Part shown: positions 1 through 64,000 of the stretch, piece after piece
Layout: the number at the start of each line of letters is the position of its first letter
Numbering within the stretch: position 1 is the first letter of the stretch
NCBI RefSeq assembly: GCF_004349065.1
Contig: NZ_SMKZ01000037.1
Span: 1 to 64,000, forward strand
Source: Jiangella asiatica
GTDB lineage: Bacteria > Actinomycetota > Actinomycetes > Jiangellales > Jiangellaceae
Reading direction: 5' to 3'
Length of the DNA: 64,000 bases
Program-made: the position numbers and the translations under genes
Notes under the pieces: generated by a model
The model's database searches: none
What the model was told of the DNA's origin: nothing
The model's input: only the letters and a program-made list of their open reading frames with translations

Positions 1-781
1 CGGACTCGAGGTCCATGGTGAGGCGGACCAGCCGCTGCTGCGGGCCGTCGTGGATGTCGCGCTCGACCCGTCGCAGCGTGTCCGCCTCGGCCTGGACGAC
101 GGCCTCGCGGCTGCGGCTGAGCTCCTCGGCGCGGGCCCGCAGCGCCGCGTTCTCGTTCGTCAGCATCCCCCACACCAGCGACGACTCCGTGACGGCCATG
201 GCGCGCAGCATGTACGGCAGGGTGATGAGGAAGACGAGGCCGATGCCGGTGGTGAGCAGGATGTCGGCCAGCCGGCCGTCGCCGATGCCGATGAGCTCGG
301 CCAGCGTCTCGTTGTCGGCGTCGTCGCGAGGCAGCGCCCACTCCCACAGGCCGTACGTGGTGCCGCCGAGGGCCGTGCTGGTCCAGGCGATCGTCATCGA
401 CCAGGTGAAGCAGCGGATCGGCAGGATGAGGATGCCGAATCCCCACTCCCGCCACGACAGCGGGTCGCGCAGGTAGCTGAACAGGCGGCCCAGGCCGCTG
501 CCCGACGGCCGCCGGTGGTAGGCCGGCCCGACCGAGCGGCCCTCCATTGCGCCGACCCGGGCGCGCTCGGCGGCCGCGAACCCGCGGGCCACCCCGAGCG
601 TCGCGATCCAGATGGCGAGGCCGAGGAACGCCAGCACGAACAGGCCCAGGCCCAGGGAGAACCCGGTGACCATGAGGGTGAAGGACGCGATGGCGATGGG
701 GAGGCCCGGCAGCAGGTAGCCGACGTCGCGCGGGACCTGTCGCCAGCCGGCTCGGGGCCGGTCAACAGATGGCGTGTTCAT
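1..781 (-). CDS. sensor histidine kinase, NarL/HisKA_3 type (partial, C-terminus off the left edge)
   Basis: The visible 260 residues are the N-terminal part of a two-component sensor kinase. Four hydrophobic segments form a membrane sensor domain of the kind seen in actinobacterial 'putative sensor' kinases. They are followed by a short helical linker and the start of the HisKA_3 phospho-acceptor helix, ERDIHDGPQQRL, with the likely autophosphorylated His at residue 244. The HATPase domain and the response regulator lie beyond the window. The ATG overlaps the stop of the upstream membrane-protein gene (ATGA), so the two are translationally coupled. The stimulus cannot be read from sequence. 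The kinase-family call is firm. Confidence 0.85.
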   Translation of the reverse strand, partial: MNTPSVDRPRAGWRQVPRDVGYLLPGLPIAIASFTLMVTGFSLGLGLFVLAFLGLAIWIATLGVARGFAAAERARVGAMEGRSVGPAYHRRPSGSGLGRLFSYLRDPLSWREWGFGILILPIRCFTWSMTIAWTSTALGGTTYGLWEWALPRDDADNETLAELIGIGDGRLADILLTTGIGLVFLITLPYMLRAMAVTESSLVWGMLTNENAALRARAEELSRSREAVVQAEADTLRRVERDIHDGPQQRLVRLTMDLES

Positions 782-1851
782 GCCTCCACCTTTCCTGTTG
801 CAGCGAGGGTAGACGAGCCGGTCAGCCGGTGGCTTCGACGTGGGGTTGTCCCTACCGCCGTGCCCGCTACGACCCGCTCGATCCGGCCCGCGACCTGGAC
901 CAGCACCGCGAGCACGGTGGCCGTGGCCACCAGCCGCGCGCCGAGGTCGTCGCCGGTGCCGAGCCGGCCGGCTGCCCCGGCGACGGCGGCGGCCGCCGGC
1001 AGATGCCAGAGCTGGACGGCGGGGAGCCGGCGGGCCACCCAGGCCAGTCCGCCCCCGACGGTGACCGGCGCGGCCCACCGGCGGATCAGCGGCCGGACGG
1101 CCAGCGCCAGGCCCACCTGCGCGGCTGTCGCGGCGAGCACCAACGCCGCGGATGGCAGGTCGGTCGTGTGGTCGGTGCCGGCCAGGGCGCCGAGGACCAG
1201 GGTGACGGCGACGACGCAGCCGCCCGCCGCGGCCAGGCCCAGCGCCGCGCTCGGCCGCACCCGGTCCTGCCGACCGGCCGCGATCAGGACGCCTGCCTGG
1301 TAGGCGGCGACCCAGGCCGCGAGCACGCCGAACCCGCCCACGACCTCGCCGCCGTACCCCTCGACGCCGAGCCCGACCACGTCGGCGGCGGCGGCGACCC
1401 CCGCGAGTCCCACGACCTCCACCCCGCGCCAGCGCCGGTGCAGACGCCGCAGGGCCGGTGCCATCGAGGTCACGAGCAGGAGCGCCGCCGGCAGCCACAG
1501 CAGCCGGGCGGCGCCCTCGATCAGCGGCAGTGCGATCGCCGCGAACGGTACGACCAGCGCCGCGAGTCCGCGTGCCTGCTCGCTCAGCCGCCGTACCGTC
1601 GCGGTGCGGCCGGCGGCCGCGGAGACGAAAGCGAGCGGTGCGGTGAGGACGATCGCCACCGGCCCGGCCGCGGCGACCGTCCCGCTCCCCGCCGGCTGCG
1701 GCCCGAGCCAATGCACCGCGACCAGCATCGCGGCGGCCGCCACCCCGACGACGTCCGCGAATCCGTCCCGCGGCGCCGGTACCTGCGCCGCTCTCGGGGA
1801 CGCCGCTGTTCGCACGACACCCAGCCTGTCCGTCGGCGCCGTCTCGCACAT
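778..1851 (-). CDS. polytopic integral membrane protein of unknown function
   Basis: This 357-residue protein is mostly hydrophobic, Ala/Val/Leu-rich segments separated by short Arg-rich loops, which predicts around eight to ten membrane passes. No catalytic or transporter motif is recognised. It is the first gene of a minus-strand operon and its stop overlaps the start of the sensor kinase by 4 bp, so it may be a sensory or accessory partner of that kinase; this is inference from context only. The ATG start has no obvious Shine-Dalgarno sequence, so a slightly later start is possible. Confidence 0.6.
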   Translation of the reverse strand: MCETAPTDRLGVVRTAASPRAAQVPAPRDGFADVVGVAAAAMLVAVHWLGPQPAGSGTVAAAGPVAIVLTAPLAFVSAAAGRTATVRRLSEQARGLAALVVPFAAIALPLIEGAARLLWLPAALLLVTSMAPALRRLHRRWRGVEVVGLAGVAAAADVVGLGVEGYGGEVVGGFGVLAAWVAAYQAGVLIAAGRQDRVRPSAALGLAAAGGCVVAVTLVLGALAGTDHTTDLPSAALVLAATAAQVGLALAVRPLIRRWAAPVTVGGGLAWVARRLPAVQLWHLPAAAAVAGAAGRLGTGDDLGARLVATATVLAVLVQVAGRIERVVAGTAVGTTPRRSHRLTGSSTLAATGKVEA

Positions 1852-1872
1852 CGCGGCCGACCAGACACTTCA

Positions 1873-1892
1873 GGGTGGGGCTATCCCCACCC
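1873..1892. repeat. perfect 8-bp hairpin in divergent promoter region
   Basis: GGGTGGGG and CCCCACCC flank a CTAT loop. It lies 22 bp upstream of the minus-strand membrane-protein start and about 150 bp before gatC. No U-tract follows it, so it is more likely an operator or mRNA-leader hairpin than a terminator. Confidence 0.5.
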
Positions 1893-1914
1893 CCGTCGCC
1901 TCGCCCCCTCACGG

Positions 1915-1971
1915 TGATCACGTCCCACCCGGGGTTCCCGCTGACCCGGAAGGCGGGTTGGGCCATGATCA
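1915..1971. repeat. TGATCA-bounded imperfect inverted repeat
   Basis: Two TGATCA sites (1915 and 1966) bound arms CGTCCCACCCG and CGGGTTGGGCC that pair imperfectly. TGATCA followed by ACGG-like bases recurs in other gaps of this window (33693, 11788, 49032), so this is a likely member of a dispersed intergenic element. It sits in the gatC leader or promoter region. Confidence 0.4.
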
Positions 1972-2042
1972 ACGGGGGAGGCTGGCGTAGGATCGCTGGG
2001 TCTGGCTCGCCGGCGTTTCACCACGGAGGAGTACCGCCCATC

Positions 2043-2342
2043 ATGCCCTCGATCAGCCGCGAGGAGGTCGCGCATTTGGCGCGGCTGGCTCGTCTCGACC
2101 TCGCTCCCGACGAGCTCGACCATCTGGCCGGTCAGCTCGACCAGATCCTGGGCGCGGTGGCGCAGGTGACCGAGGTCGCGGCCGACGACATCCCGCCGAC
2201 GTCGCACGCGCTGCCGCTGACCAACGTGTACCGCGACGACGAGCCGCGGCCGTGCCTGCCCGCCGAGTCCGTGCTGGCCGCCGCCCCCGCCGCGGAGGAC
2301 GGCCGGTTCCGGGTGCCGCAGATCCTGGGGGAAGAGGCATGA
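2043..2342 (+). CDS. gatC: Asp-tRNA(Asn)/Glu-tRNA(Gln) amidotransferase subunit C
   Basis: This 99-residue GatC is the small clamp subunit that wraps around GatA and stabilises its contact with GatB in the GatCAB complex. The complex converts misacylated Glu-tRNA(Gln) or Asp-tRNA(Asn) to the correct amidated form in the cytoplasm. The family pattern [17 protein letters not shown] at the N-terminus and the C-terminal proline-rich V-L-R-D-D region are present. The ATG at 2043 was chosen because a GGAGGA lies 12 bp upstream and it gives the standard family length. The stop overlaps the gatA start (ATGA). Confidence 0.95.
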
Positions 2343-3898
2343 CCCTCACTCGCAAGACCGCCGCCGAGCTGGCGTCGTCCATCAAGTCCGGCGAGGTCAG
2401 CGCCGTCGAGGTCACTCGGGCGCATCTGGACCGCATCGCCGAGGTGGACGGCCCGGCCGAGTCCGGCGTCCACGCGTTCCTGCACGTCGACACCGACAGC
2501 GCGCTCGCCGCGGCCGCCGTCGTCGACCAGAAGCGGGCCGACGGCGACGAACTGGGCCCGCTGGCCGGCGTCCCGCTTGCGCTCAAGGACGTCATCACCA
2601 CCGCCGACATGCCGACGACGGCCGGCTCCAAGCTGCTCGAGGGCTGGCGACCGCCGTACGACGCCACGATCACCCGGCGGTTGCGCGAGGCGGGCATCGT
2701 CATCCTCGGCAAGACCAACCTCGACGAGTTCGCGATGGGCTCGTCGACGGAGAACTCCGCGTTCGGGCCCTCCCGCAACCCGTGGGACCTCACCCGCATC
2801 CCGGGCGGCTCCGGCGGTGGCAGTGCGGCCTCGCTCGCGGCGTTCGAGGCGCCGCTGGCCATCGGCACCGACACCGGCGGCTCCATCCGGCAGCCGGCGG
2901 CCGTCACCGGCACCGTCGGCGTCAAGCCCACTTACGGCGGGGTGAGCCGGTACGGGCTGATCGCCTGCGCGTCCAGCCTCGACCAGGCCGGCCCGTGCGC
3001 CCGGACGGTGCTCGATGCGGCGCTGCTGCACAGCGTCATCGCCGGGCACGACCCCAACGACTCCACCAGCATCGACCAGCCGGTGCCCGACATCGTCGCC
3101 GCCGCCAGGAAGGGCGCCGACGGCGACCTCTCCGGGCTGCGCGTCGGCGTGGTCAAGGAGCTGGGCGGCGAGGGTTACCAGGCCGGCGTCGAGGCGCGTT
3201 TCAACGACGCGGTCGCGCTGCTGTCGAAGCTGGGCGCCGAGGTGGTCGAGGTGTCGTGCCCGCACTTCGCCTACGCGCTGCCGGCCTACTACCTGATCCT
3301 GCCCAGCGAGGTGTCCTCGAACCTGGCGCGGTTCGACGCCATGCGCTACGGGCTGCGGCTCGGCGACGACGGCACCCGCAGCGCCGAGGAGGTCATGAGC
3401 CTGACCCGCGGCGCCGGGTTCGGTGCCGAGGCCAAGCGGCGCATCATGCTCGGCACCTACGCGCTCTCCTCGGGCTACTACGACGCCTACTACGGCCAGG
3501 CGCAGAAGGTCCGCACGCTCGTGGCGCGCGACTTCGACGCCGCGTTCGCGAAGGCCGACGTACTGGTGTCGCCGACGACGCCCACCACGGCGTTCCCGAT
3601 CGGCGAGAAGGTCGACGACCCCCTGGCCATGTACAAGAACGACCTGTGCACCATCCCGAGCAACCTCGCCGGCAACGCGTCGGCGTCGTTCCCGTGCGGC
3701 CTGGCCGACGAGGACGGCCTGCCGGTCGGCCTGCACGTGATGGCGCCGGTGCTGGCCGACGACCGCCTGTACCGTGTCGGCGCGGCGGTCGAGCAGGCAT
3801 ACGCAGCGCAATGGGGGGGAACGTTGCTGGAGCAGGCGCCCGCGTTGGACGGGCGCCGCGGTGAGAGCGCGACGGCGGACAGGGGAGTCGTATCGTGA
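2339..3898 (+). CDS. gatA: Asp-tRNA(Asn)/Glu-tRNA(Gln) amidotransferase subunit A
   Basis: This is the glutaminase subunit of GatCAB, an amidase-signature enzyme that releases ammonia from glutamine for transfer to the aminoacyl-tRNA. At 519 residues it has the usual family length. The Ser-cisSer-Lys triad is intact by spacing: K83 (PLALKDV), S158 in the [10 protein letters not shown] loop and nucleophile S182 in [10 protein letters not shown]. The start overlaps the gatC stop by 4 bp. Its stop overlaps the GTG of a small membrane-protein gene, so the whole gatCA-x-gatB block should be one transcript. Confidence 0.97.
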
Positions 3899-4113
3899 AC
3901 GTGAAGTATCTGGCCAAGTTCGGTGGTTCGGCGCTCGGCGCGGTCGGCGCGGTGCGCAGCCTCGCCAAGGCCCGCCGCGAGAACGACCGGCTGCGCTTGA
4001 TCGACGCAGTGCTCAGCGTCCTCTCCGTCGCCGTCACCATCGCGATCGTGGTGCGCGAGCTGCGTGAGCAACAGAACACCAACTCCCGCGTGATCGAGCT
4101 CGAGGACCACTAG
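3895..4113 (+). CDS. 72-residue single-pass membrane protein inserted between gatA and gatB
   Basis: A GTG start overlaps the gatA stop (GTGA), and the TAG stop abuts the gatB ATG directly, so this is a real cotranscribed gene rather than a shadow. The N-terminal half is basic and amphipathic ([24 protein letters not shown]). One hydrophobic helix around residues 38-54 ([18 protein letters not shown]) and a short acidic tail follow. No family is recognised. Position alone suggests a link to the amidotransferase or simply to its expression level; function is unknown. Confidence 0.75.
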
Positions 4114-5613
4114 ATGACCGTGACCACCGCCCTCCCCACCTTCGACGAGGCCATCGCCGCGTTCGAGCCCGTCATGGGCATGGAGGTCCACGTCGAGCTG
4201 GGCACCGCCACCAAGATGTTCTGCGGCTGCTCGACGACGTTCGGCGCCGAGCCGAACTCGCAGGTCTGCCCGGTGTGCCTGGGGCTGCCGGGCTCGTTGC
4301 CGGTGGTGAACCGGGTGGCCGTGGAGTCCGCCATCCGCATCGGCCTCGCGCTGAACTGCAGCATCGCGGAGTGGTGCCGGTTCGCCCGGAAGAACTACTT
4401 CTATCCGGACATGCCGAAGAACTTCCAGGTGTCCCAGTACGACGAGCCGATCGCGTTCGACGGCTGGATGGACGTCACGGTCGACGCCGAGACCTATCGC
4501 ATCGGCATCGAGCGAGCCCACATGGAGGAGGACACCGGCAAGTCGCTGCACGTCGGCGGCGCCACCGGACGCATCCATGGCGCCAGCCACTCGCTGCTCG
4601 ACTACAACCGCTCGGGCATCCCGCTGATCGAGATCGTCACCAAGCCGATCGAGGTCCCGCCCGCCGTGGCGCCGGCCGTCGCCCGCGCCTACGTCACCGA
4701 GCTGCGTGAGTTGATCCGCGCGCTGGGCGTGTCCGAGGCGCGCATGGAGCTGGGCCAGCTGCGCTGCGACGCGAACGTCTCGCTGCGCAAGGCCGGTGAC
4801 CCGTACGGCACGCGGACCGAGACCAAGAACGTCAACTCGCTGCGGTCGGTCGAACGAGCCGTCACCTTCGAGATCCGCCGCCAGGCCGCGGTGCTCTCCG
4901 ACGGTGGCCGCATCGTGCAGGAGACCAGGCACTGGCACGAGGACACCGGCGAGACCACCTCCGGCCGCACCAAGGAGGAGGCCGAGGACTACCGCTACTT
5001 CCCGGAACCGGACCTGGTGCCGGTCGCGCCGTCGCGCGAGTGGGTGGACGAGCTGCGGGGCACGCTGCCCGAGCCGCCGGCCGCGCGCCGGGCCCGGCTG
5101 CAGGCCGAGTGGGGCTTCACCGACCTCGAGATGCGCGACGTCGTCAACGCCGGAGCGGTGTCGCTGGTGTCGGCCACGGTGGAGGCCGGCGCGCCGGCCG
5201 GTGGTGCGAAGAAGTGGTGGCTCGGCGAGATCGCCCGGGTGGCCAACGAGCGCGGGGTCGCGCTCGAGGACGCCGGCATCGCGCCGGCCGACGTCGCCCG
5301 GGTCGAGGAGCTGATCGCGGCCGGTGCGCTCAACGACAAGCTCGCCCGTCAGGTGGTCGAGGGCGTGCTGGCCGGCGAGGGCGGGCCGGACGTCGTCGTG
5401 TCGGCGCGCGGTCTCCAACTGGTCAACGACGACGCCGCGCTCGGCACCGCGGTCGACGAGGCCATCGCGGCCCAGCCGGACGTCGCGGACAAGATCCGCG
5501 GCGGCAACCTCGGCGCCGTCGGCGCGCTGATCGGCGCGGTCATGAAGGCCACCCGGGGCCAGGCCGACGCCAAGCGCGCCCGCGAGCTCATCCTGGAGCG
5601 CCTCCAGCCCTGA
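4114..5613 (+). CDS. gatB: Asp-tRNA(Asn)/Glu-tRNA(Gln) amidotransferase subunit B
   Basis: GatB is the tRNA-binding and kinase/amidotransferase subunit that phosphorylates the misacylated amino acid and receives ammonia from GatA. The 499 residues carry the GatB catalytic cradle: MGMEVHVEL at the N-terminus, a zinc site of C37, C39, C52 and C55 (MFCGCS, VCPVCLG), [20 protein letters not shown] and the MEEDTGKS segment. The helical domain and the C-terminal YqeY-like tail ([15 protein letters not shown]) follow. It begins directly after the preceding TAG with no intergenic base and ends the operon. Confidence 0.97.
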
Positions 5614-5624
5614 CCCATGGGAAA

Positions 5625-5700
5625 TGATCACGTTCAGCACGAGATCTCGTGTCGCACCATGCTTGCAGGCATGGTGACGCACGGGATCCGCTGGTGATGG
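5625..5700 (+). repeat. dispersed TGATCA intergenic repeat, copy A
   Basis: This 76-bp element follows gatB. It begins TGATCA and ends CTGGTGATGG. Inside are the 14-bp palindrome CACGAGATCTCGTG (5638-5651) and a perfect hairpin CACCATGC/GCATGGTG (5655-5676, 6-nt loop). It shares its ends and the CACCATGC...GGTGA core with copy B (11788-11876) and more weakly with copy C (57180-57267, opposite strand). It could act as a transcription attenuator, but no U-tract follows the stem. Confidence 0.5.
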
Positions 5701-5725
5701 GCCGCCGATCGATGGGAAGCGCCTG

Positions 5726-6457
5726 GTGAGCTCCGCCGCCGACGGGGTCCGTGACTGGTTCGCCGAGGTCCGGGTCGACGAGACCGTCGCCACCCTGCCG
5801 TCGTCGACGGTGGTCGGCTTCGCGCTCGCCGGGGTCGCGGTCGCGATCTACGGCCCGACCTGGCGGTTCGCCGGCTACCCGGTCACCATCGTGCACGAGC
5901 TGGGCCACGTCGTCGCCGCGCTGACCGCGGGGTTCCGGCTGCGCGGGGTAACGGTGCGCGGCGACCTGTCCGGCGCCACGAACTTCTGGTCGCACAGCGG
6001 CCCCGGCACGCTATGGACGATGTGGTGGGGCTACCCGGCGCCGGCCGTCGTCGGGTGGGCGCTGATCTGGGCCGCGACCCACGGCTGGTCGCGACTGGCG
6101 CTGACGTTGCTGGTGGCCTGCCTGGTCCTGGTGTTTCTGCTGTCGCGCAGCTGGCTGACCGTGGCCGTGGTGCTGACGACGGGGGTCGCCTTCGGCCTGG
6201 TCGGGTGGTACGGGTCGGCGTGGCTGTGCACGGTGGTGGTGTTCGCGTTCGCGTGGCTGCTGACGGTGGGCGCGGTGCGCGGTCTGTGGGCCGTGGTGCG
6301 GGCGCACACCAGCGGCCGCGGGGTGCAGATGTCCGACGCACACCTGATGGCGCAGCGGTCGGTGCTGCCGGGCGGGCTGTGGCTGCTGACGTTCGCCGTC
6401 GTCATCGGGGCCTGTACGTGGTTCAACGCCATGTCGGTGGTGGACGCGGTCCGCTGA
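5726..6457 (+). CDS. M50B-like membrane metallopeptidase
   Basis: A multi-pass membrane protein of 243 residues with a zinc-protease signature VHELGHVVAAL (H57, E58, H61) in the second hydrophobic segment. This is typical of the M50 'peptidase M50B-like' family of actinobacterial membrane proteins, distant from the site-2 proteases that cleave substrates within the bilayer. A third metal ligand is not obvious. The GTG start follows GGGAAGCG. It is a monocistron between gatB and a TetR gene. Substrate unknown; proteolysis itself is inferred from the motif. Confidence 0.75.
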   Translation: MSSAADGVRDWFAEVRVDETVATLPSSTVVGFALAGVAVAIYGPTWRFAGYPVTIVHELGHVVAALTAGFRLRGVTVRGDLSGATNFWSHSGPGTLWTMWWGYPAPAVVGWALIWAATHGWSRLALTLLVACLVLVFLLSRSWLTVAVVLTTGVAFGLVGWYGSAWLCTVVVFAFAWLLTVGAVRGLWAVVRAHTSGRGVQMSDAHLMAQRSVLPGGLWLLTFAVVIGACTWFNAMSVVDAVR

Positions 6458-6470
6458 GCGGTCCGCTGCC

Positions 6471-6476
6471 TACACT
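6471..6476 (+). promoter_or_regulatory. -10 element of a probable leaderless promoter
   Basis: TACACT lies 7 nt before the GTG start of the TetR gene, so transcription would begin at or within a base or two of the start codon. The same TACACTTG string recurs before the gene at 7146, where it is part of a palindrome, so the regulator may bind both. No clear -35 box is visible. Confidence 0.45.
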
Positions 6477-6483
6477 TGTTGGC

Positions 6484-7074
6484 GTGCCGTTCACTCAGCG
6501 CTCGGAGGCGACGCGGACCTCGATACTCACGGCGGCCAGGACGCTGCTGGCCGAACGCGGTTTCGAGGCGACGACCATCCGCGCGGTCGCGGCCCGGGCC
6601 GGGATCGACCCGTCCATGGTCATGCGTTACTACGGGAGCAAGGACGGGCTGTTCCGCGCCTCGGTCGAGCTGGACCTGCGGCTGGACCTCGTCCCGCGAG
6701 AACCGCTCGACGGCGTAGGCGCGGCGCTCGCGCGGCACTTCCTGTCGCGCTGGGAGGGCGATCTCGCCGACGAGGCCATCACGCTGCTGCTGCGGTCGGC
6801 CGGCACGACGCCGATGGCCGCCGAACAGCTGAGAACGATCTTCGACGAGCAGGTGGCAGGGTTCGTCGGCGGGGTCATCCCGGGTGACCGCGCCGAGGCG
6901 GTGCACCGCGCGGGACTGGTCAGCACCCAGCTGCTCGGGCTGGCACTGACCCGCTACGTCCTGGAGCTGCCGCCCGTCGTGGCCATGGACGCTGGCACGG
7001 TGGTCGCCTCCGTCGGGCCGGTGCTGCAGCACCACCTCACCGGCGCCGTCGCGGAGCCTACGCCAGTCCGCTGA
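6484..7074 (+). CDS. TetR/AcrR family transcriptional regulator
   Basis: A 196-residue one-component repressor. The N-terminal helix-turn-helix is clear: RTSILTAARTLLAERGF, then TTIRAVAARAGIDPSMVMRYYGSKDGLF, the family's recognition-helix pattern. The remaining ~140 residues form the variable ligand-binding domain (TetR C-terminal type with a broad effector range). The GTG start was chosen because the -10 TACACT is just upstream and the HTH then begins at the usual distance. It is followed by a palindrome in the promoter of the next gene (7104-7123) that it probably controls. Confidence 0.9.
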   Translation: MPFTQRSEATRTSILTAARTLLAERGFEATTIRAVAARAGIDPSMVMRYYGSKDGLFRASVELDLRLDLVPREPLDGVGAALARHFLSRWEGDLADEAITLLLRSAGTTPMAAEQLRTIFDEQVAGFVGGVIPGDRAEAVHRAGLVSTQLLGLALTRYVLELPPVVAMDAGTVVASVGPVLQHHLTGAVAEPTPVR

Positions 7075-7103
7075 CCGCACTTGCTGTCAACGGATGTTGG
7101 CCT

Positions 7104-7123
7104 ACACTTGTGGACACAGGTGT
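7104..7123. promoter_or_regulatory. 20-bp operator palindrome overlapping a -10 box (probable TetR site)
   Basis: ACACTTGTGGACACAGGTGT reads ACAC-n-TGTG-nn-CACA-n-GTGT on both strands, a near-perfect dyad of TetR-operator length. It overlaps the -10 TACACT (7103-7108), which has TTGCTG 16 bp upstream as a possible -35. A half site, ACACTTGT, occurs at the start of the TetR gene itself (from 6472), consistent with autoregulation. Confidence 0.6.
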
Positions 7124-7145
7124 CCGAGGGTGCTGAGGCGGTCCG

Positions 7146-7529
7146 ATGGTCTTCTCGACGCGCATGGCTCGGTTCAACAAGGCCGTCACGAACAGGCTCA
7201 CGCGCGTGATCGCGCCGTGGATGCCCGGGTTCGGCATGCTCACCCATCGCGGACGGAGCAGCGGGCGGGTCTACCGCATCCCGATCATGGTCTTCCGGGT
7301 CGACTCGGGATTCGCCATCGCGCTGACCTACGGCGCCGACACCGACTGGGTGAAGAACGTGCTTGCCGCCGGCGGCTGCGAGCTCCAGACCCGGCTCCGG
7401 CGGTATCACCTCGTCGAACCCCGGCTGGTCCACGACGAGGACCGCGCCGCGATGCCCGTCGGCGTCCGGCAGATCCTCGCACTACAGCGGGTCGACGACT
7501 TCCTCTTCTTCGACGCCAAGCCGGAGTGA
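7146..7529 (+). CDS. Ddn-like deazaflavin (F420)-dependent nitroreductase-family protein
   Basis: A 127-residue split-barrel protein of the Ddn/PF04075 family, which uses reduced coenzyme F420 to reduce quinones, nitroaromatics or other small electrophiles. The family core LTHRGRSSGRVYRIPIMVFRVDSG, ALTYGADTDWVKNVLAAGGCEL and the conserved C-terminal PxxVRQILALQRVDDFLFF are present. It follows a palindromic promoter and overlaps the region before a flavin monooxygenase, so both are probably induced together by the TetR ligand. The exact substrate is unknown. Confidence 0.85.
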   Translation: MVFSTRMARFNKAVTNRLTRVIAPWMPGFGMLTHRGRSSGRVYRIPIMVFRVDSGFAIALTYGADTDWVKNVLAAGGCELQTRLRRYHLVEPRLVHDEDRAAMPVGVRQILALQRVDDFLFFDAKPE

Positions 7530-7537
7530 CCGCCGGG

Positions 7538-8653
7538 ATGGGCCCGGGCGCCGTCGTCGTTGACGGTGGTATGGACATCGACCCCGGTACCGGCCGCGAG
7601 GCGGACGTCGTCGTGATCGGTGCCGGGCAGGCCGGCCTGTCGACGGCGTACCACCTGCGGCGGCTCGGCGCCGACTTCGTCGTCCTCGACGGCGCGCCGC
7701 GGCCCGGCGGGGCGTGGGCCGACCGGCCGCCGACCCTGACGATGGCAAAGGTGCACGGGGTCTTCGACCTGCCCGGGGCGACCCTGCCGCCGTCCTCGGA
7801 CGACGAGCCGGCCGCGGCCGTCGTCGGGCGGTACTACGCCGACTACGAGCGGCGCTTCGACCTGCCGGTGCTGCGGCCGGTCACGGTGCGGGCCGTCGCC
7901 TCGCGCGGCTCGCGGCTGACGGTGTCGACGTCGGCGGGCGACTGGACGGCGCGCGCCGTCGCCAACGCCACCGGCACCTGGACCCGTCCGTACTGGCCGT
8001 CCTACCCCGGCGGGTCGAGCTTCGCCGGCCGGCAGCTCCACTCCGCGTCGTACCGCGGCCCGGCACCGTTCGCCGCCCAGCGCGTCGTCGTGGTCGGCGG
8101 CGGCAACTCCGCGGCGCACATTCTGTCCGAGCTCGGCGGGGTCGCGGCCGCGACGACGTGGGTGACCCGCCGGCCGCCGGAGTTCCGCGAGGGCGAGTTC
8201 ACCGAGGATGTCGGCCGGTCGATCATCGCCGAGGTCGACGCCCGCGTCCGGGCCGGGCTGCCGCCACGCAGCGTCGTCAGCGTGACCGGCCTCGGCTACA
8301 CGACGGTGGTCCGCGAGGCGCTGGCCAAGGGCGTCCTGGAGCGGCGGCCCATGTTCACCTCGATCCGCCCCGACGGCGTCCAGTTCGCCGACGGGTCGTT
8401 CGTCCCGGCCGACGTCATCATCTGGGCGACGGGGTTCCGCCCGGCCCTGGGCCATCTCGCGCCGCTGGGCCTGCGCGAACCGGGCGGCGGGGTCCGCATG
8501 GACGGCACCCGTGTCGCCGCCGATCCACGTGTCCACCTCGTCGGCTACGGCCCGTCCGCCAGCACCGTCGGCGCCAACCGGGCCGGGCGGGAGGCGGCAC
8601 GGGAGATCACCCGGTTCCTGGACGAGCCGGCGGAGCTGGCCGAGGCCAGCTGA
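7538..8653 (+). CDS. flavin-containing monooxygenase (FMO/BVMO-like FAD protein)
   Basis: A two-dinucleotide-fold flavoprotein. The first fold VVVIGAGQAGLSTAYHL binds FAD. The FMO/BVMO-type motif appears as FAGRQLHSASYRG. The second fold VVVVGGGNSAAHIL binds NADPH, and the ATG-type motif IWATGFRP follows near the C-terminus. Such enzymes insert oxygen into heteroatoms or ketones. The ATG at 7538 has a GGAG 11 bp upstream; a GTG overlapping the previous stop (7526) or ATG at 7571 are alternatives. It is probably cotranscribed with the Ddn-like gene. Confidence 0.85.
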   Translation: MGPGAVVVDGGMDIDPGTGREADVVVIGAGQAGLSTAYHLRRLGADFVVLDGAPRPGGAWADRPPTLTMAKVHGVFDLPGATLPPSSDDEPAAAVVGRYYADYERRFDLPVLRPVTVRAVASRGSRLTVSTSAGDWTARAVANATGTWTRPYWPSYPGGSSFAGRQLHSASYRGPAPFAAQRVVVVGGGNSAAHILSELGGVAAATTWVTRRPPEFREGEFTEDVGRSIIAEVDARVRAGLPPRSVVSVTGLGYTTVVREALAKGVLERRPMFTSIRPDGVQFADGSFVPADVIIWATGFRPALGHLAPLGLREPGGGVRMDGTRVAADPRVHLVGYGPSASTVGANRAGREAAREITRFLDEPAELAEAS

Positions 8654-8686
8654 GCCGGCCATTGCCCGGCGTGCTTCACTGTCGTC

Positions 8687-9529
8687 GTGCGCTACGGACT
8701 GAAGCTCAGCCAGCGGGCACCCATCGACGAGTACCGCGAGGTCTGGCGGATCGCCGACGATGCCGGCTTCGACCACTGCTGGAACATGGACCACTTCGCC
8801 ACCCTCGGCGACGACCCGACCGGCGACATCTTCGACGCCTGGACCCTGCTGGCGGCGATGGCCGAGGCCACCAGCCGGACCCGCATCGGCTGCATGGTCA
8901 CCGGCAACACGTACCGGCACCCGGGCGTCCTGGCCAAGATCGCCACGACCGTCGACCACCTGTCCGGCGGGCGGCTGGAGTTCGGGATCGGTGCCGCGTG
9001 GGCCGAGATCGAGCACGTCATGCTCGGCCTGCCGTTCGGCACGGTGGGGGACCGGCTGGACCGCCTGGACGAGGCGTGCCAGCTGATCAGGTCGCTGTGG
9101 ACCCAGCCGCATACCACCTTCGAGGGGCGGCACTACCAGCTTCGCGACGCCATCGCCGAGCCGAAACCCGTCCAGCGTCCGCACCCTCCCATCTGGATCG
9201 GCGGCAGCGGCCGTAAGCGGACCCTGCGGATCGCGGCCCAGTACGCCGACGTCTGGAACGCCTCCGGCGCCAGCCCCGAGGAGATGGCCGAGCTCTCCGC
9301 CGTCCTCGACCAGCACTGCGCCGACCTCGGCCGCGACCCCGCCACCATCCGCCGCACCGTCCAGGTGCGGCTGCCGCAGCCGGCCTCCGACGTGCTGCCG
9401 CTGGTCGAGCGGTACGCTCGCGCCGGCGTCGACGACATCATCCTGATCACGTACGCCGGCACCTCCCGAGCCGAGGCCGAGCAGGCCGCCGACCTGCTGC
9501 CGCGCCTGCGCGACATCGGCGCGGACTGA
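8687..9529 (+). CDS. LLM-class F420-dependent oxidoreductase
   Basis: A 280-residue luciferase-like TIM-barrel protein. Family signatures include the N-terminal barrel strand MRYGLKLSQ, DHFATLG, the RIGCMVTGNTYRHPGVLAKIATTVDHLSGGR block, GIGAAWAEIEH and PPIWIGGSGRKRTLRIAAQYADVWN. These match the actinobacterial F420-dependent LLM group. It probably transfers hydride between F420 and an organic substrate. The GTG start sits 33 bp after the monooxygenase. Together with the Ddn-like protein upstream it makes a small F420 redox cluster; the substrate is not inferable. Confidence 0.88.
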   Translation: MRYGLKLSQRAPIDEYREVWRIADDAGFDHCWNMDHFATLGDDPTGDIFDAWTLLAAMAEATSRTRIGCMVTGNTYRHPGVLAKIATTVDHLSGGRLEFGIGAAWAEIEHVMLGLPFGTVGDRLDRLDEACQLIRSLWTQPHTTFEGRHYQLRDAIAEPKPVQRPHPPIWIGGSGRKRTLRIAAQYADVWNASGASPEEMAELSAVLDQHCADLGRDPATIRRTVQVRLPQPASDVLPLVERYARAGVDDIILITYAGTSRAEAEQAADLLPRLRDIGAD

Positions 9530-9601
9530 CATTCGGGCAAGCTTCCCGGGTCGTTGCCGCGTAGAACCTGTGCTGAATCCGGTCGACGAAGGAGGACGAT
9601 C

Positions 9602-10423
9602 ATGGCGGTCGCCGAGCCGTGGAGTCCGGTCGACCTACCCAACGTCGTGATGCTGGACGGGCCGGCGCAGCCGTACCGCGGCAACGTGCACACCGAGCTG
9701 AAGCTCGTGCTGACGGAAGAGCCGTACGAGATCACGCGCCGCGAGGCCGTCCACGTCGTCCCGACGGGCCAGCTCATCGTGCTGCACGCCGACGAGGCCC
9801 ACTCCGGCCGTCCGCTCGCGACGCCCTCCGGCCGGTGGCGCATCATCTGCGTCCCGCCGGCCATGGTCGCCGAGGCCGCGGGCGGCCCGGGCGTGCGGTT
9901 CGACCCGCCGGTCGTCGACGACGCGTCGGCGGCGAAACTGTTCGAGGCGGTGTTCGACCTGCTCGAGGACGACGTACCGGCCGACGAGCGACGTCAGGCG
10001 CTGGTCGAGCTGGTGGCGGCGCTGCTCCCGTACGCCGACGGGGCGCGTTCCGGCTCGGCGCCGGTCGCCATCGGACGGTTGCGGGAGTACCTGGAGCAGC
10101 ACCGCGACCGCAACGTGGCGCTCGACGAGCTCGCGGCGGTCGTCGGCATGAGCAAGTACCGCATGGTGCGCGCGTGCACCGTCCAGTTCGGCGCCGCGCC
10201 GCACGCGCTTCACCTGCAGCTTCGGCTGGACCTCGCGCGCGACCTGATTCGCCGCGGCGTCCCGCTGGCCGACGTCGCCGTCGCCACCGGATTCCACGAC
10301 CAGCCGCACCTCGGGCGCACGTTCGCGCGCGCCTACGGGCAGACGCCCGCGCAGTACCGGGCCGCGTGGTCCGGCGCCGGCGACACCCGCAAGCTGGCTT
10401 TCGGCGTCAGCGAACGACCTTGA
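9602..10423 (+). CDS. AraC family transcriptional regulator
   Basis: This 273-residue activator has an N-terminal cupin-like AraC_binding domain (residues ~10-90) and a C-terminal double helix-turn-helix. The HTH contains LDELAAVVGMSKYRMVRAC for the first unit and VPLADVAVATGFHDQPHLGRTF with AYGQTPAQYR for the second. A strong GAAGGAGG precedes the ATG. Its 3' end overlaps by 17 bp the 3' end of the convergent F420:NADP-reductase-like gene. The inducer and targets are unknown; the LLM gene upstream is the nearest candidate. Confidence 0.88.
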   Translation: MAVAEPWSPVDLPNVVMLDGPAQPYRGNVHTELKLVLTEEPYEITRREAVHVVPTGQLIVLHADEAHSGRPLATPSGRWRIICVPPAMVAEAAGGPGVRFDPPVVDDASAAKLFEAVFDLLEDDVPADERRQALVELVAALLPYADGARSGSAPVAIGRLREYLEQHRDRNVALDELAAVVGMSKYRMVRACTVQFGAAPHALHLQLRLDLARDLIRRGVPLADVAVATGFHDQPHLGRTFARAYGQTPAQYRAAWSGAGDTRKLAFGVSERP

Positions 10424-11078
10424 TGTTGAACATGGGGGTGCCGGCCGCGCCCCACAGCCGCAGCCAGAACCCGACGAACATCTCCGCGCCACGGGCCGTG
10501 GTGATGTCGCCGAGATCGATGACGTCGGCGTGGCCGAAGCTTTGCAGCAGCTCGGTGACCCGCGCCTTCGCCGTCGCGTCGTCGCCGGACACGAACACGG
10601 AATGGTCGCCGCCCGCCAGCAGCTCAGGGTCAGCCATCAGCGTGGCGTTCATGGTGTTGAGCGTCTTGACGACGCGGGCGCCCGGGTAGGCGCGCTGGAG
10701 CCGCTCGCCGAGCGAGTCCGTGTCCTTGACGAACAGCGTCGGAGGGACGCCGGCGGAGAAGTCCAGCGGGTTCGTGACGTCGACAACGATCTTGCCATCC
10801 AGGTTGGCCTCGCCGGCCCGAGCCAGGACGTCCAGGGCACCGGCCCCGTTGCCGGCGAGGACCACCAGCTCCGCCGCGGCCTTCGCGGCCTCGGCGAACG
10901 TCGCCAGCCGGACGCCGGGGTGATCGGCGGTCCAGGCGGAGAACGGCTGGTCGGGCTCGGACCGCGCCAGCGTGGCCGCCGGGTCCCGCGTACCTACGAC
11001 GACCTCGTGGCCCAGATCCTCCAGCCGGCCGGCGATCGACCGGCCGACCATCCCAGTGCCGAGAACCGCTACTGGCAT
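10407..11078 (-). CDS. NADP-dependent F420-reductase-like protein (F420_oxidored domain)
   Basis: A 223-residue Rossmann protein beginning MPVAVLGTGMVGRSIAGRL, the nucleotide-binding motif of the NADPH:F420 oxidoreductase (Fno) family. TRDPAAT follows the second strand, and VDVTNPLDF and VVKTLNTMNATLM match the family. Enzymes of this group move hydride between NADP(H) and F420, but many homologues are annotated only as NAD(P)-binding oxidoreductases. The start has GAGAGGA upstream; a longer start 18 codons earlier is possible but has a weaker RBS. It could supply reduced F420 to the nearby Ddn and LLM enzymes (inference). Confidence 0.8.
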   Translation of the reverse strand: MPVAVLGTGMVGRSIAGRLEDLGHEVVVGTRDPAATLARSEPDQPFSAWTADHPGVRLATFAEAAKAAAELVVLAGNGAGALDVLARAGEANLDGKIVVDVTNPLDFSAGVPPTLFVKDTDSLGERLQRAYPGARVVKTLNTMNATLMADPELLAGGDHSVFVSGDDATAKARVTELLQSFGHADVIDLGDITTARGAEMFVGFWLRLWGAAGTPMFNIKVVR

Positions 11079-11226
11079 GAATGATCGAATCCTCTCGGTT
11101 CGTGCGGGCGACGTGCCGGATCCACTGTTCATCGCGCGCGGGCCGGAGGTCTTGTAGGAAGTTGCCCGGACGGGATCGCCGAGCGCGAGTACGGTGGGTC
11201 AACAAGCATGGTGGGAGGTGAGCGCC

Positions 11227-11616
11227 ATGGGCGCCTTCACCGTCGTGTTCGACAACCGTCCCGGCCGGCTGGCCCAACTGTGCGAGGTGATGGCCGCCCG
11301 CGGCGTCAACCTCGTCATCTGCGGCGTCGCGCATGGCGAAACCGGCACCATCGCCTTCATCGCCGACGACGAGACCGCCGCCCGGACCGCCCTGCAGGAC
11401 TCCGACCTACCGGCCACCGAGCGGCCCTCGCTGACCGTGCGGTTGAAGAACGCACCCGGCGCGGGAGCCGCCATGTTCCGGCGCCTCGCCGACAACGGCG
11501 TGAACGTCGAGGTCTTTCTCCCGGTTCGGGTCTCCGACACCCAGTTCATGGCCGTCCTCTGCGTCGACGACGACGAGGCGGCCCGCTCGGTGCTCGGCAG
11601 CCAGATCGCCGGCTGA
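11227..11616 (+). CDS. tandem ACT-domain protein
   Basis: A 129-residue protein with two ACT folds: AFTVVFDNRPGRLAQLCEVMAARGVNL, and SLTVRLKNAPGAGAAMFRRLADNGVNVEVF in the second half. ACT domains bind amino acids and regulate enzymes. This stand-alone form has no catalytic part, so a small-ligand sensor role is likely, with the ligand unknown. GGGAGGTGAGCG upstream fixes the ATG at 11227; an upstream in-frame ATG at 11194 lacks a better site. It is divergent from the F420-reductase-like gene. Confidence 0.8.
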   Translation: MGAFTVVFDNRPGRLAQLCEVMAARGVNLVICGVAHGETGTIAFIADDETAARTALQDSDLPATERPSLTVRLKNAPGAGAAMFRRLADNGVNVEVFLPVRVSDTQFMAVLCVDDDEAARSVLGSQIAG

Positions 11617-12082
11617 GGTCGCGTTGGTTCCGGGCGGCCGCCGTGGTGTCGGTTGGCGCGGAGCATGACGATGTGGGCCTCATCGTGTCTGTCGATCGAT
11701 TCGGCCCATGCGCCGGCGGGCGGGATCGGCATGGTGTCGCCCCGGTCGGGACGGGTACGGGAACCAGCCAGACCCGGCGACACCACTTGATCATCAACGA
11801 TCCATCGCACCACTAGGACTGTGCGTGCTTCACCATGCATGTATGCCCCGTGAAGGACGTGATGTCCTGGTGATGGCCCCCGCCAGGCCGCAGCGATCCC
11901 GCACCGTTCACCGCACCTCCCCGGCCCAGCAGGTGACCGGAACGGCCTGTCACGATCGGTGGTGTGGGGGCACCTATAGGTGGTGACAGGGCCAATTCGA
12001 CGAGTCCGGTGCGCCGGACGGCGGAAGAGTCGTAAGATCATCGGTTCGATTCCGCACGGTCGGGCGTTGGGAGACGCACGGA
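11617..12082. other. 466-bp intergenic region with hairpin and dispersed repeat
   Basis: No gene is recognised on either strand. It holds a 10-bp inverted repeat TGGTGTCGCC/GGCGACACCA (11732-11785, 34-nt loop), repeat copy B (11788-11876), the small palindrome GTCCGG-tgcg-CCGGAC (12005-12020) and an isolated GGTTCGATTCC string near 12043 that resembles a tRNA T-loop but has no matching stem. The last ~60 bp should contain the promoter of the downstream lipoprotein gene. Confidence 0.6.
11788..11876 (+). repeat. dispersed TGATCA intergenic repeat, copy B
   Basis: An 89-bp element opening TGATCATCAAC and closing GTCCTGGTGATGG. It aligns over its whole length with the reverse strand of 57180-57267, sharing TGCTTCACCA, ATGTA, GTCCT and GTGATG blocks at matching spacing, and more loosely with 5625-5700. 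It lies downstream of the ACT gene. Confidence 0.6.
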
Positions 12083-12697
12083 ATGACGAGACGAACACAC
12101 GCCGCGGTGGTGGCTGCCCTGGTGGCGGCGGTGGCAGCAGGCTGCGGAGGTGACCAGGAGGAACCGGAGCCCAGCGACCCGTCGCCCGCGACGACGGAGC
12201 CCGCCCTCACCGCCCCACCCACGACGACACCTGAGGAGCAAGCCGAAGCCGAGATCATCGCCATTTTCGAAGACCTGATCGCCGCGTGGGATGAGTTCAA
12301 GTCGAGCGCCAGCGACTACGGAGGCGGAAGTGGCATTGCTTGGAACGTGGAGCTGGTCGAGACGTGGCCGCTAAAAGCGCAGGCAAGCGTAGAACTAACG
12401 AATTGGGTGGCGGTCTGGCGTCAGACGGAGATTGAGCAGCGCGGTAACTCAGTCATCGTCGGACACGAGGTGGCCACCATCCAGTTCGATGCTGCCGGCA
12501 GTGGTCTTCATGAGGCGGCATCAACGGCGTGCCTCGATCTAAGTGCTCTGCGATACGTCACGTTCGATGAAGATGTCGCAGAACTGGATTACGTGCCTGA
12601 CCGCTCGCAGACCTGGACTATGGACTGGGCATTCGGGCCAGATAAGGCTGATTGGCGGCTTGAGGCCATCGACATCACGCGAAACGAGCAATGTTGA
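12083..12697 (+). CDS. putative lipoprotein of unknown function
   Basis: A 204-residue secreted lipoprotein. The signal peptide AAVVAALVAAVAAGC ends in a lipobox with the lipidated Cys at about residue 21. An acidic, Pro/Thr-rich linker follows (EEPEPSDPSPATTEPAL). The folded part (from ~residue 50) has a helix with a Trp-Asp pattern (IAAWDEFKSSASDYG) reminiscent of actinobacterial 'DUF4878-like/NTF2-like' surface proteins, though not assignable. The stop overlaps the next gene by 7 bp, so both are cotranscribed. Base composition drops from about 12.3 kb, which may indicate acquisition. Confidence 0.7.
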   Translation: MTRRTHAAVVAALVAAVAAGCGGDQEEPEPSDPSPATTEPALTAPPTTTPEEQAEAEIIAIFEDLIAAWDEFKSSASDYGGGSGIAWNVELVETWPLKAQASVELTNWVAVWRQTEIEQRGNSVIVGHEVATIQFDAAGSGLHEAASTACLDLSALRYVTFDEDVAELDYVPDRSQTWTMDWAFGPDKADWRLEAIDITRNEQC

Positions 12698-13647
12698 GCC
12701 GGATGGCCAGGGTCGTTTTGTGCGTGTTGCTACTGCAGCTTGCGCTCAGTGAATTGGCTACGGCGGACGATGGTTGTCCTCCCGGCACCTTCTACAACGG
12801 TTCGGGTTGCGTGCACCCGGAGCCTCCTATTGATGACGAGCTGGGTCATCTCACCGGTTGCACGCAGCAGGAGCCACTGGTGGACCCAGCACCGTGCCAG
12901 ATCGCTGGTTTCGAGTTCGCGGCAGTCCTTGATCGCTACGTCCGGCCACTAGAGCGCTACGAGAACGAGCTGTATCGGCCGCCGGATGGGGGGTTGAGTC
13001 ACCTCGGGTACTGGGAAGGTCCGCCGGACCAGGGGTGGATGTACGAGTGGCGCAAGCTGGCGGGCTGGGGCGGCGGCATCCACTGGGGCGCGTATGGGCT
13101 GATGTGGTTGGCCGAGGCGCCCGGCACGGAGCAACCCGTCATCGATCCGGAAGCGGTGGCGCAGGGGATCCTCGACTCCATGCCGCGCGAGCCGGTGGAG
13201 ATCGGGCTGGCGCCGACTCCGCTCGAACAGAACCCGGACAGCATCGGGCTGGTCGGCGCGCCGGTGTGGATGTGGGTCGCCGACCCGGAGACTACGACCT
13301 GGGGACCGCTGGAGGAGTCCGTCACCGTCGGCGGTGTCACGGTGACTGTCACCACCACCGTCGAGCAGGTCCAATGGGACATGGGTGACGGAGGCTCCAT
13401 CACCTGCGGCACGCCCGGGCGGGAGTATCGCGTGGCGTACGGCGTCCGTGACTCACCCGACTGCGGCTACCGCTACGAGCACACCAGCCGCGACCAGCCG
13501 GGAACCGCCTACCGGGTCAGCGCCACCAGCACGTGGACGGCGACGTGGACGGCGACCACCGGAGCCTCCGGCGCGCTGGACGCGGAGCCGTTGACGTCCA
13601 CGGTCCAGGTGCGTATCGGCGAGAGGCAGACCATCGAAATCGGCTGA
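12691..13647 (+). CDS. secreted protein of unknown function, cotranscribed with the upstream lipoprotein
   Basis: A 318-residue exported protein. A hydrophobic signal (MARVVLCVLLLQLALSE) is followed by a mature domain rich in Cys, Pro and Trp: CPPGTFYNGSGCVHP, DLGYWEGPPDQ-like tracts, and a C-terminal beta-rich region (VTVGGVTVTVTTTVEQVQWDMGDGG, then WTATWTATTGAS). Similar proteins next to lipoproteins are common in actinobacteria, often with the misleading label 'ATP/GTP-binding protein'; no nucleotide-binding motif is visible here. The MLSR start overlaps the previous stop. Likely extracellular or wall-associated. Confidence 0.65.
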   Translation: MLSRMARVVLCVLLLQLALSELATADDGCPPGTFYNGSGCVHPEPPIDDELGHLTGCTQQEPLVDPAPCQIAGFEFAAVLDRYVRPLERYENELYRPPDGGLSHLGYWEGPPDQGWMYEWRKLAGWGGGIHWGAYGLMWLAEAPGTEQPVIDPEAVAQGILDSMPREPVEIGLAPTPLEQNPDSIGLVGAPVWMWVADPETTTWGPLEESVTVGGVTVTVTTTVEQVQWDMGDGGSITCGTPGREYRVAYGVRDSPDCGYRYEHTSRDQPGTAYRVSATSTWTATWTATTGASGALDAEPLTSTVQVRIGERQTIEIG

Positions 13648-13760
13648 CCCGCGCATCGCGACGCCGGGCCATGCTGGCCTCAGCGGTACGGATCGGTCAG
13701 GGCGGTATGGACCGGCGGAGGCGGCGTCGGCCGGTGCACCGAGCCGGGCTGGCGACGCCG

Positions 13761-14573
13761 TCACTGCCGGATGCCGGTCACCAGGACGCTCCCGGCGCTG
13801 GAGAACGCCCTAATCTCGTGGCGGGCGCCGGACATCGTCGGCACCTCGACGCGGGCGTCGCCGATGCTGGAGTCGGTCTCGACGTCGTACGTGACGTCGT
13901 CCGGGACCTCGACGGTGACGTCGCCGGCGCTGGACTCCGCGTCCAACGAGGTCGGCGGGGTGACCGCGGAGACGTACACCGACCCGGCACTCGACGTCGC
14001 CTTCACGACCGAGGCGTCCACGTTCTCGAGCTCGACGGAGCCGGCGGCCGAGTGCGCGGTCACCGGGCCGCGGTGGTCCGACACCAGCACGTCGCCGGCG
14101 CTGGACTCCAGGATGGCCTCGGCCGACAGCCCTGACACCGACAGAGTCCCTGCCGACACCTGCGCGACGACGACGGCGTCGGCAGGTACGGTGATCGTCA
14201 CGTCGGACTGGCACCACAGGCCGAGGAAGACGCCGGAGTCGCAGCCACCGGTCACCCGCAGGGTCGTCCCGTCGACCTCGTGGTCGATGCCGCCGTCGCG
14301 CAGCCACCCGGACCGCGCGGAGAAGTCGAGCGTGGTCTCCCCGTCCGGGGAGCCGACGACGTCCACCCGGCCCGAGGCGACCTCGATCTCGACCCGCAAG
14401 ATCGTCTCCGGGACCGTGACCGTCTCGCTGGAGTGCGTGATCCAGTACAGCGCGGTCACGCCGGCGAACCCCACGGCGATCACGGCCGCCACGGACAGCC
14501 CGCGCCGGACCGGCCGCCGGACCGTGCGACCCGTGCCGCGCCTGATCGTTCTCGCCCCTGCCTCGTTGGACAT
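13761..14573 (-). CDS. DUF4097-type beta-solenoid membrane-anchored protein
   Basis: A 270-residue protein with an Arg-rich cytoplasmic start, one transmembrane helix (LSVAAVIAVGFAGVTALYW, ~residues 27-45) and an extracytoplasmic repeat domain. The repeats SAGTLSV, SSAGDVLV, SAAGSVELENV, SSAGSVYVSAV, SSAGDVTVEV and SSIGDARVEV make the regular rungs of the DUF4097/DUF2807 'adhesin' solenoid. Such proteins sit in envelope-stress or sensory operons; the role here is unknown. The ATG directly abuts a 17-bp palindrome (14574-14590), so expression is probably repressed by a DNA-binding protein. Confidence 0.75.
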   Translation of the reverse strand: MSNEAGARTIRRGTGRTVRRPVRRGLSVAAVIAVGFAGVTALYWITHSSETVTVPETILRVEIEVASGRVDVVGSPDGETTLDFSARSGWLRDGGIDHEVDGTTLRVTGGCDSGVFLGLWCQSDVTITVPADAVVVAQVSAGTLSVSGLSAEAILESSAGDVLVSDHRGPVTAHSAAGSVELENVDASVVKATSSAGSVYVSAVTPPTSLDAESSAGDVTVEVPDDVTYDVETDSSIGDARVEVPTMSGARHEIRAFSSAGSVLVTGIRQ

Positions 14574-14590
14574 GGTCCTACGTTAGGACC
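14574..14590. promoter_or_regulatory. 17-bp operator palindrome abutting a start codon
   Basis: GGTCCTA-cgt-TAGGACC ends one base before the ATG of the minus-strand DUF4097 gene. On that strand the centre reads TAACGT, a plausible -10 eight bases before the ATG, suggesting a leaderless message whose promoter is covered by a repressor. No regulator gene is adjacent, so the binding protein is encoded elsewhere. Confidence 0.55.
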
Positions 14591-14692
14591 GGATACACCG
14601 CTCGCGGTTCCGACTCGATGACGAACGCTCCCTGATTCCGCGCCCAGGGTCCACCCTGACCCGAAGGCCGGGAACGCACCCTGCGACAGGCG

Positions 14693-15871
14693 TTACGGCG
14701 ACAGCGTCAGCCGCAGGATCCGGTCGTCGCCCTCGCGCGCGTCCCCGCGCCCGTCGGTGTTGTTGGTCAGCACCCACAGCGTGCCGTCCGGGGCGACGAC
14801 GGCGTCGCGGAGCCGGCCGTAGTCCTCGACGAACGCCACCGGCGAGCCCGCCGCGCCGTCGACGTACGGGACCTGCCACAGCCGTTCGCCGCGCAGGGCG
14901 GCGACGAAGAACGTGTCGCGTACGTAGGCCAGCCCGCTCGGCGACGCTTCGGCGGTGGGGCGCCATTCGACGACGGGGTCGACGTAGCGCTCGTCGCCGG
15001 CGATGCCCTCGACGTCGGGCCAGCCGTAGTTGGCGCCGGCCTGGATGCGGTTGAGCTCGTCGGCGGCCCGGTCGCCGAACTCCGAGGCCCACAGTTGGCC
15101 GTCGTCGTCGAAGGCGAGGCCCTCGATGTTGCGGTGGCCGAAGGACCAGATGGGGGAGCCGGGGAACGGGTTGTCCGCCGGTACCTCGCCGGCCGGCGTC
15201 ATGCGCAGGATCTTGCCGCCGAGCCTCTCGAGGTCCTGCGCGTCCTCGGGGTTGCCGCTCTCGCCGGTGGAGATGTAGAGCATGTCGTCCGGGCCGAACA
15301 GGAGCCGGCCGCCGTCGTGGCGGGTGCCGGCCGGGATGCCGTCGATGACCACCTCGAACGGTCCCAGGGCGCCGTCGGCGTAGGTGGTGCGCTGCACGAC
15401 GTTCTGCGAGCCCATGGTCGCGTAGACATACAGCGTGGACGGCGACCGCGGGTCGAACGCGATGCCCAGCAGGCCGCCCTCGCCCTCACCGTCGACCCCG
15501 GGCACCGCGCCGACCGGCGTCACCGAGCCGGTGTCGTCGACCAGCACGATGGTGCCCTCGTCGCGCTGCGTGACCAGGGCGCTGCCGTCGGGCAGGAACG
15601 CGATGCTCCACGGCGCGTCGAGCCCGGTGACGATCTCCTCGGCGGCCGTCGGGGTGACCGGGCCGGGCGCGGGAACGGGCGACGACGGCTCCGACGGGGT
15701 GCCGGTGTCCAATGTCGGCGCGGGCGAATCCGTCCCCGACGGCGAGCCGGACGCCGACGGCGACCCGCTGGACCCGTCCGAGGCGTCCTCGTCATCGGAG
15801 CCTGCGCACCCGGCCAGCAGGACGACTGAGGCGACGACGGAGACGGCGACGAGTGTTCGTCGGGCGGACAC
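14693..15871 (-). CDS. PQQ-dependent sugar dehydrogenase-like lipoprotein (GSDH family)
   Basis: A 392-residue exported beta-propeller of the glucose/sorbosone dehydrogenase family. The signal peptide ends in LLAGC (lipobox), then a Ser/Pro/Asp-rich linker, then the catalytic propeller: LDAPWSIAFLPDGSALVTQRD, GEGGLLGIAFDP, HDGGRLLFGPDDMLYISTGE and SFGHRNIEGLAFDDDGQLW. Members oxidise aldoses outside the cell using PQQ, though some homologues lack activity. The GTG at 15871 puts the signal peptide at the N-terminus; a longer in-frame extension has no signal function. It is divergent from a hydroxyacid dehydrogenase with 40 bp between them. Confidence 0.85.
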   Translation of the reverse strand: MSARRTLVAVSVVASVVLLAGCAGSDDEDASDGSSGSPSASGSPSGTDSPAPTLDTGTPSEPSSPVPAPGPVTPTAAEEIVTGLDAPWSIAFLPDGSALVTQRDEGTIVLVDDTGSVTPVGAVPGVDGEGEGGLLGIAFDPRSPSTLYVYATMGSQNVVQRTTYADGALGPFEVVIDGIPAGTRHDGGRLLFGPDDMLYISTGESGNPEDAQDLERLGGKILRMTPAGEVPADNPFPGSPIWSFGHRNIEGLAFDDDGQLWASEFGDRAADELNRIQAGANYGWPDVEGIAGDERYVDPVVEWRPTAEASPSGLAYVRDTFFVAALRGERLWQVPYVDGAAGSPVAFVEDYGRLRDAVVAPDGTLWVLTNNTDGRGDAREGDDRILRLTLSP

Positions 15872-15911
15872 CGCACCATCCTGACACGCGGCAGCGGTAG
15901 GTTCGAGAGCC

Positions 15912-16871
15912 ATGGTTGACGTACTCATCCCGTATCCGGCGCACTCGTTGGCTCTGCCGCCCGGCCTCGACGTGCACACCTGGGCCGGCGAGTCGACGGC
16001 GAAGTCCGGCCCCGAGCTGATGACCAGCGCCGACACGTCGGACATTCCGGATCAGGAGGTCTTGGACCGGGTGGAGCTGTACGTCATCCCGTACAGCTTC
16101 GCGGCACCGGCCACCGACCTGATCGAACGGATGCCGAAGCTGCGCGTCGTGCAGACACTGACCGCCGGCTACGAGCACGTCCTCCCGCACCTGCGGGACG
16201 GGCTGACACTGTGCAACGCCCGCGGCGTGCACGACGCCAGCACGGCCGAGCTCGCGGTGACGCTGACGCTGGCGTCGCTGAGGGGCGTCCCGGAGTTCGT
16301 GCGTGCCGCGCCGTCCGGCGACTGGCTGCAGGCGTGGTACGAGTCGCTGGCGGACAAGACGGTGCTGGTGGTCGGATACGGCGCGATCGGCCGGGCCATC
16401 GAGGCGCGGCTGCTGCCGTTCGAGTGCGACGTGCTCAAGGTCGCCCGGACCGCGCGGGAGGGCGTCGCCGGCTATGACTCCCTGCCGGAGCTGCTCGGTC
16501 GCGCCGACGTCGTCATCCTGATCTGCCCGTTGACCGACGAGACGCGCGGCATGGTCGACGCGGACTTCCTGGCGCGCATGCGCGACGGCGCGCTGCTGGT
16601 GAACGTCGCGCGCGGGCCGATCGTGCGGACCGACGCGCTGGTCGCGGAGCTGGAGACCGGCCGGCTGCGCGCGGGCATGGACGTCACCGACCCCGAGCCG
16701 CTGCCGCCCGGCCACCCGCTGTGGACGCTACCGAACGCGCTGATCTCGCCGCACGTCGGCGGGCTGTCGTCGGCGTTCCACCCGCGGGCGAAGCGGCTGG
16801 TGCAGTCGCAGCTGACCCGGCTGGCGGCTGGCGAGCCGATGGCGAACGTCGTTGTCGGACCCGAGGCGTAG
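15912..16871 (+). CDS. D-2-hydroxyacid dehydrogenase, NAD(P)-dependent
   Basis: A 319-residue member of the D-isomer-specific 2-hydroxyacid dehydrogenase family, which interconverts 2-oxo acids and D-2-hydroxy acids. The NAD-binding fold KTVLVVGYGAIGRAIEARL is central. Catalytic Arg, Glu and His lie in NVARGPIVRTDAL, the TDPEPLPPGHPL segment and ISPHVGG. A -10-like TAGGTT (15898-15903) is 8 nt before the ATG, so the message may be leaderless. The family does not fix the substrate. The gene is monocistronic. Confidence 0.9.
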   Translation: MVDVLIPYPAHSLALPPGLDVHTWAGESTAKSGPELMTSADTSDIPDQEVLDRVELYVIPYSFAAPATDLIERMPKLRVVQTLTAGYEHVLPHLRDGLTLCNARGVHDASTAELAVTLTLASLRGVPEFVRAAPSGDWLQAWYESLADKTVLVVGYGAIGRAIEARLLPFECDVLKVARTAREGVAGYDSLPELLGRADVVILICPLTDETRGMVDADFLARMRDGALLVNVARGPIVRTDALVAELETGRLRAGMDVTDPEPLPPGHPLWTLPNALISPHVGGLSSAFHPRAKRLVQSQLTRLAAGEPMANVVVGPEA

Positions 16872-16919
16872 CCTGGCTCCCTGACAGCAACGCCGCTGCA
16901 CCCTGGGGAGGCGACCACC

Positions 16920-18011
16920 ATGAACGACGTCCTGCTCGCCGTTGGCACGAAGAAGGGTCTGTGGCTGCTGCGCAGCGCCGACCGGTGGACGTGGTCGGTC
17001 GACGGGCCGCACTTCCTCATGCACTCGGTGGCCGCCTGCGCCATCGACTCCCGCGGCGAGCGACCGCGCATCCTGGTGGGCGCCAGCAGCTCGCACTGGG
17101 GCCCGGGTGTCTCCTGGTCCGACGACCTCGGCGGCACCTGGACCGAGGCGCGCGACGGCAGCGGCATCAAGTTCCCGCCCGAGGCGGACGCGTCGGTCGA
17201 GGCGGTCTGGCAGCTGCGCCCCGACACCGCCGAGCGGCCGGGCGTCGTCTGGGCCGGCTCGCAGCCGTCCGCGTTGTGGCGCTCCGAGGACAACGGTGAG
17301 ACGTTCTCGCTGGTCGAGCCGTTGTGGGACCATCCGCACCGCCCCACCTGGGAGCCGGGTTTCGGCGGCCAGGCCATCCACACCGTGCTGCCGCACCCCA
17401 CCGACGACCAACGGGTTCTGGTCGCCATGTCCACCGGCGGCGTCTACGTCTCCGACGACGCCGGCGCCAGCTGGAACCCGTCCAACACCGGTATCCGCAC
17501 CGACTTCCTGCCCGGCGACCCGCCCGAGTACGGCCAGTGCGTGCACAAGGTGTCGCGCGACGTCGTCGACCCGGACCGCCTCTACGCGCAGAACCACGGC
17601 GGCGTCTACAGCTCCGGCGACGGCGGTGCCACTTGGCAGTCCATCGCCGACGGCCTGCCCGCCGACTTCGGGTTCCCGATCGTCGCGCACCCGCACCGCG
17701 CCGGCACCGCCTGGGTCGCGCCGCTCGTCGCCGACGGTGAACGCACCCCGCCCGAGCGGCAGCTGCAGGTGTGGCGCACCGACGACGCCGGCAAGACCTG
17801 GTCCCGCTCCGTCGACGGCCTGCCCGGCGGCTTCTACGGCGTGGTGCTGCGCGACGCCATGACCGTCGACGACGTCGAGGGATCGGCCGGCGTGTATGTC
17901 GGCACCCGCGACGGCTCGGTCTACGCCAGCGCCGACGAGGGCGACACCTGGACCGAGGTGATCCAGCACCTGCCCGACGTCCTGTGCGTCCGGGCGGCCG
18001 TCCTGCCCTGA
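16920..18011 (+). CDS. BNR/Asp-box beta-propeller protein (sialidase-like fold)
   Basis: A 363-residue protein with several Asp-boxes at regular spacing: SWSDDLGGTWTEA, RSEDNGETFSLV, VSDDAGASWNP, SSGDGGATWQS, TDDAGKTWSR and SADEGDTWTEV. These motifs sit on the outer blades of sialidase-like and Vps10-like propellers. No signal peptide is visible (MNDVLLAVGTKKGLWLL begins directly in a beta strand), so it is probably cytoplasmic. The sialidase catalytic Arg triad and Tyr are not evident, so a binding rather than glycosidase role is likely. GGGGAGG precedes the ATG. Confidence 0.75.
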   Translation: MNDVLLAVGTKKGLWLLRSADRWTWSVDGPHFLMHSVAACAIDSRGERPRILVGASSSHWGPGVSWSDDLGGTWTEARDGSGIKFPPEADASVEAVWQLRPDTAERPGVVWAGSQPSALWRSEDNGETFSLVEPLWDHPHRPTWEPGFGGQAIHTVLPHPTDDQRVLVAMSTGGVYVSDDAGASWNPSNTGIRTDFLPGDPPEYGQCVHKVSRDVVDPDRLYAQNHGGVYSSGDGGATWQSIADGLPADFGFPIVAHPHRAGTAWVAPLVADGERTPPERQLQVWRTDDAGKTWSRSVDGLPGGFYGVVLRDAMTVDDVEGSAGVYVGTRDGSVYASADEGDTWTEVIQHLPDVLCVRAAVLP

Positions 18012-18028
18012 GCGACGCCTACGCGCCG

Positions 18029-19561
18029 TCAGCCGCGCAGCATCGCCCGCGACACCACGGCCACGGCGATCATCACGATTCCGCCGACCGCGCCGACCAC
18101 GTTGAACCCGCTGGTGAACGCGGTCTGCGCGGCGAACAGGACCGCGTCGCCGAACCCCGCGTCGGCCGTCGCCGGCGACGCCACCGCGGCCGCCGTCGCC
18201 GCCAGGCTCTCGTGTGCGGCGGCGACCAGCGGCTCCGGCGCCCCGGCCGGAAGCAGCTCGTCGATGCGCCCGCTGTAGACGGCGACGGCCGTGCTGCCGA
18301 GCGCGGCGACCCCGAGCGCGATGCCGAACTCGCCGGACGTCTCGGACAGCGCCGACGCGGAGCCGGCCCGGTCCGGGGGAGCGGCGGCCAGGATCAGGGT
18401 CATCACGAGCGCCATCGGCACACCCACGCCGAACGCTGACACCGTCAGCGCGGTTACCTGCAGCGCCAGGCCGTCCGCGCCCACCTGCGTGAGCAGCAGC
18501 AGGCCGGCGCCGGCCAGCCCGAGCCCGGCGGCCAGCAGATCGGGCGTACTGAACCGCTGCGCCAGGCGGGGCGCCAGCAGGGTGGCGGTGACCATGGCGA
18601 CGTTCTGCGGAATCAGCCACAGCCCGGCCGTCAGCGGCGACAGCCCCAGGACGAGCTGCAGGTACTGTGCCGCCGCGAACGAGATGCCGGCCATGACGAC
18701 GCCCACCAGCAGGAACGCGCCGAGCGACACCGTGAAGCGGCGGTTGGCGAACAGCCGCAGGTCAAGCAGCGGGTCGGCGAGGCGGCGCTGCCGGCGGACG
18801 AACGTCGCACCGAGCGCGATCCCGATCGCCAAGGTCGCCACCGGTACCGTGCCGGCGCCGTCGCGGGCGAACTCCTTGAGGCCGTAGATGGCCGGCAGCA
18901 CCGCCGCGATGCACAGCGCGACACTGGCGAGGTCCAGCCGGCCGGCGGCGACGCCCTCGCGGTGCTCCGGCAGCAGCCCGGGCCCGACGGTCAACAGCAG
19001 GAGCATGACCGGCACGCCGAGCAGGAACGCCGACCCCCACCAGAACTGCTCCAGCAGCGCGCCGCCGACCAGCGGCCCGAGCGTCATGCCGCCCATGAAG
19101 CAGGAGAACCAGATGCTCAGCGCCACGGCCATCTGCTTGGGGTCCAGGAACATGGTGCGGATCAGCGCCATGGTGGACGGCATCAGCGAGGCGCCGGCGA
19201 TGCCGAGCAGCGCCCGGGAGACGATCAGCATCTCCGGGCTGGTCGAGTAGGCGGCCAGCACGGAACAGGCGGCGAACGCGGCGCCGCCGACCAGCAGCAA
19301 CCGGCGCCGGCCGATCCGGTCGCCGAGCGAACCCATGATCACCAGGAACCCGGCGATCATGAACGAGTAGATGTCGCTGATCCACAGCTGCTGCGTCGAC
19401 GACGCGCCGAGGTCGGCGCTGAGCTGCGGCAACGCGAGGTAGAGGACGCTGACGTCCAGGGACAGCAGGAGGGTCGGCAGGGCCAGTACGGCCAGCCCGA
19501 CCCACTCGCGCCGGGTGGCACGCGGTGCGGCTTCCTCGGTGCGATCGAGGTCGATGCTCAT
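18029..19561 (-). CDS. MFS drug:H+ antiporter, DHA2 (14-TM) family
   Basis: A 510-residue transporter with about 14 hydrophobic segments. It carries the DHA2 signatures LDVSVLYLALPQLSADLG in helix 1, GSLGDRIGRRRLLLVGG (motif A) in loop 2-3 and the SALLEQFWW-type region of helix 5 (GPLVGGALLEQFWWGSAF). Relatives (SmvA, QacA, EmrB type) export quaternary ammonium compounds, dyes or antibiotics using the proton gradient. It is the second gene of an operon: its ATG overlaps the stop of an upstream alpha/beta-hydrolase-like gene (ATGA). Regulation is probably by the divergent LysR fusion. Confidence 0.9.
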   Translation of the reverse strand: MSIDLDRTEEAAPRATRREWVGLAVLALPTLLLSLDVSVLYLALPQLSADLGASSTQQLWISDIYSFMIAGFLVIMGSLGDRIGRRRLLLVGGAAFAACSVLAAYSTSPEMLIVSRALLGIAGASLMPSTMALIRTMFLDPKQMAVALSIWFSCFMGGMTLGPLVGGALLEQFWWGSAFLLGVPVMLLLLTVGPGLLPEHREGVAAGRLDLASVALCIAAVLPAIYGLKEFARDGAGTVPVATLAIGIALGATFVRRQRRLADPLLDLRLFANRRFTVSLGAFLLVGVVMAGISFAAAQYLQLVLGLSPLTAGLWLIPQNVAMVTATLLAPRLAQRFSTPDLLAAGLGLAGAGLLLLTQVGADGLALQVTALTVSAFGVGVPMALVMTLILAAAPPDRAGSASALSETSGEFGIALGVAALGSTAVAVYSGRIDELLPAGAPEPLVAAAHESLAATAAAVASPATADAGFGDAVLFAAQTAFTSGFNVVGAVGGIVMIAVAVVSRAMLRG

Positions 19562-20112
19562 GAGAGGTGTCTCCGTTCATACGGTTGGACGGGTTCTGCT
19601 GGCGTGGTGAGCTCGGCGAGCGCCGGCGGGCCTGGGCCGGACGGCGGCAGGTCCCGTGATTCCGGGGTGGAGGGCAGCAGCACGAGCCGCCACAGCGGCG
19701 GCCAGCCGGCCTCGTGGGCGCGGCCGGCGAGGGTGCGCGCGACGTCGGCAGCGCCGGCCTGGCCGATCAGCAGCAGCCGGTCCGGGTCGCCGTCGATCTC
19801 ACGTGCGTGGTCGGCCACCCACAGCAGCGCCGTCCAGACCGCCTCGACGTCGGCCGCCGCCCGCGGCTCGGGCACCGTCAGAGCGAGCACCATGAGCTGG
19901 GCGTCGGCGACGAGTGGGCGGGCCAGCCGCTCCGGCGGCACCAACCGGTCACCGGTGGACGGCGAGACGACGACGGCGACCGGTCGGGGCCCGGCGGGCG
20001 GCAGCGGCAGCCGCGGCCAGTGCACGACCCCGCGCACTGGCTCGGCCGGGCCGCGCAACACGATGGTCGCGCAGCCCGGCGCCAGAGTCGTCAGCGACTG
20101 GATCTGCGTCAT
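19558..20112 (-). CDS. nucleophile-less alpha/beta-hydrolase-like protein
   Basis: A 184-residue protein that looks like the central part of an HSL-type alpha/beta hydrolase. Strand VAVVVSPSTGDR, helix VEAVWTALLWVADHAREIDGDPDRLLLIGQAGAADVARTLAG and strand WRLVLLP align with the equivalent block of the neighbouring fusion protein. The G-x-S-x-G elbow is replaced by GQAGAA, so the nucleophile Ser is Ala, and the Asp/His half of the fold is missing. It is therefore likely a non-catalytic binding protein or a decaying gene. It is cotranscribed with the MFS pump and starts 108 bp from the divergent LysR fusion. Confidence 0.6.
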   Translation of the reverse strand: MTQIQSLTTLAPGCATIVLRGPAEPVRGVVHWPRLPLPPAGPRPVAVVVSPSTGDRLVPPERLARPLVADAQLMVLALTVPEPRAAADVEAVWTALLWVADHAREIDGDPDRLLLIGQAGAADVARTLAGRAHEAGWPPLWRLVLLPSTPESRDLPPSGPGPPALAELTTPAEPVQPYERRHLS

Positions 20113-20208
20113 GCCGACACCCTGTCCCCGGCCCTGGCCTGCGGGGAAAGGCCGTTGATGCATAGGCGTCATGCGCCATCGGCATGGGTGGATGTCTGTG
20201 ACGTGGGC

Positions 20209-20214
20209 CATACT
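20209..20214 (+). promoter_or_regulatory. -10 element of a probable leaderless promoter for the LysR fusion
   Basis: CATACT lies 6 nt before the ATG of the LysR-hydrolase gene, so transcription should start at the ATG. Between this and the divergent gene, AGGCGtcatGCGCC-like dyad bases (20164-20180) make a plausible LysR binding area. Confidence 0.4.
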
Positions 20215-20220
20215 CGGGGC

Positions 20221-21447
20221 ATGGCACACGAGCGACCAGCCCGGCTGATCGAGCTGCCGCGGGCACCGGAGGCGATCGAGCTGCGCCACCTGCGGGCGTT
20301 CGTCGCAGTCGCCGAGGAGCTCAACTTCAGCCGGGCCGCCGAGCGCCTGTTCCTGTCGCAGCCGGCTCTGAGCCGGCAGATCAGCTCGCTCGAACGGCTG
20401 CTACGGGTGCAGGTGCTGCGCCGCAACACCCAGCGGGTCGAGCTCACCCTGGCCGGCGAGGCGCTGCTGTCGCGCTCGCGCAGCATGCTCGCCGACCTGG
20501 ACGACGCCGTCGTCACCACGCGGTCCATCGGCGGCGAGGTCGACGAGCGGGTCACCCAGCTCACCCGCCCGCTGGCCGAGGCCGCCAACGACCTCGACGA
20601 GTTCCGTGCCGCGAACGAGGCGCTCAACGCGCAGTTCCCGGTGCCCGCCGAGATCGGCATGCGCCCGGTCACCGCGGGCGGTGTGCCGTCGCTGGTGTTC
20701 GGCCGCGACGGCGGTGCCGGCCGCCCGACGGTGCTGCTCGCGCACGGCGGCGGGTATGTGGTCGGCTCGGCGTACGGGACGCGGCCGCTGGCCGGAGCGC
20801 TGGCAGCGGCGGCCGGCGCCTCGGTTCTGGTGCCGGACTACCGGCTGGCCCCGGAGCACCGCTACCCGGCCGCCGTCGACGATGCCTTGGCGGCCTACCG
20901 GTGGCTGCTCGAGCGCGCGGACTCGCCGGCCGACGTGGCGCTGGTGGGTGAGTCGTCCGGCGGCGGGTTGGCCATGTCGGTGCTGCTGAGGCTCAAGGCC
21001 GCGGGCGAGCCGCTGCCCGGCCGGGTGGTGCTGCTGTGCCCGTGGGTCGACCTGGCCTGCCGGTACCTGCGCGACGACACCGTCCACCCCGAGCAGGACG
21101 GTATCGCGCAGCTGGCCCGGATCAACGCGGAGCGCTACCTCGACGGGCACCCGCCCGGCGACCCCTTGCTCGACCCGCTGGGCGTCGACCTGTCCGGCCT
21201 GCCGGCGATGCTGGTGCAGGTGGCGACGGGAGACTTCGTCCTGCACGAGAGCCGGCTGCTGGTCGAACGGGCCCGGGCCGCGGGCGTCGACGCGCGGCTG
21301 GCGCTCTACCCGGTGGCCACCCACGTGTTCCACATCTACTGGTCGTTCCTGCCCGAGGCGGCGCTGGCGCTGGAGCAGGCGGGCGCCTTCATCGTGGGCG
21401 CGGCGGAGCCGGACTCGGCGGCGGAGACGTACGAGCGTCCGGCTTGA
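20221..21447 (+). CDS. LysR DNA-binding domain fused to an HSL-type alpha/beta hydrolase
   Basis: A single 408-residue frame joins two domains. Residues ~18-80 are a standard LysR winged HTH (ELRHLRAFVAVAEELNFSRAAERL, FLSQPALSRQISSLE) and its linker helix runs to ~105. Instead of the periplasmic-binding-type effector domain, residues ~145-395 form a hormone-sensitive-lipase-type hydrolase with HGGGYVVGSA (oxyanion hole, H175), VPDYRLAPEHRYPAAVDD, GESSGGGLAM (nucleophile S245), D338 (TGDFVLHES) and H368 (ATHVFH). The triad looks complete. It could sense, and perhaps hydrolyse, an ester ligand. It is divergent from the hydrolase-like/MFS operon it probably controls. Confidence 0.85.
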   Translation: MAHERPARLIELPRAPEAIELRHLRAFVAVAEELNFSRAAERLFLSQPALSRQISSLERLLRVQVLRRNTQRVELTLAGEALLSRSRSMLADLDDAVVTTRSIGGEVDERVTQLTRPLAEAANDLDEFRAANEALNAQFPVPAEIGMRPVTAGGVPSLVFGRDGGAGRPTVLLAHGGGYVVGSAYGTRPLAGALAAAAGASVLVPDYRLAPEHRYPAAVDDALAAYRWLLERADSPADVALVGESSGGGLAMSVLLRLKAAGEPLPGRVVLLCPWVDLACRYLRDDTVHPEQDGIAQLARINAERYLDGHPPGDPLLDPLGVDLSGLPAMLVQVATGDFVLHESRLLVERARAAGVDARLALYPVATHVFHIYWSFLPEAALALEQAGAFIVGAAEPDSAAETYERPA

Positions 21448-21472
21448 GCCGGGCGTCGCGCCGGCCGCGCGA

Positions 21473-23581
21473 TCAGGTGAGCGGCACCCGCAGCGCGGCG
21501 AGCCCGAGCTTCGTCGTGGCCGCGGCCTCGACACCGTCGACCGAGACCCGCAGCCCGGCGGACCGGTCGTAGGTCACGTCCACGCGGCGCCCGGCCACCC
21601 GGAGCCCGGTCAGCGAGAATGACGACAACCCGATGTCGAGCGGGTCGACGGTGAGTCCCCGGCCGTCGTCGTCCACGCACAGCCCGGCGACGTGGCGGAC
21701 GACGAGGTCGATGAAGTAGGAGTGCAGGTAGTCGACCTCGTCGCTGATGGGCTCGCCGGTGTCGCTGTCGTAGTGCTCGACGAGGTACGGGGTGCGGCCG
21801 TCGCGCTGCTGGAAGTGCAGCAGCGCGTAGGAGCGCAGCAGCCGCCCGAACTCGGCGTCGTACCGGTGCCCGAACCGCCGGCTCGTCGTGCCGACGCCGT
21901 CGATGACCACGCCGTTGGTGTACGGCCAGGTCGGTCCGTTCCACGAGCAGCCGTTGCGGCCCTTGACGTAGACGCCGCGCCAGGAGCCGGTGGGGCTGTA
22001 GACGGGGCAGTCCGGCGCCACCGACGGCAGCGGCGCACCGGTGTCGAACAGGTCCAGGGCCGCGTCCAGCCCGCAAAGGTGCTCGGCGCCGACCAGTCCG
22101 GCCCAGTACGGGTAGAACCCGACGACGTTGCGGACCATCGCCTTCTCGTCGGTCCGGTGGTGTAGGTCGTAGAAGAACCCCGTCGCGTCGTCCCACTGCT
22201 TGGCCAGGACATCGCCGGCGACGGCGTCGGCCAGCGCGTCGAACTCGTCGAACCCCGGCACCTCCAGCAGCCGCGCCAGCGCCGCCACCCCGCGGGCGTT
22301 GCGGTAGTGGTAGACCGCCCGGTCGACGCGCTTCAGCGGTGTGTAACCGGAGCGGTCGCGCGGGTCGTCGGGGTAGTCGTCGAAGGCCCAGTAACTGGGC
22401 TGGTACTCCTTGCCGGTCAGGATGTGCTCGGTCTCGATCGGCAGCTCGTCGCCGCCGGTGGCCAGGAGCTCGCGCTCGCCGCGGACCTGCGCGGCCAGCG
22501 ACTCCAGCATCGCCGCCGCGTCCGGCACGTCGCGGTGGACCTGCGCGTACTGGTAGCTCGCCCAGCCCAGGAAGTTCGCGTACGCGTGGAACTCCTGGCC
22601 GACCGTCCGGCTGCGGTACAACCCGTCCTGGCCCTGCGCCGCCCGCAGCGTGCGCCACAGGCCGGCGCCCAGCGACGCGTCGGGGTGCCAGCGCACGTCG
22701 AGCAGGTGCATCGGGCTGGACAGCGGGATCAGCTTGCTGAACTCCCACCCGGCCGGGTCCCACGGCGCCTTGGTCATCTTGTGCGCGCGGCCCTCGTAGA
22801 ACAACGGACCTTCCAGGCCGCCGTAACGCGGCATCGCCAGGTTGTGGCGCAGCAGGAACCACCGATACGCCCAGGTGCGGTCGAGCACCGGGTCGCTGCT
22901 GGTGAACGACGGCGCCTGGTCGAACCACTCCTGGTACTCCCGGACCTGCCGCTCGACGACGGCGCCGGGCGCGTGCCCGCCGGCGGTGCCCGAGCCGTCG
23001 ACGACGGCGTCCAGTCGGCCCTCCAGCTCGTCGCGGGTGTCGGTTCCCGCCAGCCCCAACGCCGCCGCGACGACGACCTGCACCCGCTCGCCCGGCCCGA
23101 CCACCAGGCCGTCCCACAGCGCCGCCACAGACGCGCGCACCACCGCCAGCACCGTGAAGCCGTGCCGCTCGACCGACCGGGACCCGGAGCCGTCGGCGCC
23201 GATCCACGAGCGGTCCACCTCCAGCCGCAGCGTCACCGGTGTCGAGGAATGGTTGGTCCACACCTGCTGCGACACCGCACAGTCGGACCAGGTGACGAAC
23301 TTGTCCTCGACCAGCTCGACCCCGGATGCCGAGGACGCGCTGACCGACAGGTGGCTGGGCCGCCACCGCGTCTCCCACGGCTCCACCAGCTCCGCGCCGG
23401 TGACCGTGAACAGCAGCGGGAGGTTGAGCTTGTGCACCAGGTCGATCGCGCCGACGAAGCCCGGCCGTGGTTCCAGGTAGTCCGCCCACAGCCGGGCTCC
23501 GGTCGGCCCGAGCAGGAAGGTGCCGGGCCGGGTCCGCAGCCCGCGCCGCCCGGTGGCCAGTGCGTGGTCGATCGACTCCAC
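21473..23581 (-). CDS. MGH1/GH63-like glycoside hydrolase
   Basis: A 702-residue cytoplasmic enzyme. An N-terminal beta-sandwich (~1-210; WTNHSSTPVTLRLEVDRSW) is followed by an (alpha/alpha)6-barrel like GH63 glucosidases and mannosyl-/glucosylglycerate hydrolases: YRWFLLRHNLAMPRYGGLEG, FYEGRAHKMTKAPWDPAGWEF, the Trp/Asn-rich NGCSWNGPTWPYTNG and HSYFIDLVVRHVAGL. No signal peptide is present, so it acts on an imported glycoside. The GTG start is 8 nt after the aldolase stop, making it the last gene of the Opp operon. Exact linkage and sugar are not readable; an acid-sugar glycoside fits the neighbours. Confidence 0.8.
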   Translation of the reverse strand: MESIDHALATGRRGLRTRPGTFLLGPTGARLWADYLEPRPGFVGAIDLVHKLNLPLLFTVTGAELVEPWETRWRPSHLSVSASSASGVELVEDKFVTWSDCAVSQQVWTNHSSTPVTLRLEVDRSWIGADGSGSRSVERHGFTVLAVVRASVAALWDGLVVGPGERVQVVVAAALGLAGTDTRDELEGRLDAVVDGSGTAGGHAPGAVVERQVREYQEWFDQAPSFTSSDPVLDRTWAYRWFLLRHNLAMPRYGGLEGPLFYEGRAHKMTKAPWDPAGWEFSKLIPLSSPMHLLDVRWHPDASLGAGLWRTLRAAQGQDGLYRSRTVGQEFHAYANFLGWASYQYAQVHRDVPDAAAMLESLAAQVRGERELLATGGDELPIETEHILTGKEYQPSYWAFDDYPDDPRDRSGYTPLKRVDRAVYHYRNARGVAALARLLEVPGFDEFDALADAVAGDVLAKQWDDATGFFYDLHHRTDEKAMVRNVVGFYPYWAGLVGAEHLCGLDAALDLFDTGAPLPSVAPDCPVYSPTGSWRGVYVKGRNGCSWNGPTWPYTNGVVIDGVGTTSRRFGHRYDAEFGRLLRSYALLHFQQRDGRTPYLVEHYDSDTGEPISDEVDYLHSYFIDLVVRHVAGLCVDDDGRGLTVDPLDIGLSSFSLTGLRVAGRRVDVTYDRSAGLRVSVDGVEAAATTKLGLAALRVPLT

Positions 23582-23589
23582 GGGGCGGG

Positions 23590-24381
23590 TCAGTCTCGCG
23601 CCAGGTCAGCGCCTTGTGCCGCGCCGAGGTGCGCCGCCGCGGCCCGTTCGAGGTGCAGCAGGTCGGAGCTGACGGTCGCGAACGTGAAGCCCTGCCCCAG
23701 GCGCCGGTGCGCGGTGGCTCCGTCCGGGCAGTGGATGCCGGCGGCGATGCCGTTCGCCTCAGCCGCGGCGGCGACCCTGGCCGCGGCCTCGTCCAGCGCG
23801 CCGGCCACCGCGGCGTCCGTCGACGACGCACCGCCCAGCGCCAGCGTGAGGTCGGACGGCCCGACGTAGACGCCGTCCAGGCCGGGGGTTGCCGCGATCG
23901 CTTCGACGTTGTCCAGCGCGGTCATCGTCTCGACCATTACGACGCACAGCACGTGCGCGTTCGCCGCGGCCGGCGCCGGCCCGATGCGCAGCCCGGAGCG
24001 CATCGGCCCGTAGCTGCGCCCGCCCGCCGGTGGGTACCGGCAGGCCCGGACGGCGCCCGCGGCCTCGTCCGCGGTGTCGACCAGCGGGACGATGACGCCG
24101 TGCGCGCCGGCGTCGAGGGCCTGCCCGATGTAGGTGAGGTCGTTGGCGGGCACCCGGACCAGGCCAGCGCTGCGACCGCCGGCCTCGATGGCCATCAGCG
24201 CGGCCAGCCAGCCCTTGTAGTCGAGCAGGCCGTGCTGGGCGTCGACGCCGACGTAGTCGTAGCCGAGCCGGGCGATCCGCTCGGTGCCGACCGGGTTGTC
24301 CAGCGCGATCCAGTAGCCGATGGAGCGCTCACGGCGGCGGATGCGCTCGACGGCCCGGACCGCGGCGGTGCTGTCTCCCAA
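23590..24381 (-). CDS. HpcH/HpaI-family aldolase
   Basis: A 263-residue class II pyruvate aldolase fold: GYWIALDNPVGTERIARLGYDYVGVDAQHGLLDY, RVPANDLTYIGQALDAGAHGVIVPLVDTADEA, RSYGPMR, VVMVETMTALDNVEAI and GVYVGPSDLTLALG. The metal-binding Glu (MVETM) and Asp (GPSDL) and the active-site His (DAQHGLLD) are present. It should cleave or form a 2-keto-3-deoxy acid to give pyruvate and an aldehyde. The TTG start has a strong GAGGGAGA upstream. It lies in the Opp operon between the aldo/keto reductase and the glycosidase. Confidence 0.9.
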   Translation of the reverse strand: MGDSTAAVRAVERIRRRERSIGYWIALDNPVGTERIARLGYDYVGVDAQHGLLDYKGWLAALMAIEAGGRSAGLVRVPANDLTYIGQALDAGAHGVIVPLVDTADEAAGAVRACRYPPAGGRSYGPMRSGLRIGPAPAAANAHVLCVVMVETMTALDNVEAIAATPGLDGVYVGPSDLTLALGGASSTDAAVAGALDEAAARVAAAAEANGIAAGIHCPDGATAHRRLGQGFTFATVSSDLLHLERAAAAHLGAAQGADLARD

Positions 24382-24399
24382 GGCAGGGTCTCCCTCTTC

Positions 24400-25347
24400 T
24401 CAGCGGTTGTACGCGGGCATGGGACCGCGCAGCTCACGTCCGACATCGTCGCAGCGTTCGACGACGTCGGCCGGCAGCGGGCCGCGCGCCAGTGCCGCCA
24501 GGTTCGCCGTCAGGTGTGCCGGCCGCGACGCGCCGACCAGCACGGACCCGACCACCGGCTGCGACGCCAGCCAGCGCAGCGCCAGCTCCGGCAGCCCGAT
24601 GCCGGCGTCGGCCGCGATGACCGACAGCGCGCCCACCGCGGCGAACATCCGCTCGTCCCAGTACCGTTCCCGGTACATCGGCGACAGCTTCGACGTGGCG
24701 AACCTGCCCTCCTCGGGCGCGGCCTCGAAGGTGTACCGGCCCGACAACAGCCCCCCACCGAGCGGGTTGTACACGATGGTCTCGATGCCGCTGGCCTGGG
24801 CGAACGCGACGTACTCGTCGTCGATGCGCCGGGCCACCAGGTTGTAGAGCTGCTGCGCGACCACGGGCCCGGGCAGTCCGGCCGCGGTGAACAGCTGACG
24901 CAGCTCGGCGATCTGCCAGGCGGCGAAGTTCGACACGCCGACCCCGCCGACCAGCCCGTCGCGCACCAGCCCGGCGACCGCCTCCACGGTCTCGGCGAAC
25001 GGTGTGGCCGGGTCGGGCTGGTGCAGATAGAACAGGTCGACGCGGTCCAGGCGCAGCCGCTTCAGGCTTCCCTCGAGGCACGACCGCAGCGCCCGCGCCG
25101 ACAGCGGCGGGGCGTCGCCGGCGTCCGGGTGCGCGATGCCGGCCTTCGTGGCCACCGAGAACACGCCGGGCCGGGCCGCCAGCAGGGCGCCGAGCAGCTC
25201 CTCGGTGGCGCCGCCGGCGTAGACGTTGGCCGTGTCCAGCTCCGTAACGCCGGCGTCGCGCGCGAGGTCGAGCAGGCTGGCGGCGGTTTCGCGGTCGACG
25301 GTATCGCCGAAGGTCATGGTGCCCAGGACAGGGCGCGGAGGGGTCAC
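24400..25347 (-). CDS. aldo/keto reductase
   Basis: A 315-residue (beta/alpha)8 NADPH-dependent reductase. Family signatures are GTMTFGDTVD, the catalytic D-x-x-x-Y region ELDTANVYAGGATEELLG, the Lys in SVATKAGIAHP, the His in DLFYLHQPDP and GVGVSNFAAWQI. Its start overlaps the stop of the upstream Opp ATPase. It probably reduces an aldehyde or keto intermediate of the imported compound, perhaps the product of the downstream aldolase (inference). Confidence 0.9.
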   Translation of the reverse strand: MTPPRPVLGTMTFGDTVDRETAASLLDLARDAGVTELDTANVYAGGATEELLGALLAARPGVFSVATKAGIAHPDAGDAPPLSARALRSCLEGSLKRLRLDRVDLFYLHQPDPATPFAETVEAVAGLVRDGLVGGVGVSNFAAWQIAELRQLFTAAGLPGPVVAQQLYNLVARRIDDEYVAFAQASGIETIVYNPLGGGLLSGRYTFEAAPEEGRFATSKLSPMYRERYWDERMFAAVGALSVIAADAGIGLPELALRWLASQPVVGSVLVGASRPAHLTANLAALARGPLPADVVERCDDVGRELRGPMPAYNR

Positions 25348-26183
25348 GAGGCGGCTCCGGTGGCGGGGACGGCGGCGAACAGCCGGGGCTTGCGGCCGGC
25401 GATGAGGGCGGGGTCGAGCGCGGCTCGGCGCAGCTGCCGGGTGTACTCGTGCCGAGGCCGGCTCAGCACCTCCTCGGTGGGACCGTGCTCGACGAACGTG
25501 CCGCGCGACATGACCGCGACCTCCTGGCTGATCTCGCGGACCACACCGAGGTTGTGCGAGATGAACAGGTAGGCGATGTCCTCCTGGTCCTGCAGCTCCC
25601 GCAGCAGCTCCAGGACCTGCGCCTGCACCGAGACGTCGAGAGCGCTGGTGGCCTCGTCGCAGATGAGGATCTTGGGCCGGCTGGCCAGCGCGCGAGCGAT
25701 GCCGATGCGCTGGCGCTGACCGCCGGAGAACTCCGGCGGGCGCCGGTCGGCGTGCTCACGCGTCAGCCCGACCCGGGTGAGCAGCTCGACGGCCCGCCGG
25801 CGCCGCTCGGCCCGGTCGGACACGCCGCGCAGCCGCAGCGGCTCGGCGACGATGCCGGCCGCGGTCAGGTGCGGGTCGAGCGAGCCGTACGGATCCTGGA
25901 AGATCATCTGGATGTCGCCGCGGAGCGGTCGCAGCTCGCGCTCGCCGAGCGTGGCGAGGTCGCGGCCGGCGTAGCGGATGGAGCCCTCGGCCGGCGTCTC
26001 CAACCGCACGAGCGCGCGGGCGAGCGTGGACTTGCCGCAGCCGGACTCGCCGACGACGGCCAGCGTCCGTCCGGGCGCGAGGTCGAAGCTGACGCCGTCG
26101 ACCACCCGGTTGCGGCGCCGGTCGACGGTGTAGTCGACGCAGAGGTCGCGCACCGCCAGCAGCGGCTCGCCGGTCGGGGTCAT
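25344..26183 (-). CDS. Opp/Dpp-type ABC transporter ATP-binding protein (OppF-like)
   Basis: A 279-residue ATPase. Walker A GESGCGKST, the Q-loop MIFQDPYGSLDPH, ABC signature FSGGQRQRIGIARAL, Walker B KILICDEATSALD and switch His ISHN are intact. The OppF/DppF C-terminal segment (HEYTRQLRRAALDP) is present. It energises the adjacent oligopeptide-type permeases, paired with the OppD-like subunit whose gene overlaps it by 4 bp. In this locus the cargo is likely a glycoside or acid sugar rather than a peptide, as judged from the neighbours. Confidence 0.93.
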   Translation of the reverse strand: MTPTGEPLLAVRDLCVDYTVDRRRNRVVDGVSFDLAPGRTLAVVGESGCGKSTLARALVRLETPAEGSIRYAGRDLATLGERELRPLRGDIQMIFQDPYGSLDPHLTAAGIVAEPLRLRGVSDRAERRRRAVELLTRVGLTREHADRRPPEFSGGQRQRIGIARALASRPKILICDEATSALDVSVQAQVLELLRELQDQEDIAYLFISHNLGVVREISQEVAVMSRGTFVEHGPTEEVLSRPRHEYTRQLRRAALDPALIAGRKPRLFAAVPATGAAS

Positions 26184-26989
26184 GCCACACCTCCGTCGGT
26201 CCAGGCTCCCAGCCGCGGAACGGCGTCCAGCAGCCGGCGGGTGTAGTCCTGCTGAGGCGCGCCGACGACGGCCTCGACTTCGCCGCTTTCGACGAAGCGG
26301 CCGTCGCGCATGACGTGCACCCGGTCACTGACCAGCCGGGCGACGCCGATGTCGTGCGTGATCATGAGGATGCCGGCGGACGTGCGGTCCTGCAGGTCCA
26401 GCAGCAGGTCGAGGATGCCGGCCTGGACGGTCACGTCCAGGGCGCTGGTCGGCTCGTCGGCCACCAGCAGGTGCGGATCGATGGCCAGCGCGATCGCGAT
26501 GAGCACCCGCTGCAGCATGCCTCCGGAGAGCTGATGCGGGTAGGCGTCGAGCTGACGGCGCGGGTCGGTGATGCGCACGGAGTCCAGCAGGTCGGTGGCG
26601 CGCTCGCGGCGGGCGGAGCGGGACAGTCCCGGTTCGCTGCGGGCCAGCACCTCGCCGAGCTGCCGGCCCACCGTGGCGACCGGGCTGAGCGCCGTCATGG
26701 GGTCCTGCGGAATCATCGCGATGGTGCGCCCGCGCAGCTTGCCCGCCTCACGCGGCCGGGCCACGACGTCGACGCCGTCCACCACGCACCGGCCGGACAC
26801 CACCGCCAGCCGCTCCGGCAGTAGGGCCTGCACCGCCATCGCGGTAGTGGACTTGCCGCTGCCGGACTCGCCGATCAGCGTGACCGTCTCGGACCGGTCG
26901 ACGGTGAACGAGATGCCGTCGACCGCGCGGACGACCCCGGCCTCGGTCATCAGCTCCACCTGCAGGTCCTGCACGTCGAGCAGCGTCAT
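26180..26989 (-). CDS. Opp/Dpp-type ABC transporter ATP-binding protein (OppD-like)
   Basis: A 269-residue ATPase with Walker A GESGSGKSTTAM, Q-loop MIPQDPMTALSPVA, signature LSGGMLQRVLIAIAL, Walker B LLVADEPTSALD and switch MITHD. The C-terminus QDYTRRLLDAVPRLG matches the OppD group, though the Cys-rich Fe-S motif of some DppD proteins is absent. ATGA overlaps exist on both sides, with the OppC-like permease upstream and the OppF-like ATPase downstream, so subunit stoichiometry is translationally coupled. Confidence 0.93.
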   Translation of the reverse strand: MTLLDVQDLQVELMTEAGVVRAVDGISFTVDRSETVTLIGESGSGKSTTAMAVQALLPERLAVVSGRCVVDGVDVVARPREAGKLRGRTIAMIPQDPMTALSPVATVGRQLGEVLARSEPGLSRSARRERATDLLDSVRITDPRRQLDAYPHQLSGGMLQRVLIAIALAIDPHLLVADEPTSALDVTVQAGILDLLLDLQDRTSAGILMITHDIGVARLVSDRVHVMRDGRFVESGEVEAVVGAPQQDYTRRLLDAVPRLGAWTDGGVA

Positions 26990-27894
26990 TGCGGCTCTCC
27001 CTTCCCGCCGCGCGACCGCGACACCCGGTCGCGCAGCCCGTCGCCGAGGAGGTTGACCCCGACCACCAGCAGCACGATGACCAGGCCGGTCAGCGTCACC
27101 AGCCACCACGAGGTGGTGATGTAGCCCTGGCCGTCGGCGATGATGCGGCCCCACGTCGGGTGCGGCCGCTCGACGCCGGCGCCGAGGAAGCTGAGCGCAC
27201 TCTCCAGCAGTACCGCCTGTGCCAGGAGCAGCAGCATGACCACGACCACCTGGTTGACGATGTTCGGTACCACGTGGCGGACCAGGACGCCCGCCCGGCG
27301 CAGGCCGAGCACCCGGGCCGCGGCAACGTACGGCTTCTCCCGCTCGACCAACACCATGGCGCGGGTGAGCCGGGCCGGCTCCGGCCACTGCGCGAACGCG
27401 ATGACCAGCGTGATCACCGTGATCGACGGACCGAACAGGGCCACCACGAGCAGGAGCAGGAGCAGCAGCGGCACCGACAGCTGCGCCTCGAGCAGCCGGG
27501 AGACGACGGCATCGACCCACCGTCCGTAATAGCCCGCGGCCGCGCCCGCGACGACACCGACGACGCCGGAGACCAGCACCGCGAGCACGCCGATGGTCAG
27601 TGACACCTGGCCGCCGTGCAGAATCCGCGAGAGCAGGTCGCGGCCGAGCTGGTCGGTGCCGAACAGATGGCCGTCGGTGAACGGCGGCAGCCGGCGCTGG
27701 GAGAGGTCCTGTTCGAGCGGGTCCGGCAGCGGCAGCACGTTCGCCAGCAGGATCGGGACCACCACCACGCCGGCCAGCACCGAGCCCAGGACGATCTTGA
27801 GCCGGCTGGCGCGTCGCCGCAGCGCCGCCGCCGAGTGCTCGAGCCGGTCCGGTGTGACGGCGCTCGGACGGGCCGCCTGCACCTCGGATGTCAT
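26986..27894 (-). CDS. Opp/Dpp-type ABC transporter permease (OppC-like)
   Basis: A 302-residue inner-membrane permease. A cytoplasmic N-terminal arm leads to one helix, then the OppC_N-type DLSQRRLPPFTDGHLFGTDQLGRDLLSRILHGG motif and a BPD_transp_1 domain with about five helices. The coupling helix is AAARVLGLRRAGVLVRHVVPN. The ATG at 27894 overlaps the stop of the OppB-like gene; the stop overlaps the start of the OppD-like gene. It works as a heterodimer with OppB. Confidence 0.93.
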   Translation of the reverse strand: MTSEVQAARPSAVTPDRLEHSAAALRRRASRLKIVLGSVLAGVVVVPILLANVLPLPDPLEQDLSQRRLPPFTDGHLFGTDQLGRDLLSRILHGGQVSLTIGVLAVLVSGVVGVVAGAAAGYYGRWVDAVVSRLLEAQLSVPLLLLLLLVVALFGPSITVITLVIAFAQWPEPARLTRAMVLVEREKPYVAAARVLGLRRAGVLVRHVVPNIVNQVVVVMLLLLAQAVLLESALSFLGAGVERPHPTWGRIIADGQGYITTSWWLVTLTGLVIVLLVVGVNLLGDGLRDRVSRSRGGKGEPQ

Positions 27895-28826
27895 CGCGAC
27901 ACCGCCTTTCCGACGCGCACCCGCGGATCGAGCAACGGGTACAGCAGGTCGACGAGCAGTTGTACCCCGATGGCCAGCAGGCTGGTCACCAGCACGGTGG
28001 CCTGGATGAGCGGGTAGTCGCGCGTCTCCAGGGCCCGCACCACCAGTGAACCGATGCCCGGCCAGGCGAACACCACCTCGACCACGACGACCCCGTTGAG
28101 CATCGACGCGAACCTGGTGCCCAGCGCCGTCAACACCGGGATGGACGAGTTGGCGAACGCGTACCGCCAGGTCAGCGCGCGCTCGGCTGAGCCGCGCGAA
28201 CGCGCCACCGTGACGTACGGAGCGGCCAGGTTGGCGGCCATCTCGCGGTGCACCAGCCGCGAGATCAGCGCCACTTGCAGCAGTGCGATGGTGACGGCCG
28301 GCAGCACCAGCCCCGACCAGGTGGTGAAGCCGGACGCGGGGAAGATCGGCACGACCACGGCCAGCAGTGTCAGCAGCATGATGCCGGTCCAGAACTCCGG
28401 CATGGACTGCCCGGCGATGGTGCCGACGTTGGCGCCGAGGTCCCAGCCGGTGTTGGCCCGCCGGGCGGTGAACACCCCGAGCGGGATGGCGACCAGAGCC
28501 GTCAGCAGGATCGCCGCACCGGCCAGGGTGATGGTGTAGGGCAGCCGCTCCAGCACGACGTCCAGCGCCGGCTCGCGGAACGAGTACGACATGCCCAGGT
28601 CGCCCTGCAACAGCCCGGTGATGAAGTGCCAGTACTGCTGCGGGACGGAGTCGACCAGACCCATCTCCTCGCGGATGGCCTGCAGGTCCTCCGTCGTCGC
28701 CAGCGGCCCGCCCACGGCCGCGGCCGGGTCGCCCGGCGCGAGGCGGACCAGCACGAACACCGTCGAGACGATGAGGAAGACGGTCAGCAGGCTCTGCGCG
28801 ATGCGAAGTGCCAGGTAGCGGGCCAC
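27891..28826 (-). CDS. Opp/Dpp-type ABC transporter permease (OppB-like)
   Basis: A 311-residue permease with six predicted helices. OppB hallmarks are the N-terminal ARYLALRIAQSLLTVFLIVSTVFVLVRLAPGDPA segment, the periplasmic loop LGLVD...YWHFITGLLQGDLGMSYSF, and the coupling helix VARSRGSAERALTWRYAFANS. The C-terminal FAWPGIGSLVVRALETRDYPLIQA is highly typical. It starts 3 nt after the substrate-binding-protein stop and is cotranscribed with it. Confidence 0.93.
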   Translation of the reverse strand: MARYLALRIAQSLLTVFLIVSTVFVLVRLAPGDPAAAVGGPLATTEDLQAIREEMGLVDSVPQQYWHFITGLLQGDLGMSYSFREPALDVVLERLPYTITLAGAAILLTALVAIPLGVFTARRANTGWDLGANVGTIAGQSMPEFWTGIMLLTLLAVVVPIFPASGFTTWSGLVLPAVTIALLQVALISRLVHREMAANLAAPYVTVARSRGSAERALTWRYAFANSSIPVLTALGTRFASMLNGVVVVEVVFAWPGIGSLVVRALETRDYPLIQATVLVTSLLAIGVQLLVDLLYPLLDPRVRVGKAVSR

Positions 28827-28829
28827 GGG

Positions 28830-30413
28830 TCAGCCCTCCTCGAGCCGCACCGCGGCGAGGTCGTAGGAGTTGATGGGCAGCAGGTCCAGGCCGCTCACGG
28901 TGTCGCGGTGTGCCAGCAGCACGTCCTGCGTGAACGCCCACATCGCCGGCCAGAGGTCCCAGATGGAGCGCTGGACGTCCTCCAGCAGCACCGCCCGGCG
29001 TTCGTCGTCGGTCTCGGCCGCGGCCGCCGTGATGCCGCCGGCGATGTCGTCGTAGACGAAGCCCATGAACGCGTCGCCGGTGGCTTCCATCTCCGGGGTG
29101 CCGGCGAACAGGCCCTGCAGACTGGTCAGCGCCAGTCCGGTCTGGTTGCCGTAGCCGTTGCCGATGATGTCGAAGTCGCCGCCGCGGCCCTGCCGCCAGG
29201 TGGGGAGGTCGCCGCCGGGCTCGAACTGGCGCAGGTGCGCCCGCACGCCGATGTCGCCGAGCATCTGCGCGACCGCCTCCATGACGTAGGCGTCGGAGGC
29301 GAACTCACCGGACTCCCAGATGATGGTGAGCTCGAGGTCGTCCACACCCTCGGCGTCGAGCATCTGCCGGGCCCGGCGTGGGTCGAACTCGAAGCTCCCG
29401 ACCTCGTACGCGCCGTCCAGGCTGAGCGGGACGACGCCGTCGGTGGGTGTGACGCTGTCGAGCAGCACGTCGCGCACGATGCTCGGGCCGTCGATGGCCA
29501 AGCTCAGCGCCCGCCGGACCGCCGGGCGGGAGAGCGGGTGCTCCGGCGGCTTGCGGAAGTTGTAGAAGAGCTGGACCAGGCGGGTTCCCTGAGCCTGCAG
29601 GAGGTTCATGCCGGGCAGCCCGTCGAGCTGCTCGGCGGAGTCGGGGGAGATGGAGTCGATGACGTCGACCTCGCCGCTGCGCAGTGCGAGCACCCGGCTG
29701 GTCTCCTCGGGCAGGAAGCGGATGCTCACCCGCTCCACGCCCGGCGCCGGGCCCCAGTAGTCGGGGTTGGCCCGCAGCGTGTAGTCGCCGGTGCCGCGGT
29801 TGGCCTCGGTGACCAGGTACGGGCCGGAACCGACGCCGTCGGACAGCTCCTCCGGCAGGTTCGCCGCGGCCGGGGAGATGAGGATGTTGCTCATCAGGGC
29901 GTCGAGACCGACCAGCGGCCGCTGGGTCACGAGGTCGAACGTCTGGTCGTCGACCTGCTCGACCTGCGGCCACTCCGGGAACTGGTTGCCGACGAAGGAC
30001 GCCTCTACCTGCTGGTACATCTCCAGCGCGGTGGCGACGTCGGCGACAGTGACCGGCGTGCCGTCGGAGTACACGGCCTCGGGGCGCAGCCGCACCCGCC
30101 ACGCGGTGGGCGAGGCGAGCTCGAAGCTCTCGGCCAGCACCGGCTCCGGCCGCAGCCCGTCGCCGATGCGTGTCAGCGCCTGGCGTACCGCGCGCTGGAC
30201 CGTGACGTGCGCGTCGAACTGGTTGAGCTTGTTGTCCAGGCTGACCAGCGACCGGTTCAGCGCCAGCGTCAGAGTGCCGGCGCCGGACGTGCCGGTCGGG
30301 CCGGCGCAGGCCGCGAGGACCGGGCCGAGCGCCAGGCCGGCGCTGGTCGCGAACCCGGCCCGCAGGAGGTCGCGTCGGCTCATGCCGCGACGCGACCGAC
30401 CACTGCCGTCCAT
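28830..30413 (-). CDS. ABC transporter substrate-binding lipoprotein, SBP_bac_5 (Opp/Dpp) family
   Basis: A 527-residue exported receptor. The N-terminus carries a Tat-type signal (SRRDLLRAG) and a lipobox (PVLAAC), so it is folded before export and then lipidated. The cluster-C substrate-binding fold is seen in VLAESFELASPTAWRVRLRPEAVYSDGTPVTVADV, YLVTEANRGTGDYTLRANPDYWG and FNFRKPP-like blocks. The family binds peptides, glycosides or metal chelates. GGAGGTGACG sets the ATG at 30413. Transcription starts at the divergent promoter (30448-30488), so it leads the eight-gene minus-strand operon. Confidence 0.92.
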   Translation of the reverse strand: MDGSGRSRRGMSRRDLLRAGFATSAGLALGPVLAACAGPTGTSGAGTLTLALNRSLVSLDNKLNQFDAHVTVQRAVRQALTRIGDGLRPEPVLAESFELASPTAWRVRLRPEAVYSDGTPVTVADVATALEMYQQVEASFVGNQFPEWPQVEQVDDQTFDLVTQRPLVGLDALMSNILISPAAANLPEELSDGVGSGPYLVTEANRGTGDYTLRANPDYWGPAPGVERVSIRFLPEETSRVLALRSGEVDVIDSISPDSAEQLDGLPGMNLLQAQGTRLVQLFYNFRKPPEHPLSRPAVRRALSLAIDGPSIVRDVLLDSVTPTDGVVPLSLDGAYEVGSFEFDPRRARQMLDAEGVDDLELTIIWESGEFASDAYVMEAVAQMLGDIGVRAHLRQFEPGGDLPTWRQGRGGDFDIIGNGYGNQTGLALTSLQGLFAGTPEMEATGDAFMGFVYDDIAGGITAAAAETDDERRAVLLEDVQRSIWDLWPAMWAFTQDVLLAHRDTVSGLDLLPINSYDLAAVRLEEG

Positions 30414-30447
30414 CGTCACCTCCGGAAGTCCGCGAGTCGTGCGGATC

Positions 30448-30488
30448 ACATTGGCACCTTTGCGCGAAACGCGCAAGTAACGTAGCGT
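30448..30488. promoter_or_regulatory. back-to-back promoters sharing one palindromic operator
   Basis: TTGCGCG-aaa-CGCGCAA (30460-30476) contains a TTGCGC -35 hexamer on each strand. Exactly 17 bp away lie TAGCGT (30483-30488) for the rightward kinase operon and CAATGT (reverse of 30448-30453) for the leftward transporter operon. Extra CGCGCAA and CGTGCAA half sites follow at 30524 and 30533. A repressor bound here would block both polymerases; the DeoR protein encoded at 32778 is the obvious candidate. Confidence 0.65.
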
Positions 30489-30571
30489 TCACTCTCGTCC
30501 GGGAGGGTTCGGCCGCGGACCATCGCGCAAGGCGTGCAAAGCGGGCGAAGTGGCAGGAAGGAGCCTTGATC

Positions 30572-31765
30572 ATGGTGGCTCCCGTGCTGCTCGTGGCGGA
30601 CGACCTGACCGGGTCGGCCGAGGCTGCGGCCGCTTTCCTCCCGCGCACTGTGCGCATTCGATGGTGGTCGGAGCTGCGCGAGACGCGCGATTCTGGCGAC
30701 GGTCGCGAGGGTGATGTACTCGCCGTCGACACCGACTCACGGTACGTGCGCGCGGACGAGGCCGCCCGGCGCTGCCGGTCCGCGCTGGCGTTGCTGCCGG
30801 CCGGCGGCACCGTCGTCAAGAAGGTCGACTCCACGCTGCGCGGACCACTGGCCGCCGAGCTGGCGGCGCTGCGTGCCGACGGCGCGCCGCTGGTCGTCGC
30901 GCCAGCGCTGCCCGCCCTGGGCCGGACCGTCATCGGGGGAGCGGTCCGGGTCGACGGCGTGCCGCTGGAGCGCAGCGCCTCGTGGGCCGCGGAGTCGCGG
31001 CCGGCACCGTCGTCGGTGGCCGAGGCGCTGCGGCCGCTGCCGGCGGTCGTCGTCGGTCTCGACGTCGTGCGCGGGGCGGCCGACCGGCTGGCGGCGGCGC
31101 TGCTGGCCGCGGCCGACGCCGCCACGCTGCCGGTCTGCGACGCCGAGACCGACGCCGACCTCGACCACATCGTCCACGCCGGTGCGCTGACCGGGCGGCC
31201 GGTGCGCTGGGCGGGGTCGGCGGGGCTGGCGCACGCGCTGGCCCGCACGAGCCGGGCGCCGGCGGCTGGGACGACCCCGCCGGCGCCCACGGCCCGGCCA
31301 CCGGCGCTGTTCGTGGTCGGCAGCGCGGCGCCGTCGGCGCGGGCCCAGCTCGACCGGCTGACCGGGTGGACCGACACCGTCGTCGAGCTGGAGCCGGCGC
31401 TGCTCACCGATCCCGGTCTCGCGGCCACGGTGGCCGGGCGCACCGCCGGACGCAACGCCGTCGTCCACCTGGCCGCGGCCGACGGAGCAGAACGCTCGCC
31501 CGACGTGGTCGCGGCGCTGGCCCGCGCGGTAGCACCGGCCGCCGCCGACCATCCGACCCTGGTGCTCACCGGCGGCGAGACCGCCCGAGCCGTCCTCGCC
31601 GCCATCGGTGCCGGCGAGCTGCTGGTCCGCGACGCGTGGGACGACGGCGTCGTCGTCAGCACCGCGCCGGACGGGCACGTCGTCGTCACCAAGCCCGGCG
31701 CGTTCGGCGATCCGGACACCCTGCTGCGAGTCGCCCGGCGGCTCACGCACGAGGAGGACACATGA
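30572..31765 (+). CDS. four-carbon acid sugar kinase (DUF1537/OtnK family)
   Basis: A 397-residue kinase of the family first known as DUF1537, which phosphorylates tetronates such as D-/L-threonate and D-erythronate. The N-terminal sugar-binding domain starts LVADDLTGSAEAAAAFL and contains VVKKVDSTLRGPLAAEL and VAPALPALGRTVIGG. The C-terminal nucleotide-binding domain has LVLTGGETARAVLAAIGAGEL and VVTKPGAFGDPDTL. The ATG at 30572 has AAGGAG at good spacing; a TTG six bases earlier is too close to it. The stop overlaps the pdxA2-like start (ATGA), the classic partner gene in this pathway. Confidence 0.93.
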   Translation: MVAPVLLVADDLTGSAEAAAAFLPRTVRIRWWSELRETRDSGDGREGDVLAVDTDSRYVRADEAARRCRSALALLPAGGTVVKKVDSTLRGPLAAELAALRADGAPLVVAPALPALGRTVIGGAVRVDGVPLERSASWAAESRPAPSSVAEALRPLPAVVVGLDVVRGAADRLAAALLAAADAATLPVCDAETDADLDHIVHAGALTGRPVRWAGSAGLAHALARTSRAPAAGTTPPAPTARPPALFVVGSAAPSARAQLDRLTGWTDTVVELEPALLTDPGLAATVAGRTAGRNAVVHLAAADGAERSPDVVAALARAVAPAAADHPTLVLTGGETARAVLAAIGAGELLVRDAWDDGVVVSTAPDGHVVVTKPGAFGDPDTLLRVARRLTHEEDT

Positions 31766-32763
31766 CACCACCACTGGTCGCGGTCACCATGGGCGACGGC
31801 GCCGGCGTCGGCCCCGAGGTGGTCGTCCAGGCGCTCGCCGACCCGCGGGTGGGCAAGCTGTGCCGGCCGGTGGTCGTCGGCGACCTCGCCCGGCTGCGCG
31901 ACGCGGCGCGCATCTGCGGCGTCGACGTCGAGCTGCGCGCCGTCGCCGGGCCGGAGGACGCCACCTTCGCCGACGGTGTCATCGAGGTGATCGACCTCGG
32001 CCTGCTGCCCGCCGACCTGCCCTACGGCGAGCTGTCCGCCGTCGCCGGCGACGCCGCCTACCGGTACGTGAAGGCGGCCAGCGAGCTCGCGGTGACCGGC
32101 CGGGTCCAGGCCATCTGCACCGCGCCACTGAACAAGGAGGCCCTGCACGCCGGCGGGCACCGCTACCCCGGCCACACCGAGCTGCTGGCCGAGCTGTGCG
32201 GCGTCGACGAGGTCTCGATGATGCTCTCTACGCCCACCGTGAAGGTCATCCACGTCACCACCCACATCGGGCTCGTCGACGCCATCGAGCGCATCGACGC
32301 GCCGCTGGTCGAGCGGACCATCCGGCGCGGTCACGCCACCCTGCGCGACTCCGGCGTCGACGCCCCACGCCTCGGTGTCTGCGGCATCAACCCGCACGCC
32401 GGTGAGAACGGGCTGTTCGGCCGCGGCGAGGAGGAGAGCAAGATCGTGCCGGCGGTGGAGCGCTGCCGCGCCGACGGCATCGACGCGCAGGGCCCGCTGC
32501 CCGCCGACACCGCGTTCTTCCTGGCCAGCCGCGGTGACTACGACCTCATCGTGGCCATGTACCACGACCAAGGGCACGGCCCGGTGAAGGTGCTCGGCCT
32601 GGAGGCCGGCGTCAACATCACCGTTGGGCTCCCCGTCATCCGCACCTCGGTCGACCACGGCACCGCGTTCGACATCGCCGGCACCGGCGCCGCCGACGCC
32701 GGTAGCATGATCGAGGCGCTGCGCCAGGCGGCCGCGCTCGCGCCGAGCCCGTCCGGCCCGTAG
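31762..32763 (+). CDS. PdxA2-type 4-phospho-tetronate dehydrogenase
   Basis: A 333-residue PdxA-superfamily protein: MGDGAGVGPEVVVQAL, APLNKEALHAGGHRYPGHTELLAEL, GINPHAGENGLFGRGEEE, ADTAFF, VAMYHDQGHGPVKVLG and TSVDHGTAFDIAGTGAAD. The metal-binding His residues of these blocks are all present. Coupled to a DUF1537 kinase, PdxA2 proteins oxidise phospho-tetronates with decarboxylation to dihydroxyacetone phosphate, rather than making vitamin B6; this is known for the family and inferred here from context. It is translationally coupled to the kinase and followed by the DeoR gene. Confidence 0.92.
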   Translation: MTPPLVAVTMGDGAGVGPEVVVQALADPRVGKLCRPVVVGDLARLRDAARICGVDVELRAVAGPEDATFADGVIEVIDLGLLPADLPYGELSAVAGDAAYRYVKAASELAVTGRVQAICTAPLNKEALHAGGHRYPGHTELLAELCGVDEVSMMLSTPTVKVIHVTTHIGLVDAIERIDAPLVERTIRRGHATLRDSGVDAPRLGVCGINPHAGENGLFGRGEEESKIVPAVERCRADGIDAQGPLPADTAFFLASRGDYDLIVAMYHDQGHGPVKVLGLEAGVNITVGLPVIRTSVDHGTAFDIAGTGAADAGSMIEALRQAAALAPSPSGP

Positions 32764-32777
32764 CGAGGCGAGGTGGG

Positions 32778-33638
32778 ATGAGCGAACATCCGACGAGCGA
32801 GTCGCGGATCGAGCGCGAACTGGAAAAGCTGATCGGGTCCCAGGGTCGCGGGCGGCTCCCCGCGCGCGAGCGCCGCAGCGCCATCGTCGACCTCGCCTGG
32901 ACCGACGGCCGCGCCGAGGTCGAGGTGCTCGCGGACCACTTCGGCGTCACCGCATCGACCATCCGGCGCGACCTCGCGCTGCTGACGTCGCAGGGCAAGC
33001 TGGCCCGCACGTTCGGCGGCGCCATGGCACACGCACCCGTCGGCGAGACGTCCCTCGGCCAGCGCTCCCACGAGGCGTTCCGGCAGAAGCACGCCATCGC
33101 CGGCTGGGCCGCCGAACAGATCGGGACCGACGAGACCGTCATCCTTGATGCCGGCACCACCACCGCCCACCTGGCCCGGGCCCTGCGCCATCGCGACCGC
33201 CTCACCGTCGTCACCATCGGCCTCACGGTCGTCACCGAACTCGCCGACGCCGATGGGGTGGAAGTGCTGTGCCTGGGCGGTCGGCTGCGCCACATCAGCC
33301 ACGGCCTGGTCGGCCCGCTCGCCGAAGCCGCCCTCGAACGGGTCAGCGCCGACCGCGTCTTCCTCGGCGCCGACGGCATCACCGTCGACGACGGCATCTG
33401 CGAGGCCAACCTCGAGCAGACCCGCCTCAAGGAGCTCATGATGGCCCGCGCCGCCCAGGTCTACGTCCTGGCCGACGGCACCAAGCTCGGCCAGCGGCCG
33501 TTCCATGCGTGGGCCCGGATGCCGGCGTCCTGGACCCTCGTCACCGACGAGGGCGCCGAGCCGGCCGAGGTCCAGCGCTTCCGCTCGGCCGGCGTCGACG
33601 TCATCGTGGTCGACGACCGCTCCCGCCCCGTCGACTGA
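32778..33638 (+). CDS. DeoR/GlpR family sugar-responsive repressor
   Basis: A 286-residue regulator. Its winged HTH (VEVLADHFGVTASTIRRDLALLTSQGKLARTFGGAM) is preceded by a ~30-residue charged extension not usual in the family. The effector domain is the DeoR_C phosphosugar-binding fold, with ILDAGTTTAHLARAL and FLGADGITVDDGICEAN. It is the third gene of the kinase-PdxA2 operon, 14 nt after PdxA2, and probably represses both divergent operons through the 30460-30476 palindrome, with a phosphorylated tetronate as a plausible inducer. Confidence 0.92.
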   Translation: MSEHPTSESRIERELEKLIGSQGRGRLPARERRSAIVDLAWTDGRAEVEVLADHFGVTASTIRRDLALLTSQGKLARTFGGAMAHAPVGETSLGQRSHEAFRQKHAIAGWAAEQIGTDETVILDAGTTTAHLARALRHRDRLTVVTIGLTVVTELADADGVEVLCLGGRLRHISHGLVGPLAEAALERVSADRVFLGADGITVDDGICEANLEQTRLKELMMARAAQVYVLADGTKLGQRPFHAWARMPASWTLVTDEGAEPAEVQRFRSAGVDVIVVDDRSRPVD

Positions 33639-33736
33639 CAGCGCCCCGTCGCCGTCCCCTGCTCGCCGCGCCGCCACCCGCCCGGCTTCTCGTGATCAAC
33701 GCGGAGGTGATGGGGGTGACGGGTCAGGGGAGCGGA
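33639..33736. other. 98-bp convergent spacer
   Basis: It lies between the DeoR gene and the convergent amine oxidase. It contains another TGATCAACG string (33693) and only a weak 6-bp CCCCTG/CAGGGG pairing. No strong terminator is visible. Confidence 0.4.
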
Positions 33737-35344
33737 TCAGGGCGCGGTCGTGGTCGCTCGGGTGTGCAGGTCGGTGACGACCTTGCGCGCGGACAGGAAG
33801 GCGCCGTTCTGCCAGGCGGTGTAGTAGCTGAGGTGGTCACCGGCGAAGTAGACGTTGCCGTCGGGCTGGAGCAGGTGCTGGTAGGCGGCGCCACGGCCGC
33901 CGGGCCAGCTCACCCAGGCGCCGAGGCTGTAGGGCTCCTTGGGCCAGGCGACGGAGAAGGAGTTGTCGTACTCCTCGCGGTACACCTCGCCGTGGATCTT
34001 GACGCCCTGCTCGACGGCGCGGGTGGCCCGGTCGGGCACCGGGATGTTCGTGTACGCGCCGGAGTAGTAGCCGACCAGGACGCCCGTGCGCTGGAAGTAG
34101 CCGTACGAGGGGTAGTAGATGCCGGAGACGTCGAGGTTGGTGTGGGTGACGCCGCCGTAGATGTCGAAGTCCTCCTCCCAGAAGCGGCGCTTGAACTGGA
34201 TGCCCATGCGGCCGCTGTTGGCGCCGACGGGCACGGCCAGCGCGTCCTTCGTCGCCTGCGAGAAGTTGGACGACAGGTTGCGCAGCACCATCGGCGGGAT
34301 GGTGACGACGCAGTAGTCCGCGTCAAGGGTGCGGGCGCGCCCGTTGGAGCGGTAGCTGACGCGGACCCCGTCGCCGGTGTTGGTGATCGCTGTGACCGGG
34401 GCCTCGTAGGTGATGCGGCGGCGGCCGCCGACGGCGTCGGCGAGGGCGGCGCTGATGCGGTCCATGCCGCCGACGGGCTGCCACATCATCATGGCCTGGT
34501 CGAAGCCGAACTCGAACGCGAACCTGGTGCCGAGCTGGCTCTGCAGGACCGCTGACATCGACGGCGGCGGGCCGGCCACCACTCCGGGCTGGTCGCCGGC
34601 ACCGCGCGGTTCGCTGTAGCCGCGCCGGTTGTTGCCGACGTAGCGGCCGCCGCTGAGCCCGCCGAGGCTGCTGGCCAGCTCGACGAGGCGTTCGGCGTCC
34701 TGCGCGTTGAGCAGCTCGTCCAGAGCGCCTTGGTCCACGGCCTGGGCGAGCAGTTCGCAGATGTAACCGTAGACGTCGGCCTTCGCCTGCCGGTGCGTGA
34801 CCCGGGTGCTGGCCAGCGGTCCGTAGTCGGTGGTCGTGGTGTTCTCGTGGTAGTAGAAGCCCTGTGCGTTCGCGTTCACCATCGGCTCGATCGCGACGCC
34901 GAGCTCGCGACAGTAGTCGATGGTCAGGTGGTGGCTGGGGATCCGCGACGGCCCGGCGTTGTAGTACTGGCCCTGGTCGAACTGGCACACCTGGGTGACG
35001 CCGTCGGTGTCGGTGAGCCGGTCACCGCGGCGGATGGTCATGGCCCGGCCACCCGGCTTCGACCGTGCCTCCAGCACGTGACAGTCGTAGCCGGCCTTGC
35101 CCAGTTCGTAGGCGACGGTGAGCCCGGCGGTGCCGGCGCCCAGGATCGCGACCTTGGGCGCGGCGCCGTTCAGGTCACCCTCGCGAAGTGGCTCGAAGGT
35201 GTCCTGCTCGGCGTTGGCCGGCGACGCCAGCAGGCCCAACGCCTCCATCGTCCCGTACAGCGCTGTCGCGCCGCCCACCGCACCGACTCGCCTGAGAAAC
35301 CTGCGCCGGCTCACGCCGTCCGGCGTACCTGCGGTCGCTTCCAC
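33737..35344 (-). CDS. Tat-exported flavin monoamine oxidase / L-amino-acid oxidase family protein
   Basis: A 535-residue FAD amine oxidase. A Tat signal (SRRRFLRRVG...ASPANA) precedes the dinucleotide fold VAILGAGTAGLTVAYELG and the GGRAMTIR motif. The substrate domain carries SRIPSHHLTIDYCRELG, and the C-terminal FAD loop is VYFAGDHLSYYTAWQNGAFLSA. Length and layout fit secreted bacterial L-amino-acid or polyamine oxidases, which release ammonia and hydrogen peroxide outside the cell. A GAGGAGG upstream supports the GTG start. It may help in scavenging amino nitrogen or in competition. Confidence 0.88.
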   Translation of the reverse strand: MEATAGTPDGVSRRRFLRRVGAVGGATALYGTMEALGLLASPANAEQDTFEPLREGDLNGAAPKVAILGAGTAGLTVAYELGKAGYDCHVLEARSKPGGRAMTIRRGDRLTDTDGVTQVCQFDQGQYYNAGPSRIPSHHLTIDYCRELGVAIEPMVNANAQGFYYHENTTTTDYGPLASTRVTHRQAKADVYGYICELLAQAVDQGALDELLNAQDAERLVELASSLGGLSGGRYVGNNRRGYSEPRGAGDQPGVVAGPPPSMSAVLQSQLGTRFAFEFGFDQAMMMWQPVGGMDRISAALADAVGGRRRITYEAPVTAITNTGDGVRVSYRSNGRARTLDADYCVVTIPPMVLRNLSSNFSQATKDALAVPVGANSGRMGIQFKRRFWEEDFDIYGGVTHTNLDVSGIYYPSYGYFQRTGVLVGYYSGAYTNIPVPDRATRAVEQGVKIHGEVYREEYDNSFSVAWPKEPYSLGAWVSWPGGRGAAYQHLLQPDGNVYFAGDHLSYYTAWQNGAFLSARKVVTDLHTRATTTAP

Positions 35345-35476
35345 GCGAAGACCTCCTCGATCGGTCGGCTCGCCGGGCGCAGGCCACGGAGGGGCGTGGC
35401 CCCCTCGGCGAGAACTGCCCCTCGCCCAGATCTACGGGCGAAGGGTCGAGAAGGATTGCAAACGTCGCATTTCGGA

Positions 35477-36550
35477 TTACAACGTCAACGGTGAAGCCCC
35501 TGCCGGCACCGATCGCGGCCGCGCGGCGAGGTTCCAGGCGTCCAGCAGGCGGGCCGACGAGCCGCCGACCGGGCCGACCACGTCGGCCAGCGTCTCCGCG
35601 TCCGGCAGCTCGGCCGAGGCCACGGCCTGCACCGCCGCCGAGGCCGCGGTGATGGTCGACGAGCAGACCCGCAGCAGGTACTCCGGAATCTCCAGCGCCG
35701 GGTCGACGCAGCCGACGACAGGCACCCCTGCCGCGACGATCAGCGGGAACACCGTACCGGGAATGCCGATGGCCGCCTCCGCCCGAGCCGAGGCCTGCAG
35801 CGACGCGACCGGGCTGATCTCGTAGCGACTCCACAGCGACGGGTCCTCGCGCGGGTGCAGCCCCACCAGGATGTGCTTGCCGGCCGCCTCGAGCGCGGCC
35901 GCTGCGTCCAGGAGCAGCTGGGTGCCGGGCGCGGCGCCGCCGGTCTGGTCCGGATAGGTGACGCTGGTCAGGACGAGGACGGTGTCCGGCTCCGGCGCTG
36001 GCACCGGCAGCGTGTCGGTCTGCGGCGAGCCCACGACGCGCACCCGCCGCCGGGTGCCGAGGTGCGCGGCGAACGCCCGGCCCTCTGCCGGGGACGACGA
36101 CGTCACCAGCCGCAGCCGGTCGCGCAGCTCCCGCGCCCGCGATGCCTCGGTGGCGTTGAGGTACGCCAGCGACGTCGCGACCAGCGGTACCCGCCGGCCG
36201 AACGTGGCGACGCAGTCGGCCGGCCAGTCGGTGGCGCCGGTGACCACGAGCAGGTCCGCGTCCGGGTCGTCGTCGAGGGTCACGACGGGTACCGTCTCGT
36301 CCGGCGCGATCTGCGACAGGTCCGGTACCAGCTGGCGCACGTCCCAGCCGCGTCGGACGATCTCCGGCAACAGCGGCCGCACGTGGTACGTCCCCCACGG
36401 CTCGTTGGTGGCGACGAGCACCCGCGGAGACGCCGCCCGGTCCGAGGGCGCGCCGAACGCCGTCGTCCTCCCGAGAGCGGCGAGCCCACCGGCGGCGAGC
36501 GCCCCGGCGACGAGCGAGCGACGGCTCGGCAGCTGTCCAGCGTCAACCAT
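35477..36550 (-). CDS. Tat-signal protein with a GT-B-like fold, function unknown
   Basis: A 357-residue protein with a Tat-type leader (SRRSLVAGALAAGGLAALG) and a two-domain Rossmann-like body. Blocks such as VLVATNEPWGTYHVRPLLPEIVRRGWDVRQL, LVVTGATDWPADCVATF, VVGSPQTDTLP, TVLVLTSVTYPDQTGG and VAAGVPVVGCVDPALEIPEYL recall GT-B glycosyltransferases or UDP-sugar 2-epimerase-like proteins, with the 'GSP-QTD' turn in the expected place. A secreted GT-B protein is unusual, because nucleotide sugars are cytoplasmic; it may be a binding protein. It is preceded by the transposase debris at 36.7-36.9 kb. Confidence 0.55.
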   Translation of the reverse strand: MVDAGQLPSRRSLVAGALAAGGLAALGRTTAFGAPSDRAASPRVLVATNEPWGTYHVRPLLPEIVRRGWDVRQLVPDLSQIAPDETVPVVTLDDDPDADLLVVTGATDWPADCVATFGRRVPLVATSLAYLNATEASRARELRDRLRLVTSSSPAEGRAFAAHLGTRRRVRVVGSPQTDTLPVPAPEPDTVLVLTSVTYPDQTGGAAPGTQLLLDAAAALEAAGKHILVGLHPREDPSLWSRYEISPVASLQASARAEAAIGIPGTVFPLIVAAGVPVVGCVDPALEIPEYLLRVCSSTITAASAAVQAVASAELPDAETLADVVGPVGGSSARLLDAWNLAARPRSVPAGASPLTL

Positions 36551-36982
36551 GGCCGCGACCGTACCGGGCGCGGTCGGCGCCGACGTGAACGCCCGGTGAA
36601 GCTCGCCGCCCGCCGCTGTTCGCCCGACCGAACCTCGTGCTGGGGGAGCAGGTCGTGGTCCGGGCGGACGCGAACGTCGTCGACGCCGCCCACGCACGCA
36701 AACAGGGCGCGGCGAGGCTGCGCCGGCCGCGTCGCTCCGATGCGAACCCGAGCAGGTGCTGCGCCACTGCCAGACAGATCAGCTCGGCGTCGGACAGCCG
36801 TGGCTTGCGGCCCGGCACATGATCACCGGTCCATCCCAGCGCGGGGAAGACACGATCCTCGACATCGACATGGAGTGCGGTCAGGAGGGCGTCAAGATCA
36901 TTGGTCCCACTCTGATCACCGACGCCCTCCGTCCACGTCTACCGGCACCGACACGCCGCAAGATCAAATACGGCTCACTCAT
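36551..36982. other. 432-bp region of transposon debris
   Basis: The only recognisable content is the IS982-type transposase remnant on the minus strand (36729-36928). The remaining bases, including 36551-36728, show no intact gene. No terminal inverted repeats or target duplication could be identified by eye. Confidence 0.6.
36729..36928 (-). pseudogene. IS982-family-like transposase, N-terminal remnant
   Basis: The minus-strand frame reads DLDALLTALHVDVEDRV, FPALGWTGDHVPGRKP and RLSDAELICLAVAQHLLGF, ending ASERR. This is the conserved N-terminal segment of actinobacterial IS982-type transposases. There is no start codon upstream before an in-frame TAG, and similarity stops abruptly after ASERR, so the DDE catalytic part has been deleted. 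It lies between the Tat GT-B-like gene and the low-GC Tat gene and marks past insertion activity. Confidence 0.75.
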
Positions 36983-38485
36983 CTAGGTGCCGAGGTGGGA
37001 TGCGAGCAGTTCTCGATCTGCAGGGCGCCAATTTTTTGTGATGAGCTCGGCGTGGCGTGACAGGTGTCGCACTGCTGGATTAGGTGAGGTCCGTAGTCGA
37101 TGGGTCACCGCTGGGAGCGCCTCGAGACCGTCGTGGACGCGCCGCAGATCGTCGGAGCTCATGATGCCACGCTCAAGGTTGTGTCGGAGTATGAGTGGGT
37201 CAGCTTGAGCGGCAGGGGAAAACAATGACTTGCCGAAATAGTATGCATCGTGCATGGACAGTAGATCGTCAATATCTTGATCAGTTGCACTGTCGCCAAA
37301 AACGGCTTGACCGAGAAGCACGCGGAAGGCGTCGTCGGAAAGGTCGGGATTGCGGGAATATTCGCGATATGCGGTGCGATTGACGGCCACAAGTGGGTCG
37401 GTGTAGGGGTTCTCGTCCAGTCCGATAACTTCGATTCCGAATGGATGGAGTTGGCGCCCGATCACGCTGGTATCGCCGATTTCGGCGTGTTCGGGCACAT
37501 AGGTGAAGAACTCGTGGGAGGGCAGGTAGCCGGCGAAGCCATTGTCTCGCGCGTACTTTACGCTGGCCTGCACGTATCGAGGCGACTTGTCGAGGACGTC
37601 GAGGTCGAAGTAGTACGCGTAGGACGCACGCTTTGCCAACTCCAAATTGACTGTCCATGGGGTGAAGAACAGGCCCCAGCGAGGGTCATAGGGCATATCT
37701 GCGCCGTTGGGTGCGCCAGTAAAGTAGTGCGGATAAACTAAAATCTGGGCACCCTGGTTGTGAGCCCATACCTCTTCGGAGATCTGCTGCACAAACTCGT
37801 ACTCGATCTCGTAGTAGCGGGTGGGGCCGCCGCAGTCACCGCCGAGGCAGATGTCGATATCCGCGGACTCGATCAGAAGTCCATCGGCGTTGGGGTAGAA
37901 CTCGAAGTACATCTCGCGCACATAGTCGAGCATAAATCTCTTGGTGTCCGTCTTGGTGGGGTTGAGGTTGTAGCCCCAAGAATGGATGCCTTGCAAACGG
38001 GCCAGGTTCCCGTTTGCCTGTATCCCCTTCAGGTCCGGTCGTTGGAACGCGTACTGGTTCGTGCCGTCGTAGGTGTAGGGAGTGAAGCCCAGCAGGATCT
38101 TGATATTGCGGCGGTGCGCATAGTCGATGAGCGGCCCGACGAAATTGTGACGGACGTTTTCGTGTTCCTTATTGTACTGCCAGGTGATGGGGTACTTGCG
38201 TGATCTGAATGCACCGCCTAGGTACAGGACTACATGGTCGACACCATCCTCGGCAAAACTGTCCATAATGGACCGCCATGTCTCGAGAGTTACGGTGGGA
38301 ATTCTGCCGAACGTCAAGTAGTAGCCGCGTGATCCTACGCCCAACGGTGACGATTTGGTCGCTACGGCGGAGGTGGCGGGTTGCGCCCCGGCAACCAACC
38401 CGCCAAAGGGTGAGTTAGCCACAAGACCCGCTGCTCCTGCTGCGCCGGTAAGTTTTAAGATTTCGCGTCTGTTGAGCTGCTTCAT
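36983..38485 (-). CDS. Tat-exported TIM-barrel-like protein of unknown function (low GC, probably acquired)
   Basis: A 500-residue protein starting with a Tat signal (NRREILKLTGAAGAAG). The mature part alternates beta strands and helices like a glycoside-hydrolase TIM barrel: DGVDHVVLYLGGAF, HRRNIKILLGFTPYTYDG, NADGLLIESADIDICLGG, QILVYPHYFTGAP, WGLFFTPWTVNLEL. Acidic residues at strand ends (LLIESAD; SHEFFT) could be catalytic, but no GH family can be named. Base composition is clearly lower in GC than neighbours, with more A/T at third positions. With a transposase remnant on one side and empty DNA on the other, it is likely horizontally acquired. GGAGAG precedes the ATG. Confidence 0.7.
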   Translation of the reverse strand: MKQLNRREILKLTGAAGAAGLVANSPFGGLVAGAQPATSAVATKSSPLGVGSRGYYLTFGRIPTVTLETWRSIMDSFAEDGVDHVVLYLGGAFRSRKYPITWQYNKEHENVRHNFVGPLIDYAHRRNIKILLGFTPYTYDGTNQYAFQRPDLKGIQANGNLARLQGIHSWGYNLNPTKTDTKRFMLDYVREMYFEFYPNADGLLIESADIDICLGGDCGGPTRYYEIEYEFVQQISEEVWAHNQGAQILVYPHYFTGAPNGADMPYDPRWGLFFTPWTVNLELAKRASYAYYFDLDVLDKSPRYVQASVKYARDNGFAGYLPSHEFFTYVPEHAEIGDTSVIGRQLHPFGIEVIGLDENPYTDPLVAVNRTAYREYSRNPDLSDDAFRVLLGQAVFGDSATDQDIDDLLSMHDAYYFGKSLFSPAAQADPLILRHNLERGIMSSDDLRRVHDGLEALPAVTHRLRTSPNPAVRHLSRHAELITKNWRPADRELLASHLGT

Positions 38486-38925
38486 GTGATCATCTCTCCT
38501 GACTCGGATGGGACGTGAAACCACGTCAGCGTGCCAGCGAAACGCCCTTTCCTTGGGTCCTGCCTTGGACGGGGTGCGACAAGAGGACTTCGACCGCGAG
38601 ATGGCGAACTGATCGGAGCTTGTGGGTCTGGCCACGGACCGTCTCTATTTGATTGGTTTGTATGCTCCAACGGAACCCCGGCATTAACCCAACAGCGCAA
38701 TCGAGATTGCGAGGCGTGTCGCGTTATGCAGTGGACCAGTTTGATTGTGCGGACGAAGGCCGATCTCACCCTGCGCAAGGCCCGGGATCTGACTAGTTTG
38801 GGCCTTTCATAGGGTTGGTGAGAGCGAGAGTTGTGGCGTTTTGGCTGGCCGTTTCGCGGTGATTCTTTGCGGTTCGGTGCGACAGGGCACCTGGATGTTG
38901 CCTCGGGCTGGGCGGCTCCCCCGGC
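38486..38925. other. 440-bp intergenic region, nothing recognised
   Basis: It is AT-richer near 38640-38780. It should contain the leftward promoter of the Tat protein, but no convincing -35/-10 pair was found. No transposase or gene remnant could be identified. The right part lies downstream of the SIS-protein stop and shows no clear terminator stem. Confidence 0.5.
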
Positions 38926-39699
38926 TCACGGCTCCGTCGGGCGCAGCCGCGTGCCGTAGCGGGCAAAGAGCGCCTCGTTGTGCGCGTCGCCCTCGGGGAC
39001 GTTCGCGGAGACGAGCACCGGCACCTCCGCGCCGGCCGCGAGCAGGAGCCCGCACACCTCCGTCACCAGCAGCTGCGCGATCAGCACGCCCGTCAGCGAC
39101 GAAGTCGGGGTGATGCGGACGCCGGCGGGCAACGCGAGCGCGGCGTCTCCGCGCGGAGCACCGTTGTCGATCACCACGTCGGCCAGCTCGAACAGCCGCT
39201 GGCCGGACGGGTGCCGCGACGTGATCTGGCCGCTGTGCTCGGCCGACGTGATCGCGATGACGGGGTGCCCGCCGGCCTTGGCCAGCCGTGCCATCTCGAC
39301 CACCGAGCCGTTGCCACCGGAGTTCGAGGTGATGACGAAGACGTCGTGGGGGTGAATCTCGGCGAGGTTCAGGATGCGCTGGGCGAGCGCCGGGTCGCGC
39401 TCGCACGTGGGGTCGAGGATCTCGCGCGGGTCGGCGCCGCCGTACATGACGAGGTCCTTGATCGAGAGCGCGTTCGCTGGGACGAGACCGCCCGCCCGGC
39501 CGACGATCTCGGCCGTGATCGAGCGGGAGTGACCAGTCGCGAACGCCTGGATCAGCCCGCCGGCGCGCAGTCCGTCGGCGATCAGCCGGGCGGCCGCGGA
39601 GATGGCGTCGGCCTGCGTGGCGATCAGCCGGTCGGCCGCTTCCCGCAGGATGCGCGCGGCGGCCTGCTGGCCGATCGGCTCGAGGTCGGTCGCAGTCAC
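38926..39699 (-). CDS. SIS-domain sugar-phosphate isomerase-like protein (UPF0309 type)
   Basis: A 257-residue SIS protein. The phosphosugar-binding fold is clear: GGLIQAFATGHSRSITAEIVGRAGGLVPAN, HDVFVITSNSGGNGSVVEMARLAKAGGHPVIAITSAEHS and FELADVVIDNGAPRGDAAL. This matches the 'sugar isomerase domain' UPF0309 group, often found with amino-sugar transporters. It probably binds or isomerises a hexosamine phosphate. It is the last gene of the GntR-led operon, 4 nt after the ceramidase-like gene. The precise reaction is unknown. Confidence 0.85.
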   Translation of the reverse strand: MTATDLEPIGQQAAARILREAADRLIATQADAISAAARLIADGLRAGGLIQAFATGHSRSITAEIVGRAGGLVPANALSIKDLVMYGGADPREILDPTCERDPALAQRILNLAEIHPHDVFVITSNSGGNGSVVEMARLAKAGGHPVIAITSAEHSGQITSRHPSGQRLFELADVVIDNGAPRGDAALALPAGVRITPTSSLTGVLIAQLLVTEVCGLLLAAGAEVPVLVSANVPEGDAHNEALFARYGTRLRPTEP

Positions 39700-39703
39700 G
39701 TGA

Positions 39704-40987
39704 TCAGCCTCCGTGGGTGGGTCGATGGGCGAGCCCGTGCAGTGCCCCGGCGACGTGTGCGGCGGCGTCGGGGCAAAATGGGGAGATGAGGACCTCGTAG
39801 GCGGGCGTCTTGAAGTCGTCGGCGGCGGGAAGGTAGCCGGCGTAGCCGTTGGCGTACCCCAGCAGCACCGACGGACCGTCCACGTCCGGCGGCGTCACCG
39901 CGTCGCGCAGCGAGAGGAACGGCTCGCCGCCGATGCCGCGTAGCGTCAGTGCGCCGAGCCGGACCGTGGCCAGCTCCACGGTCACGTCCGCGGTGTCGTC
40001 GGCCCGAGCCGCCGCCGCCTCGACGCCTTGCAGCGCCGTGATCGCTGCCCGGCCCGCCGGATCGCCCGGCGCCGTCGTGGCGAGATGCTCGGCGAAGGCG
40101 TCGCGGAGCCGGTCGAGCCTGACCCGGTCGTCCCGCCGGGCCGACAGGGTCAGTGACCGCCGGGCCGCCGCGATGCCGTCGTCGGCGGTCCAGGGTCGGC
40201 CTGGTCCGGCCGCGAGCAGGGCGGCCAGCTGCTGCGCCGCCAGCTCCGCGAGCCGCCGGCCCTCGGCCTGGGTCTGCCCGGTGCGCGTCCACCGGGTGCT
40301 GATGTCGCCGGCCGCGCCGGTGGCGACGACCACCCACGGCGGCTCCGCGCCGGCCAGGTCCTCGTCCCCGTTACCCAACCGGGTGCGAAGCGCATCGCGG
40401 ATCCACGCGGTGAGGTCGCCGCTGACGACGGACGACTCCGCGGGCAGCACCGTCGGGTGCACGGGCAGCACAGCCAGCACGCCCGCGAGCCGCTCGGCGC
40501 CGAAGCGAAGCACGTCCACCGGCACCCGCCGCTCGCCGGTGGCGACGCTGCGGCGGGCGCCGACGCCGTCGAGCACGCCCTCGTGGTGACCCGCGGCGCA
40601 CTCGGTCTCCGTGGCCGTGGCCTGCCGGGCCGCCTCGACCGCCGCGTCCGCGACGGCGGACAGCCAAGCCGCGGGCGTCGTGCCGCCGCCGGGCCGGGAG
40701 CCGATGTCGGGGCCGGAGTGGGTGTGGGTCGCGCACACCCAGACGTCCGCCGGCACGCCGTCCAGCGCCGCCGCGACCCGGCTGCGGACCTCCGCGGCGA
40801 GATCGGCGTTGACGCCGACCAGTTCGGCCACGACCAGCAGGAACCGGTCCGCTCCCGCGGCGATCGACACGCAGTCGACCTGCAGGGGCGCCAGCGCACC
40901 GGACGAGGGCTCGGTGCGGGCGGCATACCCGCCCATCGGCGTGCCGTCGGGCACGCTCAGCAGCGCGGTCCCGTGGCCGGCCCTCAT
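39704..40987 (-). CDS. neutral/alkaline ceramidase-like hydrolase
   Basis: A 427-residue protein resembling the N-terminal catalytic domain of neutral ceramidase (zinc amidase). It has MGGYAARTEPSSGALAPLQVDCVSI, ELVGVNADLAAEVRSRV, CATHTHSGPD (Zn ligands) and VATGAAGDISTRW near the usual nucleophile position. No signal peptide is visible, unlike secreted ceramidases, so it acts in the cytoplasm. Within an amino-sugar operon it may remove an N-acyl group from an imported sugar derivative rather than cleave ceramide; this is inference. The stop of NanE overlaps its start by 4 bp. Confidence 0.8.
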   Translation of the reverse strand: MRAGHGTALLSVPDGTPMGGYAARTEPSSGALAPLQVDCVSIAAGADRFLLVVAELVGVNADLAAEVRSRVAAALDGVPADVWVCATHTHSGPDIGSRPGGGTTPAAWLSAVADAAVEAARQATATETECAAGHHEGVLDGVGARRSVATGERRVPVDVLRFGAERLAGVLAVLPVHPTVLPAESSVVSGDLTAWIRDALRTRLGNGDEDLAGAEPPWVVVATGAAGDISTRWTRTGQTQAEGRRLAELAAQQLAALLAAGPGRPWTADDGIAAARRSLTLSARRDDRVRLDRLRDAFAEHLATTAPGDPAGRAAITALQGVEAAAARADDTADVTVELATVRLGALTLRGIGGEPFLSLRDAVTPPDVDGPSVLLGYANGYAGYLPAADDFKTPAYEVLISPFCPDAAAHVAGALHGLAHRPTHGG

Positions 40988-41655
40988 CGCACCGCCTCGA
41001 CCAGGCGCCGGGTGATCGCCATGGGATTGGTGATCGCGGTCCCGACGACGACGGTGTGCGCCCCGGCCTCGAAGCCCGCGAGCACGTCGTCCCTGCTCCA
41101 AAACCGGCCCTCGGCGACGATCGGGCAGTCAACCTCGGCCGCGAGCTCACGGACGAGCGCGAGGTCGGGCCCGTCGCCGTCGGCCGACTCGCCGGTGTAG
41201 CCGGCGAGCGTGGTGCCGACCAGATCGACGCCTGCCGCCCGCGCGTGCCGGCCGGCGGCCAGGGAGTCGACGTCGGCCATGACGGGGACACCGAGCCGGT
41301 CGTGAATCGCGGCCACCAGGTCGGCCAGGCTGGCACCGTCGGGCCGTGGCCGCGGCGTCCCGTCGAGAGCGATTACCGTCGCGCCGGCCCGCACCACCGC
41401 GGCGGCCGACTCGAACGACGGCGTGATGTACACGCCGGCGCGATCACCGGTCTTGTTGATGCCGAGGATGGGCAGGTCGACGACCGCGCTGATGGCGGCC
41501 ACGTCGTCCGGCCCATTGGCCCGGATCCCGGCCGCCCCGCCCGCCGCGGCGGCTCGCGCCATGAGAGCCATCGGACCTGGCCCGTGCAGCGGGTTGTCCG
41601 CGCCGGCCTGGCAGGAGACGACGATGGAGCGAAAGGGGAACACGGCGTCAGACAT
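40984..41655 (-). CDS. nanE: N-acylmannosamine-6-phosphate 2-epimerase (NanE)
   Basis: A 223-residue TIM-barrel enzyme that converts ManNAc-6-P to GlcNAc-6-P. Family blocks are VVSCQAGADNPLHGPGPMALMARAAAAGGAAGIRANG, LPILGINKTGDRAGVYITPSFESA, VIALDGTPRPRPDG, VMADVDSLAAGRHA, GVDLVGTTLAGYTG and CPIVAEGRFWSRDDV. The catalytic Lys lies in INKTG. It overlaps the kinase stop region, and the ATG at 41655 was preferred because GGGAG lies 8 bp upstream. It joins the adjacent kinase and importer in an amino-sugar pathway. Confidence 0.93.
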   Translation of the reverse strand: MSDAVFPFRSIVVSCQAGADNPLHGPGPMALMARAAAAGGAAGIRANGPDDVAAISAVVDLPILGINKTGDRAGVYITPSFESAAAVVRAGATVIALDGTPRPRPDGASLADLVAAIHDRLGVPVMADVDSLAAGRHARAAGVDLVGTTLAGYTGESADGDGPDLALVRELAAEVDCPIVAEGRFWSRDDVLAGFEAGAHTVVVGTAITNPMAITRRLVEAVR

Positions 41656-42598
41656 GGGCGTCACTCCCGGCGGTCAGCATCAGCGGTGTGTATGGACCGA
41701 GCCCGCTGGCCAGCAGCCGCACGGCGCCGTCGAGCGGGTTCCCCAGCGGCTCGTGCACCAGCACGCCCGGGCAACGGGCGCGTACGGCGTCGAGAAACGG
41801 CCGCCGCACGAGGTCGTCGATGGCGAACAGTCCACCGGTGTACGACAGCGGGACCTCGCCGCCACCGGGGTCCGCCCGCCGCACCACGGCGGCCGTCGTC
41901 GCGACCAGGTCGTCGACGGCGCCGGCCCAGATGTTCCGGGCGACCGGATCGCCGGCGCGGGCGACCGCGGCCACCCACGAGGTGCAGCTCGCGATGACCC
42001 GTACGGGTGCCGGCGAGGTGTAGATGTGCTGCGACAGGCCGGCGAGGTCACCGAAGGCGTCGCGCGCGGCGTCGGTCAGCGCCGTCGCCGGGCCGCGGCC
42101 GTCGCGGGCGGCCAGCACCGCGCGCAGTGCCGCCCGGCCGATGGCGAACCCGCTGCCGGAGTCGCCCAACAGGTAGCCGTGGCCGTCCGCTTGGTGCGCC
42201 CCGCCGCTAAGGTCGATGCCGAGGCAGACCACGCCGGTGCCGGCCGTCGTCACGACGCCGGCCGTGCCGCCGAGCGCACCGGCGTGTGCGGTGACCATGT
42301 CGGGCCCGAGCCAGACCTCGGCTCCGCCGAGCCGGTCGTGGATGGACTCCGCCAACCGCCGGCGCCGGTCCGGCTGCAGCGGCGCCGCGGTGAGGCCGAG
42401 GCAGATCCGCCCGACTCCGGCCGGCGCGCCGAGTGCGTCGAACGCCTCGGTCACCGCGTCGGCGACGCTGTCGAGCAGGTCGGTCCCGGCGCTGTAGGCG
42501 AAGCCGCCGGCATGGGCGATCTCGGCGACGGCACCGTCGCGGACCAGGGCCATCCGCAGGTTCGTCTGCCCGCCGTCGACGGCGATCTCAAGGCTCAC
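41648..42598 (-). CDS. BadF/BadG/NagK-like N-acyl-hexosamine kinase
   Basis: A 316-residue ASKHA kinase. The phosphate-1 loop is EIAVDGGQTNLRMALV, phosphate-2 TAGTGVVCLGIDLSGG with GYLLGDSGSGFAIGRAALRAVL, and the C-terminal adenosine loop LSYTGGLFAIDDLVRRPFL. These fit N-acetylglucosamine/N-acetylmannosamine kinases of the BadF group. It would supply hexosamine-6-phosphate to NanE. The GTG start overlaps the permease stop (GTGA), so it is coupled to transport. Confidence 0.88.
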   Translation of the reverse strand: MSLEIAVDGGQTNLRMALVRDGAVAEIAHAGGFAYSAGTDLLDSVADAVTEAFDALGAPAGVGRICLGLTAAPLQPDRRRRLAESIHDRLGGAEVWLGPDMVTAHAGALGGTAGVVTTAGTGVVCLGIDLSGGAHQADGHGYLLGDSGSGFAIGRAALRAVLAARDGRGPATALTDAARDAFGDLAGLSQHIYTSPAPVRVIASCTSWVAAVARAGDPVARNIWAGAVDDLVATTAAVVRRADPGGGEVPLSYTGGLFAIDDLVRRPFLDAVRARCPGVLVHEPLGNPLDGAVRLLASGLGPYTPLMLTAGSDAHV

Positions 42599-43470
42599 TT
42601 GATTCCTGCCGTCATGGTGATCCCTTCGACGAACTTGCGCTGCAGGACGAGGAAGAGCAGCAGCGTGGGAAGCAGGGCCAGCAGCGCAGCGGCCATCATC
42701 ATCGGGATGCCGCCGGAGCCCAGGTTGTTGGCCTGCATCGCCGCAAGCCCGACGGGCAGCGTCCGGTGCTCCTCGTCGTTGCCAACCAGCAGCGGCCACA
42801 GGTGGCTGTCCCAGTTCGTCATGAAGATGAACAGCGCCAGCGCCGCCATGGGTGAGGCCATCATCGGCGTCACGACGTTCCAGAGAATGCGCAGCTCGCC
42901 GGCGCCGTCGATGCGGGCTGCCTCGAGCAGCTCGTCGGGCAGTCCGTCGATGCTCTGGCGCATCAGGAAGATCCCGAAGGCGCTGGTGGCCGACGGGATG
43001 ATCAGCCCGGCGAAGCTGTTCACCCAGCCCAGGTCGAAGACCAGCGCGTACAGCGGGACGTAGATGACCTCGAGCGGCACCATCAAGGTCGCCAGCACGA
43101 CGACGAACAGCACGTTGCGCCCGCGGTACACGAACTTCGAGAAGCTGTACCCGGCCAGCGTGCACGTGATGACGTTGAGCACCGTTACCGAGACGCCGAC
43201 CACGGTGCTGTTGAGGTAGTACCGCGCGAACGGCGCCTGTTCGAACGGCAGCGCGACGTTGCCCCAGAGCCACTCCGTCGGCAGCCAGCGCATCGGGTTC
43301 GCCAGCACCTCGTCGGCCGGTTTCACCGCGGACAGCGCCGCGTAGACGAACACCGACGCGAACACCAGCCCGCCTGCGATCAGCAGCACGAACACCGCGA
43401 TCCGCCCGACCGGGCGGCGCCGGCGCGACGCGGGCGCCGTCGTCGGCCGCTCGATGACCCCGGCGCTCAT
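42595..43470 (-). CDS. ABC sugar permease, MalG/UgpE type
   Basis: A 291-residue six-helix permease of the CUT1 carbohydrate class. It has a long first helix (IAVFVLLIAGGLVFASVFVYAAL), PTEWLWGNV-type loop, LEVIYVPLYAL and the EAA loop ELLEAARIDGAGELRILWNVVTPMM that docks on the ATPase. No ATPase is encoded in the operon, so a shared MsiK-type ATPase is probably used, as is common in actinobacteria. Overlaps on both sides give coupled translation. Confidence 0.92.
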   Translation of the reverse strand: MSAGVIERPTTAPASRRRRPVGRIAVFVLLIAGGLVFASVFVYAALSAVKPADEVLANPMRWLPTEWLWGNVALPFEQAPFARYYLNSTVVGVSVTVLNVITCTLAGYSFSKFVYRGRNVLFVVVLATLMVPLEVIYVPLYALVFDLGWVNSFAGLIIPSATSAFGIFLMRQSIDGLPDELLEAARIDGAGELRILWNVVTPMMASPMAALALFIFMTNWDSHLWPLLVGNDEEHRTLPVGLAAMQANNLGSGGIPMMMAAALLALLPTLLLFLVLQRKFVEGITMTAGIK

Positions 43471-44381
43471 GCCGACTTCCGCAGGGCGCGCAACTGCACG
43501 AACGTGACCATAAGCAGCAGGATGAACATGACTACGGCGACGGCGGAGGCGCGGCCCATGCGGGCGCTGGCGAAGGCCGTCTTGTAGACGAACAGGTTGA
43601 TCACCTCGGTGCCGAAGCTGCCGCCGGTGAGCACGACCTGCGGGCTGAACGACTGGAATCCGCGGATTATCGCCATCACGAGGACGACGACGGTGATCGG
43701 CTTGAGCAGCGGCAGGGTGACGTAGCGCAGCCGCCGCAGCGACCCGGCGCCGTCGAGGGCCGCGGCCTCCTGCAGGTCTTTCGGGATGTTCTGCAGGCCG
43801 GCCAGGAAGATGATCAGAAAGAAACCGACCTCTTTCCAGATGGCGGCGATGGCGATGGCCCACTTGGCCCAGGTACTCGACGTCAGCCAGGGGATGTCGG
43901 TGTTCAGGGTCTGGTTGAGCAGTCCTTCGGGTTGGAGGACCAGACGCCAGATGACCGACACCGCCACCCATGACGTCGCCACCGGCGCGAAGTACAGCAG
44001 GCGGACGAACGCGCTGCCCCGCATCCGGGTGTTCAGGCCGAGCGCCAGCACGAGTGCCAGCAGCACCGCGGGCCCGTAGGTGACGACGACGTAGAACAAC
44101 GAGGCGCCGAGCGAGGCGAGGAAACGCTCGTCGCCGAAGAGCAAGCGGAAGTTGTCCAGCCCGACCCAGACCGGCGGGCTGGTCAGGTTGTAGTCGTACA
44201 GGCTGAGCTGGAACACCCGCAGCATCGGATAGATCGCGAACGCCGCGAAGAGCACCAGCGCGGGCAGCGCGAACGCGAGCCCGACGGCGTTGCGGCGGCG
44301 CCGCCAGCCGCTGCGGCCGGGCCTCGGGGCACGGGCTCGCCCGGAGCGGGCCCGTGCTGGTGCGGTTCGAGTCAACGCCAT
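43467..44381 (-). CDS. ABC sugar permease, MalF/UgpA type
   Basis: A 304-residue CUT1 permease with an Arg-rich N-terminus, a first helix VGLAFALPALVLFAAFAIYPMLRVFQLS and the typical 'sugar-permease' loop YNLTSPPVWVGLDNFRLL. The EAA loop DLQEAAALDGAGSLRRLRYVTLPLLKP contacts the ATPase. It pairs with the overlapping MalG-type gene and is 4 nt after the substrate-binding protein. Confidence 0.92.
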   Translation of the reverse strand: MALTRTAPARARSGRARAPRPGRSGWRRRRNAVGLAFALPALVLFAAFAIYPMLRVFQLSLYDYNLTSPPVWVGLDNFRLLFGDERFLASLGASLFYVVVTYGPAVLLALVLALGLNTRMRGSAFVRLLYFAPVATSWVAVSVIWRLVLQPEGLLNQTLNTDIPWLTSSTWAKWAIAIAAIWKEVGFFLIIFLAGLQNIPKDLQEAAALDGAGSLRRLRYVTLPLLKPITVVVLVMAIIRGFQSFSPQVVLTGGSFGTEVINLFVYKTAFASARMGRASAVAVVMFILLLMVTFVQLRALRKSA

Positions 44382-44385
44382 GCGA

Positions 44386-45684
44386 CTAGCTCGTGACGCT
44401 CTGATCGACGGACTCCGAGGCCTCCTCGAGGCTCTCGGCCGGTGGCTGCCCGTCGAAGATGGACCGCTCGACGGCCGCCTTGATCGCGTCCTGCACCTCG
44501 CTCCAGTGCGGGCCGACCTCGTCGAACTTGCCCTGCTGGTAGGCCTGCGACCAGACCTCGAGGAACGGGATGTTCGCCGCCGCCTCGGACTGCTCCCAGT
44601 CCTTCAGCGGCTGGACGAAGTTCACGTCGGTGAGCCAGCGATCGTGCTGCGAGGTCATGTACTCGATGAACTTCCACGCCTCCTCCTGCTGCTCGGAGGC
44701 CTTGTTCACCGCGAAGTAGTAGCCGTACCAGCGCCCGGACGGGTTGGCCGGGTCGACCTGCGGGAGCGGGACGACGGCCAAGTTCTCGAAGGTCTCGGGG
44801 TTGTCCTGGGCGATCTGCTCGACGGCCCACGGGTAGATCATCGTCATCGACCGCCGGCCCGAGGCGAAGTCCTCGAACGGCGAGGTCGCCTCGCGCGAGG
44901 CGGTGTCGGCGTTGCCGACCTCGTCCTCGCGGATGAGGTCGTGCCAGATCTGCAGCGCCTCGACCGACTTCGGCTCGGTGAGGGCGGAGGCGGTGCCGTC
45001 GTCGTTGAGGATCGAGCCGCCGGTCTCGTTCAGCAGGGTCTGCAGCTGCTGGGTGTACCAGCCGGCGTGCAGGTAGACGAAGTTGAAGCCCTCGTGCCCG
45101 GCGGCGACCAGCTGCTGGCCGTACTCGGACACGTCGTCCCAGGTGGCCGGCGGGTTCGCCGGGTCGAGACCGGCTTCGGCGAAGTGCTGGGTGTTGATGG
45201 CGAACGCCGTCGCGTTGAACTCGCTGGGCACGCCGTAGAGGGTGCCGTCGTCGCCCTTCGCGCCGTCGAGCGTGCCGTCGACGTAGAGAGCCTCGAGCTC
45301 CTCGACGGACTCCGCGCCGAAGGCGGACGGTTCGATCGGCGCGAGCAGCTGCTTCGGGATGTACTCGCCGCGCAGTGCGCTGTCGTCCATGTTGATGATG
45401 TCCGGGCCGGAGCCGTTGCTCAGCGACGTCAGCATCTTGGTGCCGAAGTCGTTGTTCGGGATGGTCTCGTATGTGATGGTGACGTTCGGGTTCGCCTCTT
45501 CGTACTCGGCGATGAGTTGCTTGTTCAGTTCGGTCATCGGCGGGTGCGTGTGAGTCCAGTAGGTCAGCTCGATCTGGTCGCCGCCGTCGCCGGTCGAGTC
45601 GCCGTCGGAGCCGCAGCCGGCGGCGACCGCCAGCAGGGCCAGGGCCGGTATCAGGACCGTGCGGGTGCGCGGACGTGCACTCAT
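44386..45684 (-). CDS. ABC sugar-binding lipoprotein (SBP_bac_1, CUT1)
   Basis: A 432-residue receptor. The signal peptide ends LAVAAGC (lipobox, Cys ~24). The mature protein shows ELTYWTHTHPPMTELNKQLIAEYEEANPNVTITYE, NGSGPDIINMDDSALRGEYIPKQLL, GVPSEFNATAFAINTQHFAEAGLDPANPPATWDD and the YPWAVEQIAQ region, all standard for extracellular solute-binding family 1. It delivers the sugar to the two permeases downstream. Expected cargo from the neighbours is an N-acylated hexosamine or an oligosaccharide of it. Confidence 0.92.
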   Translation of the reverse strand: MSARPRTRTVLIPALALLAVAAGCGSDGDSTGDGGDQIELTYWTHTHPPMTELNKQLIAEYEEANPNVTITYETIPNNDFGTKMLTSLSNGSGPDIINMDDSALRGEYIPKQLLAPIEPSAFGAESVEELEALYVDGTLDGAKGDDGTLYGVPSEFNATAFAINTQHFAEAGLDPANPPATWDDVSEYGQQLVAAGHEGFNFVYLHAGWYTQQLQTLLNETGGSILNDDGTASALTEPKSVEALQIWHDLIREDEVGNADTASREATSPFEDFASGRRSMTMIYPWAVEQIAQDNPETFENLAVVPLPQVDPANPSGRWYGYYFAVNKASEQQEEAWKFIEYMTSQHDRWLTDVNFVQPLKDWEQSEAAANIPFLEVWSQAYQQGKFDEVGPHWSEVQDAIKAAVERSIFDGQPPAESLEEASESVDQSVTS

Positions 45685-45757
45685 GGGTTGCTCGCTTTCG
45701 TCGGGCCGCCCACGGGGGGCGGCACGGAAGATCAGGCGCGTCGCTGGGCCTGGTGGC

Positions 45758-46540
45758 TCAGCGGGTGGACCGGCCGGCGGGTCTGACGCCGCGGGCATGC
45801 CGGCGTGGGATGGGGGCGGGAACGGGCCGCAGCTCGGCCGTGAGCTGGAACCGGTCGCCGCGGAAGATGTCCGTGCCGCACTCGACGACCCGGCCGTTGG
45901 CGCCGAACGTGACGACGTCGAGCTGGAACGCCGGACGTCCCGGCTCGGTGTGCAGCAGGGCGGCGCCCTGCTCGTCGATCAGCGTCGGCTCGATGGTCGT
46001 GCGGCCGGTGAGGATCGGGATGCCGTAGCGGCCGGCCAGCAAGTCGTACCAGGATCCGTTCAGGTCCGCCGGCGTCAGGCCGGGGACGACCTCGTCGGCG
46101 ACCCAGGTGGTCTCCAGGCCGATGGGGTCGCCGTCGGCCGTGCGGAGCCTAGTGAACCGGACGATCGGGGTGTGGACGGGGATGCGCAGCGTGCGGGCCT
46201 GCCGTGGGCCGGCCGGGAGCCGCCGGAACTCCAACGTCTCGCTGCCCGGGACGAGACCGCGGCTGCGCATCTCCTCGGAGAGCGAGGTCGTCGCGAGACG
46301 GCGGACCAACTTCGGTCGCGCGACGAAGTTGCCCCGGCCGTGCTCGCGCACGACGAACCCGGCCGTCGTCAGGTCGTCGAGGGCCCGCCGCAGGGTCATG
46401 CGGGCCACTCCCAGGTCGTGCGCCAGCCGGCGTTCCGACGGGAGCGCGACGCCTTCGTCGCCGTGGTCGATGAGCTCCAGCAGGCGACCGCGCACATGGG
46501 CGACCTTGCCGGTCGCCGCCCCGAATGCGTCGTTCGCCAT
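45758..46540 (-). CDS. GntR/HutC-family regulator of the amino-sugar operon
   Basis: A 260-residue regulator with an N-terminal winged HTH (LIDHGDEGVALPSERRLAHDLGVARMTLRRALDDLTTAGFVVREHGRGNFV) and a C-terminal UTRA ligand domain (ELRSRG-like MRSRGLVPG, RIPVHTPIVRFTRLRTADGDPIGLETTWV). HutC-group relatives such as DasR and NagR sense GlcN-6-P or GlcNAc-6-P, fitting the NanE/kinase genes downstream. It is the first gene of the operon, 73 bp before the binding protein. GAGGAGCG precedes the ATG. Confidence 0.92.
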   Translation of the reverse strand: MANDAFGAATGKVAHVRGRLLELIDHGDEGVALPSERRLAHDLGVARMTLRRALDDLTTAGFVVREHGRGNFVARPKLVRRLATTSLSEEMRSRGLVPGSETLEFRRLPAGPRQARTLRIPVHTPIVRFTRLRTADGDPIGLETTWVADEVVPGLTPADLNGSWYDLLAGRYGIPILTGRTTIEPTLIDEQGAALLHTEPGRPAFQLDVVTFGANGRVVECGTDIFRGDRFQLTAELRPVPAPIPRRHARGVRPAGRSTR

Positions 46541-46577
46541 GGTGTGCGCTCCTCGGCGTGGGGTTGAGATGCGCCCC

Positions 46578-46583
46578 TTTATA
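46578..46583 (-). promoter_or_regulatory. -10 box (TATAAA) for the GntR-led operon
   Basis: TATAAA on the minus strand sits 37 nt before the GntR ATG, leaving a short leader with a good Shine-Dalgarno. No strong -35 is seen. TTAGACCAGT (46620 region) and ACTGGTCC (46697 region) in the upstream debris resemble halves of the DasR/NagR site. Confidence 0.45.
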
Positions 46584-46754
46584 GTCCAGGCCGCCAGGCG
46601 GCACCAGAGAACGGCCGAACCTGCGTTAGACCAGTCGTCCGCAGTTGGACGTGGTGATGCCGCAGGCCAGCGACCTTTCAACCGGGTCGCGTCGCAACTG
46701 GTCCAATCCCGTCCATTCGCTGATCGTCGCGACAGGACCTGACGGCGACAGAGG

Positions 46755-46826
46755 GGCAGTCGTTGAAGGCGTCGAGGTTACGACGTAGTCGGGGAAGCCC
46801 AGTGCCAGCGCCAGGTCCTAGAACAT
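46755..46826 (-). pseudogene. barstar-family (barnase inhibitor) pseudogene
   Basis: The minus strand reads MF*DLALALGFPDY, then after a one-base deletion RNLDAFNDC. This is the barstar core, where FPDYxGRNLDAxxDC forms the barnase-binding loop and helix. A TAG interrupts it after MF and a frameshift follows PDY, so it is dead. Barstar proteins inhibit secreted barnase-type ribonucleases or RNase toxins. No RNase gene is found nearby; further degraded coding sequence probably continues to about 46690. Confidence 0.6.
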
Positions 46827-46929
46827 CGCTCCGGTAACTGCCCACGTTCCCGCATTCAGTGAGCCCTGCGGGCATTGCGCCTCCGTCGCCGCTCAACGAT
46901 GGATCAGATTCAAACCGAGCTGGTGGGCG

Positions 46930-47079
46930 ATGCTTGACGAGATCGAAGGGGCGGCGCAACGAATGGCCGCCGCCGACCCGTCGCCGTGGGAATCGATCGA
47001 CCGCGGCTGGGTGGCCTACGTCAAGGCCTACGCCTGCTCCAGCTCACCGGTGGGCACGGGGTTGGCCAGCCACCGGTAA
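46930..47079 (+). pseudogene. short fragment resembling a TetR C-terminal segment
   Basis: A 49-codon frame reads MLDEIEGAAQRMAAAD, then PSPWESIDRGWVAYVKAY. The 'AADPxxPWExxxRGWxAY' pattern resembles the ligand domain of actinobacterial TetR regulators. From about 47032 the frame runs antisense through the IS3 fragment, so the original gene was cut there. Confidence is low because the fragment is short. Confidence 0.3.
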
Positions 47080-47159
47080 TACGGCTGGCGGGCGAGCTTC
47101 AGGACCCGGCAGGCCACCGCGACCGGCACCCGGACAGCGGCGTCGGCGGCGGCAAGATC
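47032..47159 (-). pseudogene. IS3-family transposase (OrfB) remnant
   Basis: The minus-strand frame reads RDLAAADAAVRVPVAVA, CRVLKLARQPYYRWLANPV and PTGELEQA. VACRVLKLARQPYYRWL is the conserved N-terminal helix-turn-helix of actinobacterial IS3-type OrfB. An in-frame TGA lies just upstream and the integrase core is missing, so only about 42 codons survive. Confidence 0.7.
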
Positions 47160-47202
47160 ACGGACTCACCAGCAGCACGCTCAAGATCGTGAGCCATCGA
47201 GG

Positions 47203-47231
47203 TATACGCACCGGGTCAGGTGGTGCGTATA
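47203..47231. repeat. perfect 10-bp inverted repeat
   Basis: TATACGCACC and GGTGCGTATA flank a 9-nt loop, about 100 bp before ilvD. It may be an operator, a leader hairpin, or the relic end of the neighbouring IS3 element. Confidence 0.5.
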
Positions 47232-47274
47232 GGTGCTCATTGGAAGGCGTGGTGGTGAGGCTGGGTAGGACGAA

Positions 47275-47291
47275 AGTCCGGATTCCGGACT
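47275..47291. promoter_or_regulatory. 17-bp palindrome upstream of ilvD
   Basis: AGTCCGGATTCCGGACT is a perfect dyad around one central base, 40 bp before the ilvD ATG. A related dyad, CTGTCCGaatcCGGACAG, precedes the amidohydrolase at 57474; both contain GAATCCGGAC on one strand. It is a probable operator. Confidence 0.55.
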
Positions 47292-47330
47292 CGCGTCTTT
47301 TCAACTGGACGACGGGACTAGCGTGAGCGC

Positions 47331-49022
47331 ATGACCGTGACTCCCTCCAAGCCCGACCTCAAGCCGCACTCCCGGGCGGTCACCGACGGTCTCGAGCGCG
47401 CCGCGGCTCGCGGCATGCTCCGCGCCGTAGGCATGACCGACGACGACTGGGAGAAGCCGCAGATCGGCGTCGGCTCGTCGTGGAACGAGATCACCCCGTG
47501 CAACCTCTCGCTGGACCGCCTGGCCAAGGCGTCGAAGGAGGGGGTGCACGCCGGCGGCGGCTATCCGCTGGAGTTCGGCACCATCTCGGTGTCCGACGGC
47601 ATCTCGATGGGCCATGAGGGCATGCACTACTCGCTGGTGTCGCGCGAGGTCATCGCCGACTCCGTCGAGACCGTGTTCGGTGCCGAGCGGCTCGACGGCG
47701 CGGTGCTGCTGGCCGGCTGCGACAAGTCCGCGCCGGCCATGCTGATGGCGGCCGCCCGGCTCGACGTCGCCGCCACCTTCCTCTACGCCGGCTCCATCCT
47801 GCCCGGCAAGGTGGGCGACCGCGAGGTCACCATCATCGACGCGTTCGAAGCGGTCGGCGCCTGCGCCCGCGGGCTCATCACCCGCGAGGAGGTCGACGAG
47901 ATCGAACGGGCCATCTGTCCCGGCGAGGGCGCCTGCGGCGGCATGTACACCGCCAACACCATGGCCAGCGCGGCCGAGGCGCTGGGCATGTCGCTGCCCG
48001 GCAGCGCCGCGCCGCCGGCGGTCGACCGTCGCCGCGACGGGTACGCCCGCAAGTCCGGCGAGGCCGTCGTCAACCTGCTGCGCCTGGGCATCACCACCCG
48101 CGACATCCTGACCAAGGAGGCGTTCGAGAACGCCATCGCCGTGGTCATGGCGGTCGGCGGCTCCACGAACGCCGTCCTGCACCTCATGGCCATCGCGCAC
48201 GAGGCCGGCGTCAAGCTGGAGCTCGACGACTTCAACCGCATCGGCGACCGCGTGCCGCACCTGGCCGACGTGAAGCCGTTCGGCCGCTACGTCATGACCG
48301 ACGTCGACCGAGTCGGCGGCGTGCCGGTCATCATGAAGGCGCTGCTCGACGCGGGTCTGCTGCACGGCGACACCATGACCGTCACCGGCAGGACGATGGC
48401 GGAGAACCTCGCCGACATCGCGCCGCCGGACGTCGACGGCAAGATCATCCACGCGATGTCCGACCCGATCCACAAGACCGGCGGGCTCACGATCCTGCGC
48501 GGCTCGCTCGCGCCGGAGGGCGCCGTCGTCAAGTCCGCCGGGTTCGACACCGCCGTCTTCGAGGGCACCGCGAAGGTGTTCGACGGCGAGCGGGGCGCCA
48601 TGGATGCGGTCGAGAACGACACGCTGGAGAAGAACGACGTCATCGTCATCCGCTACGAGGGCCCGAAGGGCGGCCCCGGCATGCGCGAGATGCTCGCCGT
48701 CACCGGTGCCATCAAAGGCGCGGGCCTGGGCAAGGACGTCCTGCTGGTCACCGACGGGCGGTTCTCGGGCGGCACGACGGGGCCCTGCATCGGCCACGTC
48801 GCACCGGAGGCCGTCGACGGCGGGCCCATCGCGTTCGTCCGGAACGGCGACCGCATCCGCCTGGACCTCGCCCATCGCACCCTGGAGCTGTTGATCGACG
48901 ACGACGAGCTGGCGCGCCGCCGCGCGGCCTGGACGCCGCCCGCGCCCAAGCACGAGCGCGGTGTGCTGGCCAAGTACGCGAAGCTGGTCGGCTCCGCGGC
49001 CAACGGGGCCGTCTGCGACTGA
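47331..49022 (+). CDS. ilvD: dihydroxy-acid dehydratase
   Basis: IlvD dehydrates 2,3-dihydroxy-isovalerate and -methylvalerate in valine, leucine and isoleucine synthesis. The 563-residue protein has the [2Fe-2S]-ligand cysteines C57 (NEITPCNLS), C130 ([10 protein letters not shown]) and C202 ([14 protein letters not shown]). It also has [15 protein letters not shown] and the C-terminal [19 protein letters not shown], where the active-site Ser lies. A -10-like TAGCGT six nt before the ATG suggests a leaderless transcript. Some homologues dehydrate sugar acids instead; the motifs and length here fit the amino-acid enzyme. It ends at a strong terminator. Confidence 0.93.
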
Positions 49023-49028
49023 CCAACT

Positions 49029-49084
49029 CCATGATCATCAACGGTTGGCGACGTCATCACGTCGCCAACCGTTGATGATCATGG
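49029..49084. terminator. perfect 26-bp hairpin, probable bidirectional terminator
   Basis: Two exactly complementary 26-bp arms (49029-49054 and 49059-49084) enclose a CATC loop. It starts 7 bp after ilvD and its right arm contains the stop codon of the convergent oxidoreductase gene, so it serves both genes. Both arms contain TGATCATCAACGG, the motif repeated in other gaps, which suggests it derives from the same mobile intergenic element. Confidence 0.8.
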
Positions 49085-49975
49085 GCCGACGTCCAGGAAC
49101 CCGGCCAGCGCGCTCATGTCCTGGGACCCGAGGCCGGCCGCCAGCGCGGCCTCGACCACGTGCTGGTTGGTCGCCGCCTGCGGCATCCGCGTCCCGGTCC
49201 GCGATGCCAGGGCCAGGATGAGATCCAGGTCCTTCGCCACGAGGTCCAGGGCGAACGCCACCGGCGTCTCCTCCGGCTGCTCGAAGGCCGCCCGCTTGTA
49301 CAGCACGAACGGCGCGGCGACCGCGCTGCCGGCGAACACCTCGTAGGCCGCCGATCTCTCCACCCCGGCGCGCTCGGCCAGCACCAACGCCTCCGACAGC
49401 GCCTGGTTCAGCGCGTGCACCAGCGCGTTGACCGCGAGCTTCATCGTGGAGCCGGTGCCGGTGTCGCCGACGTGGAAGATCTGCCTTGCCAGCTGGTCGA
49501 GCACCGGCCGCGCCCGGGCCAGGTCGCCCGCGGACCCGCCCACCATCACCGTCAGCTCGCCACGCTCCACCAGCGGCACGCTCCCGGACACCGGCGCGTC
49601 CAGGAAACCGCCGCCGCGCTCGCGCACCGCGGCCGCCAGCGATGCGACCGTCCGTGGGTCGACCGTGCTGGTGTCGGCGACGACGGTGTCCGGCCCGACC
49701 CCCGCGGCCAGGCCGTCCGGTCCCGCGTACACCGACCGGCAGGCGTCGTCGTCGGCCAGCGACACCAGCACGACGGTGCCTGCCGCGGCGGCCTCCCGTG
49801 CGGTCCCCGCGACCCGCGCACCGGTCGCCTCCGCCACCGCCCGGGCCCGCTCCGGCGTGCGGTTGAACACGACGACGTCCCGGCCGGCCCTCCGTAGCCG
49901 GCCAGCCATCGCCGCGCCCATCCGCCCGGCACCGACCAGGCCCACCGTCCTCCCACCCGCCCCGGCAGCCGTCAC
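49079..49975 (-). CDS. NAD(P)-dependent 3-hydroxyisobutyrate dehydrogenase-like oxidoreductase
   Basis: A 298-residue beta-hydroxyacid dehydrogenase. The cofactor fold VGLVGAGRMGAAMAGRL with VVFNRTPERA marks an NADP preference. DAPVSGSVPLVERGELTVMVGG (substrate loop), HVGDTGTGSTMKLAVNAL (catalytic Lys in the GTGSTMKL motif) and KDLDLILALASRTG follow. The substrate could be tartronate semialdehyde, 3-hydroxyisobutyrate or a related acid. It is the last gene of the minus-strand operon and overlaps the SDR gene by 4 bp; its stop lies inside the terminator stem. Confidence 0.9.
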   Translation of the reverse strand: MTAAGAGGRTVGLVGAGRMGAAMAGRLRRAGRDVVVFNRTPERARAVAEATGARVAGTAREAAAAGTVVLVSLADDDACRSVYAGPDGLAAGVGPDTVVADTSTVDPRTVASLAAAVRERGGGFLDAPVSGSVPLVERGELTVMVGGSAGDLARARPVLDQLARQIFHVGDTGTGSTMKLAVNALVHALNQALSEALVLAERAGVERSAAYEVFAGSAVAAPFVLYKRAAFEQPEETPVAFALDLVAKDLDLILALASRTGTRMPQAATNQHVVEAALAAGLGSQDMSALAGFLDVGP

Positions 49976-50667
49976 GTCAGCAGCCAGCCGTTGTCGACGC
50001 TGAGGTTCACGCCGTTCACCGAACCGTTGCGGAGCAGGAAGTCGACCGCGTCGGCGACGTCGGCCATGGTCGGCAGCCGCCCGCCGGGCGTGCGGGCACG
50101 CACCGCGTCCAGCCGCTTGCCGCGCCAGTACGGGCTGTCGCCGACGATGCCCGGGTGGATCGCGTTGACCCGGATCGGCGCCAGCTCGACGGCCAGCGTG
50201 TGCACCAGGCCGCCCACGCCGCCGTTGATCGTGGACACCGTGGTCGATCCGGGGTACGGGCGGTCGCGCGCCTGCCCGCCGAACAGCACGACGGCGCCGT
50301 CGCGGGACAGCCGGGGCAGCAGCGCGTGGATCACCTCGGTGTAGCCGACGAGCTTCAGCGTGACCAGCCGGGCGGCGCGGGAGAAGTCGTAGTCGGCGGC
50401 CGTGTTCTCGTCGCGGTCGATCGCCGCCACCACCAGGTGGTCGAGGCGGTCGATGACGGCCAATGCCGCGGCGATCCCCGCCGGGTCGGAGAGCTCGACC
50501 GCGACCCCACGGACGCGGTCGCCGATCTCGGCCGCGACCTTCGCGGTCCGTTCGGCATCCCGGCCGGTGATGACGACGTCGTCGCCGGCGGCCGCCCGAC
50601 GCGCGGCCAGCTCGCGGCCGATGCCGGACGTACCGCCGACCACGACCAGCGTGCGGCGCTCAGTCAT
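49972..50667 (-). CDS. short-chain dehydrogenase/reductase
   Basis: A 231-residue SDR. TLVVVGGTSGIGRELAARRAAAGDDVVITGRDA is the NADP(H)-binding start. VVAAIDRDEN replaces the usual NNAG with AAID. The catalytic Ser/Tyr/Lys region is altered: after VVLFGGQARDRPYPGSTTVSTINGGVGGL no clear Y-x-x-x-K is found, so it is a divergent or 'atypical' SDR that may be weakly active. IRVNAIHPGIVGDSPYW follows. The ATG at 50667 has GGGAGG upstream. It overlaps the cupin gene by 8 bp. Confidence 0.8.
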   Translation of the reverse strand: MTERRTLVVVGGTSGIGRELAARRAAAGDDVVITGRDAERTAKVAAEIGDRVRGVAVELSDPAGIAAALAVIDRLDHLVVAAIDRDENTAADYDFSRAARLVTLKLVGYTEVIHALLPRLSRDGAVVLFGGQARDRPYPGSTTVSTINGGVGGLVHTLAVELAPIRVNAIHPGIVGDSPYWRGKRLDAVRARTPGGRLPTMADVADAVDFLLRNGSVNGVNLSVDNGWLLT

Positions 50668-51574
50668 GGTCACCTCCCAGCGTCTCCCGCAAGTAGTCCC
50701 AGTCGCGCGCGAACCGGTATGAGTACCGGGGCGGCGGCTGCGGCGCCTGCGTCTCCAGCCAGCGGACGGTCCCGTCGCCGGCGTTGGCGAACGCGTGCAC
50801 GCACCCGACGCCGGCCCACGCGATGTCGCCGGGCTCGAGCAGGTAGCGCTCGCCGTCGAACGACGCCTCGACCGTGCCGTCGAGGATCAGGTACGTCTCC
50901 TCGAACGGGTGGTCGTGAGCGCCGGCCGCGCCGTCCGGGTCGTATTGCACCATGAACATCGAGGTCAGCTGGGCGCCGAGGTCGCTGTCGACCATCATCT
51001 TGACGGTGATGCCGCTGTAGACCAGCAGCGCCGTGCGCAGGCTGGCCGAAACGGCGAGCAGGTCCTGCGACTGCTTCGAGGCGTCCATGTGCGACGGGGT
51101 GATGTTGCCGAAGCGGTACGTGCGCGGGTCGCGGACGTCGACGGGGCTGGCCCCGGCCGCCACCTCGCCCGCCGGCAGTTCCGGCACCAGGAAGGTGTCG
51201 TCGTCGAAGCGCCCCCGCGGCTGCGGGCCCTGCATCTCCGCCCACCGCACCACCTCGTCGCCGTCGTTGCGCCACGCGTGCCGGAGCGCCACGGGCAGCA
51301 GGCCGTAGTCGCCCGTGCTCACCCGGTGTGCGCCGTCCGGCGTGCTCACGACCGCCGAGCCGGACAGCACGTGGAAGCTCTCCTCGAACGAGTGCACGTG
51401 CGCCGGCACGGAGCCGCCGGGGTCGAGCTCGCAGACGCCGAACCCGGTGTGCACGGCGCCGGCGGCCTCGCCGACCGCCGTCCACCGCCGGTATCCGGTG
51501 GCGCCGGCGGCCCAGCCGGCCGGCTTGTCGTAGCCGGCCCGGGCGGCGCGCCGGACCAGGTGCCGCGACGTCAT
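50660..51574 (-). CDS. bicupin protein ((S)-ureidoglycine aminohydrolase-like)
   Basis: A 304-residue protein with two cupin barrels. The first has [24 protein letters not shown] and [15 protein letters not shown]. The second has [47 protein letters not shown]. Metal-binding His/Glu ligands are present in both, most completely in the second. The layout fits the ureidoglycine aminohydrolase/glyoxylate-linked bicupin group, but substrate is unknown. It overlaps the amidohydrolase stop/start and the SDR gene, so it is tightly coupled within the operon. Confidence 0.78.
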
Positions 51575-52938
51575 GCCGCCTCCGTTCTGCGCTTCCCCAG
51601 CTCGTCGACGAGGAAGTCGCGGGAGGACTCGACCAGCTCCCGGGCCCGGACGGTGTCCGCGACGAGCGTTCCGTCCCGCTTGCGCACGACGCCGTCGACG
51701 ATCACGGTCTCGACGTTGGACACGTCCGCCGCCAATGCGACGGCGGCCACCGGGTCGATCACCGGTGCCACATTGAGCGCGGTGGCGTCGATAAGTACGA
51801 CGTCGGCCCGCTTGCCCGGCGTCAGCGAGCCGGTGCGGTCCTCCAGCCCGGCCACGTGCGCGCCGTTGATCGTGGCCATCTCCAGCACCTTGCGGGCGGT
51901 GAGCATGCTGTCCGGCACGGCGGTGTCGGCCTCCCAGCAGGTGGCGTTGACCCGGGCCCGGTCACCGGCGAACGCGGCACGCATCTGGGTGAACATGTCG
52001 CCGGGCACCGTCGTGACCACGTCGATCGAGAGGCTGGGCCGCAGCCCGAACCGGTAGCTCTTGCTCACCGGCGGCCAGCCGTGACCCATCTGCAGCTCGA
52101 CCTGGGCCGCGATCGACACCGTGCCGCCGGTGTCGGCGACCCGCCGCCATTCGTGGTCGCTGAAGTAGCAGCAGTGGACGTAGGTGGTGTCCGGCCCCAG
52201 CAGGTCGAGCCGGTCCAGCTGCTCCACCATGGCGAACCGGCCCGCGAGCCGCCCCATGGCGACATGCACCGTGATCGGTATGCCCAGCTCGCGCGCCAGT
52301 CGCCACTCCGCCAGGACGACGTCGTCCTGGCAGAACCCCGGACCCCGGGTGGCCAGCGCCAGCGTGAGCAGGCCGTCGTCGCCGGGGATGTAGGTGTCGC
52401 GTATCCGGCGCACGTCGTTGTCGGGGATGACCTCCGCGCTGTTGAACCAGTACTTCGCCAGCGACGTGTTGGCCGAGCCGTAGGCGTACTGGGCGCGGAT
52501 CCCGCTCTCACGCAGCCCGGCGATGGCGGCGTCGGGGTGCTGGCTGGTGTTGTTGATGTGCGACCAGTCGACCAGTGTGGTGATGCCGGCGTTCAGGCAC
52601 TCCAGCGACCCGGCCAGGTTGCTGGCGTACACGTCCTCCGGCCGGTACAGCGGCGCGAAGCTGTCGAGCACCTCGACGAAGTAGTCGTCGAGCGTGGCGT
52701 CGGGCGCGCAGGTGCGGATCGCGGTCTCCCAGGTGTGCCGGTGGGTGTCGACGAAGCCCGGTAGGACGATGCGGCCGGTCGCGTCGATCACCTCGGCGTC
52801 GTCGACCTGCGCGGACAGGCCGGGGCGCACCGCGGCGATGACGCCGTCCTCGATGAGGACGTCCCCGCCGGGCAGGTCGCCGATCTCCGGATCCATGCTG
52901 ATCACGTGACCGTTGCGCAGCAGCAGTCGGGTTCTCAT
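51571..52938 (-). CDS. amidohydrolase-superfamily deaminase (TrzN/MtaD-like)
   Basis: A 455-residue cytoplasmic metal-dependent hydrolase. [12 protein letters not shown] and [27 protein letters not shown] contain the first HxH ligands (HRH). [10 protein letters not shown] supplies the next His, [13 protein letters not shown] the further His, and the C-terminal [15 protein letters not shown] is diagnostic for the group that includes 5'-methylthioadenosine/guanine deaminases and triazine hydrolases. It probably deaminates or hydrolyses a cyclic amidine or ureide. Overlap with the bicupin start (ATGA) and close spacing to E1 beta support a single catabolic operon. Confidence 0.88.
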
Positions 52939-52975
52939 GGACCATCCCTTCGTTGCGATGGTTCTGGTGCTCGGG

Positions 52976-53956
52976 TCAGTAGTCGACGAGTGCCTTGACG
53001 GTGTCGACGACCTTGTCCACGGTGGGGATCACCTGGTCCTCCAGCGCGTCGGCGAACGGCAGTGGGACGTTGGCCCCGGCCACCCGCCGCATCGGCGCGT
53101 CGAGCAGCGCGAAGCCCTCCTCGGCGACGACGGAGACGACGGTGGCGCCCCAGCCGCCCTGGTACGGGTTCTCCTCGACGACGACCAGCCGCGACGTCCG
53201 CTCCACCGAGCGCAGCACCGACGACACGTCTAGCGGCAGCAGCGTGCGCAGGTCGACGACGTCGGCCTGGACACCCTGCTCGGCCAGCCGGTCCGCGGCG
53301 GTCAGCGCCAGTGGGACGGTGGAGGCGAGGCCCACGATCGTGACGTCGGTGCCCTCCCGGAGCAGCGCCGCCTGGCCGAACGGCACGACGTGCCCGTCCG
53401 GTGCCGGCGCGCCCTTGCTCGCGAACAGTCCTTTGTGCTCGAAGAACACGACGGGGTCGTCGCTGCGGATCGCCGTGGCCATGAGGCCGACGACGTCCGC
53501 CGGCGTCGACGGTGCGGCGATCTTCAGACCCGGCACGGTCAGCGCCCAGTTCTCCACCGACTGCGAGTGCTGTGCGCCGAACCCCAGGCCGCCGCCGTTG
53601 GCGGTGCGAACGACCAGCGGGACGGTCACCTGCCCGCCGGTCATGTACCTGACCTTCGGGATCTCGTTGGCCAGGTAGTCCCAGCAGCAGGCGAGGAAGT
53701 CGCTGAACATGATCTCGGCGACCGGGCGCATGCCGGTCATCGCCGCGCCCATGGCCGCGCCGACGATCGCCTGCTCGGAGATCGGGGTGTCCCAGACCCG
53801 CTCCGGCCCGAACTCGTCGAACAGCCCGACCGTGGTCTTGAAGACGCCGCCGGCCGCGCCGATGTCCTCGCCCAGGCACACGACGGTGTCGTCGCGGCGC
53901 ATCTCGCGCGCGATGCCCTCGGCCACCGACTCCCGGTACGTCGTCACGTCCGCCAC
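52976..53956 (-). CDS. 2-oxo-acid dehydrogenase E1 component, beta subunit
   Basis: A 326-residue transketolase-type E1 beta. Blocks include [92 protein letters not shown] (catalytic His) and ATSVPLA-like domains with [10 protein letters not shown]. It forms an alpha2-beta2 enzyme with the adjacent alpha subunit, decarboxylating a 2-oxo acid with thiamine diphosphate. No E2 or E3 genes are visible here, so those are encoded elsewhere. The GTG at 53956 overlaps the alpha-subunit end; 53947 (GTGA) is an alternative. Confidence 0.92.
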
Positions 53957-54951
53957 TCGGCACCCCCGTCCGCCCACACGTCGGTGAAGGCCTCGGCGAG
54001 GTCGGCGCCGGGCGCGGCCTTCGCGGCGTCGACGGCGGCCTCGACGGTCGCCGCCGCGCTCTCCTCGGCGGCCCTGATGTCGTCGTCACTGGTGCCGAGG
54101 GCGCGCAGCTGGTTCGCCGAGACCGTCAGCGGGTCGCGTTCGAGCCACCGCTCCAGCTCGCCCTCCGGCCGGTACGACGCCGGGTCGGTGCGGCTGTGCC
54201 CGTAGTGCCGGTAGGTGCGTGCCTCCAGGACGGTGGGTCCGTCGCCCGCGCGGGCCCTCTCCGCCGCGCGGGCGACGGCGTCCTCCACCGCCACCACGTC
54301 GTTTCCGTCGACCAGCTCGGCCGGGATGCCGTACGACGGCGCGCGGTCCGCCGCCGGGTTGGCCGCGGCCGTGACCGTGCCGATCGGGGTGTACTCCATG
54401 TAGAGGTTGTTCTCGCAGACGAACAGCACCGGGAGCTTCCACACCGCCGCCAGGTTCAGCGACTCGTGGAACGCGCCGATGTTCGTCGCGCCGTCGCCGA
54501 AGAACGCGACCGCCACCTGGTCGGTGGCGCGCAGCCGGGCGGACCAGGCCGCGCCGACCGCCATCGGCAGGTGCGCGCCGACGATGGCGTACGAGCCGAG
54601 CATGCCGCTGGCCGCCTTCGTCAGGTGCATCGAGCCGCCCTTGCCCTTGCAGCTGCCGGTGGCCTTGCTCATCAGCTCGGCCAGGCACTCCTCGGCGGTG
54701 GCGCCCCAGGCGATGGCGTGGTGGTGGCCGCGGTAGGTGGCGAACGCGTAGTCGCCGTCGCGCAGCGCCCCGCGAGCGCCGACGGCGACCGCCTCCTGCC
54801 CTGCGGCCAGGTGCGTCGTCCCTTTGACCAGGCCGGACATGAACAGGTCGTGTGCGGCCTTCTCGGTGCGCCGGATGACGGCCATGGTCTCGTGCCGGCG
54901 CAGCAGCTTCGCGGCGTCGGTGCCGGTGGTCGTCGTCGTGGCGTCGGTCAT
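53944..54951 (-). CDS. 2-oxo-acid dehydrogenase E1 component, alpha subunit
   Basis: A 335-residue thiamine-diphosphate-binding E1 alpha. It has GLVKGTTHLAAGQEAVAVGARGAL, YRGHHHAIAWGA, CKGKGGSMHLTKAASGMLGSYAIVGAHLPMAVGAAWSA, the ThDP motif GDGATNIGAFHESLNLAAVWKLPVLFVCENN and TYRHYGHSRTDPASYR with the phosphorylation-loop-like region. The pattern fits acetoin/branched-chain/pyruvate E1 alpha of the two-subunit type. It is overlapped by both the M24 gene and the beta gene, so stoichiometric coupling is strong. Confidence 0.93.
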   Translation of the reverse strand: MTDATTTTTGTDAAKLLRRHETMAVIRRTEKAAHDLFMSGLVKGTTHLAAGQEAVAVGARGALRDGDYAFATYRGHHHAIAWGATAEECLAELMSKATGSCKGKGGSMHLTKAASGMLGSYAIVGAHLPMAVGAAWSARLRATDQVAVAFFGDGATNIGAFHESLNLAAVWKLPVLFVCENNLYMEYTPIGTVTAAANPAADRAPSYGIPAELVDGNDVVAVEDAVARAAERARAGDGPTVLEARTYRHYGHSRTDPASYRPEGELERWLERDPLTVSANQLRALGTSDDDIRAAEESAAATVEAAVDAAKAAPGADLAEAFTDVWADGGAEWRT

Positions 54952-56267
54952 GGCCGCGACCTGGAGCCCGCGGGCGTGTTGAGGTGCGACTGCGACTCGC
55001 GCAGTGAGTTCAGCGGGCCGCCGACCGTCCAGTACGTGCGGCCGGCGACCAGCAGCTCCTCGGCGGGGAACTTCGTGATGACCTCGCAGCCGTCGGCGGT
55101 CACCACGACCTCCTCCTCGATGCGGGCTGCGGACCAGCCGTCGGCCGCCGGCCAGTAGGTCTCCAGCGCGAAGACCATGCCCTCCTCGAGCACCTCCGGG
55201 TGGTCCAGCGACACCAGCCGGGAAAAGATCGGCTTCTCCCAGATCGACAGCCCGACGCCGTGGCCGTACTGCAGCGCGAACGCCGCCTCCTCGTCGGCGA
55301 ACCCGAACTCCTCCGCCCGCGGCCACAGCGAGACGATGTCGGCCGTCGTCGCGCCCGGCTTGACCGAGGCGATCGCGTGGTCGATGAACTCGCGGCAGCG
55401 GGTGTACGCGTCGCGCTGGGCCGGCGAGGCGCTCCCGACGGCGAACGTGCGGTAGTAGCAGGTGCGGTAGCCGTTGTAGCTGTGCAGGATGTCGAAGAAC
55501 GCCGGGTCACCGGGCCGCAGGGCCCGGTCGCTGTAGACGTGTGGGTGCGGCGAGCAGCGCTCGCCGGAGATCGCGTTCACGCCCTCGACGTACTCGCTGC
55601 CCAGGTCGTAGAGGACCTTGCTCACCACGCCGACGCACTCGTTCTCGCGCACGCCCGGGCGCAGGAAGCCGTACAGCTCGTCGTAGGCCGCGTCGACCAT
55701 GGACGCCGCCTGGGCGAGCAGCGCGATCTCGTCCGGGGTCTTGATGCGCCGGGCGTCGAGGAAGACCTGCTGCCCGTCGACGACGTCGACCTTCTGGGCG
55801 GCGAGCGCGGCCAGCACCGGCATCTCGGCGAGGTCGACGCCGACGGGGTCGTCCTGCAGGCCGTGGTCGGCGAGCACCCGGGCGATCTTCGCGGCGACGT
55901 CGTCGGCGATGCCGGCGTCGGGGTGGAACGCCCCGCGCAGTGTCGAGATGCCCGCGCGGGCCCGCTGGGTGCCCTCCAGCCACGGGTTGTACAGCTGGTG
56001 GTGGCGGGCCGCGGAGCCGAAGTCCCACACGATCGGCTCTCCGCCGCGGGGAAGCAGGGCGAAGCGGATGAGCTTGTCGATCGCCCAGGTGCCGATGTGC
56101 GTGGACGTCATGTAGCGGATGTTGGCGAAGTCGAAGGCCAGCAGCGCGCCCAGGTCGGAGCGGTCGAGGGCGGCGCGGAGGCGGTCCAGCCGCTCGCGGC
56201 GCAGCCGGTCGAGGTCGATGCGCTCTTCCCAGTCCACCGCGTTCGGTCCGTAGGTGCGTATCGACAT
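54948..56267 (-). CDS. M24 (pita-bread) metallopeptidase-like protein with an altered metal site
   Basis: A 439-residue protein of the Xaa-Pro aminopeptidase/creatinase family. An N-terminal creatinase-like domain (MTSTHIGTWAIDKLIRFALLPRGGEPIVWDFGS) precedes the pita-bread fold. Of five classical metal ligands, the first Asp (AFFDILHSYNGY), His (QYGHGVGL) and two Glu (VFALETYW; ARIEEEVVV) are present, but the second Asp is Cys in GYRTCYYRT. Relatives with such changes hydrolyse or lyse small molecules (the group includes DMSP lyase DddP and ectoine hydrolase) rather than peptides. It is first in the minus-strand operon and divergent from the XRE regulator. Confidence 0.85.
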   Translation of the reverse strand: MSIRTYGPNAVDWEERIDLDRLRRERLDRLRAALDRSDLGALLAFDFANIRYMTSTHIGTWAIDKLIRFALLPRGGEPIVWDFGSAARHHQLYNPWLEGTQRARAGISTLRGAFHPDAGIADDVAAKIARVLADHGLQDDPVGVDLAEMPVLAALAAQKVDVVDGQQVFLDARRIKTPDEIALLAQAASMVDAAYDELYGFLRPGVRENECVGVVSKVLYDLGSEYVEGVNAISGERCSPHPHVYSDRALRPGDPAFFDILHSYNGYRTCYYRTFAVGSASPAQRDAYTRCREFIDHAIASVKPGATTADIVSLWPRAEEFGFADEEAAFALQYGHGVGLSIWEKPIFSRLVSLDHPEVLEEGMVFALETYWPAADGWSAARIEEEVVVTADGCEVITKFPAEELLVAGRTYWTVGGPLNSLRESQSHLNTPAGSRSRP

Positions 56268-56415
56268 TGCGCAGGCACCTCCTCGGCGGCTCGCCGAGTG
56301 GTCCGCTTCGGCGAGAACCTGTTCAGCTACACTTACCATCCGAGTTAAGCGAAGGCTGGCGACGACGTCAAGCCGGCAACCTTCGATCAATCGCGTTCAA
56401 CGGAACGGAGGCCAC

Positions 56416-57171
56416 GTGAGCCCGTCGGCAGTGCCCCCGATCGGGGAGCGCATCCGCCAGGAGCGGATGCGCAAAGGTGTGAGTGCCCGCGGCCTCGCGC
56501 GCGAGATCGGGGTCTCGGCCAGCCTGATCTCCCAGATCGAGACCGACAAGAGCCAGCCGTCGGTGAGCACCTTGTACGCCATCACCACAGCGCTGGGGAT
56601 CTCGATCGAGGACATCTTCGCCACAGCCGACGGCACTCCCGACGACGGTTCGGAGGCCGCGGCCGAGATCACGCCGGATGCGTCCGCCACCGCCGCGGTC
56701 CCGGTGGGCGACTCCGCGGCGCCGGTCGACGACGCGGCTGGTGAGCCGTCCGGCGACGACGGCCTGGCCGCGGCCTCCGTCTCGGGGACGATCAGCGCGT
56801 TGCGCGTCCTCGGCTCCGCCCGCCGACGCGTCGGCCCCGTCGTTCGCCCGTCCGAACGCGAGGTGCTCACGCTCGACTCCGGCGTGACGTGGGAGTTGCT
56901 CGGCCAGGTGCCCGACGCGCACACGGACTTCCTGCGCATCACCTACCAGCCCGGCGGCTCGTCGTCGAGCTCCGGCCTGCTGATGCGGCACTCCGGCACC
57001 GAGTACGGCCACGTGCTCAGCGGTGAGCTGGTGCTGACCCTCGGCTTCGAGGAGCACCACCTGCGCGCCGGTGACTCCGTCTCATTCGACTCGACCATGC
57101 CGCACGCCTACCGCAACGATGGCACCGAACCCGCCATCGGCATCTGGTTCGTCCTCGAGCGTTCCGCCTGA
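56416..57171 (+). CDS. XRE-family regulator with C-terminal cupin sensor
   Basis: A 251-residue regulator. The N-terminal XRE HTH is IGERIRQERMRKGVSARGLAREIGVSASLISQIETDKSQPSVSTLYAITTALGISIEDIF. After a Pro/Ala/Asp-rich linker of ~80 residues the C-terminal cupin has MRHSGTEYGHVLSGELVLTLGFEEHHLRAGDSVSFDSTMPHAYRND. This architecture is common in regulators of amino-acid or amine catabolism. It is divergent from the M24-led operon and upstream of the amidohydrolase genes, so it is the likely controller of both. GTG has GGAACGGAGG upstream. Confidence 0.92.
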   Translation: MSPSAVPPIGERIRQERMRKGVSARGLAREIGVSASLISQIETDKSQPSVSTLYAITTALGISIEDIFATADGTPDDGSEAAAEITPDASATAAVPVGDSAAPVDDAAGEPSGDDGLAAASVSGTISALRVLGSARRRVGPVVRPSEREVLTLDSGVTWELLGQVPDAHTDFLRITYQPGGSSSSSGLLMRHSGTEYGHVLSGELVLTLGFEEHHLRAGDSVSFDSTMPHAYRNDGTEPAIGIWFVLERSA

Positions 57172-57179
57172 CCACGTCA

Positions 57180-57267
57180 CATCACGAGGACTTCTCGCGC
57201 ATCACCGTGCCTACATCCGTGGTGAAGCACCAGGAATCCTCGTGATGCCACCTACGGTTGTTGATCA
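57180..57267 (-). repeat. dispersed TGATCA intergenic repeat, copy C
   Basis: On the minus strand it opens TGATCAACAACC and closes GTCCTCGTGATG, matching 11788-11876 block by block (TGCTTCACCA, GGATGTA, GTGATG). It lies just after the XRE gene and before the amidohydrolase promoter. Confidence 0.6.
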
Positions 57268-57365
57268 TTTCGGCGACGTGAACGGTAAGTGAGCTGGGGC
57301 TACGTCCGTAACGGTCAGCTGGGCTGTGCATCGCGCACCAATGTTACGGGCTATGAACAATGGTA

Positions 57366-57394
57366 TTGCACACTCTGTTCAGTTCTCCTACACT
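57366..57394 (+). promoter_or_regulatory. sigma-70-like promoter for the amidohydrolase/ABC operon
   Basis: TTGCAC (57366-57371) and TACACT (57389-57394) are separated by exactly 17 bp, the best consensus-like promoter in the window. Transcription would start near 57401, giving a leader of about 70 nt that contains the dyad at 57421-57438. Confidence 0.65.
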
Positions 57395-57420
57395 CCTGGC
57401 CCAGAGCTGCGTCCCACCCA

Positions 57421-57438
57421 CTGTCCGAATCCGGACAG
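57421..57438. promoter_or_regulatory. 18-bp operator dyad in the 5' leader
   Basis: CTGTCCG-aatc-CGGACAG lies about 20 bp after the predicted transcription start and 36 bp before the ATG, a position where a repressor blocks elongation. Its half sites match the dyad before ilvD (47275-47291). The XRE-cupin protein is a candidate binder. Confidence 0.5.
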
Positions 57439-57473
57439 ATCGGAACGACTCCGTGGGAAGGCGGTGTCGGCTG

Positions 57474-59210
57474 ATGAGTGAGGATGGACACCAGTCCGAG
57501 CGAGGTCCGGGAGCGTCCCGGCGCGATGTGCTCAGGACGGGAGCGGTCGCGGGAGCTGCGGCAGCCATGGCGGGTGTGGGAGCTGGAGTGACCCACGCCG
57601 CGGAGAACGAGGCCACCACGACCGCCGGCGCCGCCCTGACGGCGGTTCCCGGGGTTGCGGGCGACACCGACCTCGCGCTGGTCAACGGCCGTATCCACAC
57701 GATGGACGCGAACGACGCCGTCGTGTCGCACGTCCTGATCAGGAACGGCCGGTTCATCGCGGTCGGCAACGGGCCCGTCCGCGCACAGGGCCGGCCGTTC
57801 GCCGTGGTCAACCTGCGCGGCCGGACGGTGGTTCCCGGCATCGTCGACAACCACAACCACATCGTGCTCATGGGCAACCGGCCCGGGCACCACACCCCGC
57901 TCGAGAACGCCCAGAGCATCGCCGAGGTCCAGGAGACCTACGCACGGCGGGCCGACCAGATCCCCAGCGGCGCCTGGATCACCACCATCGGGGGCTTCCA
58001 CCGCAACCACCTCGTCGCGCCGGACCTGCCGCCGCGCCTGCCGACGCTGACCGAGCTCGACGCGGCCGCGCCGGACCACCCCATCTACCTCTCCGAGAGC
58101 TTCAGCGGCCCGTCCGCCACCAACTCCGCCGGGCGCGCCTTCTTCACAGCACGAGGAATCCCCGTCGGCGACGACGGCTTCATCGCGGCCGGCAACCCCA
58201 CCGGCCGGGCCACGCTCGCACTGCGCCAGACCCTGCTCACGGCCGACGAGCGCAAGCGCGGAGCCGTCGACGCGCTCGCCCACGGCCTGAGCCTCGGCGT
58301 CACGACACACCTGGACCAGGGCGCCTTCCAGGCGACCGGAACGCCGTCGGACGGTGCCGCCCACGAGGACAACTTCACGATGCACCTGCCGTTCCTCGAG
58401 CTCCTCGAAGAGGGCCGGCTGGACGCCCGGCTGCGCATCAATTTCCTGCACATGGAGTCGGATCAGACGACCCCGGAGCTCGCCGCGCGGTTGCGTAACG
58501 CGTTCCCGTTCTTCGGCGGCGACCTGGTCCGCACCGGGGGCATCGGCGAGTTCATCGCCCAGGGCACTGGGCCGGCCAGCCCGTTCCTCGCGGCGGCACG
58601 CAAGGTCGCGGCGGCCGGCTGGCGAGCGGAGGTCCACTCGCTCAGCCAGACCGACTTCCAGCAGGAGATCCAGGCGTTCGAGACGGTGCACGCGCAGACG
58701 CCCATCTCCGACCTGCGCTGGGTGGACGCGCACGTCCCGTTCATCACCGAGGAGTACGCGAAGCGGCTCGACGCGCTGGGCGGTGGGCTGTCGCTCACCG
58801 GCTGGCGGTACCTGGCCGGCTCGCCGGCGCAGAACGGTCCACCGTTCCGGATGATCGTCGACAGCGGCATCCACGCCGGCATGAGCTCCGACGGCATGCA
58901 GATCGCGCCGATGAACCCGTGGCTGCACATGTACTACGCCACCACCGGCCGCAACGCGCGCGGCGTCGTCATCAACGCCGGGCAGCAGATCACCCGGCAG
59001 GAGGCGCTGCGGCTCTACACCCGCGACAATGGCTGGTTCCTGCGCGAGGAGGACGAGCTCGGTTCCATCGAGGCGGGCAAGCACGCCGACCTCGCCGTCC
59101 TGGACCGCGACTACTTCACCGTCCCCGACGACGACCTCAAGCGCCTCCGCTCGCTGTTCACCGTCGTCGGCGGCCGCGTCGTGCACGACCCGCGGAGGTG
59201 GGTGCGATGA
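57474..59210 (+). CDS. Tat-exported YtcJ-type amidohydrolase, copy 1
   Basis: A 578-residue enzyme with a Tat signal (SRRDVLRTGAVAGAAAA). The amidohydrolase-3 fold begins DLALVNGRIHTMDAND and carries HxH in VPGIVDNHNHIVLMGN, a His in AEVHSLSQTDF, a His in RWVDAHVPFI and the Asp in MSSDGMQIAPMNPWL. The usual carbamylated-Lys region (K-x-F-x-D-G) reads VRTGGIGEFIAQG, so a Glu may bridge the metals instead. It likely hydrolyses an amide, ester or ureide outside the cytoplasm. Its stop overlaps the start of a paralogue (ATGA). Confidence 0.88.
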   Translation: MSEDGHQSERGPGASRRDVLRTGAVAGAAAAMAGVGAGVTHAAENEATTTAGAALTAVPGVAGDTDLALVNGRIHTMDANDAVVSHVLIRNGRFIAVGNGPVRAQGRPFAVVNLRGRTVVPGIVDNHNHIVLMGNRPGHHTPLENAQSIAEVQETYARRADQIPSGAWITTIGGFHRNHLVAPDLPPRLPTLTELDAAAPDHPIYLSESFSGPSATNSAGRAFFTARGIPVGDDGFIAAGNPTGRATLALRQTLLTADERKRGAVDALAHGLSLGVTTHLDQGAFQATGTPSDGAAHEDNFTMHLPFLELLEEGRLDARLRINFLHMESDQTTPELAARLRNAFPFFGGDLVRTGGIGEFIAQGTGPASPFLAAARKVAAAGWRAEVHSLSQTDFQQEIQAFETVHAQTPISDLRWVDAHVPFITEEYAKRLDALGGGLSLTGWRYLAGSPAQNGPPFRMIVDSGIHAGMSSDGMQIAPMNPWLHMYYATTGRNARGVVINAGQQITRQEALRLYTRDNGWFLREEDELGSIEAGKHADLAVLDRDYFTVPDDDLKRLRSLFTVVGGRVVHDPRRWVR

Positions 59211-60934
59211 CCGACATCAAGCGACGCGACCTGCTCAAGGGCGGTGCGGCCGGTGCCGCCGGTATCGCCGCCGGTGCGGCCGCCGTCACCACCGGGCTGG
59301 CAACGACGGCGTCCGGCGCATCTCCGGCGAACCCGGACACCGGTTCGGCCGCCGACCTCGTCCTGGTCAACGGGCGCATCCACACCATGGACGACGACGG
59401 CACGGTCGCGCGGGCGGTGGCCATCCGCGACGGCCGGTTCGTCGCCGTGGGGATCGCCGTCCCGAACCCCGGCAGGCACGGCCGGCGGATCGACCTGGGC
59501 GGCCGCACGGTCGTGCCGGGACTGATCGAGAGCCACACGCACTTCGTGAGCCTGGCCAACCGGCCCGGCTACCACGTGGCCCAGCTCGAGCTGGCGGCGA
59601 ACCTCGCCGAGGTCCAGGACCACCTCGCGGCACGCCGCCCGGACGTGCCGGAGGGCCAGTTCATCACCGCGCTCGGCGGCTGGCACCCGCGGCAGTGGGC
59701 CGAGCAGCGGTTGCCCACCCGCGCGGAGCTCGACGCCGCCGTCCCCGACCGGCCGGTGTTCCTGCTGCAGACCTTCGCCGGCCCGTCGGTCACGAACAGC
59801 CTGGGCAAGCAGTTCTTCGAGACCGTCACGTCGCCGCTGGCCGGGCCGGTCGCCGTCGCCGACAACGGCGCCATCGCCTCGGGTCTGCCGACGACGACGG
59901 CGCTCTACCACCTGCGGGTGCGGCAGACGTTCGACGACAAGCGGCGTAGCGCGCTGGACGCGATGGCGTTCTCCGCGCAGGTCGGCGTCACGACGGTGCT
60001 CGACCAGGTGATCCCGCCGTCGCCGGGGCCGCTGACGCCGAACCAGGCGCTGTCGGCCCTCGACCACTACCGCATGTACGACGCCTGGCTGTCCCTGCAC
60101 CGGGAGCGACGAGCCTTCATCCGGCTGCAGGCCAATTTCCTGCACAACCAGGGGAACATCCCGGCGCTCGGGGACCTGGCGAACCAGCTGCCGGAGCTGC
60201 GCGAGCGGCTGCGGCACCAGTTCCAGTTCTTCGGCGACGACATCGTTCGCACCGGCGCGATCGGGGAGTGGGCCGCTCCGATCGGCGCCGGCGCCGTGTG
60301 GTTCGAGGCCCAGCGGCTGGTCGCGCAGGCGCGGTGGCGCAACGAGAACAGCCCCGGCAACCTCGCCGCGCTGGCCCAGGTGGTCGACGCGTACGAGGCG
60401 GTGGACGCCGAGTTCGGCATCACGGACCTGCGCTGGGGCGTGCAGCACATCAACCAGGCGACGCCGGAGCTGCTGGCCCGGCTCAAGGCGTTGAACTGCG
60501 GCGTCTCGATGTCGGGGTTCCGCTGGCTGCAGGGCAACCCTGGTCCGAACCCCGTCGGGCCGCCGTTCCGGATGATCGTCGACAGCGGCATCCCGGCCGG
60601 CCTGCACGAGGACGGCGTGCACATCGCGCCGCACAATCCGTGGTTCGCACTCCACTACGCGACGACCGGGCTGAACGTGCTGGGCCAGCCGATCAACGGC
60701 GACCAGCAGCTCACCCGGGTCGAGGCGCTGTACGCCTACACGCGGGCGAACGCCTGGTACCTGAACCGCGAGGACCGGCTCGGCTCCATCGAGCCGGGCA
60801 AGCTGGCCGACCTGGTGGTCCTCGACCGCGACTACTTCACCGTCTCCGACGCCGACCTGCGGCGCACGAAGCCCGTGCTCACCGTCGTCGGCGGGGAGGT
60901 CGTCCACGACACCGGCGAGGTGCCGGTGCGGTGA
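59207..60934 (+). CDS. Tat-signal YtcJ-type amidohydrolase, copy 2 (one His ligand replaced)
   Basis: A 575-residue tandem paralogue of the preceding protein, with a Tat signal (KRRDLLKGGAAGAAG). It shares ADLVLVNGRIHTMDDDGTVARAVAIRDGRFVAVG, LIESHTHFVSLANRPGYH (HxH), VRTGAIGEWAAP and the C-terminal HEDGVHIAPHNPWFALHYATTG. The segment aligned to AEVHSLS in copy 1 reads RNENSPG, so that metal-binding His is Asn. The second His region RWGVQHINQ is kept. Translation coupling and paired retention suggest a heteromeric or specialised partner rather than a redundant enzyme. Confidence 0.87.
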   Translation: MTDIKRRDLLKGGAAGAAGIAAGAAAVTTGLATTASGASPANPDTGSAADLVLVNGRIHTMDDDGTVARAVAIRDGRFVAVGIAVPNPGRHGRRIDLGGRTVVPGLIESHTHFVSLANRPGYHVAQLELAANLAEVQDHLAARRPDVPEGQFITALGGWHPRQWAEQRLPTRAELDAAVPDRPVFLLQTFAGPSVTNSLGKQFFETVTSPLAGPVAVADNGAIASGLPTTTALYHLRVRQTFDDKRRSALDAMAFSAQVGVTTVLDQVIPPSPGPLTPNQALSALDHYRMYDAWLSLHRERRAFIRLQANFLHNQGNIPALGDLANQLPELRERLRHQFQFFGDDIVRTGAIGEWAAPIGAGAVWFEAQRLVAQARWRNENSPGNLAALAQVVDAYEAVDAEFGITDLRWGVQHINQATPELLARLKALNCGVSMSGFRWLQGNPGPNPVGPPFRMIVDSGIPAGLHEDGVHIAPHNPWFALHYATTGLNVLGQPINGDQQLTRVEALYAYTRANAWYLNREDRLGSIEPGKLADLVVLDRDYFTVSDADLRRTKPVLTVVGGEVVHDTGEVPVR

Positions 60935-60951
60935 CGAGGAGGGAGCACACC

Positions 60952-62259
60952 ATGAGGACCCGTTCGCTGACCGCGCTGTCCGCGACCGTGGCGCTGACGC
61001 TGCTCGTCACCGCCGCCTGCACGGACGACGACGAGCCCAGCGCCGAGCCGTCGCCGGGCGCGGCGGAGAGCCCCGCGGGCGACGCCGGAGCGCCGAGCGG
61101 GGATCCGATCGTCGTGGGCTCCACCCTCTCGCTGACCGGCGCCTTCGGGCCGACCGGGATCATCCACCAGATCGCGGGCGAGCAGTTCGTCGAGCAGCTC
61201 AACGCGAGCGGAGGGCTGCTCGGCCGGCCGGTCGAGTGGACGGTGCTGGACGACGAGTCCGACCAGGCCCAGGTCACCGCGCTGTACGAGCGGTTGATCG
61301 GCCAGGAGGAAGTCGACCTCATCATCGGGCCGTACGCCACGCCGAACATCATCTCGGCCATGGCGGTGGCCGAGCGGCACGGCTTCACCATGCCGCAGCA
61401 CACGGCCGTGCTGGCGCCGCTGATGACGTACGAGTGCCAGTTCCCGGCCTGGTCGATCGGGCCGGAGCCGAACTCGTACGTCCCCGAGCAGGTCTTCGAT
61501 GCGCTCGACAGCCTGCCCGAGCCGCCGCAGCGGGTCGCGTTCGTCACCAACCAGGGCGGGTCGACCGACTTCATCAGCTACGGCTCGCCCGACGACGACG
61601 GCGACCCGGGCGCCGTCCAGATCGCGCAGGACCGCGGCTATGAGGTCGTCGCCGAGATCCGGTACCCGCCGGACACGTCCGACTGGGCACCGATCGCGGC
61701 GCAGATCCGCGACGCCGATCCCGACTTCGTTTTCAACAGCGGCCTCGCCGTCGACCCCGTCAACCTGCTGCAGGCGATGGAGCAGCTGGGTTTTCGGCCG
61801 CCGATGATGTTCAGCCTGTTCCCCGCGCCGGGACCGCTGCTTGGCCTCGGAGACGTTGCTGACGGGCTGCTGTCGGTGTCGATCTTCGAGCCGAACGACG
61901 CGCTGATCCAGGCCGCCGGCCCGGACGCTCAGGCGATCGTCGACGAGTTCCAGTCCCGCGCCGAAGCCGAAGGGCTGCCCTACACCTCGTTCGAGACGCA
62001 GGCGACCGCGTCGTGGAACGCCTGGGAGATCCTGGTGGCCGCCGTCGAGGGCAGCGGCGGAACCGATCAAGAGGCGATGTGCGACCACTTGCACGAGAAC
62101 GGCGCCGACACCACGTTCAGCGGCCACCTCGAGTTCGACCCCGACGACAACAACTTCTGGCCGAGCACCCAGGGTCTCAAGCAGATCCAGGCCGGCGACT
62201 GGGTCATGGTCTGGCCAGCCGACCGCGCGGCTGCGCAGCTCCAGCCGCCGGTCGGCTGA
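60952..62259 (+). CDS. branched-chain-amino-acid-type ABC substrate-binding lipoprotein (LivJ-like)
   Basis: A 435-residue Peripla_BP_6 receptor. The signal peptide ends LLVTAAC (lipobox) and a Ser/Pro/Glu linker follows. The two-lobe fold begins DPIVVGSTLSLTGAFGPTG and carries QLNASGGLLGRPVEWTVLDDESDQAQV and LIIGPYATPNIISAMAVAE. The family binds branched-chain amino acids, amides, urea or aromatic acids. GAGGAGGGAG precedes the ATG. It follows copy 2 of the amidohydrolases by 17 nt, so the enzymes probably make the ligand outside the cell for this importer. Confidence 0.92.
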   Translation: MRTRSLTALSATVALTLLVTAACTDDDEPSAEPSPGAAESPAGDAGAPSGDPIVVGSTLSLTGAFGPTGIIHQIAGEQFVEQLNASGGLLGRPVEWTVLDDESDQAQVTALYERLIGQEEVDLIIGPYATPNIISAMAVAERHGFTMPQHTAVLAPLMTYECQFPAWSIGPEPNSYVPEQVFDALDSLPEPPQRVAFVTNQGGSTDFISYGSPDDDGDPGAVQIAQDRGYEVVAEIRYPPDTSDWAPIAAQIRDADPDFVFNSGLAVDPVNLLQAMEQLGFRPPMMFSLFPAPGPLLGLGDVADGLLSVSIFEPNDALIQAAGPDAQAIVDEFQSRAEAEGLPYTSFETQATASWNAWEILVAAVEGSGGTDQEAMCDHLHENGADTTFSGHLEFDPDDNNFWPSTQGLKQIQAGDWVMVWPADRAAAQLQPPVG

Positions 62260-62285
62260 GCCGCCGGCCGCGACGGGAGCCGCGT

Positions 62286-63155
62286 ATGACGACACTCCAG
62301 GCCGCGCTCAGCGGAGCGCTCGTCGGGGGCATGTTCGCGGTGATGGCCGCGGGCCTGTCCCTGACGTGGGGCATGCTGCGGGTCATCAACCTGGCGCACT
62401 TCGGGATGATCCTCGTCGGCGCGTACCTGACCTTCGAGCTGGCGACGACGTGGGGCATCGACCCGATCCTCACCATCGCGGTGACGGTGCCGCTGATGTT
62501 CCTCGCCGGCGCCAGCCTGCAATGGGCCTTCGACCGGCTCGGCGTCGAGGAGTTCGCGTCACTGCTGGTCAGCTTCGGACTGCTGATCATCGTGATGCAG
62601 ACCGTGAGCAACGTCTGGAGCGCGGACTTCCAGCGGATGAGCGGCGACGTGAACCCGTACGCGACGCAGGCGGTGTCGGTGGGGCGGTTCGTCTTCCCGG
62701 CCCCGACGCTGATCGCGTTCGTGTTGGCGGTGGTGCTGGTCGTGTCGGCCGATCAGGTCCTGCGCCGGACGTTCGCCGGCCGGGCGTTGCGGGCGTTCGC
62801 CGAGGACCGCGCCGTGGCGTCGGCGTTCGGCATCGACCATCGCCGGCTCGGCATGGTGCTCGCGGGGCTGTCGGCGGCCTCCGCTGCGGTCGCCGGCATG
62901 CTCTTCGCGCTCGGCAACGCCGTGACCCCGTCGACACCGTTCGAATGGATCGGGGTGGTGTTCGCGGTAGTGATCCTCGGCGGGATCGGGCAGGTCACCG
63001 GCGTGCTGCTGGCCGGCGTGCTGGTGGGGACGCTTTCGGCGGTGGTGTCGGCCACGTGGTCGCCGGCGCTGTCGCCCCTGGTGCTGTTCTCGGCGATCGT
63101 CCTGGCACTGCTGTTCCGGCCCTACGGCCTGCTCACGGTGCGAGGTGCGCGATGA
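62286..63155 (+). CDS. branched-chain-amino-acid-type ABC permease (LivH-like)
   Basis: A 289-residue permease with about eight helices. LivH signatures include GALVGGMFAVMAAGLSLTWGMLRVINLAHFGMILVGAYLTF and the coupling region RRTFAGRALRAFAEDRAVASAFGID. GIGQVTGVLLAGVLVG follows near the C-terminus. It pairs with the next gene (ATGA overlap). Confidence 0.93.
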   Translation: MTTLQAALSGALVGGMFAVMAAGLSLTWGMLRVINLAHFGMILVGAYLTFELATTWGIDPILTIAVTVPLMFLAGASLQWAFDRLGVEEFASLLVSFGLLIIVMQTVSNVWSADFQRMSGDVNPYATQAVSVGRFVFPAPTLIAFVLAVVLVVSADQVLRRTFAGRALRAFAEDRAVASAFGIDHRRLGMVLAGLSAASAAVAGMLFALGNAVTPSTPFEWIGVVFAVVILGGIGQVTGVLLAGVLVGTLSAVVSATWSPALSPLVLFSAIVLALLFRPYGLLTVRGAR

Positions 63156-64000
63156 TCCGTCGCGGTCTTCCGGCGTTCCTGGTCGTGTTCGCCGCGCTGG
63201 CGGCGCTCGCGCTGTGGCGCGAGGACCTCGGGTTGCCGCTGTTCTACCTGGTTCTCGCCTCCACGGCGCTGTTCTGGATCGCCCAGGCGACCAGTTGGAA
63301 CGTGCTGTCCGGCTTCAGCGGCTACTTCAGCTTCGGCCAGGGCGCGTTCGTCGGCGTCGGCGCGTACACGACGGCGGTGCTGGGCGGCCGGCATGGCTGG
63401 GACTTCGCCGTGACGGTGCCGGTGGCTGCGGGCTTGTCGGCGGTGCTGGCGCTGGTAATCGGAGGGCTGGCGTTCCGGCTGCGCTCGTTCCGCGGCGAGA
63501 TCTTCGCATTGCTGACGCTGGCCGTGCCGTTCATCCTCGCGGCGCTGGCTCGGGTGAACAGCAGCATTGACGGCGGCCAGGGAGTCGTGGTCCCGGTGCC
63601 GGACTACCCGGAGCGGCTCGGACAGTTCCAGGACTTCCTCTACCTGCTCAACCTCCTGGTCGCGACGGCGGCCGTGGCGGCGGCGTTCGCGATTCAGCAC
63701 ACCCGGTTCGGCTGGGCGCTGGCCTCGATCCGCGACGCCGAGGACGTCGCCGAAGGGCTCGGGGTGGCGACGTTCCGCTACAAGATGCTGGCCATCGCCG
63801 TCACCGGGCTGATCGGTGGCGCGGCCGGCAGCCTGTTCGCGCTGCAGATCGGCTTCGTCACCGTCGAGAGCGTGTTCGGGCTGACCATCCCCCTGTTCGT
63901 CATCGTGATGAGCGTGCTCGGCGGCCGGGCGCACTGGCTCGGCCCGGTGCTCGGTGCCGTGGTGATCGTGCTGATCCAGGACCGGCTCTCCGCGTCCGGG
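63152..64000 (+). CDS. branched-chain-amino-acid-type ABC permease (LivM-like, partial at right edge)
   Basis: The visible 283 residues have the LivM pattern: SWNVLSGFSGYFSFGQGAFVGVGAYTTAVL, FRLRSFRGEIFALLTLAVPFIL, QHTRFGWALASIRDAEDVAEGLGV and GGAAGSLFALQIGFVTVESVFGLTI. The ATG overlaps the LivH stop. The C-terminus and the LivG/LivF ATPases are expected just past the window. Confidence 0.92.
   Translation, partial: MIRRGLPAFLVVFAALAALALWREDLGLPLFYLVLASTALFWIAQATSWNVLSGFSGYFSFGQGAFVGVGAYTTAVLGGRHGWDFAVTVPVAAGLSAVLALVIGGLAFRLRSFRGEIFALLTLAVPFILAALARVNSSIDGGQGVVVPVPDYPERLGQFQDFLYLLNLLVATAAVAAAFAIQHTRFGWALASIRDAEDVAEGLGVATFRYKMLAIAVTGLIGGAAGSLFALQIGFVTVESVFGLTIPLFVIVMSVLGGRAHWLGPVLGAVVIVLIQDRLSASG

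Follow-up and report, generated by a model that had tools for sequence, protein, structure and literature searches.

Two genes for amidohydrolase-type proteins lie in tandem on the forward strand of the window, the stretch of 64,000 nucleotides of Jiangella asiatica DNA analysed here, which belongs to a contig of 64,234 bases in a genome of 7.0 Mb (G000). The closest matches to the window were found in Jiangella anatolica, J. ureilytica, and J. aurantiaca. Copy 1 (57474..59210) encodes 578 amino acids and copy 2 (59207..60934) encodes 575, and the stop codon of the first overlaps the start codon of the second in the tetranucleotide ATGA (59207..59210), with AGGTGG just before it. The two proteins are 47% identical, and both match the Amidohydro_3 domain (PF07969) across the barrel, with E-values of 7e-58 and 5e-54 and scores of 197.6 and 185 bits against a curated cut-off of 29.7. 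Each begins with a twin-Arg motif (RRDVL and RRDLL) followed by an Ala/Gly-rich stretch. A first, sequence-only reading of this DNA had described tandem amidohydrolases coupled by an ATGA overlap, both carrying Tat signals; the reading frames, the identity, the domain matches, and the overlap bear out the coupled tandem, and the twin-Arg N-termini agree, by motif, with the proposed signals. The pair probably represents two neighbouring metal-hydrolase-like enzymes that are secreted and made together by this soil actinobacterium.

AlphaFold2 models gave confident barrels (mean pLDDT 88.2 for copy 1 and 90.4 for copy 2) and, together with the matches to solved structures, support the amidohydrolase (beta/alpha)8 barrel fold for both copies. 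The best solved matches were 3IGH and 3ICJ, and the triazine hydrolase TrzN (3LS9) was among the next.

Upstream of copy 1 lies a gene for an HTH-cupin regulator of the PuuR-like type (56254..57171, forward strand). Directly downstream of copy 2, on the same strand, follow genes for the Peripla_BP_6 binding protein of a Liv-type ABC importer (60952..62259) and for the first of two Liv-type permeases (62287..63155); the ATPase genes fall past the end of the window and are visible in relatives (L036:14812-18223). The opposite strand carries genes for a relative of M24 peptidases, the alpha and beta subunits of a 2-oxoacid dehydrogenase E1 component, a cupin protein, a short-chain dehydrogenase (SDR), and a relative of hydroxyisobutyrate dehydrogenase, and among them a third amidohydrolase gene, which is of the PRK08204 type (NCBIfam NF006056; 51574-52938, reverse strand). 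Transporter genes recur beside amidohydrolases at other loci, including one with a solo copy-2 gene (L065). Judged from this context, the neighbourhood looks like a system that takes up and degrades a compound with an amide or lactone group.

The metal site of copy 2

Amidohydrolases are classified by their metal ligands, of which the His of strand beta5 is a standard one. When family members from loci of Jiangella and other genomes were aligned with MAFFT, the ligands of copy 1 appeared in the order HxH, Glu, His, His, Asp (H127/H129, E359, H388 at beta5, H420 at beta6, and D473 at beta8), which includes the HxH, His, His, and Asp already recognised in the sequence-only reading. The order in copy 2 is HxH, Glu, Ser, His, Asp. 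Copy 2 indeed keeps the rest of the ligands, as had been proposed (H110/H112, E354, H414, and D469), and the third metal-ligand His is absent. The proposal that Asn stands in its place was correct as to the loss but not as to the residue: Ser382 (codon 60350-60352) aligns with the His, and N381 (codon 60347-60349; both codons 60347..60352) lies one position upstream. Four relatives that contain the His (L044, L047, L060, and L064) read RNEN-H-SL, compared with RNEN-S-PG in copy 2; replacement by Asn was rejected because these relatives place Ser at the His position. A sequencing error was also rejected, since the same RNENS is found in four other Jiangella-type genomes. In the structure models, H388 of copy 1 lies within a predicted strand (385-389), Ser382 of copy 2 just past one (379-381), and H467 of copy 2 at the end of another (464-467), two residues before the Asp ligand; the predicted strand ends fit the ligand assignment.

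In a FastTree phylogeny built from 90 family members plus two outgroup sequences (92 in total), all 38 proteins devoid of the beta5 His formed one clade with a support of 1.0, with members from Actinobacteria, Acidobacteria, Betaproteobacteria, and one Rokubacteria bin. The beta5 column of this copy-2 clade holds Ala 18 times, Ser 13 times, Arg five times, and Asp twice; His was found in 0/38, compared with 52/52 of the His-containing homologues, which, with the loss on one branch, exceeds chance. As all His-less proteins fall into one clade that spans several phyla, the loss most likely happened only once and is old. Thus, the earlier statement that the second copy had lost a ligand holds for the His itself but is misleading as a history, the loss being ancient and common to all 38 proteins. 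A recent tandem duplication with subsequent decay was dismissed on the basis of the tree, in which the copies sit in separate old clades, each with relatives elsewhere.

The remaining ligands are well kept within the copy-2 clade, with HxH and the beta4 Glu in 38/38 proteins, the Asp in 36/38, and the beta6 His in 34/38; in both groups HxH and Glu show no variation, except that one truncated sequence does not extend to the HxH. In two members (L085 and L093) the beta6 His is also gone, and in two others (L124 and L125) the loss of the beta6 His is accompanied by a change of the beta8 Asp to Asn, with HxH and Glu staying in place. Additional residues are typical of the clade. The Asn directly before the beta5 position (N381) and His472 are invariant (38/38 for the former), and 35/38 proteins have a His at position -2 relative to the Asp ligand, where beta8 ends (H467 of the H467-E468-D469 motif, codons 60605..60613; HxD). 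Whether a different His might occupy the vacated site could be judged from the alignment as well: a conserved beta8 His does exist, but HxD is also found in eight His-containing proteins, all of one subgroup and all with the beta5 His retained, so that H467 is not simply a moved beta5 ligand. The same subgroup weakened the idea that the beta8 His compensates for the lost one.

Between the copy-1 and copy-2 clades, 13 columns were fixed differently, of which seven lie at most five residues from a ligand position, compared with 57 of 506 core columns in the background (hypergeometric p = 1.6e-4, which is descriptive only because the sequences are related). This clustering looks like a remodelled active site and not like decay. 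Pairwise dN/dS values among four Jiangella genomes were 0.17-0.31 for copy 2 and 0.17-0.26 for copy 1.

Both copies lack the KxFxDG motif and carry GIGE[F/W] instead, as noted before, with the Gly aligned to the Lys. The Glu of this motif is present in 38/38 proteins of the copy-2 clade and 52/52 His-containing homologues. It had been suggested to replace the bridging Lys; a Glu in that position is not established, because two alignments (MAFFT and profile-profile) place it immediately C-terminal to the Lys found in classical YtcJ proteins (GGIK-VFLD and GALK-LWLD).

Occurrence and coupling of the two copies

A copy-2 protein was identified in 36 genomes, 31 from one search and five from surveys of the genus and class of the window. 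A His-containing relative was also present in 31 of these 36, a proportion that is biased upwards, since several of the five genomes devoid of the relative are incomplete bins from metagenomes and since either of the two search patterns could detect a genome that has both proteins. The two genes were arranged in tandem in nine genomes, divergently adjacent in two, about 5-10 kb apart in five, and at another locus or contig in 15; in the other five (G413, G421, G431, G426, and G432) no His-containing relative was found at E <= 1e-60. A link between the two proteins, as opposed to independent occurrence in most genomes, is therefore supported by their co-occurrence but not by adjacency, which applies to just 11/36. 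In the genus of the window, five of 12 genomes have both proteins and seven have neither. The class survey found members in this genus only, and the phylum survey in one of 396 genomes, the window's own. A search of plasmids yielded distant relatives only, with 27-30% identity.

Four other Jiangella-type genomes (L032, L033, L036, and L117) share the ATGA overlap, which also occurs at both junctions of an array in which three amidohydrolase genes stand in a row, His-less, His-containing, and His-less (L045:8058-13260). At three further loci (L042, L056, and L043) the genes are close to each other without overlap. In L117 (G001, from 9642 onward, reverse strand), the slot of copy 1 is filled by a mosaic gene that is ATGA-coupled to copy 2. 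The ends of its product are those of a Jiangella copy 1, being 80-95% (residues 1-120) and 88% (residues ~520-562) identical to J. anatolica, whereas its barrel is mostly 60-82% identical to proteins of the acidobacterial HxD subgroup. Recombination at this locus spared the signal and the terminal domain, and the gene stayed coupled to copy 2.

Other arrangements were also observed. In Virgisporangium ochraceum (L039:15664-19766), a copy-1 gene is followed downstream by two adjacent genes of the copy-2 clade. An Acidobacteria bin (L081:8336-18392) has five consecutive amidohydrolase frames, and the three that were aligned have Asn at the position of the beta4 Glu. Copy 2 of J. anatolica (L032:11740-11800) and of J. 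aurantiaca (L036:11728-11790) starts with MTGISRRGLLTGALAAN, which contains the twin Arg and a hydrophobic stretch that is unusually short compared with other copy-2 proteins.

Possible functions of copy 2

For the metallo bile salt hydrolase BwBSH1, an Amidohydro_3 enzyme that has been characterised, HxH and Asp are the predicted ligands of the alpha metal, and the other two His those of the beta metal (PMC13081902). The beta5 His is the normal holder of the outer beta metal, and its loss from copy 2 would leave the outer site vacant or much weakened. Since the rest of the active site is retained, a different, likely single-metal, centre is more probable than a broken copy, and the retained inner ligand set is most simply read as holding one metal. 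Amidohydrolases with a lone metal at the alpha site form a recognised class (PMC12017989). The interpretation favoured here, to which about an even chance is given (roughly 0.5), is that copy 2 is catalytically active as an amidohydrolase, probably with one metal in the alpha site, and that it works with copy 1 in an exported catabolic system served by a Liv-type importer. Copy 2 would hold its alpha metal via the buried HxH, the beta4 Glu, and the beta8 Asp; this metal would activate water alone, and the HxD His of beta8, possibly with the beta6 His, would position water or substrate. Copy 1, in which all ligands are present, would be a conventional enzyme. The two enzymes, co-translated and provided with Tat-type signals, would act alongside each other outside the cytoplasm, probably on distinct though related substrates or in successive steps, and the product would then be imported by the Liv-type ABC importer encoded next to them.

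Several observations are less comfortable for a single-metal enzyme. In TrzN and in mononuclear alpha enzymes of the imidazolonepropionase type, the beta5 His is itself a ligand of the alpha metal, and its absence is therefore unusual even for one-metal enzymes. Four clade members are also devoid of the beta6 His, two of them also of the Asp. BwBSH1 became inactive when any of six ligands, the beta5 His (H441) among them, was changed to alanine (PMC13081902); an enzyme that has lost this residue need not be active.

For these reasons alternatives have to be considered. Copy 2 might be a non-catalytic partner that joins copy 1 in a hetero-oligomer, where it would stabilise or regulate copy 1 or aid its export; this is judged rather unlikely. 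The translational coupling shared by five Jiangella-type genomes and found at both L045 junctions would suit such a role, as would the mosaic gene of L117, in which the barrel was swapped while both ends and the coupling were retained. The same applies to the His-containing relative found in 31/36 copy-2 genomes, in a family almost absent from other actinobacterial genomes, and to two Jiangella copy-2 proteins whose hydrophobic stretch behind the twin Arg is very short, as if their export relied on a partner. A precedent is provided by an inactive dihydroorotase needed for the assembly of Pseudomonas aspartate transcarbamylase, as cited in PMC4581275. However, copy 2 has retained its alpha-site ligands, and 15 genomes have the His-containing relative elsewhere, at a different locus or contig, while none was found in five. 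The dN/dS values give no sign of relaxed constraint, although a partner protein would be constrained too. The sequence-only reading had left the choice between a mononuclear variant and a catalytic/non-catalytic pair; the former has held up as the favoured reading, its metal number being a matter of inference, and the latter has lost ground with the near-invariant alpha ligands, the similar purifying selection on both copies, and the copy-2 genomes in which no His-containing relative adjoins.

A rearranged ligand set with two metals, in which H467 of beta8 or, by a local bulge of beta5, N381 stands in for the missing His, appears more doubtful still. Both residues are highly conserved in the clade, and H467 lies at the end of its predicted strand, two residues before the Asp, but HxD is combined with the beta5 His in the subgroup of eight, and Asn before the His occurs in His-containing relatives too; therefore, neither residue turns up only where it could compensate for a missing beta5 His. 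A changed chemistry of copy 2 (isomerase, hydratase, decarboxylase, or substrate binding, with one metal or none) would be in line with the clade-specific fixed residues near the active site, with L124 and L125, which keep HxH and Glu but lack the beta5 His, the beta6 His, and the beta8 Asp, and with the recognised class of metal-independent members of the amidohydrolase fold (PMC12017989), but it is improbable, as most of the clade keeps HxH, Glu, beta6 His, and Asp as a hydrolase would.

Comparison with known amidohydrolases

The Amidohydro_3 family is already known. No described Amidohydro_3 subgroup devoid of the beta5 His, and no paired amidohydrolases with a non-catalytic partner, were found in the literature searched, which covered few subscription journals. 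Tentatively, the copy-2 clade may represent an undescribed type of amidohydrolase metal site (HxH, beta4 Glu, no beta5 His, and beta8 HxD) that became fixed a single time and persists in several phyla, in most cases with a ligand-complete relative in the same genome, and in some actinobacteria coupled to it as an exported two-enzyme unit. With one loss and the rest kept under selection, the clade is a natural experiment on the minimum of ligands for the barrel. With the coupled Jiangella pair, the two possibilities for copy 2, an active enzyme with one metal and a partner protein for copy 1, could be told apart directly. Pfam annotation alone labels both copies as amidohydrolases and misses this difference.

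Of the known systems, YtcJ-like proteins (PF07969, COG1574) are closest: both copies match the Pfam domain over the barrel, share HxH, the beta6 His, and the beta8 Asp, and have 3ICJ and 3IGH as best matches by sequence and fold. Unlike these, they have no Lys of the KxFxDG motif but an invariant Glu one residue later, and copy 2 is devoid of the beta5 His. TrzN and imidazolonepropionase rank high among the solved fold matches of both models and share the one-metal chemistry that may well apply to copy 2, but their alpha metal uses the beta5 His, whereas copy 2 has no such His and instead an invariant beta4 Glu. BwBSH1 (PMC13081902) resembles copy 1 in its Pfam domain and in the order HxH, His, His, Asp; it differs from copy 2 in its predicted carboxylated Lys and its need for H441, neither of which has a counterpart there. 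The inactive dihydroorotase of Pseudomonas (PMC4581275) is an amidohydrolase relative without activity made together with an active partner; however, its partner is unrelated to it, whereas copy 2, in which HxH, Glu, and Asp are retained, adjoins its own paralogue.
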